DNA of 40,619 nt from Pseudomonadota bacterium (GTDB taxonomy: Bacteria; Pseudomonadota; Gammaproteobacteria; JAKAQQ01): NCBI GenBank assembly GCA_021798115.1, contig JAJZYM010000016.1, positions 1 to 40,619 on the forward strand, read 5' to 3'. Positions 1-40,619 of the stretch are shown here, piece by piece. Below the pieces are notes generated by a model, which saw nothing but the letters and a program-made list of their open reading frames with translations, had not been told where the DNA came from and ran no database searches. The translations under genes were made by a program, and so were the position numbers. Numbering within the stretch: position 1 is the first letter of the stretch; each line of letters starts with the position of its first letter.

Positions 1-18
1 ATCCGGGACCCCAGGCTC

Positions 19-342
19 TCAGTCGAGATCCTCTTCAGGATCGTCGTCCTCGACGGATTCCTCGAAGGCATGGTTCTTCTTCCGGTAGTACTCGGGATCG
101 ACGTTGCCCGGCTCCACCTTTGCCGATCCACCCTTGCCGACCCGACCCATCGAAAGCGCGGTCATGCCCTGCGAGGCGCGCTCCTGCTGGATCCGGATGT
201 AGATTTCCTCACGGTGGACGGCGATGTCGCGCGGAGCGTTGATACCGATCCGGACTTGGTTGCCCTTGACGCCGAGGACCGTCAACGTGACGTCGTCACC
301 GACCATGACGGTTTCCCCGACGCGACGTGTCAGTATGAGCAT
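19..342 (-). CDS. csrA: Carbon storage regulator CsrA with extended C-terminus
   Basis: CsrA is a small dimeric RNA-binding protein that recognises GGA motifs in mRNA leaders and controls translation of carbon storage, motility and biofilm genes. The first ~60 residues ([17 protein letters not shown]..., [17 protein letters not shown]) are canonical. The ATG at 342 was chosen because it gives this N-terminus and has a GGAG about 7 bases upstream. The protein is 107 aa against the usual 60-70: about 40 extra residues follow, ending in an acidic stretch ([14 protein letters not shown]). It lies downstream of lysC and alaS, the usual gammaproteobacterial neighbourhood, and has its own promoter-like sequence. 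The family is certain; the role of the tail is unknown. Confidence 0.95.
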
Positions 343-499
343 GATGGAATCTCCTTGAAGGGATCTGGCGTGTGGCCGACGATTGAGAGGCCCGTCCGCC
401 GTGTTCACCCGTGTCCTGCCCGCTGAGCCCCCCCTCGGGCACCGGCCCCCACAGGCGGGAGCGGATGTCGCGCAACAAACGCACGGGTGTGCTGTGTCT

Positions 500-528
500 A
501 TTATGCCCCGAACGGACACCTCCTGCAA
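500..528 (-). promoter_or_regulatory. Sigma70-like promoter of csrA
   Basis: On the minus strand TTGCAG (528-523) and CATAAT (505-500) are separated by exactly 17 bases, a good match to -35/-10 boxes. Transcription would start near 493, giving csrA a leader of about 150 nt. The promoter starts just past the lysC stop, so csrA can be made apart from alaS-lysC. Seen by eye only. Confidence 0.5.
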
Positions 529-540
529 AAGAAGTGCCGT

Positions 541-1806
541 TCAGGCCACCGACTGACCGGGCGTGCATCCCCCCGTGGGTGCTGCACCGAGTCCCAGACG
601 TTCGTGGAGTGCCCGAAGCGCACGCTCCGCTTCGGTCTCATCGACCGTGACCGAAAGGCGGATCTCGGCCGTGGCCGCCATGCGCACGGCCACCCCCTCC
701 TCGGCCAGAATGGCGAAAAGACGTGCGGACACCTCGGGGTGAGACCGGAGTCCCAGACCGACGAGCGAGATCTTCGCCACGCTCGGGCAGCCCGAAACGC
801 TCTCCGCGCCCTCCGCACCGGCACGATCGCGAACGAGCGCTTGCGCGCGGGCGTAGTCCGCCCGGGAGACGGTGAACGAGAGATCGATCCGGCCGTCGCG
901 CGCCACGTTCTGGACGATCATGTCGAGACAGATCCCGTGCGCGGCGAGTGGGGCCAGAAGGCGTGAGGTGACCGGGCGGCGGGCGGGGAGACCGAGAACG
1001 CTGATCTCCGCTTCCTGGGGGCTCAAGGCGAGGCCGGCCAGAACGAGTCCCTCGACCCCCTCCCCGACGTCCCCCACCCGTGTCCCCTCCCCGCTACGGA
1101 AACTCGACAGCACCTTGAGCGGCAAGCGATGGCGGCCGGCGATCTCAACCGAGCGAATGTGCAGGACCTTCGCGCCCGAACCGGCCATCTCGATCATTTC
1201 CTCGTAGCTCAGCGCCTCTCGTCTCGAAGGCAGGGACACCACCCGGGGGTCGGCGCTGTACACACCGTCGACATCGGTGTAGATCTGGCATTCCGCGGCG
1301 CCGAGGACCGCCGCGAGGGCCACGGCCGTCGTGTCCGAACCGCCGCGGCCGAGGGTCGTCCAGCGGCCGGCGGCCGTGGCCCCCTGGAAGCCACACACGA
1401 CCGGGACCCGGCCGGCGGCGAGATCGGCGGCGAGGAGCGCGCAATCGATATCGCGGATGCGGGCCCGGCCGGGGGACTCGTCGGTCAGGATCCCAAGCTG
1501 GAGCGCGTTGTAGGAACAGGCCTCGACGCCTCGGGCCCGGAGAGCGATGGAGAGAAGGGCGGCGTTGGCCATCTCCCCGGTGACGAGGAGAGCGTCGAGC
1601 TCCTCGGGGGAGGGTTCGGGGCTCACGGCGCGTGCGCTCTCGAGAAGCCGATCGGTGGCCCCGGCCGGAGCCGAAACAACGACGACGAGATCGTGGTCGA
1701 CCGCCGTGGCGGCGATGCGTTCGGCCACGATGCGGACACGCTCGGGATCGGCGAGGGAGGTTCCGCCGTACTTCTGGACGACGAGCGGTCGCTCAGGCGA
1801 CGTCAC
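541..1806 (-). CDS. lysC: Aspartate kinase
   Basis: Phosphorylates aspartate, the first step toward lysine, threonine, methionine and diaminopimelate. The kinase domain opens with VVQKYGGTSLADPERV, continues through GRGGSDTTAVALAAVL and YTDVDGVYSADPR, and is followed by two ACT regulatory domains (from about residue 260). The chosen GTG at 1806 gives 421 aa, close to the family's ~410. A GGAG sits upstream, and the start overlaps the alaS stop by 14 bases, indicating translational coupling. An upstream frame to 1947 exists but its sequence is low-complexity and overlaps alaS, so it was not used. The ACT domains imply feedback inhibition by lysine and/or threonine. Confidence 0.95.
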   Translation of the reverse strand: MTSPERPLVVQKYGGTSLADPERVRIVAERIAATAVDHDLVVVVSAPAGATDRLLESARAVSPEPSPEELDALLVTGEMANAALLSIALRARGVEACSYNALQLGILTDESPGRARIRDIDCALLAADLAAGRVPVVCGFQGATAAGRWTTLGRGGSDTTAVALAAVLGAAECQIYTDVDGVYSADPRVVSLPSRREALSYEEMIEMAGSGAKVLHIRSVEIAGRHRLPLKVLSSFRSGEGTRVGDVGEGVEGLVLAGLALSPQEAEISVLGLPARRPVTSRLLAPLAAHGICLDMIVQNVARDGRIDLSFTVSRADYARAQALVRDRAGAEGAESVSGCPSVAKISLVGLGLRSHPEVSARLFAILAEEGVAVRMAATAEIRLSVTVDETEAERALRALHERLGLGAAPTGGCTPGQSVA

Positions 1807-4399
1807 GAAGGCGCTCCTCGACCCAGCGGGGAACGGCGGCAAGAACATGGTCGAGCGCTCCGGGGTCGCCTCCGCCGGCCTCGGCGAAATCGTCACGCCC
1901 GCCGCCGCGGGCGCCGGCGAGAGGACCGACAGCGGCGAGAAGGGCACGGGCCGAGAGACCGTGCGGAGCTTGCGGGGTCACGGCCGCCAGAAGACGCAGA
2001 CGGCCGTCGACGACGCTGGCCAGGAGGACCACCGCGGGGCTCCCGAGGCGTGCACGCAGCCGATCCGCCGCCTCGCGGAGCGCGGCGGGCGCCACGCCGT
2101 CCAGGGGGGCGGCGAGCACGCTCACGCCGCCCACCTGGACACGGCGGGCGAGAAGATCCGTGCCGCCTCCATCGAGAAGTCGCCGTTCGAGTTCGGCGAT
2201 GCGCCGCTCCTGCCCCCGCAACTCCGCTTGAAGCTTTTCAAGCCTCTGGGGGAGATCCGCCACCGGAACGTCGAGACGGTGGGCGGCGTCGAACAAAAGC
2301 GCCTCACGTTCGTCCGCCCAACGAAGCGCCGCGAGGCCCGCCACCGCCTCGAGCCGACGAACACCGGCTGCGAGCGGACCTTCGCTCGTGATCTTGAAGC
2401 CGCCGATCTCGCCGGTGCGGGCAACGTGGGTCCCGCCGCAAAGCTCGAGCGAAACGTCCCCGAAACCCACCATGCGCACCTGATCGCCGTATTTTTCACC
2501 GAAAAAGGCCAGAGCCCCTCTCTTCTGCGCTTCGGCCAAGGGGACAAGAGCAACCTGCGCGGGAAGATCGGCGAGGATGGCGCGCACGACGTCCTCTTCC
2601 ACCCGCGCGCGTTCCTCGCGACCGAGTGGGCGCGGGGCGGCAAAATCGAATCGCAGACGATCGGGCGCCACAAGAGACCCGCGCTGCTGGACCTGTTCGC
2701 CGAGCACCCGGCGTAGCGCGGCGTGGACGAGGTGCGTGGCACTGTGATGACGGACGAGGGCGCGTCGACGCTCGTCGTCGACCAGGGCACGCACAGGGTC
2801 ACCGCGTCGAATCACTCCCTCGACCCGTCCCCAATGAAGAATCGCTTCGCCCCGTCGCTGGGTGTCGTGCACAAGGAACCGACCCGCCGGAGCGTGGAGC
2901 ACACCCCGGTCACCCACCTGGCCGCCACCCTCGGGATAGAAGGGCGTGCGGTCGAGAACGACAGCGCCTTCCTCGCCGTCCACGAGCTCCACCACCGGCC
3001 CACGGCCGTTCTCGAGCGCGAGGACGGTCCCCTCGTCGGTGAGGGTCTCGTAGCCAGAAAAATGGCTCTTCTGACCTTCATGCTCGAGACGATCGGCGCG
3101 GAAAGAGGAAGCCCGACGGGCCCGTTCGCGCTGTTCGCCGAGCGCTTTCTCGAACCCCTCGACGTCGACCGTCCAACCCCGCTCACGCAGCACGTCCTGC
3201 GTCAGATCAAGAGGAAAGCCGTAGGTGTCGGCGAGGCGGAAAGCCACCCGCCCGGGAAGAACCCGCCCCGGCGTGCGCTCGAGCTCGGCTTCGAGGAGGG
3301 CAAGCCCTTCACGGAGGGTCAGGCGAAAACGCTCTTCCTCGGCCCGCAGGCAGACCCGTGCCGTCGCCTCGCCGGCAGAGAGGGCGGGATCGGCCTCGCC
3401 CATGAGCGCCACCACGGTCGGAACGAGAGCGTCGAGGAAGGGTTGGTCGGCACCGAGCTTGACACCGTGACGGACGGCGCGCCGAAGGATTCGGCGCAGA
3501 ACGTAGCCCCGCCCTTCGTTGCCCGGAAGCACGCCGTCGGTCACGAGAAACGTGGCGGCACGGACGTGATCGGCAATGACGCGAAGCGACGGCTGTCCCT
3601 CGTCGCGCACGCCCACCGCCGCCGCCGCCGCCGAGACGAGCGCACGAAACAGATCCGTCTCGTAGTTCGAGACGACCCCCTGCATGACGGCGGCGATGCG
3701 CTCGAGGCCCATCCCGGTATCGACACAGCGCCGCGGCAGCGGCGTGAGGGTCCCCGCCGCATCGCGCTCGTACTGCATGAACACGATGTTCCAGATCTCG
3801 ACGTAGCGGTCCCCCTCGACACCCGAACCCGGAGGACCACCCGGCACGGACGCTCCGTGGTCGTAGAAGATTTCGGTCGAGGGACCGCAGGGTCCGGTCT
3901 CGCCCATCGCCCAGAAGTTGTCGTCGCCGGCGATGGCCACGACGCGCTCGGGGGGAACACCGATCTCCTCGCGCCAGAGCCGCGCGCTCTCGGGATCGTC
4001 CGCGTGCACCGTCACCCAGAGACGCTCGGGCGGAAGCTTGAGAACCCCCACGAGATAATCCCAGGCCAGGCGAATCGCCTCGGGCTTGAAGTAATCGCCA
4101 AAACTGAAATTGCCGAGCATCTCGAAGAGCGTGTGGTGACGTGCGGTGTAGCCCACGTTGTCGAGATCATTGTGTTTTCCGCCGGCCCTGAGGCAACGCT
4201 GTACCGAGGCCGCCCGCGCGTAGGGGCGGCCCTCGCGCCCGAGAAAGACATCCTTGAATTGCACCATGCCCGCGTTCACGAACAGGAGCGAGGGGTCGCG
4301 TTGCGGCACAAGCGAACTCGAGGGCACCACCGTGTGATCGTGCGCGGCAAAATAGTCGAGGAAACTCTGGCGCAATGCGCCGGTGGTTTGGGGGGGCAT
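1793..4399 (-). CDS. alaS: Alanine--tRNA ligase
   Basis: Charges tRNA-Ala. At 868 aa it is the standard full-length enzyme. Visible parts are the class II catalytic core (MVQFKDVFLGRE, GGKHNDLDNVG, GETGPCGPSTEIFYD), the editing domain with its zinc-binding HSATHLVHAALR and CGGTH motifs, a coiled-coil-like stretch (LQAELRGQERRIAELERRL), and the C-terminal C-Ala domain with a glycine-rich GGGRDDFAEAGGG segment. Its stop overlaps the lysC GTG start. Upstream, where recX normally lies, there are 403 bp and then the foreign-looking operon at 4803-9330. Confidence 0.97.
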   Translation of the reverse strand: MPPQTTGALRQSFLDYFAAHDHTVVPSSSLVPQRDPSLLFVNAGMVQFKDVFLGREGRPYARAASVQRCLRAGGKHNDLDNVGYTARHHTLFEMLGNFSFGDYFKPEAIRLAWDYLVGVLKLPPERLWVTVHADDPESARLWREEIGVPPERVVAIAGDDNFWAMGETGPCGPSTEIFYDHGASVPGGPPGSGVEGDRYVEIWNIVFMQYERDAAGTLTPLPRRCVDTGMGLERIAAVMQGVVSNYETDLFRALVSAAAAAVGVRDEGQPSLRVIADHVRAATFLVTDGVLPGNEGRGYVLRRILRRAVRHGVKLGADQPFLDALVPTVVALMGEADPALSAGEATARVCLRAEEERFRLTLREGLALLEAELERTPGRVLPGRVAFRLADTYGFPLDLTQDVLRERGWTVDVEGFEKALGEQRERARRASSFRADRLEHEGQKSHFSGYETLTDEGTVLALENGRGPVVELVDGEEGAVVLDRTPFYPEGGGQVGDRGVLHAPAGRFLVHDTQRRGEAILHWGRVEGVIRRGDPVRALVDDERRRALVRHHSATHLVHAALRRVLGEQVQQRGSLVAPDRLRFDFAAPRPLGREERARVEEDVVRAILADLPAQVALVPLAEAQKRGALAFFGEKYGDQVRMVGFGDVSLELCGGTHVARTGEIGGFKITSEGPLAAGVRRLEAVAGLAALRWADEREALLFDAAHRLDVPVADLPQRLEKLQAELRGQERRIAELERRLLDGGGTDLLARRVQVGGVSVLAAPLDGVAPAALREAADRLRARLGSPAVVLLASVVDGRLRLLAAVTPQAPHGLSARALLAAVGPLAGARGGGRDDFAEAGGGDPGALDHVLAAVPRWVEERLRDVA

Positions 4400-4802
4400 C
4401 TCGCGGGCGGTCCTCGCACGGGCGTCCCATCCGGACGCGACGGTTTATTGTCCCCCAAATCCCTTCGTTTCGCGCCGTCGGCCCCACGTCTTGGCGCGAG
4501 GGACAACGCTCCCCGCCGGAAGACAGAACGTCGAACCCCCACGCCCGCCTCCCGGCGAGCCTCGCCACGCAAACCGATCCGTCGCCCGGACCCCGGAAGG
4601 AATCCCGCCCGGACCGGGAATGAACCGCCGCGGGCGGGCGACTCCGGAAGCCCTTTCCCCAGGAGGATCCGCGACGGAGCCGGACGCCTGACGGATATGC
4701 CATCCGGTTGGACTGTGACCGAACGCCGCTTCCGACAGCCGAACCCCGGCCCCTCGCAACCCCCCAGAGAGCACGCCTGCGGTCTTGCCGTCCCTGGAGA
4801 AG
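4400..4802. other. Non-coding spacer between the eboC-like gene and alaS
   Basis: 403 bp without a credible gene. Frames crossing it are antisense or arginine/proline-rich noise. The alaS side carries a weak GAGGA about 10-13 bases before the ATG. A few A/T-rich bases near 4441-4460 could host an alaS promoter, but no convincing box pair was found. No strong terminator was seen. This is probably the left junction of the inserted operon. Confidence 0.5.
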
Positions 4803-5708
4803 TCAGAGCGGCCGGTGAAGCAGCACGAAGAACGACACGATGGCCAGCTGCGCAAGAGGGTAATAGCTGGCACGGTCGAACAGTTTCGCGGCCGCCCGGG
4901 TGTCGTGCCCACGAACCAGCCTCCACGCGGGCAGCACAAGCAGGAACACCCCCGCCGCGGCGCTGGTCACCCGATACGCCGTGCCAAGCCTGAGCGGCGA
5001 CATCCACGGCAGGAACATGCTCAGAACGAGAGTCAGGGTGAGGGTGACCGCCACCAGGGCCCCGGCGAACCGAAGACCCCATACGAGAGGAATGGTTTGC
5101 GCGCCGACGCGTTGATCTTCTTCGACATCGTTCCAGTCCGCAGGGATATTCTGGCCGCCGATTTCCCAACACATGAGCCACGCCAGAAGCAAAAGCAGCA
5201 GGGGGAGCGGAGGGTCGGGCCGGACCACGAAAACCGCGGCCAGTGGACCGGCCGACTTGACCAGACCGCTGACCAGCGTTCGCCAGTAGGTCAACTTGAG
5301 AAGAGCGCAGTAGATCACTTCGAGCACGGCGGCGGCAAGCACAACGAGCACGAGGACCGGTCGGAGCAGAAAGGCTCCGACGAGTGTCAGGGTGAACCAG
5401 AATACGAACCAGGCGATAGCGTCGCGCATGCTGAGCAGGCCCTGCGCCAGCGGGTGACGCATCACGGTGGCTTCCACCGCGTAACCCGCGTTGATCTCGC
5501 CGCCGGCAAACTTCGCCCGGTCGACCTTGACCCCGACGAGATCGTTGAGCGCATAGACGGCGATATAGCCCGACCCTGCGGTCAACAGCGAAAGCAGGAG
5601 CAACCGCCACGAGGGGAGATGCCCGAGCCAGAGCAGGGCGACGAAGCCCGGCATCGCCACGTCCATGATCGCGTGCTTCAGTCGTGAGAGCGCCAAGAAT
5701 CGCCGCAC
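4803..5708 (-). CDS. eboC: UbiA-family prenyltransferase, EboC-like
   Basis: Integral membrane prenyltransferase of the UbiA superfamily, 301 aa. It has 7-9 hydrophobic helices and both Asp-rich prenyl-diphosphate/Mg sites: NDLVGVKVDRAK (about residues 55-66) and DWNDVEEDQRVG (about 190-201). UbiA enzymes attach an isoprenoid chain to a small acceptor at the membrane. In the ebo cluster of cyanobacteria and other bacteria the UbiA member is called EboC. The name here rests on the adjacent SH7P-cyclase gene, not on a search. Start is GTG at 5708, three bases past the ubiG stop, with an AAGAG upstream. It is the last gene of a five-gene operon. The acceptor is unknown; a menaquinone- or heme-type substrate cannot be excluded. 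Confidence 0.8.
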   Translation of the reverse strand: MRRFLALSRLKHAIMDVAMPGFVALLWLGHLPSWRLLLLSLLTAGSGYIAVYALNDLVGVKVDRAKFAGGEINAGYAVEATVMRHPLAQGLLSMRDAIAWFVFWFTLTLVGAFLLRPVLVLVVLAAAVLEVIYCALLKLTYWRTLVSGLVKSAGPLAAVFVVRPDPPLPLLLLLLAWLMCWEIGGQNIPADWNDVEEDQRVGAQTIPLVWGLRFAGALVAVTLTLTLVLSMFLPWMSPLRLGTAYRVTSAAAGVFLLVLPAWRLVRGHDTRAAAKLFDRASYYPLAQLAIVSFFVLLHRPL

Positions 5709-5711
5709 CGA

Positions 5712-6425
5712 TCATGCCGCTCTTTTGGTAAAGAAGATCATGTAGTTGACGTCTTCCTTGTCGTTCTCCAGCCGGAACCTCTTCGTCAAAGGGTTGTACA
5801 TCAAGCTTGCACTGCCCGTGGGTTCGAGGCCTTGAGCACGCGCCCAACCCCGAAGTTCCTCCGGACGAATCAGTTTCTTGTAGTGGTGTGTGCCACGGGG
5901 GAGCAGTCCGAGCACGTACTCGCCGGCAATAATGGCAAACAGAAAAGACTTGGGCGTCCGATTGATGGTGGAGAAAAAGGCCCCCCCACCGGGCCGGAGA
6001 GCCCGCGCCACAGCGGCGATCACCGCCCGCGGTTCAGGCACGTGTTCCAGCATTTCCATGCATGTCACAGCGTCATAGCTCCCGGCTTCTTCTTGGGCAA
6101 CCTGCTCCACGCTCGAGCAGCGGTAATCGATCGCGAGACCGTGTGCCTCGGCATGCCGGCGCGCAGCTTTCAACGCCTTCTGCGATAGATCGATGGCGGT
6201 CACACGCACGCCGGATCGGGCCAGACTTTCGGCGAGAATCCCACCGCCGCATCCAACATCCAAGACTCTCGTCGGGGAACCGCCGATCCTCTGAAGAACA
6301 AACCTCGAACGCAGCGGATTGATGACGTGCAGCATGCGCATCTCGCCCTGAGGATCCCACCAGGTCTGCGCAAGACGATCAAACTTCTCAACCTCTTCCT
6401 GATCTGCATTCACAAACCGATTCAT
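5712..6425 (-). CDS. ubiG: UbiG-type SAM-dependent O-methyltransferase
   Basis: 237 aa, the normal length for UbiG, which carries out both O-methylations in ubiquinone synthesis. Family marks are EVEKFDRLAQTWWDPQGEM near the N-terminus, the SAM-binding VLDVGCGGGILAESLARSG, then MEMLEHVPEP and a typical UbiG C-terminal half (LPRGTHHYKKLIRPEELRGWA). The ATG at 6425 is preceded by GGAGGA about 9 bases upstream; longer frames into the gene before it lack UbiG similarity. It overlaps the end of the cyclase gene by 38 bases. Its location inside an ebo-like operon is unusual. It may be the housekeeping UbiG or a copy recruited to methylate the cluster's product; the window cannot decide. Confidence 0.88.
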   Translation of the reverse strand: MNRFVNADQEEVEKFDRLAQTWWDPQGEMRMLHVINPLRSRFVLQRIGGSPTRVLDVGCGGGILAESLARSGVRVTAIDLSQKALKAARRHAEAHGLAIDYRCSSVEQVAQEEAGSYDAVTCMEMLEHVPEPRAVIAAVARALRPGGGAFFSTINRTPKSFLFAIIAGEYVLGLLPRGTHHYKKLIRPEELRGWARAQGLEPTGSASLMYNPLTKRFRLENDKEDVNYMIFFTKRAA

Positions 6426-7551
6426 GCCACGGATTCCTCCACTTCTCGAGCTCCTCGACGGAGCGTTCGATCTCCCGCCGGGATATATCGTTGAGAAAAA
6501 CGCAACGACCAAGCGGATTCGGCATCGGAACGCTCTGATGGCCGTTTCGGTGTTCGACACGATCAAGAAGCGATCGCCACATGAGTTCGGGATCCAGGAG
6601 AGACCCGTCAAGCGCGATACCCAGCGTGTCTATCAGACGGAAGATCCGGTCGGTTTCACTCACGGAAAGCAGATGTCTTCTCTGCGCGATCAGGACCGAG
6701 ACGACGATATCCAAAAGCACCGCCTCGCCGTGCAGCAGATGATCTTCATGACGAGCCTCAAGCCCGTAGCAGAAGGTGTGGCCGAAGTCCATCGGACGCA
6801 TGAGGTTGCTTTCGAACAGATCCGGCTCAAGTTCCTCGAGGATGCCGGAAATGGCACGACGGAGAATCGCTTCCCCGGTGTCGTTTTGAAAGCGGGCGTC
6901 GATGCTCTCAGAACCATGCATCTCGAGCAGATGGAACAGATGCGCGTCTTTGATAATGGCCAGCTTGATGATTTCGCAGACACCGTTCAGGATGTGACAG
7001 CGAGGCAGAGTTTTCAGGAATCCTCGATCCAGAAAGACCCGCAAGGGAGGCTCGAAGCTCCCCAGACGATTCTTGTGACCGTTGAAGTTGATTCCGTTCT
7101 TGATGCCTACGGCAGCGTCGACGTATCCCATGAGGGTGGTGGGTACCTTGACATGAGGAACGCCACGGCGGTAGCTGCTGGCGACATAACCGACGACATC
7201 GGTCAGGACACCACCGCCGATCGCGATGATCGGCTCGTCTCTACGATGGATGGGAAACGCGTCAAGCTCGCGCAGGAGATCAAGATAGCGATCGAACGTC
7301 TTGTCTATTTCACCGCCGGAAAAAAGGACAATCTTGGCGTCGATCTTCCGATGAGCGAAATAGGACGCGATCTCCTCGCCACGGTGCTGCGCCACTTGGC
7401 GATCCAACACCACGAACCGTCGCCCCCCCTCGAGCCTGCCGGGCAAAAGGAGCGCCGTGCTTTGGGGTGAAAAGAGGCTGGAACATTCCGTGATGTCGTA
7501 GGCCAGCGTCCGGTGGTGACGGACGCACCAGCGGGCGGGCTCGCGGGTCAT
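6388..7551 (-). CDS. eboD: Sedoheptulose-7-phosphate cyclase family protein (dehydroquinate synthase-like, EboD-like)
   Basis: 387 aa member of the dehydroquinate-synthase superfamily. The sequence IGGGVLTDVVGYVASSYRRG, then VKVPTTLMGYVDAAVGIKNG and the following INFNGHKNRLGSFEPP are characteristic of the sugar-phosphate cyclases (EEVS, DDGS, EVS) that turn sedoheptulose 7-phosphate into C7 cyclitols, rather than of AroB. The metal ligands are visible: E in VCEIIKLAIIKD, H in DFGHTFCYGLE and H in LLHGEAVLLD. Start ATG 7551 overlaps the luxS stop as ATGA. The EboD name follows the adjoining UbiA and TIM-barrel genes. Which cyclitol is made (valiolone, epi-valiolone, deoxygadusol type) cannot be told from these motifs by eye. 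Confidence 0.82.
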   Translation of the reverse strand: MTREPARWCVRHHRTLAYDITECSSLFSPQSTALLLPGRLEGGRRFVVLDRQVAQHRGEEIASYFAHRKIDAKIVLFSGGEIDKTFDRYLDLLRELDAFPIHRRDEPIIAIGGGVLTDVVGYVASSYRRGVPHVKVPTTLMGYVDAAVGIKNGINFNGHKNRLGSFEPPLRVFLDRGFLKTLPRCHILNGVCEIIKLAIIKDAHLFHLLEMHGSESIDARFQNDTGEAILRRAISGILEELEPDLFESNLMRPMDFGHTFCYGLEARHEDHLLHGEAVLLDIVVSVLIAQRRHLLSVSETDRIFRLIDTLGIALDGSLLDPELMWRSLLDRVEHRNGHQSVPMPNPLGRCVFLNDISRREIERSVEELEKWRNPWHESVCECRSGRG

Positions 7552-8075
7552 ACAGCAATCAACCAGGCGGATCTGCGCTCAAGAATCTCGGCCGCGAGTC
7601 TCTGTGCCCGTTCCAGGCTGTGGCTGCGGTAATCACCGCACTGATCGATGCGTGCGTAAGGCACGGCCGTCGCTTCTCGAATGCCCTTCAGGATTGCTTC
7701 CAAGGTCATGCAGATTTTGTCGGCGCGGCCTTCATTCAAGAAAACGAGGTAAAAGCCGGTCCGGCAACCCATGACACCGACGGAAACAAAATGCGCCGCA
7801 AGATACCGCCGATAACCTTCGAGGAGGAAATGCTCGAGGGAGTGTAGTTCGACACCCGTCAGGCGGCGTCCGGTGTTCGGACGACGAACGCGCAGGTCGA
7901 TGCAATAGACGGCATCACCGTTCGCGCCCACGCTGATGGACCGCAGCTTGACGCTTGGTGCTTTGAGCAAACGGTGATCAATCTCCCCGACGGTTTCGGG
8001 GTCCCAACCAAGGTCGGCTATCCCGATCGTGCTCGTTCGATCAGGCTCGGACGTGGTGCCCACAACAGTACGCAA
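7548..8075 (-). CDS. luxS: LuxS-family S-ribosylhomocysteine lyase, divergent
   Basis: LuxS cleaves S-ribosylhomocysteine to homocysteine and DPD, the AI-2 precursor. This 175 aa protein keeps the family's landmarks: IDHRLLKAPSVKLRSI (LuxS LDHTKVKAPYVRL), DLRVRRP, the metal-binding HSLEHF (two His plus catalytic Glu), the active cysteine in MGCRTGFYL, and the third metal ligand in QCGDYRSHSLERA. It has about 30 extra N-terminal residues. The start is TTG at 8075, decided by GGAGAGG 4-8 bases upstream and a gap of only 10 bases after the preceding stop; a GTG at 8063 is the alternative. LuxS is not a usual member of ebo-type clusters, so it may recycle SAM by-products here or act on another substrate. 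Confidence 0.85.
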   Translation of the reverse strand: MRTVVGTTSEPDRTSTIGIADLGWDPETVGEIDHRLLKAPSVKLRSISVGANGDAVYCIDLRVRRPNTGRRLTGVELHSLEHFLLEGYRRYLAAHFVSVGVMGCRTGFYLVFLNEGRADKICMTLEAILKGIREATAVPYARIDQCGDYRSHSLERAQRLAAEILERRSAWLIAV

Positions 8076-8085
8076 CTATCCTCTC

Positions 8086-9330
8086 CTACACGGTGATGTA
8101 CGGCGCCAGACACCGGCGGCTTTCAAGCAGAGCGCTTTGCCATAAAGCGTTATGGTGGTAGAGCTCGATCGTGGCGTAGCCCGAAAAGCCGTGACAACCC
8201 AACGCATTGAAACTCGCGGCGAAATCCAGTGTGCCCTCTCCAGGGATCTCGTGAAAATGTGTGATGCCCGTGCGTGTGTTGGCAACTCTCTTGCGAACAC
8301 GTGGCGGGTTCTTCACGCCGCGCAAATAAGCGATCACGGGCTTGGCCCGCTCCAACACCTCGTAGCTCAATCCTGGAACAGAAATCAGATAGGTCCAAAT
8401 CTCGTCGTCGAAATCGGACGAGCCCATGTACAAACTCGGGTAATCGATATATTCCGGTGATTTGTCAACACCCGCACGCGCGAGCAGGACGTCGATGCGG
8501 CGGCGGCGGCGCAGATCTGGACCGGCATCGCAAAAATAAAGTGGGTGCCGACGGTCGACGAGGAGATAGTCGGCGTTGTCCGGGAAATAAATCAGTTTCG
8601 CCGCCGCATCAAGATCGAAGGTTATATCGTCGGCATCGTTTTCAATCTTGAGGTTATATCCGCGCGACGCATCCGAGACGTGCAGGTAACGTGCCCACGG
8701 GGCTGCTTCGGACAGGGATCGGATGTAGTCCGTTTCGGAACAGTAAGCGTGGCACAGATCCACATGCAGGCCGAAGCGGGGCGAACCCACCTCCTTGATC
8801 AACGACAGCCCCTGATCAAGCGTTTCCACGAACATCCCCGGTTCCGGCTCGATCAACAGCGTGATGTTTTCGTCGTCGTGAAAATCGCGCAGGCATTCCT
8901 GGACACCCTCGATCAGAAGAGTGCGTGGGTCGACCGACAGACTCCTCGCATGCTCGTCACGGAGAAAACCACTTCCAAAAGTGACGAAGGGCGCGCCCAG
9001 ACGACGGGCGGCGCGGATACCACGCTTGATGAGATCAATGCGCCGCTTGCGCCCCGCAAGGTCAAGCGCGAGCAGCGACGGTTCGTGCGGCCGGGAAGGC
9101 GTAAAGAAATACGAGGCCGTTGCAACACACGCCGCCTCGAGACGAGCCTTCCGCAGATGATGTTTCAGCTCGACAAAATCTTCGTCGCTCGCATCGAACG
9201 GATCAAGTTGGCGGCGGTGGAAGGCAATCTCGATCCCTGTGTAGCCCGCTTGCCCGACTACGTCAATAGCACTCCGAAGATCCAGATCGGTCAATCCGAA
9301 CGTGCTGTAGCTCAACCGAATTCCCTTCAT
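8086..9330 (-). CDS. Xylose-isomerase-like TIM-barrel sugar isomerase/epimerase (EboE position)
   Basis: 414 aa, first gene of the five-gene operon. The N-terminal ~280 residues look like the AP-endonuclease-2/IolE-type barrel: MKGIRLSYSTFGLTDLDLR, YTGIEIAFHR, NITLLIEPEPGMFVETLDQG (metal-binding Glu) and FGLHVDLCHAYC, LHVSDASRGYN. A roughly 130-residue C-terminal part follows and ends in GYATIELYHH. Such proteins isomerise or epimerise sugars and cyclitols. In ebo clusters the barrel protein is EboE, but this one is recognisable only as a member of the broad superfamily. ATG 9330 was chosen because sequence upstream is basic and non-conserved. No clear Shine-Dalgarno is seen. It may supply or process the cyclase's substrate or product. 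Confidence 0.75.
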   Translation of the reverse strand: MKGIRLSYSTFGLTDLDLRSAIDVVGQAGYTGIEIAFHRRQLDPFDASDEDFVELKHHLRKARLEAACVATASYFFTPSRPHEPSLLALDLAGRKRRIDLIKRGIRAARRLGAPFVTFGSGFLRDEHARSLSVDPRTLLIEGVQECLRDFHDDENITLLIEPEPGMFVETLDQGLSLIKEVGSPRFGLHVDLCHAYCSETDYIRSLSEAAPWARYLHVSDASRGYNLKIENDADDITFDLDAAAKLIYFPDNADYLLVDRRHPLYFCDAGPDLRRRRRIDVLLARAGVDKSPEYIDYPSLYMGSSDFDDEIWTYLISVPGLSYEVLERAKPVIAYLRGVKNPPRVRKRVANTRTGITHFHEIPGEGTLDFAASFNALGCHGFSGYATIELYHHNALWQSALLESRRCLAPYITV

Positions 9331-9654
9331 GGCCGTGAATCCATGCCAAAGCCGTCCCGAGACACGACCCCGTTTGTCCCGGGCCTCACGACCCCTGTCT
9401 CGTTTCGTGCGAAAGGCACGTGAAAAGAAGGGCAATCGGGGGTGGGTTGAGGCGCCAACACCGCGCTGAGGTCACGGGAACGACGCCTGCATACCCAAGC
9501 GTCCCGGGGAATCACCGAGCACCAGCCCCTGGGCATGAAACAAGGTGCTGAACGCCGTGCTTCACAGACGAACTCTTGTCCACCCGACTGTTTTTTGCCC
9601 ACACACTCACGCGGTCACCCTCTTCATAAAGCCGGCTTTGACGCGGATGCGTTC

Positions 9655-9660
9655 AGTATA
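9655..9660 (-). promoter_or_regulatory. Candidate -10 box of the ebo/luxS operon
   Basis: TATACT on the minus strand, at the edge of the AT-rich block. No good -35 lies 16-18 bases upstream; only a T-run is there. If used, the first gene would have a leader of about 315 nt, long enough for regulation at the RNA level. Confidence 0.35.
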
Positions 9661-9974
9661 CCCGCGCCTGAAGGGCAAAAAAGATTTTCAACAAAGTCTA
9701 AAACTTTTATTTTTCCAATAATGATATGGCTCTTGACCTGACGCTTATGAGATTTATTCTTAATACAAAACCAATACAGGATCGGGGCCTGAATTGCCCT
9801 GATCCAGGATGGATGAGACGGTCTTGCATGCAGGCGCCACACCGTCGTGCATTTCACGAGAGAACGGATCTTGCCGTTGTGCGGATCGCTTCTGGAGATC
9901 GCAGTCGACGCTCGACCAGAACCACGGCAGTCTGTGGCGGGCGGGCGTCCGAGAGCCGCGCGACGTGACCCGAT

Positions 9975-9988
9975 GCAGATAAATCTGC
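9975..9988. repeat. Inverted repeat GCAGAT-AA-ATCTGC
   Basis: Perfect 6-bp arms around AA in the recX/ebo-operon intergenic region. The size and symmetry suit a dimeric regulator's operator, but it is more than 300 bp from the likely operon promoter, so function is unproven. Confidence 0.35.
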
Positions 9989-10014
9989 GGTGTTTCCAGA
10001 AAAGTCTGCCAAAC

Positions 10015-10028
10015 CCGAGCCGGCTCGG
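10015..10028. repeat. 14-bp perfect palindrome CCGAGCCGGCTCGG
   Basis: Perfect palindrome 66 bp past the recX stop. It could form a small hairpin in the recX transcript, but no T-run follows and there is no loop, so a classical terminator is unlikely. In GC-rich DNA such a palindrome could be chance. Confidence 0.3.
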
Positions 10029-10093
10029 CGACTCTTTGACGACATTCGACCCGTCCTCTGTCCCCGGGAGGGCAGTGAACCCCCAGGTCCGCC

Positions 10094-10627
10094 CTACGGC
10101 TCCTCGCGCGGAGGGTCTTCATCGAGCTCGTGATCCTCCCCGCGGAGGAGGGCCCGAAGCGTAGCCGCCTCGTAGCCACGTCGGGCGAGAAGCTGACGCG
10201 CCCGCGCCACGCGCCCGGGGTCGCGTTCCCAGCCGGACCCCAGACGTCGGTGGCAGAGTTCGGCGGCGGAAGCAAGAGCGGCCCCCCGGGTCTCGGCCAG
10301 GCAACGATCGACGAGCTCACGCGCCAGCCCGACGGCGGTCAGTTCAGCCCGAATCAGGAGAAGCCCTTTGCCGCGGCGGAGGAGCACGCGCAGACGTTCC
10401 CTCGCGTAGCGCTCATCGTCGAGGTAGCCTTCGGCCGCCAGGCGGTCGAGCACAGCGTTCAGGGTGTCCTCAGCGCCGCCATGCCGACGGAGCCACGCGG
10501 CAAGCTCTCCCCGTGCATGGTCGCGACGCGCCAGGCGGGCCAGCGCACGGGTGTAGAGGGGTCGTTCCCCCGAATCACCCCCTGCGACGGAATCCTTGGG
10601 GCGTGGCTCCTCAGGCGTCGTCCGCAA
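10094..10627 (-). CDS. recX: Regulatory protein RecX
   Basis: RecX binds RecA filaments and limits or modulates strand exchange. The 177 aa sequence has the tandem three-helix repeats of the family: [20 protein letters not shown], then [37 protein letters not shown] and a last repeat ending [13 protein letters not shown]. It overlaps the recA stop by 17 bases, a usual recA-recX coupling. In most gammaproteobacteria alaS follows directly; here the ebo/luxS operon lies between. Confidence 0.93.
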
Positions 10628-11645
10628 CCTCTTCGGCCCGGACGGCGGGAAGCGCGTGCAGTCGTGCCCGAAGCTCGGCGGCCAGCGTCTCGCTCAGGTC
10701 CGGATGCTCAATAAGGTACTGACGGGCGTTGTCCCGTCCCTGTCCGATGCGCTCGCCGCGCACGCTGTACCAAGCCCCGGACTTTTCGACCAGGCCGGCT
10801 TCGACGCCGAGGTCGAGCACTTCGCCCTCGCGCGAGATGCCCCGGTCGTAGAGAATCTCGAACTCGGCCTGGCGGAAAGGTGGGGCCACCTTGTTTTTGA
10901 CCACCTTGACGCGGGTCTCGTTACCGACGACTTCGTCGCCGCGCTTGACCGTGCCGATGCGGCGGATGTCGAGACGCACAGAGGCGTAGAACTTGAGGGC
11001 GTTACCACCGGTGGTGGTCTCGGGATTTCCGAACATGACCCCAATCTTCATGCGGATCTGATTGATGAAGATGACCAAGGTGTTTGAGCGCTTGATGACG
11101 GCCGTAAGTTTGCGCAACGCCTGTGACATGAGGCGGGCCTGGAGACCGACGTGCGAATCGCCCATCTCGCCTTCGATTTCCGCCCGTGGGGTCAACGCGG
11201 CAACCGAATCGATCACGACGATGTCGATCCCGCCCGAACGGACGAGCATGTCGGCAATCTCGAGGGCCTGTTCCCCGGTGTCGGGCTGCGAAATCAGGAG
11301 ATCGTCGACACGCACGCCGAGCTTGCGGGCGTAGCCGGGGTCGAGAGCGTGCTCGGCGTCGATGAACGCTGCCACCCCGCCCTGCTTCTGCGCTTCGGCG
11401 ATGACATGGAGCGTCAGGGTGGTCTTGCCCGAGGATTCGGGTCCGTAGATCTCAACCACCCGGCCGCGGGGCAGGCCACCCACGCCGAGGGCGGCGTCGA
11501 GCGCAATCGATCCCGTCGGCAGCACCGTCACGTCCACCGGGGCCGCCTCGGCCCCAAGGCGCATCACCGAACCCTTGCCGAACTGACGCTCGATCTGCTG
11601 GATGGCTTGTTCGAGGGCTTTTTTTCGCTGGGAATCGTCGCTCAT
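10611..11645 (-). CDS. recA: Recombinase RecA
   Basis: DNA-dependent ATPase for homologous recombination and SOS induction, 344 aa. Walker [11 protein letters not shown], Walker B VIDSVAAL, the L1/L2 DNA-binding loops ([12 protein letters not shown] and [20 protein letters not shown]) and the C-terminal domain with a final acidic patch are all present. ATG 11645 (MSDDSQ) is preferred; a TTG three codons earlier has no ribosome-binding site at proper distance. Only 27 bases separate it from the thpR stop. I saw no LexA box of the CTGT-N8-ACAG type upstream, so SOS control is not evident here. Confidence 0.98.
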
Positions 11646-11672
11646 GGAAGACAAACTCTTGCGGTCAGAACC

Positions 11673-12224
11673 CTATTCTATGCTCGCCCTCTCCTCCCCG
11701 CCTGCTCCGAGGCGCCAGCGGGCGAGACGGCGGTAGACGCCGCGGCCTCCGGGTGCCCGCACGGCCAGGACGAGATCGCGAACCGTCCAAGACAGAGGAG
11801 GATCAAGAACCCCAGTTTGCGCCTGACGGGCACCGCGCACCAGCGTGACGTGGGGCCGAAACGGCCGTCTTGCACCGGCCTGGGCCGCCCGACGAGGAAG
11901 GTCGAGCGACGCGAGAAGCGCGTTGAGAAGCACAAGGGAAGCGGGAGCGATCGCAGGTCCCACCCAAAAGACGCGGCCCGAACGGAAAATTCCGAGGCGA
12001 TCGAGGCTCAGACGAAACGCCGGAACACGGACCTCCCGGAGTGCGACAACGACCCGGTTTTGCTCATCGTCGGCCAGAGGCCCAAGGTAGAGAACCGTGA
12101 GATGAACGTCAGCGGGACCGACCGGGCGTCCTCCGCACGCACGGTCCGCAAGAGCGGAGAGTCCCGCGCGTAGCCCCCTGGGAGGCCAGAGAGCGAGAAA
12201 GGTCGAGCGGCCACCGTCGGGCAT
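11673..12224 (-). CDS. thpR: RNA 2',3'-cyclic phosphodiesterase (2'-5' RNA ligase family)
   Basis: A 2H-phosphoesterase hydrolysing RNA 2',3'-cyclic phosphates. Both HxTx catalytic motifs are present: HLTVLYLG (about residue 41) and HVTLVRGA (about 125), in 183 aa. Two starts are possible, ATG 12224 and ATG 12242; the second overlaps pncC by 11 bases and adds six residues. The shorter form begins just before the conserved FLALWPP. It is sandwiched between pncC and recA, as in many gammaproteobacteria. Confidence 0.88.
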   Translation of the reverse strand: MPDGGRSTFLALWPPRGLRAGLSALADRACGGRPVGPADVHLTVLYLGPLADDEQNRVVVALREVRVPAFRLSLDRLGIFRSGRVFWVGPAIAPASLVLLNALLASLDLPRRAAQAGARRPFRPHVTLVRGARQAQTGVLDPPLSWTVRDLVLAVRAPGGRGVYRRLARWRLGAGGEERASIE

Positions 12225-12231
12225 GAGGATC

Positions 12232-12732
12232 CTAGCCCACATCCTCTGCGCAGACTCCGGCGAGCAGCAGGCGAACGGCTTCCCGCCGCACGTCCTCCCG
12301 ACCCCCGTCGAGGCGGCGGCGAAAAACCCGCGGGGCCTCCCCCCGCCGCGCCCAGGCGAGACAGACGGTGCCCACCGGGGTCGCCGTATCTCCTCCCGTC
12401 GGGCCGGCCACTCCGCTCACGGCCGCGGCGTGGGTGAGGGCGGGCACACGGTCGAGAAGACCCCTCGCCATGGCGGCAACCACCGCGGTCGACACCACGC
12501 CCTCACGGGCCATGAGTTCGGGGGGAACACCGAGGAGCCGGGTCTTCGCCTCAGGGTCGTAGACCACCACACCCCCCCAGAACCAGTCCGAAGCCCCGGG
12601 CACGTCGGTCAGCACCTTCGCGGCCCACCCTCCCGTGCAGGATTCGGCAAGACCGAGCCGCGCCCGACGGCTGAGGAGCCAGGCCCCCAAGCGCACGGCC
12701 AGTTGTCCGAGATCCTGATTCTCCGGCGGCAT
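12232..12732 (-). CDS. pncC: Nicotinamide-nucleotide amidohydrolase PncC (CinA C-terminal domain)
   Basis: Deamidates NMN to nicotinic acid mononucleotide in pyridine-nucleotide recycling. The 166 aa protein corresponds to the stand-alone CinA C-terminal domain: LGLAESCTGGWAAKVLTDVPGAS, FWGGVVVYD..K..LLGV and AVSGVAGPTGG. ATG 12732 gives the usual length; the frame runs open far upstream but into the mutS promoter and gene. It is divergent from mutS with a 240-bp spacer. Confidence 0.92.
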   Translation of the reverse strand: MPPENQDLGQLAVRLGAWLLSRRARLGLAESCTGGWAAKVLTDVPGASDWFWGGVVVYDPEAKTRLLGVPPELMAREGVVSTAVVAAMARGLLDRVPALTHAAAVSGVAGPTGGDTATPVGTVCLAWARRGEAPRVFRRRLDGGREDVRREAVRLLLAGVCAEDVG

Positions 12733-12972
12733 ACGCTTTGCGGCCCAGGCATCCGATGGCGGGGATACTACCAAATTGGGCCGCGGCGGCCGCTCGGACC
12801 CCGCATCGACGCCGCTTCTCCCCCTCGGTGAGGCCCCGCCCAAGGCCGCAAGACGTCCCTCTCCCACCAGGCGAGGGCTGCGGAGCGGGCGCAACTTCGG
12901 GACCTCAAGACGTCGCGCAGAGGAGGCCGTATCTTTAGGTGACACGATCCACGCCCCGATCCGAGTTCCCGC

Positions 12973-15555
12973 ATGAACCCAGCCGACCTTTCCGCGCACA
13001 CCCCTGTCATGCGCCAATACCTCGGGATCAAAGCACAGCACCCCGACCATCTGGTCTTTTACCGGATGGGCGACTTCTACGAACTCTTTTACGACGACGC
13101 CGCAGAAGCCGCGCGCCTCCTGCACCTGACACTGACCCGTCGTGGGAGTTCCGCCGGGCAGCCCATTCCGATGGCGGGCGTGCCGGTGGCGGCCCTCGAC
13201 GCCACACTGCGCCGTCTTCTCGGCCTGGGCCGCTCGGCTGTGGTCTGCGAGCAGATCGGCAACGGCGACGGCGGACTCATTGAGCGACGGGTCGCGCGCG
13301 TGGTGACTCCCGGAACCCTGACCGAGGAGGATCTTCTCGAAGCCCGCCGGGAAAATTGGGTCGTTGCCTTGAGCGGGGACGGCCCCGAGACGACGCTGGC
13401 CGCCTTGGAGTCGGCGAGCGGTCAATTCGTGGTCCTCCCCGTCGAGGATCTCGGGGCCTTGCGAAGCGAACTCTCACGCCTCCGCCCGAGCGAGGTCCTT
13501 CTCTCCGAAGACGATCGGCGGAGCGAGGAACTCGCCGACCTCCTTCCCCCGTCCTGCACCCGTCTCCCGCCGTGGCGGTTCGATGCCGCGCGCGGGACCC
13601 GCGTGTTGTGCGAACACTTCGGGGTCAGCGATCTCGGGGCTTTCGGCCTCACCGATCTCCCCGCCGGGCGGGCTGCCGCCGGCCTGCTTCTCGAGTACTT
13701 CACCGAGACCCAGGGGGCCCGTCCGCAGCACGTCCGGGCCCTGCGCACCGAAACCGCCTCTGATCATCTCGTGATCGATGCCGCCAGCCGCGAACAGCTC
13801 GCCATCGACGGCTCCCCCCCGAATCTCGTCCACCTGCTCGACACGACGCGCACCGCCATGGGAGCCCGGCTTCTCCGCGCCTGGATCCACCGTCCGTCCC
13901 GCTCCGCAGAGACCGCCCAAGCTCGCCACGATGCCGTGGCGAGCTTCCTCGCCCACCCGTCCGTCCTCGGCGCCGTCCGCTCCGCGCTCGAGGGGCTCGC
14001 CGATCTCGAGCGCATCGCCAGCCGCCTCGCCCTCCGCCAGGCACGCCCACGAGACCTCGAAGCGCTGCGCCGCAGTCTGGAACGGGTGAGTCTCTTGGCA
14101 GAAACCCTGGCTCCGCTCGCCCCGTCGCCTCTTCTGGCATCGCTTCGTAAGGACCTCGACCCCCTGATCGGGGTCACGCAAACCCTGGGACGGGCACTTG
14201 TGGACGAGATCCCATCCACCCTCAAGGAGGGCGGCCTCTTCACCCCAGGCTACGACGGCGAGCTCGACGAACTCCGTGCTCTCGATCGTAACGGCGGGGC
14301 CGCGCTCGTCGCGTTCGAAGCCCGGGAAAAAGAGCGGACGGGCCTCGCGAGCCTCAAGCTGCGTCATCAACGGGCCCTCGGCTACAGCCTCGAGGTCCCC
14401 CGCCAGCTCGCCCAATCCGTTCCGCCCGACTACGTCCGCCGCCAAACGCTCAAGGACGTCGAGCGCTACACCTGCCCGGAACTCGAGGCCCTCACGGGTC
14501 GCCTCATCGCCGCACGGATCCGCGGCATCGAGCGTGAGCAGGAGCTCTTCGAGACCCTGGTCGCGGACCTCGCCGGACACGCCGAAACGCTTGCGCGCAC
14601 CGCCCGGGCCGCGGCGGGAATCGACGTCCTCGTGGCCTTCGCCGAGCGAGCTTCGTCCCTCGGCTGGTGCCGGCCTGTGTTCATCACAACCCCCCGGCTG
14701 GTGCTCGAGCACGCCCGTCATCCGGTCCTCGAGACGAATCTGGCTGAACCCTTCGTGCCGAACGACCTCCGGCTCGACGCCGAGCGGCGTCTCGCGATCC
14801 TCACCGGGCCCAACATGGGGGGGAAAAGCACCTACATGCGTCAGGCGGCACTGGCTGTCGTGCTCGCGTACGCCGGTTCGTTCGTGCCGGCGGCACGCGC
14901 GGAGATCGGGCCCTTCGACCGCATTTTCACCCGTATCGGCGCCGGCGACGAGCTCGCCCGCGGCCGCTCGACATTCATGGTCGAAATGCTCGAGACAGCC
15001 CACATCCTGCATCACGCCACCGAGCAGAGCCTTGTTCTCCTCGACGAGATCGGACGCGGGACCGGCACGTACGATGGGTTGGCCCTCGCTTACGCGGTGG
15101 CCGAACATCTCGTCGAGAACGTCCGCGCCCTCACGCTCTTCGCGACCCATTACTTCGAACTCACCGAGATCGCGACCCACCGGCCGGCAGCCCTGAACCT
15201 TCACGTCGAGGCGCGCCTCGAGGGGGGACGGCTGGTGCTCTTGCACGAGGTCCGGGCCGGGGCCGCGGTCCGCAGCCACGGTCTCGACGTGGCGGCGCTC
15301 GCCGGGGTGCCACCCACGGTACTCGCCCGAGCACGGGAGCGGCTCGCCGTTCTCGAAAAAGACGGGGACGCGCACCTTGGGCCACCGCCCTCCCCTCCGT
15401 CGGCATCCGCCGCGCCGGACCGCCTGCGGGAGACCCTCCTCCGACTCGATCCGCTCCGTCTGAACCCGCTCGAAGCGCACGCTTGGATCGTGCGTCTGCG
15501 CGCTCTGCTTGCCGACGAGGAGGGATCAGGCCCCGCTGCGGCGGGTGATCACTGA
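12973..15555 (+). CDS. mutS: DNA mismatch repair protein MutS
   Basis: Recognises mismatches and recruits MutL. 860 aa, full length. The mismatch-binding domain starts with HTPVMRQYLGIKAQHPDHL and has the Phe-x-Glu-like FYRMGDFYELF. The ATPase has Walker A GPNMGGKSTYMRQ, Walker B/signature LLDEIGRGTGTYDGLALA and FATHYFELTE. The signature normally reads GRGTSTYDG; here Ser is replaced by Gly. The C-terminus ends in HAWIVRLRALL plus a short tail. Its last 30 bases overlap the convergent response-regulator gene. The divergent spacer to pncC (12733-12972) must hold its promoter; a TATCTT near 12929 is the only candidate seen. Confidence 0.97.
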   Translation: MNPADLSAHTPVMRQYLGIKAQHPDHLVFYRMGDFYELFYDDAAEAARLLHLTLTRRGSSAGQPIPMAGVPVAALDATLRRLLGLGRSAVVCEQIGNGDGGLIERRVARVVTPGTLTEEDLLEARRENWVVALSGDGPETTLAALESASGQFVVLPVEDLGALRSELSRLRPSEVLLSEDDRRSEELADLLPPSCTRLPPWRFDAARGTRVLCEHFGVSDLGAFGLTDLPAGRAAAGLLLEYFTETQGARPQHVRALRTETASDHLVIDAASREQLAIDGSPPNLVHLLDTTRTAMGARLLRAWIHRPSRSAETAQARHDAVASFLAHPSVLGAVRSALEGLADLERIASRLALRQARPRDLEALRRSLERVSLLAETLAPLAPSPLLASLRKDLDPLIGVTQTLGRALVDEIPSTLKEGGLFTPGYDGELDELRALDRNGGAALVAFEAREKERTGLASLKLRHQRALGYSLEVPRQLAQSVPPDYVRRQTLKDVERYTCPELEALTGRLIAARIRGIEREQELFETLVADLAGHAETLARTARAAAGIDVLVAFAERASSLGWCRPVFITTPRLVLEHARHPVLETNLAEPFVPNDLRLDAERRLAILTGPNMGGKSTYMRQAALAVVLAYAGSFVPAARAEIGPFDRIFTRIGAGDELARGRSTFMVEMLETAHILHHATEQSLVLLDEIGRGTGTYDGLALAYAVAEHLVENVRALTLFATHYFELTEIATHRPAALNLHVEARLEGGRLVLLHEVRAGAAVRSHGLDVAALAGVPPTVLARARERLAVLEKDGDAHLGPPPSPPSASAAPDRLRETLLRLDPLRLNPLEAHAWIVRLRALLADEEGSGPAAAGDH

Positions 15556-15912
15556 TTCGAGAAGTGGCCCGACGACCGCCGTGAACTCGATCTTGTTGAT
15601 CAGCGCCACCGCACCGAGTTCGCGGGCCCGCTGGGCGTATTCGGGCTCGTCGTAGAGCGTCACGAAAATCACCTCGGGCGGCCGAACGAGAGCCCTGAGC
15701 GCGCGGGCCGTCTCCCAGCCGTCGAGTTCCGGCATGGCCACATCGAGAAAGACCAGGTCGGGAGCAAGCGTGGAAGCCAGCTCAATGGCTTCCGAGCCCG
15801 ACCGGGCCATGCCCACGACATCGACGCCCGGCTGGCTCATGAGGAGACCCACCGCCGACTCGAGAAAGAGCGGATGATCATCGACCACAAGCACGCGAAG
15901 CGCAGAGGCCAT
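15526..15912 (-). CDS. Receiver-only response regulator
   Basis: 128 aa made of a single receiver domain: VLVVDDHPLFLE (acidic pair), phosphoacceptor Asp in DLVFLDVAMPELDGWE, Thr in VIFVTLYDEPE and a Lys in ALINKIEF. The sequence style is that of NarL/FixJ regulators, but no HTH output domain follows; the protein ends at RRSGA. It is 60 bases downstream of a histidine kinase on the same strand and surely its partner. Output must be by protein contact or via another regulator. Its 3' end overlaps mutS by 30 bases. Confidence 0.9.
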   Translation of the reverse strand: MASALRVLVVDDHPLFLESAVGLLMSQPGVDVVGMARSGSEAIELASTLAPDLVFLDVAMPELDGWETARALRALVRPPEVIFVTLYDEPEYAQRARELGAVALINKIEFTAVVGPLLESVITRRSGA

Positions 15913-15972
15913 CGAACGCCCTCCGGAGCGGGACGGTGTCAGTATGCCGCGAAGCGGCGCCGGGCGCCAGTC

Positions 15973-17271
15973 TCAGGCCCCCGGGCCGGAGCTTCCCATC
16001 GCCGCCCCGACGGGGAGTCGGGCCTCGACGACCGTCCCCGCGCCGGGGCGGCTCGTCAGAAGGAAACGGCCTCCGAGGAACCGCACCCGTTCCTCCATGC
16101 CGAGGACGCCGAAGCTTTCTCCGGCAAAGGCCCGGGTGCGCGCCGCCTCGACGTCAAACCCCCGTCCGTCGTCCTCAACCCGAAGGACGAGTTCCCCGTT
16201 GCGGACCCGGACCCGAACGCGTACGGCAGCGGCCCCGGCATGACGGCGCGCGTTGGTGAGCGCCTCCTGGGCCACGCGGTAGGCGACGGTCTCGATCTCG
16301 GACGAGGCACGCGGCAGGGGATCGGGATCGCAGATCAGGACCAGCCCCCCGCGGCCGTCTTCGGACGTACGGCCGGCGAGGCGACGGAGCGCCGCCTGAA
16401 GACCGAAGTCGTCGAGGATGGCGGGACGCAGCTCACGCGAGAGCGTCCGCGCAATTTCGAGCACCCGGTCGAGCTCGAGTTCGAGATCCTGGGCGTCTGC
16501 CTGCGCGTCGGGGCCGAGACCCCGACGGAGGCGGTTCAGGACGATCTTGGAGGCGGTGAGCGTCTGACCCACCTCGTCGTGAAGTTCACGGGCGATGTGG
16601 CGGCGCTCCTCCTCCTGGACGGCCAGAAGACGCCTCGAGAGTGTGCGCATCTGGTTCGCGTATTCGATCACGGCCCGCTGTGCCCGACGCAGCTCGGTGA
16701 CGTCGCGCGCCACGCCCACCACGTACAGGCGCTCTTGCCAGCGTACCTCATAGCAGTAACCCTCCATCCAACGCCAACCGCCGCCCGCGTCGCGCAGGCG
16801 ATAGTGGGTCAGGCGGCTGGGACGCCAGCTTCCGATCCGTGCGAGATCGTCCGGATGCAGAAGATCGCTGAAACGCTCCTGGAGGAGATCTTCGGGATCG
16901 AGCCCGAGCACCGTACGGTACGACGGACTCACGTAGACGAAACGCCCGTCGGGCGTGAGAAGAGCGCTCAGTTCGCGGGCCTGCTCGGTCATGATCCGGA
17001 ACTTGAGGACCTGATCGAACTGATGAGCCCGGGCCCGTTCCCGCGCCTCCGCCGCGCGGGCGTGTCCGCGGTCGAGGAGAAAGACAACGATCGTCGAAAG
17101 TCCGAGGAACGCCAGCGTGAGAAAAACAAAGGCGAGGAGGGAGGCCTGAGGGTGTCGAAAGAGTCCGGCGACCGTCCACGCCAAAAGCAACCAGGCGGCC
17201 CCGAAGAAGGGGTAAACCACCCCGACCCCAAGCGATGAGAAAAGGCCTCGGCGACGTTCCACCTGCCGCAT
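15973..17271 (-). CDS. Membrane PAS sensor histidine kinase, NarL-type (HisKA_3)
   Basis: 432 aa. Two N-terminal membrane helices (about 12-36 and 43-66), a PAS domain (about 90-215, with DGRFVYVSPSYRTVLGLDPE), a HisKA_3 dimerisation domain whose phosphorylated His is in RRHIARELHDEVGQTLTASK, and an HATPase_c domain (AQEALTNARRHAGA, VEDDGRGFD, GVLGMEERV). Almost no periplasmic loop, so the signal is probably sensed in the membrane or by the cytosolic PAS. No PAS heme or flavin motif was recognised. It forms a pair with the receiver-only protein just downstream. Confidence 0.92.
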   Translation of the reverse strand: MRQVERRRGLFSSLGVGVVYPFFGAAWLLLAWTVAGLFRHPQASLLAFVFLTLAFLGLSTIVVFLLDRGHARAAEARERARAHQFDQVLKFRIMTEQARELSALLTPDGRFVYVSPSYRTVLGLDPEDLLQERFSDLLHPDDLARIGSWRPSRLTHYRLRDAGGGWRWMEGYCYEVRWQERLYVVGVARDVTELRRAQRAVIEYANQMRTLSRRLLAVQEEERRHIARELHDEVGQTLTASKIVLNRLRRGLGPDAQADAQDLELELDRVLEIARTLSRELRPAILDDFGLQAALRRLAGRTSEDGRGGLVLICDPDPLPRASSEIETVAYRVAQEALTNARRHAGAAAVRVRVRVRNGELVLRVEDDGRGFDVEAARTRAFAGESFGVLGMEERVRFLGGRFLLTSRPGAGTVVEARLPVGAAMGSSGPGA

Positions 17272-17419
17272 GGGAAACCCCCGCAGGGCCCGAACGGGCC
17301 TCCGCGACCATCTTACAAACCTCTCGGCCGGGCGGGCGGCCGGTTGGAAACGGGCCTATGATCCCGAGCAGGGGAAGGGTCTGCCCCTCTGATTTTTTGC
17401 GAGGCCGCCCGCGAACGCC

Positions 17420-17920
<501 letters not shown>

Positions 17921-18054
17921 CCGGCCGGAATGCGCGATCGGCCGGAAAGGCTTATCCTATTGGGTGTCCACGCCGCACCACACGGTAGGCGCTTCGCCGC
18001 CGCCGAGACGTTTGCGCGTGTTCGTCCTGCCGCCGTACCGTGGGAGATGCAGTC

Positions 18055-18750
18055 ATGAGCAAGGCACCCAAAGCCCCGGAAAAAACGAGCGCCGACGCGA
18101 TCCCGCCGGGCCCCACTCCGGAGGAACGCCGTTTCGACCGTTCGCGGCGGCGTTTTCTCATCACCGCCACAAGCGTCGTAGGCGCGGTGGGGGTGGCCAG
18201 CGCCGCCGCCCCGTTCATCGGCAGCATGACCCCGAGCCGGGCGGCCGTCGCCGACGCCCAGCCGGTTGATGTCGACATTTCCAAGATCAAACCCGCCGAG
18301 CTCATCACCGTGATCTGGCGCCACAAGCCCATCTGGGTCCTACGCCGGACTCCGCATCAGCTCGGGATCCTGCCGTCGATGGATCCAGAACTCAAGGATC
18401 CCCGAAACCGTCAGCCACAGCAACCCCCCAACATGCCGAAGGGCGTCTACGCCTACTGGCGCTCGATCAAGAAGGAATATCTTGTCCTCGTTGGAATCTG
18501 CACGCACCTCGGCTGCATCCCCGACTACGTCCCGCAGCCCGGGGGCTCCCTCGGTCCGCAGTGGCGGGGGGGATTCCACTGCCCTTGCCATGGATCGATG
18601 TACGATTTCGCCGGTCGGGTGCTCATCGGCTCGCCCGCTCCCCTCAACCTTCCCGTCCCCCCCTACCACTACCTGAGCGATACCGTCATCCGCGTGGGCT
18701 CGATCGGAGGCGCCCACAAGGAAGAGAACTGGGCGCCGGAGATCTGGTAA
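18055..18750 (+). CDS. petA: Ubiquinol-cytochrome c reductase Rieske iron-sulfur subunit
   Basis: High-potential 2Fe-2S subunit of the bc1 complex. It has a Tat-type N-terminus (RSRRRFLITATSVVGAVGVA) that also serves as the membrane anchor, and the two cluster-binding boxes CTHLGC and CPCHGS, then an AGRVLIGSPAPLNLPVPPY tail. 231 aa from ATG 18055, chosen for a GGGAG seven bases upstream. It lies on the strand opposite to petB-petC and downstream of sspB, whereas petABC is usually one operon. A TTATCCTAT near 17951 may be its -10. Confidence 0.96.
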   Translation: MSKAPKAPEKTSADAIPPGPTPEERRFDRSRRRFLITATSVVGAVGVASAAAPFIGSMTPSRAAVADAQPVDVDISKIKPAELITVIWRHKPIWVLRRTPHQLGILPSMDPELKDPRNRQPQQPPNMPKGVYAYWRSIKKEYLVLVGICTHLGCIPDYVPQPGGSLGPQWRGGFHCPCHGSMYDFAGRVLIGSPAPLNLPVPPYHYLSDTVIRVGSIGGAHKEENWAPEIW

Positions 18751-18814
18751 CGACCGGAGCGCGGCACCGGGCGGCGGAGCCGGGAGCCACGGGGGGAGGA
18801 ATCCCGCGTCTTTC

Positions 18815-19195
18815 CTACTTCACTCGGTGAAGCCGAGGGCGACCACCGCGGGGGGGAGGTGTTCCGCCGTCCTCCTCCGGGCCGTCTTCGTCGGTGAAGA
18901 TGAGTCCCTGCTGGTTCTCACGGGCAAAGACCGCCAGCACCGCCGCGGCGGGCACGACCACCGTGGTGGCCGTGCCGCCGAAGCGCAGGCGGCCGCTCAT
19001 GGCCATCCCGTCGAAACGGAAATCCGGGCACGCCTCGGGACCAAAGTCGAGCACGACGCGCCCGTCCTCAAGACGATCGGGAGGGATCCCCGTCACACCG
19101 GGGCGGCGAGCATCGACGAGGACGTGCGTGGTCCAACCGTTGTCGGCGATCCAATCAAGAACGGCCCGAATCAAGTAGGGACGGCGCGGTTTCAT
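18815..19195 (-). CDS. sspB: ClpXP protease specificity-enhancing factor SspB
   Basis: SspB tethers ssrA-tagged and other substrates to ClpXP. The 126 aa protein matches the family: RRPYLIRAVLDWIADNGWTTHVLVD, GRVVLDFGPEA, RLRFGGTATTVVVPAAAVLAVFAREN, then an acidic linker and a short basic tail (GRPRLHRVK) like the ClpX-binding peptide. It follows petC by 73 bases. Its usual partner sspA, normally between petC and sspB, is absent. Confidence 0.9.
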   Translation of the reverse strand: MKPRRPYLIRAVLDWIADNGWTTHVLVDARRPGVTGIPPDRLEDGRVVLDFGPEACPDFRFDGMAMSGRLRFGGTATTVVVPAAAVLAVFARENQQGLIFTDEDGPEEDGGTPPPRGGRPRLHRVK

Positions 19196-19268
19196 CAGGC
19201 TGCGGGCGGGAGGACCCGACGCAGGTCACGGTCTCGGAGTCGCCACAGAAGGAGCGTCGAGAGACGTC

Positions 19269-20024
19269 TCAGTGGTGAACGTCCTTCCAGATCTCACGCT
19301 TCAGAAGATAGGCGAACAGCGTGAAGAGCACAAGAAAAGCCAGGACACGGATGCCCAGAGCCATGGCTTTAAGGCGGTCGGGATTGGCCACGTAAACGAG
19401 AAAGTTCGTAATGTTCCCCACCCGGCGGCGGAAGGCCGCGGGGGGCATGCTGCCCGGGACGACCGTGACGTAGCGCACGAAGCGCCGTACACCGGTGCCG
19501 TGAGGAGATCCCGTCCGGCGGAAAACAGCCCGGCGCAAGCCCTGCATATGCCAGAAGGGATCGGGCATGGCGACGTTGTAGAAGACGAGGTTGTTGACCC
19601 CCGTCGGTCGGCTCGGATCGAGATAAAAACTCTGCAGATACGTGTAGATCCAGTCCGCGCCTTTTTCCGAGGCCACCACCGAGAGATCCGGAGGGGCCTC
19701 ACCGAAAAACTTGATCGCCTCCGCCTTCGGCATCGCGTTGGTGATCATCTGATAGGGCTTGGTCTGCAGGAACATCAGACGGCGAAGGGCACGCGGCCCG
19801 AGCTTGAGATCGCGACCGAGCCGGCTCCAGCGCTCGTACTTGAGCTCGTGGCAGCCCATGCAGTAGTTCATGAAATCGCGGGCGCCTCTTTGGAGGGAGG
19901 CGGTGTCGGCTACGTTGACCGGAGCGTGCATGAGAGGAGGCGGGATCGGCGCCGCCTCGAGAAGCGGGGCCGCCCCCAGGGCGACGACAGCCACCAAGGT
20001 ACGAAAAAGAGTCGTGCGCATCAT
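19269..20024 (-). CDS. petC: Cytochrome c1 of the bc1 complex
   Basis: Membrane-anchored c-type cytochrome passing electrons from the Rieske protein to soluble acceptors. 251 aa with a signal peptide (TLFRTLVAVVALGAAPLLEA), heme-binding CMGCH (about residues 55-59), conserved YIYTYLQSFYLDP-like and NNLVFYNVAMPDPFW segments, and a C-terminal anchor helix (VLAFLVLFTLFAYLLKREIW). Its ATG overlaps the petB stop, so the two are translationally coupled. A basic insertion around residues 165-185 (RRAVFRRTGSPHGTGVRRF) replaces the usual acidic stretch. Confidence 0.95.
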   Translation of the reverse strand: MMRTTLFRTLVAVVALGAAPLLEAAPIPPPLMHAPVNVADTASLQRGARDFMNYCMGCHELKYERWSRLGRDLKLGPRALRRLMFLQTKPYQMITNAMPKAEAIKFFGEAPPDLSVVASEKGADWIYTYLQSFYLDPSRPTGVNNLVFYNVAMPDPFWHMQGLRRAVFRRTGSPHGTGVRRFVRYVTVVPGSMPPAAFRRRVGNITNFLVYVANPDRLKAMALGIRVLAFLVLFTLFAYLLKREIWKDVHH

Positions 20025-21448
20025 CGCATCCTCACCCGGTCGGGAACGGGCCGATCTCGAAGAAGACCGGGCACGAAGACCGGAACCAGCAAGAAAAGAA
20101 GAGCGTACACAATCGGGACCAGTGAAGTCCGCCAGATGAGTCCGGCGATACTCGGCAGATAGAAACGCCAGATGAGGAACCCGATGACGGCCAGAACGGC
20201 CGCAAGCGTCAGAAGAAGACGCCGCGGCGTCGGGCGGCGCGCGTACGTCCAGGCCACGACGAAAAAGAGGAAGTAGACGAGCGCGACACCGGAGCCCATC
20301 CTCTGCCAGAAGAGGGTGGCCGGCGCCTCACCGATGAACCCGAGGGTGATGAAGGTGAAAGCGAAGAGAACGACCGCGGCCTTGTACGCCCACGAACGGT
20401 AGCGCATCGAACGGACCGGATGGCGGTCGATCCAGGGAAGTCCGAACAGGATGAGGACCGAAAGGGCGAGCGACACCACCCCAAACTGTTTGTTGGGGAA
20501 CGAGCGCAGAATGGCGTAATAAGGCGTGAAGAACCAGAGCGGGTGGATGTCCGGCGGGGTCTGCATGAAATTGGCCGGCTGGTAGTTGCTCGGATCGATG
20601 AAGAGTCCCCCCCCGGACGGGGCGTAGAAGACGATGATCGCAGCGATGATCAGAAACACACCGACACCGAAGAGGTCCTTGACGGTGTAGTAGGGATGGA
20701 ACGGGATGCCGTCGACGGGTTTGCCGGTCTTGGGATCGAGGTGGTCGTGGATCTCCACCCCGTCGGGGTTGTTCGAACCGACCTGGTGAAGCGCCATGAG
20801 ATGCATCACCACGAGGATGAGCAGGAGAAGAGGAATCGCGATGACGTGGAGGGCAAAAAAGCGGTTGAGTGTCGCTTGGGTCACACCGAAATCGCCGCGG
20901 ATCCAGATCACGAGGGAACTGCCGACCCAGGGGATCGCTCCGAAAAGGGAGGTGATGACCTCGGCTCCCCAGTACGACATTTGTCCCCAGGGAAGGAGAT
21001 AGCCCATGAACGCCTCGGCCATCAGGCAGACGTAAACGAGCATGCCCAGAATCCAGAGGAGCTCGCGCGGCTTCTTGTAGGACCCGTACATGAGACCGCG
21101 GAACATGTGGAGATAGACGACCACAAAAAAGAGCGAGGCCCCGGTCGTGTGCATGTAGCGGATCAGCCAGCCCCAGTGCACGTCGCGCATGATGTACTGA
21201 ACCGAGGCAAATGCTTCATGCACGTTCGGCTGGTAACTCATGGCGAGGAAGATGCCGGTCACGATCTGGTTGACCAGAACGAGAAGCGCCAGCGATCCAA
21301 AGAAATACCAGAAGTTGAAATTTTTCGGCGCGTAGTACTCGCTGACCTGGGAGCGCCAAAGCTGGGTGAGCGGGAAGCGGGCGTCGATCCAGCCCAGAAG
21401 ACCGCCGCGTGTCGGCGCAGCTTCGGAGGAGAGGGACCGTTCGTTCAT
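20021..21448 (-). CDS. petB: Cytochrome b of the bc1 complex
   Basis: Quinol-oxidising membrane subunit, 475 aa. Heme-ligating histidines are visible in helices B and D (RYMHTTGASLFFVVVYLHMF; FALHVIAIPLLLLILVVMH). Helix C and Qo regions read MGYLLPWGQMSYWGAEVIT. The Qo motif is PLWF (HPLWFFTPYYAILRSFPNK) rather than PEWY; beta/gammaproteobacteria usually have PVWY. It is longer than the common 400-430 aa owing to two extra C-terminal helices. ATG 21448 has GGAG at a good distance. It starts the petB-petC(-sspB) operon. Confidence 0.97.
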   Translation of the reverse strand: MNERSLSSEAAPTRGGLLGWIDARFPLTQLWRSQVSEYYAPKNFNFWYFFGSLALLVLVNQIVTGIFLAMSYQPNVHEAFASVQYIMRDVHWGWLIRYMHTTGASLFFVVVYLHMFRGLMYGSYKKPRELLWILGMLVYVCLMAEAFMGYLLPWGQMSYWGAEVITSLFGAIPWVGSSLVIWIRGDFGVTQATLNRFFALHVIAIPLLLLILVVMHLMALHQVGSNNPDGVEIHDHLDPKTGKPVDGIPFHPYYTVKDLFGVGVFLIIAAIIVFYAPSGGGLFIDPSNYQPANFMQTPPDIHPLWFFTPYYAILRSFPNKQFGVVSLALSVLILFGLPWIDRHPVRSMRYRSWAYKAAVVLFAFTFITLGFIGEAPATLFWQRMGSGVALVYFLFFVVAWTYARRPTPRRLLLTLAAVLAVIGFLIWRFYLPSIAGLIWRTSLVPIVYALLFLLVPVFVPGLLRDRPVPDRVRMR

Positions 21449-21563
21449 AGGGAACTCCTCGGATCAGGAATCGCAACCCAGCCGATTACCCGTATGTCGG
21501 GGCACACTTGACCGGCCAGGAACGCGACAGGGAGGGGCAACCCCACAAACCCTGTGCTCAGGC

Positions 21564-21569
21564 ATTATA
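21564..21569 (-). promoter_or_regulatory. -10 box of petBC operon
   Basis: Perfect TATAAT on the minus strand about 115 bases before petB. The -35 region is GC-rich and poor. On the plus strand the overlapping TTATAC could serve the divergent VanY-like gene. Confidence 0.4.
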
Positions 21570-21594
21570 CACGGGCCCCTTCGCCGCTACGACC

Positions 21595-23697
<2,103 letters not shown>

Positions 23698-23808
23698 AGC
23701 TCGTCCTCACGCCAGGGGCGGTGGCGGCCGACCCGGCCATGGGCCGACCGTGCGTTTCAGCATAGCACACCGATCGCGGACGGGAAGGCTCTGCCTTATG
23801 ATCAGCAA

Positions 23809-24816
23809 ATGACGTCCACGACGCCCTTCCCCCCGCCCGCGACCGGCTCCGACGACGCGTCGCTCGTGGCCGAAGCCCGTCGCGTCGTCGGACTCGAAGC
23901 CGAGGCCCTGCGTGCACTCGCGGAGCGGCTCGACCACCGCTTCGCCGACGCCTGTCGGCTCTGCCTCGCCACCCGCGGGCGGGTCGTCGTGAGCGGCATG
24001 GGCAAGAGCGGCCACATTGCACACAAGATCGCGGCCACGCTGGCCAGCACGGGGACCCCCGCGTTCTTCGTGCATCCGGCCGAGGCCGCCCACGGGGATC
24101 TCGGCATGATCACGGAGAACGACTCCGTCCTTTTTCTCAGTCATTCGGGCGAAACCGCCGAAATCCTCGCTCTTCTACCGCGGATCAAACGGATGGATCT
24201 TCCGATTCTGTTGATCACGGGACGGGTGGATTCGACCGCCGCGCGTCACGCCACCGTCGTGCTCGACGCGGCCGTGGGCCAGGAAGCCTGTCCCCACAAT
24301 CTTGCCCCAACGACGAGCACCACCGCCGCCCTGGCTCTCGGAGACGCCCTGGCGCTCGCTCTCTTGCGTCTGCGCGGGTTCACGGCCGAAGATTTTGCGC
24401 GGGCGCACCCGGCCGGAGCGCTCGGCCGCCGCCTCCTCCTCCGGGTCGAAGATCTGATGCACCGGGCCGACGGGATTCCCCGGGTGGCTCCGGACGTGAC
24501 GGTGGCCGAAGCGCTCTGGGAAATGAGCCGCAAGGGGCTCGGGATGACGGCGGTCACCGGCACGGACGGCGGAGTGCTCGGGGTGTTCACCGACGGCGAT
24601 CTTCGCCGTGCCCTCGACACCGGCATCGACCTCGCCCATACGCCGATCGCCAAGGTCATGACCGCGCGACCGAAAACGATTGCCCCGGACGCTCTTGCCA
24701 GCGAAGCCCTCGCCATCATCGAACGCCACGCGGTCAACGCACTTTTGGTTGTGGCCGACGGGCGCCTGGTGGGCGCCCTGAACACCCACGATCTGCTCCG
24801 CGCCGGCGTCGCCTGA
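23809..24816 (+). CDS. kdsD: Arabinose-5-phosphate isomerase
   Basis: Makes D-arabinose 5-phosphate for Kdo of lipopolysaccharide. 335 aa: a SIS sugar-isomerase domain (VVVSGMGKSGHIAHKIAATL, FLSHSGETAEIL, NLAPTTSTTAALALGDALA) and two CBS domains (about 210-330, ending VVADGRLVGALNTHDLLRAG). ATG 23809 gives the usual length. It begins the kdsD-kdsC-lptC-lptA-lptB-rpoN-hpf-rapZ operon. Confidence 0.95.
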   Translation: MTSTTPFPPPATGSDDASLVAEARRVVGLEAEALRALAERLDHRFADACRLCLATRGRVVVSGMGKSGHIAHKIAATLASTGTPAFFVHPAEAAHGDLGMITENDSVLFLSHSGETAEILALLPRIKRMDLPILLITGRVDSTAARHATVVLDAAVGQEACPHNLAPTTSTTAALALGDALALALLRLRGFTAEDFARAHPAGALGRRLLLRVEDLMHRADGIPRVAPDVTVAEALWEMSRKGLGMTAVTGTDGGVLGVFTDGDLRRALDTGIDLAHTPIAKVMTARPKTIAPDALASEALAIIERHAVNALLVVADGRLVGALNTHDLLRAGVA

Positions 24817-25325
24817 TGGTGGACACCGCCCGCCTCCGTCATGTGCGCGCGCTCGTGCTCGACGTCGACGGTGTGCTCACCGACGGACGGCTCTACTACG
24901 GCCCCACGGGCGAGATCTTCCAATCCTTCCACGTCCACGACGGCCAGGGCATCAAGATGGCGCAGGCGGCGGGTCTCATCGTCACCGCACTGAGCGCGCG
25001 ACGTTCCGCCGCCGTCGAGCATCGACTCGGGGAACTCGGCCTCGCCGCCATCGTTCAGGGGCGGCACGACAAGAGCCGCGCTCTCGACGAACTCGAGGCG
25101 CGGTTCGGTTTCACCGACAAGGAACTGGCGGCGGTCGGCGACGACCTGGGCGACCTCCCGATCCTCGCCCGGGCTGGCTTCTCCGCCGCCGTCGCCGACG
25201 CCCATCCCTCCTGCCGCGCGCAGGCCCACTACGTCACCCGTTGTGCGGGAGGCCGGGGCGCTGTCCGCGAGGTGATCGACCTCCTCCTCGCCGCCCGCGA
25301 AAGGCGGGACGCCAGCGCGTCGTGA
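24816..25325 (+). CDS. kdsC: 3-deoxy-D-manno-octulosonate-8-phosphate phosphatase
   Basis: HAD phosphatase releasing Kdo from Kdo-8-phosphate, 169 aa without a cap domain. Motifs: DVDGVLTDG (nucleophile Asp), LSARRSAAVEHR, a conserved Lys in the GRHDKSRALDEL region and GDDLGDLPIL. Its ATG shares one base with the kdsD stop (TGATG). Confidence 0.95.
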   Translation: MVDTARLRHVRALVLDVDGVLTDGRLYYGPTGEIFQSFHVHDGQGIKMAQAAGLIVTALSARRSAAVEHRLGELGLAAIVQGRHDKSRALDELEARFGFTDKELAAVGDDLGDLPILARAGFSAAVADAHPSCRAQAHYVTRCAGGRGAVREVIDLLLAARERRDASAS

Positions 25326-26152
25326 AAACCTCCGTGCTCCTCTGGAGCGGCCTCGTCCTCGCCGTCGTCGCAAGTTTCGTCCTCCTCGCCTACGTTGAGG
25401 GCGGCGCCAGGCACGGCCCGGCGAGCCTCTCCCCGCAACCCCTCTACCGTGTACGCAACGTCACCCTCACGCGCTGGAACGCTCGCGGACTCGTCCGCTA
25501 CCGGCTCGACGCCCGCCGCCTCGTGCGCTGGAAAACCGTGGAAGACTTGACGGAAGTTCGTTTTCACTATCACCCCGGACGGACGGCCACCACCCTCGTG
25601 CACGCCCGCTACGGTCAGCGGGCCAGCGGGCGTCGGCGCCTCCTCCTCTGGAAGCACGTGCGGGTCTTCTCCTGGCGGTCGGCGCACGCTCCGCCGCTGC
25701 TCCTGCGCACCCACCGCCTGTGGATCAACACCCGTAGCGAACTCGTCCACACGCGGGCGCCGGTCACGATCTCGGAAGGACGGAGCCGGGTTCGGGGTGT
25801 CGGCCTGCGCGCCCGGCTCACCGCCCATCGTCTCCGTCTCCTTGCCCGTGTGCATGCCGTACTCTATCCCCATGCCCCCGCGTCGTCCGCCTCCGTTTCA
25901 CCGCCCCCGGCTCGCCGCTCTCGCGCTCGCCCTGCCCGTCACGCTCGCGGGGCACCCGACACCCGCCCGGAGTCCCCAGGTCAAGGCCCCCGCCCCGCCC
26001 GTGACGACGTCGGCCGCCGCCCTTCCGGTACGCATCAGCTCGAACACCATGACGCTCACGCGTCTTCGGCAAAACGGCAAGACGGTCGTCGACCGCAACA
26101 TCTATCAGGGCCACGTCGTTCTTCATCAGGGGCCGATCACCATTTGGGCTGA
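25322..26152 (+). CDS. lptC: LPS export protein LptC, with 93-residue overlap extension
   Basis: Bitopic inner-membrane LPS transport protein. One N-terminal helix (VLLWSGLVLAVVASFVLLAYV), then a jellyroll-type domain. The region to about residue 183, ending VGLRARLTAHRLRLLARVHAVLY, spans what E. coli LptC (191 aa) spans. GTG 25322 overlaps the kdsC stop. The frame does not stop there: it runs 281 bases into lptA in another frame, adding about 93 Pro/Arg/Ser/His-rich residues (276 aa in all). The extra part looks like unselected reading of lptA. Either the stop was lost or a small indel near 25850-25870 hides the true end. Confidence 0.85.
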   Translation: MKTSVLLWSGLVLAVVASFVLLAYVEGGARHGPASLSPQPLYRVRNVTLTRWNARGLVRYRLDARRLVRWKTVEDLTEVRFHYHPGRTATTLVHARYGQRASGRRRLLLWKHVRVFSWRSAHAPPLLLRTHRLWINTRSELVHTRAPVTISEGRSRVRGVGLRARLTAHRLRLLARVHAVLYPHAPASSASVSPPPARRSRARPARHARGAPDTRPESPGQGPRPARDDVGRRPSGTHQLEHHDAHASSAKRQDGRRPQHLSGPRRSSSGADHHLG

Positions 26153-26456
26153 GACCACGATTCTGCGTCTCAACACACACGGTCAGCTTCTCTTCGCCCG
26201 TGCCCTCGGCCAACCGGTCCGGTTCGTCCGCACCTCACGGCGCGGCCCACCGATCCGGGGCACAGCCCTCACCGTCACCTACGATCCGGCCACCACCACC
26301 TACACCCTCGTCGGCCACGTGCACGTCGAGCGCGGTACGCAATCGATCGTCGCCCACGAAATCACCTACAACACGCTCACGCGGATCCTCGTCGCCCGGC
26401 GCGGGAACCGGCATCGCATCCATATGATCATCCCGTCGCATCCGGGCCGACCGTGA
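25872..26456 (+). CDS. lptA: LPS export periplasmic protein LptA
   Basis: Periplasmic bridge protein of LPS transport. 194 aa with a signal peptide ([20 protein letters not shown]) and an OstA-like repeat domain: [37 protein letters not shown], and [27 protein letters not shown] 25872 begins the signal peptide. The first 281 bases are also covered by the open lptC frame. The last bases overlap lptB (GTGA). Confidence 0.9.
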
Positions 26457-27178
26457 ATCTCGTGGCCGAAGGGCTCGTCAAGCGTTACCGCGGGCGCACC
26501 GTCGTCAACGACGTCTCGCTCGTCATCAACGCCGGAGAAATCGTCGGTCTCCTCGGTCCCAACGGGGCGGGAAAGACGACCACCTTCTACGCGATCGTGG
26601 GGCTCATCCGTCCGGACGCCGGTCGCATCCGCTGCGCGGAGGAGGATCTCACGCGGTTGCCTATCCACAGCCGCGCGCGGCGGGGCGTGGGCTACCTCCC
26701 CCAAGAGACCTCGGTGTTCCGGCGCCTCACGGTGGCCGACAACATTCGCGCCGTCCTCGAGCTCCAGCCGGAGATGGCGGATCCCCGCCGGCGGGAAACC
26801 CGCGTCGCCGAGCTGCTCGACGAGCTGCACATCGCCCATCTGGCGCGCACGCCGGCCGTCGCTCTTTCGGGAGGCGAGCGGCGCCGGACGGAGATCGCCC
26901 GGGCGCTGGCCGGCAACCCCCGGTTCATGCTTCTCGACGAACCTTTCGCCGGCGTCGATCCGCTCTCCGTGGCCGACATCCAGAACATCATCCTCCATCT
27001 CCGCCGGCGGGAGATCGGTGTTCTCATCACCGACCACAACGTGCGCGAAACTTTCGGTATCTGCGACCGCGCGTACATCCTCAACGAGGGCCGTGTCATC
27101 GCCGCGGGAACACCCGCCGAGCTCGTGCACGATCCCGAGGTCCGACGCGTCTACCTCGGGGAGAGCTTCCGCGCCTAG
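26453..27178 (+). CDS. lptB: LPS export ABC transporter ATP-binding protein LptB
   Basis: 241 aa ATPase powering LPS extraction from the inner membrane. Walker [14 protein letters not shown]-loop [11 protein letters not shown], signature [16 protein letters not shown], Walker [14 protein letters not shown] and switch His in ITDHNVRET are all in place. GTG start overlaps the lptA stop. Followed by rpoN, the standard order. Confidence 0.97.
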
Positions 27179-27191
27179 GAGCGGCCGCACC

Positions 27192-28586
27192 TTGCCCCGC
27201 CTTGGCCCCCGTCTTACACCGAGTCCCCGCCTGCGTCTTGCGGCGAGCCTTCGTCAAGGCTTGGCTCTCCTCGTTCTCGACCGCGACGAGCTGCGCCAGG
27301 CGATCGAAACCGCCGTCGCCGAAAACCCTCTCCTCGAATTCGAGGCCACGCCCACGGAAGGGACGAGCGGAGAAACGACGGGCGACAAGGATCCCGCGCC
27401 ACACGAGGAACCGCTCTTCCCCGAGGATTTCCCGGACGCGGACGGCGGCGAAGACACTCCGCCGCCGGAAGCCGTCGCCCCCCCGCCGCCTCTCACCACA
27501 CATCTCGCCGAACAGATCGCCTGTCTCCACATGACCGAGCGCGACCGCGCGCTCGCCGCCCACCTCCTCGACCGCCTCGACGATCGCGGATACCTCACGG
27601 AATCGCCCGAAGAGATGGGATCCGGGTTCGCCGGCGATCCCCCTCCCGCGCCCGAGGAGCTCGACGCCGTCCGCCATCGCCTGCAGGGGCTCGATCCCGT
27701 GGGCTGCTTTTCCTTCGACCTCGGAGACTGTCTCCGCGCGCAGGTGCGCCGGCGCGATGACCTCTCCAGCGAAACGCGCGCGCTTCTCATCGCCCTCCTC
27801 GAGTGTCCTCTCGTGGACCTCGCGCGTGGCCGGGACGAGGTGCTGGCGCAACGTCTCGGGCGGACGGCGGGCGAGATCGCCCGCGCCCGTCGTCTTCTCC
27901 GCAGCTTCGATCCCGCCCCCGGTGCAGGCTGGGGAGGCCTTCCCGCCGTGCGGCTCCTTCCGGATCTTCTGATCGAAGCCGACAAAAACGGCTGGCGGAT
28001 TCGGCTCCCGGACGACCTTCCCCGCCTGCGGCTCTGCCGCCTCAGGCCGGGACGTCGACACGGAGCCGACAGCGCCGACTGGAAGCGCTGTCGGGACGAG
28101 GCCCGCGGGCTTCTGCACGGACTCGCGCTCCGCCGCCAGGCACTCCTCGCCCTCGGGGAGGCGCTTCTTCGCCACCAGGAAGGGTTCTTCCGGCGCGGGG
28201 CCTCGGCCCTGAACCCGCTGCGGCAACGGACGCTTGCGGCCGAACTCGGCGTGCACGAATCGACCCTCTCGCGGCTCGTCCAGGGCAAGTACGTCCTCTC
28301 GCCGCAAGGGCTTCATCCCCTCAAGTTTTTTTTTCCGCCACCCGCCGGAGGGGGGGCGGAGGGCGGTGCCAGCCCGCAGGCCGTCCATGCCGCTCTCGTC
28401 GAGATCCTGGCCGCCGAATCACCCGGCCATCCCTACCGCGACGGCGACCTCGTCGGCCTTCTCGCCCGCCGCGGTATCATGGTCGCAAGGCGTACGGTCA
28501 GCAAATACCGTGACGTTTACGGCATCCCGCCCTGGCACGAACGTCGCACGCGCGACCACTCTTCCGGAGGAGACGAACGACGATGA
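27192..28586 (+). CDS. rpoN: RNA polymerase sigma-54 factor
   Basis: Alternative sigma factor recognising -24/-12 promoters with AAA+ activators. 464 aa. Region I is recognisable (LTPSPRLRLAASLRQGLALL, then AVAENPLLEFE) but unusually poor in glutamine. The acidic region II and the core-binding region follow. The DNA-binding HTH (TLAAELGVHESTLSRLVQGK, then SPQGLHPLKFFF) and the RpoN box ARRTVSKYR are clear. The start is TTG 27192 (TTG CCC CGC), chosen because it begins at the conserved region and AGGAG lies about 11 bases upstream; open frame further upstream belongs to lptB. Confidence 0.94.
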   Translation: MPRLGPRLTPSPRLRLAASLRQGLALLVLDRDELRQAIETAVAENPLLEFEATPTEGTSGETTGDKDPAPHEEPLFPEDFPDADGGEDTPPPEAVAPPPPLTTHLAEQIACLHMTERDRALAAHLLDRLDDRGYLTESPEEMGSGFAGDPPPAPEELDAVRHRLQGLDPVGCFSFDLGDCLRAQVRRRDDLSSETRALLIALLECPLVDLARGRDEVLAQRLGRTAGEIARARRLLRSFDPAPGAGWGGLPAVRLLPDLLIEADKNGWRIRLPDDLPRLRLCRLRPGRRHGADSADWKRCRDEARGLLHGLALRRQALLALGEALLRHQEGFFRRGASALNPLRQRTLAAELGVHESTLSRLVQGKYVLSPQGLHPLKFFFPPPAGGGAEGGASPQAVHAALVEILAAESPGHPYRDGDLVGLLARRGIMVARRTVSKYRDVYGIPPWHERRTRDHSSGGDERR

Positions 28587-28915
28587 CGGACACGATGCAG
28601 ATGCAAATCAGCGGACATGGTCTTGAGCTCACACCGGCGCTCAAAAGCTACACCGAGAAGAAGCTCACCCACCTCCTGAACCGTGAGCAGAGCACCGACA
28701 GCATCCACGTTGTCCTCGCCTGCGAGCACCACCGCCACCGCGCGGAAGCCACCGTCCACTCCCGGCGCGGTACCGCCCACGCGGTGGCCGAGGCCGAGGA
28801 CATGTACGCGGCCATCGATCTTCTCGAAACCAAGCTCGTGCGCCAGATCGTCCGCGAAAAGGAACGGCGGTCCGACCATCACTCCGAGCGTCATGACGGC
28901 AACAGCGTCGGGTGA
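28583..28915 (+). CDS. hpf: Ribosome hibernation promoting factor HPF
   Basis: 110 aa short-type HPF, binding the decoding centre and promoting 100S ribosome dimers or silencing in stasis. MQMQISGHGLELTPALKSYT, the KLTHLLNRE segment and AEAEDMYAAIDLLETKLVRQI are diagnostic. It overlaps rpoN by 4 bases (ATGA), as usual for this operon. Confidence 0.94.
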   Translation: MTDTMQMQISGHGLELTPALKSYTEKKLTHLLNREQSTDSIHVVLACEHHRHRAEATVHSRRGTAHAVAEAEDMYAAIDLLETKLVRQIVREKERRSDHHSERHDGNSVG

Positions 28916-29822
28916 CCCTCCCCGCCCGCGGGACGAAAACCCCCATTTCGTGCTTTTGAGCGGGCTGTCGGGAGCCGGCAAGTCCATCGCGCTGCACACA
29001 CTCGAGGATCTCGGGTTCTACTGCGTCGACAATCTTCCGGCCGATCTCCTCGAGGAGGTCGTCCGCCGCCGTGGCGAGCGGCCGGTCCGGCGTCTCGCGG
29101 TCGGTATCGACGTGCGCGGCGGGGAGACCGACTTCGAGCGCATCGTCGCCAGTGTGCGCGGCCTCGCCCGCGAGGGTTGGCGGACGACGATCATCTTCCT
29201 CGACGCAAGCGACGAGACCCTGCTCCGCCGCTACGGCGAGACCCGACGCCGCCATCCCCTCGGGGGCGTCGGTCTCGGTCTGATGGAAGCGATCCGACGC
29301 GAGCGGACGCTCCTCGGGCAGATCGCCGATGCCGCCGATCTCCGCCTCGACACGACGCGGCTCAACGTTCACGAACTCCATGAAGAGATCCGCCGCCGTA
29401 TCGACCTCACCGGCCAGCACCGGCTCGTCCTCTCCTGGCAATCCTTCGCCTACCGGAGCGGAACCCCCGCAGACGCGGACTTCGTCTTCGACGTCCGCTG
29501 TCTTCCGAACCCCTACTGGGATCCGGCGTTGCGTGGATTGAGCGGGCTCGACACAGAAATCCAGGCCTACCTCGAGCGTCACGAGACCACCCGACGCATG
29601 CTCGAGGGCATCACGTCGTTCCTCGATCCCTGGCTGCCCGTCTTCGAGCAGAACGATCGGATTTCCCTCGTCTGCGCGGTGGGCTGCACCGGGGGCCGCC
29701 ACCGCTCGGTGGCCGTGGTCGAACACATGGCGGCGTACTACCGCGCCCTCGGACGCCCGGTGCTCGTCCGTCACCGTGACCTCGTTCTTTCCTCCACGAG
29801 CGTCACGGCCTCCGGCGGCTGA
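28893..29822 (+). CDS. rapZ: RNase adapter protein RapZ
   Basis: 309 aa nucleotide-binding protein; in enterobacteria RapZ delivers GlmZ sRNA to RNase E and so controls glucosamine-6-phosphate synthesis. Walker A GLSGAGKS, DLGFYCVDNLPADLL, DVRCLPNPYWDP and the C-terminal GCTGGRHRSV are present. ATG 28893 overlaps hpf by 23 bases. ptsN, normally between hpf and rapZ, is absent. The 3' end overlaps the convergent patatin gene by 52 bases. Confidence 0.94.
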   Translation: MTATASGDPPRPRDENPHFVLLSGLSGAGKSIALHTLEDLGFYCVDNLPADLLEEVVRRRGERPVRRLAVGIDVRGGETDFERIVASVRGLAREGWRTTIIFLDASDETLLRRYGETRRRHPLGGVGLGLMEAIRRERTLLGQIADAADLRLDTTRLNVHELHEEIRRRIDLTGQHRLVLSWQSFAYRSGTPADADFVFDVRCLPNPYWDPALRGLSGLDTEIQAYLERHETTRRMLEGITSFLDPWLPVFEQNDRISLVCAVGCTGGRHRSVAVVEHMAAYYRALGRPVLVRHRDLVLSSTSVTASGG

Positions 29823-30976
29823 GCCGCCCCCAGGCCGAGGAGTGCGCGAAGCTCCCGAGCCCGCGCCCGTGTCTCCGCGTAACCGCGGTCGATGAGTTCC
29901 CCGCAATAGTCTCCGTGAAAAAGGAGGTAACTCTTGAGCTCGAGGCCGCTCCCGCCTCCGGCGCCGAGCCGGTTGAGAAAGAAGCGGGTGAGCGGTGGGA
30001 ACCCGTTCTCGTGACGCGCCACCAGGGACCTGAGATCGGTCTCGGGAAACGCCGTGAACGCTTCAACCGGCCTGAGATGCTGGGGGAGCCCCGGCGGGTT
30101 CGGGCCGAGGACGGCGAGAAACGTGTTGATGCGTTCGAGCCGCTCGAGATCGCTCACGATCCCGTCCATGAAGAGCGAATCGAGGACGAAGCCCCCGATG
30201 GCGGCGAGCGACGGGTAGGCGGGCTCTCCCGATGGCATCGGAAGCATCTCCTCGCGTCCGTGGACGCCCACCACCACGAGGCGGGACGCCCCGAGATGAA
30301 CCGCCGAGGAGAGGGGCGCAAGCTGACGCATCGATCCATCCCCGAAAAACTCGTTGCCGATGCGGACCGCCGGGAAAAGGAGGGGAAGAGCGGACGAGGC
30401 GAGGATATGCGCGAGTTCGAGCCGGGCACGGCGGCCCTCGCGCCGCGCGCGCCGCCACTCGGCAACCTCGGGGGAAGCCTCAAAAAAGACGACGCTCTTT
30501 CCGGTCGTGTAGGACGAGGCGGTGATCGCGACCCCACGCAGCCGCCCCGAGGCGATGTGGGTGGAAAAATGAAAGCCGATCTCTTCCGTGATGAGCGCCC
30601 GAAGCGGGCTGTTGTCAAGGAGCGCATGGGGACGGCGACGGGTGCGGAAATGACTCGACCAGAGGTTGCGCAATCCGTGGAAGCGCCCGCGCCACAACGA
30701 ACCGAGGCCGCCGCTGTAGACGCGCCCAACATGCAGTGAGCGCCAGAGCGTTTCGAGATCGGCCAGAGCGCCCACGGGATCATTCGCCCTGTCCGCCAGG
30801 AAAAGAGCGTTGATGGCCCCCGAGGACGTGCCGCTCAGGACGAGCGGTGGCGGACGCCGCCCAGCCTCGGCGTAGAGGCCAAAGAGCGCCTTGAGCACCC
30901 CCACCTCGTAGGCACCGCGGGCCCCTCCGCCGGCCAACACAATGCCCAGCACCGGTTCGTCGCGCGTCGCAGCCAC
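29771..30976 (-). CDS. Patatin-like phospholipase
   Basis: 401 aa serine lipase/acyl hydrolase. The oxyanion loop GGGARGAYEVG, nucleophile GTSSGAINALFLA and catalytic Asp in FFGDGSMRQLAPLSSAVHLGA form the patatin Ser-Asp dyad. The C-terminal third matches the extended domain of bacterial patatins (NTFLAVLGPNPPGL, LKSYLLFHGDYC). GTG 30976 was chosen because it lies 7 codons before GIVLAGGG with GAGG 9-12 bases upstream. No signal peptide, so probably cytosolic or peripheral membrane. Divergent from parA. Confidence 0.9.
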   Translation of the reverse strand: MAATRDEPVLGIVLAGGGARGAYEVGVLKALFGLYAEAGRRPPPLVLSGTSSGAINALFLADRANDPVGALADLETLWRSLHVGRVYSGGLGSLWRGRFHGLRNLWSSHFRTRRRPHALLDNSPLRALITEEIGFHFSTHIASGRLRGVAITASSYTTGKSVVFFEASPEVAEWRRARREGRRARLELAHILASSALPLLFPAVRIGNEFFGDGSMRQLAPLSSAVHLGASRLVVVGVHGREEMLPMPSGEPAYPSLAAIGGFVLDSLFMDGIVSDLERLERINTFLAVLGPNPPGLPQHLRPVEAFTAFPETDLRSLVARHENGFPPLTRFFLNRLGAGGGSGLELKSYLLFHGDYCGELIDRGYAETRARARELRALLGLGAAQPPEAVTLVEERTRSR

Positions 30977-31016
30977 GGCCGAGAGGTCCTCACGCAAGAA
31001 CAACGGTCCCACACCG

Positions 31017-31028
31017 GCTAATATTAGC
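31017..31028. promoter_or_regulatory. Palindromic shared -10 element GCTAATATTAGC
   Basis: A perfect 12-bp palindrome in the 73-bp gap between the patatin and parA starts. It contains TAATAT on both strands, so one site may serve as -10 for both divergent genes or as an operator covering both. It is an isolated AT patch in GC-rich DNA. Confidence 0.4.
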
Positions 31029-31049
31029 GGTATCTGGACCGTCGGACCG

Positions 31050-31805
31050 ATGGTGGTGCCACGCGTCGTTGTGCTCAACGCCAAGGGAGGGTGTGGGAAG
31101 ACCACACTCGCGACCTCGCTGGCCGCGTGCGCGGCCTCCCGCCACCGTCCGGTCCGTCTCCTTGACCTCGACCCTCTCGGGGCCGCCCTCGCTTGGAGCC
31201 GGCGTCGACCGACATCGCTCCCCCCTGTGCAGGCCATCGCCGCCGACCGTGTTCCCCTCGGCGTCACCCGGACCTTTCTCCTCGGGGGGGCGGAACCCTG
31301 CGAGATCGTGATCTTCGACACACCGGCGGGTCTCGGGCGGCCGACGATCGATCTCCTGGTGCGCGACGCCGCCGCCGTCCTCGTCCCCGTGCTGCCCTCG
31401 TCCGTCGACATCGCCGTCGCCCCACGCGTCGTCGCCGACGCCCTGCTCGCCGGCTGTCCCAAGGAAGCCCTGGCTGTCGTCGCCAACCGTGTCCGCAGCC
31501 GGACCCGAGCCTTCGCCTCCCTCACCCTGTTCCTGCAATCCCTCACGATCCCTTTCGTCGCCACCCTCCGCGACAGCCAATCCTACGTTGCGGCCACCGC
31601 CCAGGGCCGCGGCATCCACGAACTCGAGACCCCCGCCGCCCGCAAAGAGCAGGAGCGCTGGATCCCGCTTCTTGACTGGCTCTCTGCACGCGGCCTTGAT
31701 CTTCGCGCAACCCCGCCTACGGTCCCGAGCGGGATCCCCGCCGATGCGGCCGGATCCGCCCCGTATAGTGAGGACGTTTTCCACAACCACGAGCCCGAAC
31801 CATGA
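31050..31805 (+). CDS. ParA/MinD-type ATPase, orphan
   Basis: 251 aa deviant-Walker ATPase: VLNAKGGCGKTTLATSLAA at the N-terminus, LLDLDPLGAALAWSRRR, and IFDTPAGLGRPTIDLLVRDA. No ParB gene follows; the next gene (4-base ATGA overlap) is an NDUFA9-like epimerase. It is therefore not clearly a chromosome-segregation ParA; positioning of a protein complex is possible. The C-terminal tail YSEDVFHNHE is repeated in degraded form at 40339-40380. ATG 31050 begins just before the Walker box. Confidence 0.88.
   Translation: MVVPRVVVLNAKGGCGKTTLATSLAACAASRHRPVRLLDLDPLGAALAWSRRRPTSLPPVQAIAADRVPLGVTRTFLLGGAEPCEIVIFDTPAGLGRPTIDLLVRDAAAVLVPVLPSSVDIAVAPRVVADALLAGCPKEALAVVANRVRSRTRAFASLTLFLQSLTIPFVATLRDSQSYVAATAQGRGIHELETPAARKEQERWIPLLDWLSARGLDLRATPPTVPSGIPADAAGSAPYSEDVFHNHEPEP
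31764..31769 (+). promoter_or_regulatory. Possible internal -10 TATAGT before the epimerase gene
   Basis: TATAGT inside the parA 3' end, 38 bases before the epimerase ATG. The same hexamer with identical spacing to an ATG occurs at 40339 in the degraded copy. No -35 box identified. Confidence 0.25.
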
Positions 31806-32737
31806 TCGACGAAGACGTTCTCGTGCTCGGCGGCACGGGCTTTCTCGGCCGCCACCTTCTGCCCCGCCTCGCCGCCCGCGGCGCACGGATCACGGTTCCC
31901 ACCCGCCGCCCTCACCTCGCGCGCGAGCTCCACGTGCTCCCGCAGCTCCGCGTCATCCCCGCCCACATCGGTGACCCCGAGTCCCTGGCGTCTCTCATCC
32001 CCCCCGGGGGAACGGTCGTCCACCTGGTCGGGATCCTGAGCGAAGGCCGGCGGCCCGAAGCCAGCTTCGAGGCGGTGCACGTCGAACTCACCCGGCACGT
32101 TCTCGCCGCCGCTCGCCGCGCGGAGGTCCGCCGCTACCTCCACGTGAGCGCTCTCGGCGCCGGTGTCGGCCACCCCCCGAGCCGTTACCTCGCCAGCAAA
32201 AAAGCCGCCGAAGATCTCGTCCGCGCCAGCGGTCTTGCGGCGACGATCTTCCGCCCCGCCGTCGTGGCCGGCCCGGACGGCGGAGCGGCCACGCTCTTCG
32301 CCCGCCTCGTGCGCACGCTGCCTGTCCTCCCACTGGCCGCGGCCTCGAGCCGTCTCGCCCCGGTGTCCGTCGACGACGTCGCCCGCGCGCTCCTCAGGGC
32401 GCTCGATGATCCGCAAACCATCGGCAAGACTTTCGAGCTCTGCGGACCGGAAGAAACCACACTCGCGGGGTTCGTCCGCGCCGTGGCCCTCGCGATGGAT
32501 CGGCGGGTCCGCATCCTTCCGCTCCCCGACGGACTCGCCCGCATCGAAGCGGGCCTCTTCGAGCGTCTCCCGGGTCGTTTGCTCACGCGCGACCAGCTCC
32601 GCTCACTCGAGGTCCCCGGCGTTTGCACGGGGGAAGGACTCACCGCTCTCGGTCTCGTGCCCACGCCGCTCGCCGCCGCCCTCACCGGACTCGGCGCGAG
32701 GAAGAAAGTGCCGATGGATTTCGCCGGAAAACCCTGA
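31802..32737 (+). CDS. NAD(P)-dependent epimerase/dehydratase, NDUFA9-like atypical SDR
   Basis: 311 aa atypical short-chain dehydrogenase. Nucleotide-binding DVLVLGGTGFLGRHLLPRLA, VVHLVGILSEG, YLHVSALGAG and a YLASKKAAE active-site-like segment. The overall pattern is that of the complex I NDUFA9 / YbjT-type family, which binds NAD(P)H and is often near cca or PpiC genes in proteobacteria. Substrate unknown. Coupled to parA (ATGA) and followed by cca after 4 bases. Confidence 0.85.
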   Translation: MIDEDVLVLGGTGFLGRHLLPRLAARGARITVPTRRPHLARELHVLPQLRVIPAHIGDPESLASLIPPGGTVVHLVGILSEGRRPEASFEAVHVELTRHVLAAARRAEVRRYLHVSALGAGVGHPPSRYLASKKAAEDLVRASGLAATIFRPAVVAGPDGGAATLFARLVRTLPVLPLAAASSRLAPVSVDDVARALLRALDDPQTIGKTFELCGPEETTLAGFVRAVALAMDRRVRILPLPDGLARIEAGLFERLPGRLLTRDQLRSLEVPGVCTGEGLTALGLVPTPLAAALTGLGARKKVPMDFAGKP

Positions 32738-32741
32738 ACCG

Positions 32742-34004
32742 ATGGAGATCTATCTCGTCGGCGGGGCCGTCCGTGACCGGCTCCTCGGTCGGCCCGTGCA
32801 CGAACGCGACTGGGTGGTGGTCGGGGCCCGCCCCGAGGACATGCTCGCGCGCGGCTTCCGCATGGTCGGCCGCGGCTTCCCCGTATTCCTCCATCCCGAG
32901 AGCGCCGAGGAGTATGCCCTCGCGCGGACCGAACGCAAGGACGGGCACGGACACCGGGGCTTCACCATTCTGAGCGACCCCGGGGTGCGTCTCGAGGATG
33001 ATCTCAGGCGACGGGACCTGACGATCAACGCCATGGCCGAAGACGAAAACGGGCGTCTCGTCGATCCCCACGGGGGGCGCGCCGACCTCGAGTCCCGTAT
33101 GCTCCGCCACGTCTCAGAGGCTTTCGTCGAAGACCCGTTGCGGGTGCTCCGCGTCGCCCGCTTTCGGGCGGAACTCGCCCCTTGGAAGTTCCGGATTGCC
33201 CCCGAAACGCAGACACTCTTAAGGGCGATGAACACCTCGGGGGAACTGGCGACCCTCACGCCCGAGCGGGTGGGCCGCGAAACGCTGCGCGCGCTCGCTG
33301 CCCCCCAACCTTCGCTCTTCTTCACGACCCTCGCCGAGATCGGTGCGCTGGGCACGCTCTTCCCGGAACTCGCCGCCCTCGTCGGCATCACACAGGAGCC
33401 CCGCCTTCACGGGGGGCTCGACGCCTGGACACACACCTTGCGGGTCCTCGACGCTGCCGCGGCCGAAGAGCTCCCGGTACCTCTCGTCTACGCCCTCCTC
33501 GTTCACGATTTAGGCAAGGGCGTTCCGGGACACGGCGAACACGACCAACGAGGGGCAGAGCCCGTCCGTCGTCTCACCGCCCGCCTCGCCCTCGGTAACG
33601 ATTTCCGTGATCTTGGGCTCCTCGCCGCCCGCGCGCATCTCGACGCGCACCGCATCCTCGTTCTCCCGAGCCGTCTTCTCCTCGTCCGTCTCGAGGCCGC
33701 CGACCTCCTCCGGCGCAGGGAGCGGGCGGCAGCGCTCGCCACCGTCGCCCGCATCGATTGGCACACCCGTCCGGGATGGGAAGAGAAGCCCTACCCGCAA
33801 GGACCGTACCTGATCGGCCTCGTCGAAGAACTGGCGAACCTCCGTCTTCCCGACACGCTCCGCGGGAGCCCGCCCGCCACCATCCACACCTGGTTCGCGC
33901 ACGAAAGACGGCGTCGGATCCTTCTTCACCGCCGACGCCTGCCCCTGCGGGAGCGTGTCGAAGCCCGCACCGTTCGCCACCTCTACCCGCTCCCACAAGA
34001 TTGA
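32742..34004 (+). CDS. cca: Multifunctional CCA-adding enzyme (tRNA nucleotidyltransferase)
   Basis: Adds or repairs the CCA end of tRNAs. 420 aa, gammaproteobacterial class with an HD domain: IYLVGGAVRDRLLGRPVHER, DWVVVGARPEDML, FPVFLHPESAEEYALARTER, RRRDLTINAMA, DPLRVLRVARF and the HD phosphohydrolase LLVHDLGKG. Length and motifs equal E. coli Cca. Start ATG 32742. Confidence 0.96.
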   Translation: MEIYLVGGAVRDRLLGRPVHERDWVVVGARPEDMLARGFRMVGRGFPVFLHPESAEEYALARTERKDGHGHRGFTILSDPGVRLEDDLRRRDLTINAMAEDENGRLVDPHGGRADLESRMLRHVSEAFVEDPLRVLRVARFRAELAPWKFRIAPETQTLLRAMNTSGELATLTPERVGRETLRALAAPQPSLFFTTLAEIGALGTLFPELAALVGITQEPRLHGGLDAWTHTLRVLDAAAAEELPVPLVYALLVHDLGKGVPGHGEHDQRGAEPVRRLTARLALGNDFRDLGLLAARAHLDAHRILVLPSRLLLVRLEAADLLRRRERAAALATVARIDWHTRPGWEEKPYPQGPYLIGLVEELANLRLPDTLRGSPPATIHTWFAHERRRRILLHRRRLPLRERVEARTVRHLYPLPQD

Positions 34005-34145
34005 CCCCATCGCCTCACCAGACCGAACCCGGCATGAACCAGGCCCCGCCCGCGGACCGTGGTGGCCACGAGCCTCGGGTCCCACGGCGTCACGCACAAA
34101 CCCTCCGCCCGTTTGCCCCCGCGAACCAAGAGCGACCCTAACGCC

Positions 34146-35975
34146 GTGGACACCCGGGAAGTCGCCTCCCTCCTCGCCGCTCAGCGGAGATTCTCCGAAC
34201 CGTCCTGGTCGGAACGGGGCACCGCCCGCTGGCTCGAGAGTCGTCCCGAGGACGGTGGTCGGAACGTTCTCGTCGAGCATATCCCCCCGGCCGGGATCCG
34301 CGTCTTGAGTCCCCCCGGTGTGAGCGTGCGGAGCCGTCTTCACGCCTACGGTGGCGGATCGTACTGCACCGACGGTCAGGGAGGGATCTTCGTCGTCGAG
34401 GAACAGGATCAAACGGTCCTCCACCTCCTTCCCGAAGGCGGTTTCCGCATCCACCGCCCCCCCCGGGAAGGGGCACTCGGCGGACTCGTCTGGGACCGCG
34501 GCCGCCGTCGTCTCCTCCTCGTCCACGAGACCGTGGACGGCGACCGGCTTCTCGCCCTCCACCCCGGGGACGGACGCTGGGAGCAACTCCACGAAGAGCC
34601 CGGATTCCTCATGCAACCGGTCTTCGACGCCCCAGGGAAACGCTTGGCGTGGATCTCCTGGGACACGGGGACGATGCCCTGGGAACGCACGTGTCTCGTC
34701 ATCGCCGGGCTTGATGCCGACGGGCATCCAGACAAGCGACAAACCTTGTCGCTCGGCGGAAACACCGCTTTTCTCGAGCCCTTCTTCGGGCCCGGAGGCG
34801 ATCTCTTCGTCCTCGCGGACGGAGGGGGACGGTGGAGGATCGAACGCGTGGAGGGTAGACGGACGGTTCCCTTTGTGGAAACCCCCGGAGAAATCGGGCG
34901 ACCCGCCTGGAACGCCGCCGTTCGTCATTACGGATTCACCGAAGAGGGCGTCCTGATGTTCGTCGAGGTCCGTGCCGGGGCGGCGCGGCTTTTCCGCCGC
35001 GGGCACGACGGGACGGTCCGCCCATTGCCGCTCCCGTTTACGGACGTGAGCGATCTCGCGGCCGGACGCGGAGCCGCACTTGTCCTCGCGGGCGCACTCG
35101 CACGGCCACCGTGCGTGGCCCGTGTCGATCCCGAAGGCGCGCCACCGCTCGTCCTGGCCTCTTCCCTCCCGGACGGCCTCCCCCCGGAGGCGACGCTTCC
35201 CGAACCCCAGAACTGGAGGCTTCCCGAACGGAAGGGATTTCCTCTACAGGGATGGCTCTATCCGCCCCCCTCCGGGCGTCGCGCGCCGCCCCCCCTCATC
35301 CTCCGGTGCCACGGCGGGCCGACTTCGGCGGCCTCCCCCGTCTTCGACCCACGCCTCCTCCTCTGGAGAAGCCTCGGGGCCGCCATTCTCGACCTCAATT
35401 ACCGGGGCAGCAGCGGATTCGGCCGCGACGTTCGCCTCGCTCTCGCCGGCGCGTGGGGCCGCGCCGATCCGCTCGATGTGCTGCGCGCCCGACTCAGTCT
35501 CGTCCGCGAGGGACGGGTCGATCCGGCACGTGTCGTCTTGGCGGGCTCGAGTGCGGGAGGCTACACGGTCTTGCGGGCCCTTGAGCGCATCCCCGCTGCG
35601 GGCGCCGTCCTGTTTTACCCGGTGAGCGACCTCCTCTCTCTCGAGGACGAGGGCGTACGCTTCGAGCAACCCTACGCCGCGCATCTCCTCGACCGCGATC
35701 CTGTGCACCGCCGCCGCCTCGCGGCGCGACGGAGTCCCCGCCCCCGGGGCGGCCTTCTCCGCACCCCCCTTCTCGTCTTCCAGGGCGACCGCGACCCGGT
35801 TGTTCCCCGCGAGACAACCGAGACCTTCGTACGAAGACTGCGGGCGCGGGGCGCGGAGGTCGACCTCCACGTCCTCACCGGCGAGGGACACGGGTTTCGT
35901 CGGGGCGACAATCTCGTGGCGATCTGCCAACACGAAGCCAGCTTCCTGGCCTCGGTGTTCGGGCCCCCACCCTGA
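34146..35975 (+). CDS. S9-family prolyl oligopeptidase-like serine peptidase
   Basis: 609 aa. An N-terminal beta-propeller-like part (to about 370) precedes an alpha/beta-hydrolase domain: CHGGPTSAA, LDLNYRGSSGFGRD, nucleophile GSSAGGY, acid in FQGDRDPVVPRETTE and His in TGEGHGFR. This is the arrangement of acylaminoacyl-peptidase/dipeptidyl-peptidase relatives. No signal peptide, so cytosolic. GTG 34146 is preferred; the frame back to 34059 reads like non-coding DNA. Confidence 0.9.
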   Translation: MDTREVASLLAAQRRFSEPSWSERGTARWLESRPEDGGRNVLVEHIPPAGIRVLSPPGVSVRSRLHAYGGGSYCTDGQGGIFVVEEQDQTVLHLLPEGGFRIHRPPREGALGGLVWDRGRRRLLLVHETVDGDRLLALHPGDGRWEQLHEEPGFLMQPVFDAPGKRLAWISWDTGTMPWERTCLVIAGLDADGHPDKRQTLSLGGNTAFLEPFFGPGGDLFVLADGGGRWRIERVEGRRTVPFVETPGEIGRPAWNAAVRHYGFTEEGVLMFVEVRAGAARLFRRGHDGTVRPLPLPFTDVSDLAAGRGAALVLAGALARPPCVARVDPEGAPPLVLASSLPDGLPPEATLPEPQNWRLPERKGFPLQGWLYPPPSGRRAPPPLILRCHGGPTSAASPVFDPRLLLWRSLGAAILDLNYRGSSGFGRDVRLALAGAWGRADPLDVLRARLSLVREGRVDPARVVLAGSSAGGYTVLRALERIPAAGAVLFYPVSDLLSLEDEGVRFEQPYAAHLLDRDPVHRRRLAARRSPRPRGGLLRTPLLVFQGDRDPVVPRETTETFVRRLRARGAEVDLHVLTGEGHGFRRGDNLVAICQHEASFLASVFGPPP

Positions 35976-35979
35976 GCGG

Positions 35980-36004
35980 GGCGGCTCACCCGAGGCTGGC
36001 CGCC
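35980..36004. terminator. GC-rich stem-loop between convergent genes
   Basis: GGCGGC and GCCGCC arms with a 13-base loop fill the 29-bp gap between the S9 peptidase and esterase stops. No T-run on either side, so at most a weak bidirectional pause or terminator. Confidence 0.3.
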
Positions 36005-36685
36005 TCAGGGTATTCCGCGTTGCTCCTCCCCGTCGCCCGCCCCGAACCTCGCCGACATCCAGGCGGCGATCGCCCGAATCTCGTCCCCGTCCACCGCGTG
36101 ACCGTCCTCGTGCGTCCACCAGAAGACCTCGTGTCCGCCCCGCAGGAGCGCGTCCCGTGTCGCCACGCCCAGCCGGACATCGACCACCGGATCCGCAAGC
36201 CCGTGCGCAAGGAAGACCGCCACGGGTCGCGCTCCCGGCGGACGCGGAAGTCCCACCGGAAGAAACGTCGAGAGCGCCACCACCCCGGCGAGAGGCCAGC
36301 CGCGCGTGAGTGCGGCGTAAAGCGCCACCGCCCCACCCTGGGAAAATCCTCCGAGGATCGTCTTCTCGACAGGCACGCCCTGTTCCCCCACGGCGCTGAG
36401 GAGCGCGTCCACCCTCGCGACGCTCTCCTCAAGCCCGGCGTAGTCGATCCCGCTTCCCGGGCCGAGACGCGCGATGTCGAACCAGGCCCTCATGCGCGCG
36501 CCCGCGTTGAGCGTCACCGCCCGCACCGGAGCGTGGGGGAAAATGTAACGAACCCCACTCAGTCCGAGCCGCGCCGGGAAATCGGCAAAGTCGCTCCCGT
36601 CGGCTCCGAGCCCATGGAGAAAGATCACCGCCGCACGAGCTTGGTCTCGAGGTTCGACGATCAGAGGTGGAGAAACGGTGGACAC
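36005..36685 (-). CDS. Carboxylesterase/phospholipase-type alpha/beta hydrolase
   Basis: 226 aa esterase of the YpfH/carboxylesterase-2 family. VIFLHGLGADGSDFADFP, PHAPVRAVTLNAGARMRAWFD, nucleophile GGFSQGGAVALYAAL, Asp in AHGLADPVV and His in WTHEDGHAVDGDEI. GTG 36685 has GGAG 8 bases upstream and is preferred over the ATG at 36706. Substrates are probably short acyl esters. Divergent from the SDR gene. Confidence 0.9.
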   Translation of the reverse strand: MSTVSPPLIVEPRDQARAAVIFLHGLGADGSDFADFPARLGLSGVRYIFPHAPVRAVTLNAGARMRAWFDIARLGPGSGIDYAGLEESVARVDALLSAVGEQGVPVEKTILGGFSQGGAVALYAALTRGWPLAGVVALSTFLPVGLPRPPGARPVAVFLAHGLADPVVDVRLGVATRDALLRGGHEVFWWTHEDGHAVDGDEIRAIAAWMSARFGAGDGEEQRGIP

Positions 36686-36723
36686 AGGGCAGGCTCCAGC
36701 ACACACGAAAGACCGATACCTCT

Positions 36724-37527
36724 ATGATGAGGCATCCCTTCCGAACCCCCTCGGTGACCCCTGTGAGCTCCCTCTCCTTCACCGACCGCCGCGTCCTCGT
36801 CACCGGCGCCTCGGGCGGCATCGGACGGGCCACCGCCCGCGCCTTCGCCCAGGCGGGCGCCCAGGTGGCCGTCCATTACCACCGCCGCGAGGAAGAGGCT
36901 CGGGCAACCCTGTCCGGCCTCGCGGGCTCGGGGCACATCCTCCTCCGGGCCGACCTTGACGATGACGAGGACTGCCGCCGGCTGATCGCCGAGGGCGAGT
37001 CGCACCTCGGCGGCCTCGACATCCTCGTCAACAACGCCGGACTCTATCTCCGCCGTCCGTTTGCGCTCCACGACGACGAGAGCTGGCGCACGGAGTTCCG
37101 CCGTCAGCTCCGTGTCAACCTCGAAGGGCCGGCCTTTCTGGCCTATCTTGCGGCCCGCGGGATGATCGCCCGCGGTTATGGACGCATTGTCAACGTCGGT
37201 TCGCGCGGGGCCTATCGGGGCGAACCCGAAGCGCCGGGCTACGGGGCCGCCAAGGCAGGCCTCCACGCCCTCACCCAGTCGCTCGCCCAGGCGCTCGCCC
37301 CCTACGGCGTCGCGGTCACAGCCGTCGCCCCTGGCTGGGTGGAGACGGCCATGGCCGAAGAGCACCTGCGGGGACCCGAAGGGGTGGCGATCCGCGCACA
37401 AAGCCCTCTCGGCCGTGTCGCCCGCCCCGAGGAGATCGCACGCGCCATTCTCTTTTTGGCCGACGACGAGGCGGAGTACCTCACCGGATCCATCCTCGAC
37501 GCCAACGGGGCTTCCTACCTGCGCTAG
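36724..37527 (+). CDS. Short-chain dehydrogenase/reductase
   Basis: 267 aa classical SDR: cofactor motif VLVTGASGGIGRATARAF, ILVNNAGLYLRR, Ser in VNVGSRGAYRG and YGAAKAG 13 residues later, ending GSILDANGASYLR. It resembles FabG- and pteridine-reductase-like enzymes. Substrate not determined. ATG 36724 is used; a GTG at 36763 is possible and begins right at the conserved part. An imperfect hairpin (GTTCC-GAGA-GGAAC, 37548-37561) follows the stop. Confidence 0.88.
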   Translation: MMRHPFRTPSVTPVSSLSFTDRRVLVTGASGGIGRATARAFAQAGAQVAVHYHRREEEARATLSGLAGSGHILLRADLDDDEDCRRLIAEGESHLGGLDILVNNAGLYLRRPFALHDDESWRTEFRRQLRVNLEGPAFLAYLAARGMIARGYGRIVNVGSRGAYRGEPEAPGYGAAKAGLHALTQSLAQALAPYGVAVTAVAPGWVETAMAEEHLRGPEGVAIRAQSPLGRVARPEEIARAILFLADDEAEYLTGSILDANGASYLR

Positions 37528-37789
37528 CGGCGCCCGCAAGCCAGAGGTTGTTCCGAGAGGAACCCGTGCACGTCCCCCCGCGTCCTTCGGGCACGCTCGG
37601 GGCCACCACCCGAAACGCACGCAACCCAGCCGTTCGCCACCCTCTCGGGAGAGCACGAAGGACTGCGCCCTCGTGGGGACGGCCCGCCACAGAGAGGCGC
37701 GGCACGGTGCCACAAAGCGCCGAACCCCGCGGTATAGTCCTCCCCAGGTGTCCGTCGCGGGAACCAACGCCATACCCCGGCTCGACCCG

Positions 37790-37894
37790 ATCCCTTATTC
37801 CGACGAAACACCCTGGCGCATTCTCTCCGCCACCCGGATCATTGCTCTCGTAGGGGCCTCCGCCAACGGGAACCGGCCAAGCCATTTCGTGGAG
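37790..37894 (+). pseudogene. N-terminal remnant of CoA-binding (YccU-like) protein
   Basis: Translation IPYSDETPWRILSATRIIAL, then VGASANGNRPSHFVE, equals the first 35 residues of CoA-binding domain proteins (MPYSDE..RIL..TRTIALVGAS..NRPSYFV). The initiator ATG is now ATC, and the other ~100 residues are gone; after it a stop and then the metY remnant follow. The 262 bp between the SDR stop and this point (37528-37789) hold no gene; a TATAGT at 37733 may be an old promoter. CoA-binding proteins and metY are often neighbours, as the two remnants are here. Confidence 0.75.
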
Positions 37895-37914
37895 CGGGAT
37901 CAACTCGGGTCTGA

Positions 37915-38088
37915 TCCGCAATCGCACCAAGAGACGCCCACGATCCCGCCCCCGGCGCCCGCTCGACGCCGATTCATCAAACCGCGGCCTACGTGTCCGA
38001 CTCGATCGATCACGCCGCCTCATTGCTCAACCTGCAAAACTACGGCTACATCTACTCGCGTCTGAACAACCCCACGGTTTCGGTGCTG
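37915..38088 (+). pseudogene. metY: N-terminal remnant of O-acetylhomoserine sulfhydrylase
   Basis: In one frame from 37915: AHDPAPGARSTPIHQTAAYV, then SDSIDHAASLLNLQNYGYIY and [11 protein letters not shown]. This is the highly conserved N-terminus of MetY (TPIYQTAAYVFDS..HAASLFNL..GYIYSR.TNPTVSVLE). The match ends abruptly at 38088. No start codon is visible. The C-terminus of the same family appears at 40052-40282, so the gene has lost its middle. Confidence 0.85.
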
Positions 38089-38116
38089 CCAGCTGAATAC
38101 GGGCCTAACAGATTGC

Positions 38117-38539
38117 CGAATCTCTCCCCCTGCCCGTACCCACGCGATGGCGTGCGTACCGCTGCCCATCTGTCCCCTGGCGATGGCCGAATCCGAGCGC
38201 TCTTTGCCGGTTTTCCCGGATCGCATCGAGGTGCTTCTGGCCGAGGCCGGCCTGGAAGGAGAAGCGTTGACGATGCGTATGACCGGGTACCCCCACGGAT
38301 GCGCCCGGCCCTATCTCGCGGAGATCGGCTTGGTCGGTAAAGCGCCAAGCCTTTACAATCTTTATCCGGGCGGCGATCGGACCGGCATGCGCCTGAACGC
38401 ACTTGACCGGGAGGCATTGGGCGAAGAAGCCCAGCTGGATATTCTGCGCCCCCGGTTGAAACGGTTTGCCGGACTGCGCGGGGCCGGCAAAACATTCGGA
38501 TCTTGGCCTGCCGCGTACAGTAGAGACGGTGAGGAACCC
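38117..38539 (+). pseudogene. cysI: C-terminal remnant of sulfite reductase hemoprotein
   Basis: The frame reads [20 protein letters not shown], then [20 protein letters not shown] and [20 protein letters not shown]. This is the C-terminal third of CysI. Two of the four cysteines of the siroheme-bound 4Fe-4S site (C..... C of ACVPLPIC) and the last one survive, but the third is Tyr (TGCPNGC has become TGYPHGC). The N-terminal ~400 residues are missing. The frame has no stop and runs straight into cysH, so the two now form a single open frame from at least 38147. Confidence 0.88.
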
Positions 38540-39277
38540 ATGCGTATAGAAACCAGAATACAGGATGTGCTCCTTCTTTTCGGGGAATTGCGCAACGCGC
38601 CATACGCACCGGCGGCTTTTGCCACCAGCTTTGGGGCAGAAGACATGGTGCTCACGGACCTGATTGCGAAGCACGCACCCTGGATAGAGATATTCACCCT
38701 CGATACCGGCCGTTTGCCGGAGGAAACCTACCGGCTGATACAGGAAACCCGGGGCCACTACCACCTTCCCATCCAGGTGTATTTCCCGGAGCACGGGACA
38801 GTGGAGCGCTATGTCCGGGAACACGGGCCCAACGCCTTTTATGAAAGCCAGGAAATGCGCAAGACCTGTTGCCATATGCGTAAGGTCGAACCCTTGCAAC
38901 GGGCCTTACAGGGCAAGGGAGCCTGGGTGACCGGAATGCGCCGGGAGCAGGCGCTTACGCGGCAAGACCTTGCCGTCCAGGAATGGGATGCGGCCCACGA
39001 GCTGCCCAAGTTCAATCCCCTGGCCGACTGGCGTGGCAAAGAAGTCTGGGACTATATCCGTCGTTTCGAGGTGCCCTACAACCGTCTTCATGATCAGGGT
39101 TACCCCAGCATCGGCTGTGCCCCCTGCACGCGCGCCATTTCCCCCGACCAGGATATCCGCGCGGGTCGTTGGTGGTGGGAAAATCCGGCCGCCAAAGAGT
39201 GTGGCCTGCATGTCGTTGACGGCCGACTGATCCGCGCCAGGCCGGCAACACCACAAAAACCCCCGGGACAAACATGA
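38540..39277 (+). CDS. cysH: Adenylyl-sulfate (APS-type) reductase CysH
   Basis: Reduces APS to sulfite with thioredoxin. 245 aa and apparently intact. PP-loop-like [12 protein letters not shown], the two cysteine pairs of the 4Fe-4S APS reductases ([23 protein letters not shown]), [18 protein letters not shown] with the catalytic Cys. ATG 38540 has GGTGAGGAA just upstream. It is flanked by cysI and cysD remnants, its stop overlapping the old cysD ATG (ATGA). It may be still expressed or only the last gene to decay. Its GC is lower than that of the surrounding genes (37 of 60 in one sampled line). Confidence 0.9.
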
Positions 39278-39650
39278 CGCATACGGCAACCCAAAAACAT
39301 GTTCTCGATGCCGCCAGCCATCACCATCTGGACTGACTGGAATCGGAAACGATCCACATCGTGCGCGAGGTTGCGGCCGAATGCGGTAAACCGGCGCTGC
39401 TGTTTTGCGGCGGCAAGGATTCGGTGGTGTCGCTGCGCATCGCCGAAAAGGCCTTCCACTCCGGCAAGTTTCCGTTTCCGTTGGGCATATCGATACCGGC
39501 CACAACTACGCTGAAGTCATCGAATTCCACGACCGACGCATTGCCGAACTGGGCGAGTGACTGATCGTGCGTTCGGTCGAGGAGTCGATCCGACGCGGCA
39601 CCGTGCGCCTGCGTCATCCCGCAAGCGATTCTCGTAATGCGGCGCAACCC
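39274..39650 (+). pseudogene. cysD: Sulfate adenylyltransferase subunit 2, broken
   Basis: Begins ATG 39274 and reads as CysD, but with TGA at 39334 (LD-stop-LESE, where CysD has Trp), a frameshift near 39481-39487 (FPFPL | [14 protein letters not shown]) and a second TGA at 39558 (AELGE-stop-LIVRS). The match resumes through VEESIRRGTVRLRHP and stops at NAAQP, losing the C-terminal two thirds. The PP-loop SGGKDS reads CGGKDS. Clearly non-functional. Confidence 0.92.
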
Positions 39651-39679
39651 GAATGGATGACCGGACATCGGAAGCATCG

Positions 39680-39825
39680 ATGGAACAACACAAGAAGGCC
39701 GGATATTTCTGAAGAACGCGACCCTTCTCAAAAAGTTTTAAGGACTGACCAGAGAGCGCGGTTTGCTGCACTTCATTACTGCCGGTTCGGTAGAGGACGG
39801 CAAGAGCACGCCGACCGGCCGCCGA
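39680..39825 (+). pseudogene. cysN: N-terminal remnant of sulfate adenylyltransferase subunit 1
   Basis: Around 39754-39825 the frame reads RERGLLHFITAGSVEDGKST, then PTGRR. This is the CysN GTPase P-loop (GSVDDGKSTLIGRLLYD) with changes after the Ser-Thr. Stops interrupt the preceding codons (TGA in the frame of ATG 39680). Nothing of the remaining ~450 residues follows. Confidence 0.78.
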
Positions 39826-39856
39826 CCGCCGGAGGATCTACACCACGCGGCAAGGT

Positions 39857-40051
39857 ATGGCGCGCCTCAAGGGGGTGGACCGGTTTATTTTTGGACGCGG
39901 TGGTGAGGAATGCCTGGCCCTGTGGACGGCCGACATCGACTACGAAATAGTACCCGGCATCACCAGCGGGCTTGCGGCGGCAGCCTGTGCCATCGTACCG
40001 CGGACGTACCGCAGCATCAGCCAATCCGTCCTGTTCGTAACGGGGCACAAA
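39857..40051 (+). pseudogene. Internal remnant of uroporphyrinogen-III C-methyltransferase
   Basis: MARLKGVDRFIFGRGGEECL, then DIDYEIVPGITSGLAAAACA and SISQSVLFVTGHK, match the SAM-dependent SUMT (CysG/CobA) core RLKGGDPFIFGRGGEE..PGITSASAAAA..TFVTGHK. Both ends are missing. SUMT supplies siroheme, the cofactor of CysI, so it belongs to the same lost pathway. The frame continues without stop into a metY C-terminal piece at 40052. Confidence 0.85.
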
Positions 40052-40282
40052 GTGGCCGAGTTCCTCGAGACCCACCCGCGCGTCGCCTGGGTTGCCTACG
40101 CCGGGTTACCGGCCAGCCCCACCACGCGTTGGTCTGGGAACACCTCCCGCACCCATCGCCAACTCAACCAGGAACAGCGGCAAAGCGCCGACGCGGGCGA
40201 TGGCGTGATCCGACTCTCGATCGGCCTCGAATCCGCCGACGACCCGATCGCCAACCTCGATCGGACGCTCGACCAGACGTAA
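40052..40282 (+). pseudogene. metY: C-terminal remnant of O-acetylhomoserine sulfhydrylase
   Basis: VAEFLETHPRVAWVAYAGLP, then a one-base slip near 40117 (SP|HHALVWEHLP in the next frame), a deletion, then THRQLNQEQRQSADAGDGVI and RLSIGLESADDPIANLDRTL with a natural stop. This is the MetY C-terminus. With the N-terminal piece at 37915-38088 it brackets the cys remnants. Confidence 0.82.
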
Positions 40283-40299
40283 CACTCGGCGACGACGCC

Positions 40300-40463
40300 G
40301 GAGGGAGCCGGGAACCCGATCGACGCGGCCGCCCCGGATATAGTGAAGGCGTCGCCCGCAGCCACGAGTCGGCCGCATGAGCCACGACGACGTTCCCGTC
40401 CTGAGCGCACCCGGGCTTTTCCGTCGCCGTCTCCCCGCTCCGCCGAAGACCGTGCGGACGTGA
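40300..40463 (+). pseudogene. Degraded copy of the parA/epimerase junction
   Basis: From TATAGT at 40339 the sequence aligns without gaps to that from 31764: 13 codons (YSEGVARSHESAA against YSEDVFHNHEPEP), a TGA overlapped by ATG at exactly the same distance (38 bases), then a frame MSHDDVPVLSAPGLFRRRL resembling the epimerase start MIDEDVLVLGGTGFLGRHL. By hand count about 26 of 38 bases before the ATG and 38 of 57 after it match. The glycine-rich cofactor loop is destroyed and the frame stops at 40463. A remnant of duplication. Confidence 0.65.
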
Positions 40464-40619
40464 CGGGCTCCTCCGGCCCACCGCGTCCGGGTGCGAGCCC
40501 TCCCCGTCTCACGATCGTGATGGCGGTGCACGAGGGGGTGCGCTATCTCGAGGCGCAGCTCGCGAGCATCCGCGCCCAGAGCGTCCGCGACTTCGTCCTC
40601 CTCGCCCGCGACGACGGCT
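40460..40619 (+). CDS. Family 2 glycosyltransferase, start only
   Basis: Truncated by the window end. After a proline-rich lead, RLTIVMAVHEGVRYLEAQLA, then SIRAQSVRDFVLLARDDG, is the typical N-terminus of GT2 enzymes (VSIVMAvYNGe.fL.eQLdSIlaQt....ell..DDG). GTG 40460 overlaps the stop of the degraded frame before it (GTGA). The frame is open further upstream, so the start is uncertain. Substrate unknown. Confidence 0.75.
   Translation, partial: MTGSSGPPRPGASPPRLTIVMAVHEGVRYLEAQLASIRAQSVRDFVLLARDDG

Follow-up and report, generated by a model that had tools for sequence, protein, structure and literature searches.

The EEVS pathway that the locus described here resembles above all is that of BE-40644 in Actinoplanes, where, in the portions of the source consulted, the EEVS is paired with a UbiA-superfamily prenyltransferase (PMC5133447). 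The two have in common a cyclase of the sedoheptulose 7-phosphate (SH7P) type and a UbiA protein, a combination that would lead to a prenylated cyclitol-derived product. As far as the description of BE-40644 goes, the present block differs in having a LuxS-family protein, a UbiG-type protein and a long TIM barrel as fixed partners. In the ebo (EDB) clusters, on the other hand, all three counterpart proteins belong to families other than those of the block, and LuxS and UbiG are features of the block. UbiA-297, the UbiA protein of these clusters, is reported to act in vitro as a farnesyltransferase on quinoline acids (PMC9235831), and hydroquinones of known meroterpenoids can derive from SH7P (PMC5618424).

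A block of the same composition has been listed before. For SURF MAG 42 (Anaerolineales), Table A1 of PMC8756737 gives a xylose isomerase-like protein, LuxS, EEVS, UbiG and UbiA beside nirS, with consecutive protein numbers and in the order found here. In the examined parts of that paper, the five are treated as neighbours of a nitrite reductase, nirS neighbourhoods in general are discussed, some similar ORFs are mentioned for Anaerolinea thermolimosa, and no joint function is proposed for the five genes. A limited literature search found no further publication on the block.

Here, we analyze this block in a stretch of 40,619 nucleotides from a Pseudomonadota bacterium (contig JAJZYM010000016.1 of assembly GCA_021798115.1), called the window below. 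The genes are listed in Table 1.

Table 1. The five genes of the block in the window.
Gene	Position	Strand	Family match	Length and start
TIM barrel (first gene)	8086..9330	-	PF01261	414 aa
LuxS-family metalloenzyme (second gene)	7548..8075	-	PF02664	175 aa; TTG start
Cyclase, SH7P-cyclase type, EEVS/DDGS group (third gene)	6388..7551	-	PF01761 + PF24621	387 aa
UbiG-type SAM O-methyltransferase (fourth gene)	5712..6425	-	TIGR01983	237 aa
UbiA-superfamily membrane prenyltransferase (fifth gene)	4803..5708	-	PF01040	301 aa; GTG start

A conserved five-gene unit

All five genes lie on the minus strand, at the positions originally predicted. Successive genes are separated by 10 bases, an overlap of 4, an overlap of 38 and 3 bases, in agreement with the tight packing (gaps of 3-10 bases or overlaps) that had been predicted. 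The block lies between alaS and recA. On the recA side, a small gene (10094-10627) intervenes, which has no Pfam match at 1e-10 and is presumably recX, judging from its reading. Scanning the window for Rfam families and tRNAs gave no matches, and the numbers of promoter-like sites (2, against a shuffle mean of 1.4) and terminator-like sites (8 against 6.1) are nothing of note.

The five genes were found in identical order and strand in all 16 genomes retrieved via one of them, namely 4 proteobacterial genomes and 12 of 396 genomes sampled across the class to which a Chloroflexi MAG belongs, without any additional gene between the block ends. Each genome was retrieved via the cyclase, the TIM barrel or LuxS, and the independent result is thus the presence and order of the remaining genes. 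Since this order recurs in 16/16 genomes, the five genes form one unit, and their grouping is not chance. The recurrence of the neighbourhood in other genomes, which had been named as a check of the original prediction, is hence what was found.

The block sits at several different genomic addresses. In a rough comparison, no flanking gene was common to more than four of the 16 loci; alaS was matched among four, and weaker flank matches (25-43%) connect L052 with L100, L099 with L107/L108, and L103 both with L107 and with a distant gene of the window. Gene calling in the flanks followed a crude longest-ORF rule, by which true neighbours are missed; the presumed recX of the window, for instance, was left uncalled. 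For the five proteins, pairwise identities are correlated in 10/10 pairs (r 0.76-0.92; matched by 0/999 shuffles each), for which common descent alone suffices.

It is important to point out that the two samples, of 396 genomes and of 398 Pseudomonadota genomes, are each an even selection out of larger groups, and that the genomes with a stated make-up are drafts, so that absences are weaker than presences. In addition, a contig scan with two short peptide patterns gave 53 candidate stretches, of which 4 were confirmed (G001 and G003 being found again); because only these two patterns were used, the true spread of the block is larger than counted. The cyclase of L105 has a stop ca 8 codons into the tblastn stretch, perhaps upstream of the true start; it was omitted from the reference list and used with X at stops in the site table, the tree and the distances.

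Cyclase, TIM barrel and Ubi-type proteins

The cyclase matches PF01761 (114.9 bits) and PF24621 (75.5 bits), and its best solved match is the EEVS ValA (4p53, 301 bits), compared to 226 bits for DDGS 5tpr and 129 bits for the best AroB. In a tree of 51 rows, constructed without DOIS, EVS and BE-40644, the cyclases of the block form a 16-row clade (100/100) within the EEVS/DDGS group (100/95). The AroB clade (100/99) stands apart from them and the EboD clade (100/100) excludes them. As a separate gene with an AroB-level match is present elsewhere in the same genome (at C36), and the clades are separate, AroB could be ruled out as an assignment. On sequence grounds, the protein is thus of the SH7P-cyclase type and belongs to the EEVS/DDGS group, being neither AroB nor EboD, and the predicted C7-cyclitol-type cyclase as the start of the pathway is supported by its placement in the tree.

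Among the active-site positions, some of which were examined, three carry letters that we take to be EEVS-specific: Leu in 15/16 (Ile in one), Asp in 16/16 and His in 16/16. Other positions differ from EEVS. One is Tyr (14) or His (2), compared to Pro in both EEVS and DDGS, and another is Asn where most have Asp. The product may therefore differ, also because a weak fork (84/82) joins the clade to DDGS rather than to EEVS.

The TIM barrel is xylose-isomerase-like (PF01261, 121.5 bits), and its His217 strand and the strand preceding the last part of the barrel are ca 140 residues apart. Its structural model (pLDDT 80.5) is best matched by L-ketose-3-epimerase 2zvr (Z 28.7, 251 aligned, rmsd 2.3), and the Foldseek matches include IolE 3cny, AsbF 3dx5 and IolI 1i60. 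The PF01261 proteins IolE, IolI and AsbF act on cyclitol ketones. Glu161, Asp191, His217 and Glu389, which we assume to be the metal ligands, are present in 16/16. The protein is probably a metal-dependent cyclitol-ketone isomerase or dehydratase.

The UbiG-type protein scores 262.7 bits with TIGR01983, over the equivalog cut-off of 102.95. The other UbiG of the same genome (G000:C6) scores 217.1 bits and is 44% identical to it over 217 aa, which makes the operon protein a paralogue at the level of sequence. That it is the sole UbiG could be discarded, a second one over the cut-off being present in G000, G001 and G003. In a tree with other UbiG rows, the branches are very long, the deep forks weak and the bootstrap unsettled, and no conclusion is based on it.

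The UbiA-like protein matches PF01040 (96.1 bits) and 14 NCBIfam models, reaching the cut-off of none; with the 4-hydroxybenzoate prenyltransferase model TIGR01474 it scores 35.2 bits, below the cut-off of 275.45. N55, D56, G59 and D63, as well as D191, D194, E197 and D198, are found in 16/16, the first motif presumably having Gly where Asp is usual. Canonical ubiA (335 bits, cut-off 275) and cyoE are located elsewhere in the genome, and the operon protein has no BLAST match to this UbiA at E<=1. As judged from these matches, the fifth gene belongs to the UbiA superfamily, but is not UbiA, CyoE or EboC. The methyltransferase and the prenyltransferase of the original prediction are both recognizable in these family matches.

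The LuxS-family protein

The LuxS-family protein scores above the gathering score of PF02664 (104.3 bits, cut-off 27) and reaches the cut-off of none of the ten NCBIfam LuxS equivalogs, the best being 105 versus 158. With canonical LuxS it shares the fold, its predicted structure (pLDDT 86.5) being nearest to H. pylori LuxS 1j6x (TM 0.89 by target), and also the metal and acid/base residues, with HxxEH, Cys104 and Cys146 intact in 16/16. It differs in forming a separate clade (100/99), on a long branch for which the tree warns of long branches meeting, and is 28-46% identical to 32 canonical rows. Three of these rows are PDB stretches and the other 29 are those with loci among 50 non-cluster Pseudomonadota matches, so that most are of one class; the LuxS of L101 was omitted from alignment A9 only.

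The substrate site is altered. The Asp at position 98, six residues before the catalytic Cys, is Ser in 15 and Cys in one of the 16 proteins, while it is kept in 32/32 canonical rows. This Asp is Asp78 in B. subtilis numbering. The equivalent of Phe7 is likewise replaced in 16/16, and that of Arg65 is Arg in four (window included) and Gln in 12, compared to Arg in 32/32 canonical rows. Arg62 and His34 are also retained. According to PMC2656534, Glu57, Arg65 and Asp78 of B. subtilis LuxS matter for substrate binding.

A LuxS-profile search, which is blind to clusters without LuxS, gave 12 matches in the 396 Chloroflexi-class genomes, all inside the block, and no LuxS of another kind at E<=0.001. 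In the 398 Pseudomonadota genomes, one of 51 matches lies in a block (318 bits, versus 122 for the next). Within these samples, this type of LuxS is therefore tied to the block, being seen only there.

We also considered the enzymes of S-adenosylhomocysteine turnover. MTAN nucleosidase over the cut-off was found in 0/16 block genomes, while the same model was over the cut-off in 4/14 control genomes. In one block genome (G205), a frame error splits an MTAN-like gene into two pieces of 129 and 56 bits, and six Chloroflexi-class genomes have matches of 47-62 bits to the model. Phosphorylases were named with NCBIfam in G000, G056 and G057, and G001 and G003 were covered by the MTAN profile test alone. 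SahH is present in 15/16. Considering the lost substrate Asp, the MTAN and SahH counts and the restriction to the block, the protein is probably a pathway enzyme rather than a recycler of S-ribosylhomocysteine. It could still accept this substrate, because Arg62, His34 and all catalytic residues are kept and the Arg65 equivalent is Arg in 4/16. The role that had been predicted for it, clearing of S-ribosylhomocysteine, is thus disfavoured by the MTAN and SahH counts and the altered pocket, the intact catalytic residues notwithstanding.

Proposed pathway and its alternatives

On balance, we favour the reading that the block encodes one pathway, from a valiolone-type ketone via the TIM barrel and LuxS to prenylation by UbiA and O-methylation by UbiG, yielding a prenyl-phenol or quinone. 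The recurrence of the block and the placement of the cyclase both lend support to the single pathway of the original prediction. By homology, the product of the cyclase from SH7P would be a 2-epi-5-epi-valiolone-type C7 cyclitol ketone. Shifting of the carbonyl and elimination of water may then be the task of the LuxS-family enzyme and the metal-dependent TIM barrel. LuxS chemistry consists of ketone migration followed by beta-elimination, and the block enzyme would retain it, with a cyclitol as the substrate instead of S-ribosylhomocysteine. Loss of two waters from a valiolone (C7H12O6) would be enough to arrive at a trihydroxybenzyl alcohol (C7H8O4), no redox enzyme being required, and this would account for the absence of such an enzyme from the block. 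Next, as homology and the gene set suggest, UbiA would add a prenyl chain and UbiG would methylate a hydroxyl. The product would reside in the membrane and resemble ubiquinone, being a methoxylated prenyl-phenol or quinone that derives from sugar instead of chorismate. More tentatively, and with considerable doubt about the whole, LuxS may have been recruited to aromatise, together with the TIM barrel, a sugar-derived C7 cyclitol in a redox-free manner, relatives of UbiA and UbiG then finishing a shikimate-independent prenylquinone; the same joint reading, equally doubtful, has this as a portable block common to a Chloroflexi class and a few Proteobacteria.

That LuxS is instead an ordinary lyase, clearing the by-product of UbiG beside a four-gene cyclitol pathway, is quite unlikely in our judgement. 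The operon methyltransferase would be a source of SAH, the LuxS-like fold (1j6x) and all metal and acid/base residues are kept, and there are the frame-broken MTAN-like gene and the weak matches in six more genomes. However, the substrate Asp is missing in 16/16, all ten equivalog cut-offs are missed, MTAN is over the cut-off in none of the 16 genomes compared to 4/14 controls, SahH is present in 15/16, and the 396 genomes have no LuxS of another kind at E<=0.001. A divergent ebo cluster, having lost eboA, eboB and eboF while acquiring luxS and ubiG, is very improbable. The design is similar and three superfamilies are in common, sugar phosphate cyclase, UbiA and the xylose-isomerase-like TIM barrel (PMC5133447, in the parts consulted), but the TIM barrel has no match to the EboE model NF035939 and UbiA none to the EboC model NF035940 at E<=0.001, while a true ebo cluster is recognized by these models with 506 and 390 bits. 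The best match of the EboC model anywhere in the genome is at 7e-4. Neither tblastn of TIM barrel or UbiA against eight loci with EboD-clade cyclases (at 1e-3) nor BLAST against one EboE and one EboC gave any match, and the cyclase falls outside the EboD clade. Membership in the ebo family was rejected on these results, and the kinship with ebo clusters that had been suggested is not supported.

Another option, unlikely but deserving attention, is a non-aromatic, prenylated and methylated C7-cyclitol, i.e. a carba-sugar lipid, with LuxS and the TIM barrel only epimerising or shifting the ketone. The structural proximity of the TIM barrel to ketose 3-epimerases (Z 28.7) fits this option, as does the TIM-barrel-type gene that two other SH7P-cyclase plasmid loci likewise carry. 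The UbiG-type methyltransferase (262.7 bits) speaks against it, since this family acts on phenols. A side branch of ubiquinone synthesis, with a spare ring source and a spare UbiG and UbiA, would agree with the equivalog-level score of the operon UbiG, but is hardly to be expected: the genome already has a second UbiG and its own UbiA (335 bits), to which BLAST did not match the operon protein at E<=1, and the block is found in Chloroflexi too, which to our knowledge are without ubiquinone.

LuxS is used as an indicator of AI-2 quorum sensing and of the activated methyl cycle, and we know of it solely as an autoinducer-2 and S-ribosylhomocysteine enzyme. The conserved clade, the altered substrate site, SahH in 15/16 genomes and MTAN over the cut-off in 0/16 mean that a luxS annotation need not imply AI-2, and LuxS chemistry may have been taken over by a biosynthetic pathway. 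Should the product be an aromatic prenylquinone, the block would constitute a lipid quinone route from SH7P. The five genes seem to be enough for the pathway, which makes it directly testable.

Recurrence and history of the block

The original prediction described five packed minus-strand genes, and its coordinates, spacings and families are borne out by the analysis (see the table). In order of transcription (genes 1 to 5 of the table), 10 bases separate the first two genes, the next two junctions overlap by 4 and by 38 bases, and 3 bases lie between the last two; the block is flanked by alaS on one side and recA on the other.

The five genes of the block in the window
Gene	Location	Strand	Protein
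1	within 4803-9330	-	xylose-isomerase-like TIM barrel
2	within 4803-9330	-	LuxS-family protein
3	within 4803-9330	-	sugar phosphate cyclase
4	within 4803-9330	-	UbiG-type methyltransferase
5	within 4803-9330	-	UbiA-superfamily protein

Among 56 related genomes, close relatives of the cyclase were found only in G001 (94%) and G003 (65%), the remaining matches being at the level of AroB, and LuxS is present in three, namely the genome of the window and the same two relatives. Both of these have all five genes, in the order seen in the window. Scanning genome contigs with the TIM barrel as query yielded four loci, the two relatives again and two new ones, L051 in a Chloroflexi MAG and L052 in a proteobacterial MAG, each with all five genes. 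We considered a sample of 396 genomes from the class of the L051 genome, searched for LuxS at E<=0.001. The cluster-type LuxS was found in 12 of them (241-305 bits) and no second kind of LuxS in any; in all 12, the TIM barrel, cyclase and UbiG genes adjoin it, and so does UbiA. Of 398 Pseudomonadota genomes, 51 gave a match to LuxS, and the only one of the cluster type is the window's own (318 bits vs 122 for the next). The proposal that the five genes form a single unit is upheld by their recurrence: all five, with order and strand unchanged, are present in 16 of 16 genomes found through one of them.

An independent sighting is found in Table A1 of PMC8756737, where these five proteins appear in this order under consecutive protein numbers, next to nirS in an Anaerolineales MAG; a literature search of limited depth gave no published trace of the block beyond that table.

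The surroundings of the block vary by locus. G001 has alaS and recA as flanks, like the window, while at L051 (965-4326) genes for EPSP synthase, shikimate dehydrogenase and chorismate synthase are directly upstream and an AhpC/TSA-family gene is downstream, and at L052 NadA and an FAD-binding protein are upstream. In a rough comparison of the ORFs beside the block, no flanking gene was common to more than four of the 16 loci. We also observed alaS downstream of the block at four of the 16 (window 1793-4399, L021, L104 and L105), sharing its strand in two cases and lying on the opposite one in two.

Pairwise identities computed for one of the five proteins correlate with those for each of the others, with r of 0.76 to 0.92 for all ten pairs (0 of 999 shuffles). 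The four proteobacterial copies cluster together in the cyclase, LuxS, TIM barrel and UbiA trees, and are 49-70% identical to the Chloroflexi copies. The most economical history is that of a single portable block transferred between the phyla.

The cyclase and the relation to ebo clusters

Compared with solved structures, the cyclase scores highest with the EEVS ValA (301 bits), followed by DDGS (226) and AroB (129). A 51-row tree places the 16 cluster cyclases in one clade (100/100) within the EEVS/DDGS group (100/95), separate from EboD (100/100) and from AroB (100/99), such that the tree placement called for by the original prediction puts them outside AroB. Within EEVS/DDGS, the cluster clade joins DDGS at a weakly supported fork (84/82). 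At three sites that we take to discriminate EEVS from DDGS and DHQS, the cluster agrees with EEVS (Leu in 15/16, Asp in 16/16 and His in 16/16). At another site, where Pro is shared by EEVS and DDGS, 14 cluster cyclases have Tyr and two have His. These comparisons cover part of a 14-site fingerprint described in PMC4426668. From placement and site letters together, the enzyme probably acts on sedoheptulose 7-phosphate and probably yields a valiolone-type ketone, though its product may be a new one.

A further pairing of a sedoheptulose-7-phosphate cyclase with a TIM barrel was noted on plasmids of Agrobacterium vitis (L131) and Rhizobium rhizogenes (L132), where a ROK-family gene comes after the cyclase gene, with a sugar isomerase/epimerase or TIM-barrel gene further along.

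The original comparison with ebo clusters is apt in its logic, the superfamilies being shared, but does not hold as a relationship by descent. Models for ebo proteins miss the operon proteins yet detect a true ebo cluster, and no BLAST similarity was found between the TIM barrel or UbiA of the block and the ebo counterparts compared. It seems that each of the operons was assembled on its own out of the same superfamilies. In addition, EboD-clade cyclases at L127, L128 and L129 have UbiA proteins nearby whose EboC-model scores are only 105-120 bits, against a cut-off of 250; these loci are a divergent ebo variant in gammaproteobacteria. NCBIfam PRK06203 (573 bits, cut-off 333) gives the name 3-dehydroquinate synthase to a true EboD at L122 (6277-7470), which is likely a misnaming.

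The LuxS-family protein and its substrate

The block's LuxS is LuxS-like in sequence, modeled fold and motif, and its metal and acid/base residues are retained in all 16 copies. It nevertheless reaches none of ten LuxS equivalog cut-offs, and its copies make up a clade of their own (100/99) with a long branch. Six residues ahead of the catalytic Cys, 32/32 canonical rows have Asp, whereas 15 cluster copies have Ser and one has Cys. This position is equivalent to Asp78 of Bacillus subtilis LuxS, which is named for substrate binding in PMC2656534. The equivalent of Phe7 is Leu in 16/16, compared to Phe in all 29 canonical rows covering the position. At the Arg65 equivalent, 12 copies have Gln and four, among them the window's, have Arg.

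The originally suggested role was the clearing of S-ribosylhomocysteine. This compound is made by MTAN, SahH being the other way to remove SAH. MTAN exceeds its cut-off in 0/16 cluster genomes, with hits of 47-62 bits in six genomes of the Chloroflexi class, while SahH is present in 15/16 and absent only from the G001 draft. In G000 (the window's genome), G056 and G057, the phosphorylases were named as MTI phosphorylase, MTA phosphorylases and purine nucleoside phosphorylase, and the HpnG-like proteins of this set fall below the HpnG cut-off. With these counts, and with the Asp78 equivalent replaced in 16/16, the clearing role is disfavoured. The separate clade, the altered substrate residues and the MTAN and SahH counts together speak for, but do not prove, a LuxS with a new substrate. 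Of the 16 genomes, G205, the genome of L105, has the best candidate for a source of S-ribosylhomocysteine, an MTAN-like gene disrupted by a frame error (C2:269991-270720, two pieces of 129 and 56 bits).

A possible pathway

Structurally, the TIM barrel model comes nearest to the ketose 3-epimerases, with 2zvr at Z 28.7 over 251 aligned residues (rmsd 2.3), and IolE and AsbF are among its Foldseek matches. Four residues conserved in 16/16 are presumably metal ligands; some 140 residues separate the strand of the third from the region before the fourth. The UbiG-type protein exceeds its cut-off and is 44% identical to the second UbiG of the same genome. The UbiA protein is distinct from the genome's own UbiA and CyoE and has both Asp-rich motifs, the first containing Gly.

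Loss of two waters from valiolone would give trihydroxybenzyl alcohol with no redox chemistry. The required carbonyl shift and elimination could fall to the TIM barrel and LuxS, two enzymes suited to such chemistry, and prenylation and O-methylation by enzymes of the ubiquinone type would follow, so that the five genes would account for five steps. Both the order and the product are what we infer. There is precedent in that sedoheptulose 7-phosphate can supply hydroquinones for meroterpenoids, as described in PMC5618424, and in the pairing of an EEVS with a UbiA protein for BE-40644, described in PMC5133447. The block is a real, conserved five-gene pathway, and its most surprising part is a LuxS that looks repurposed.
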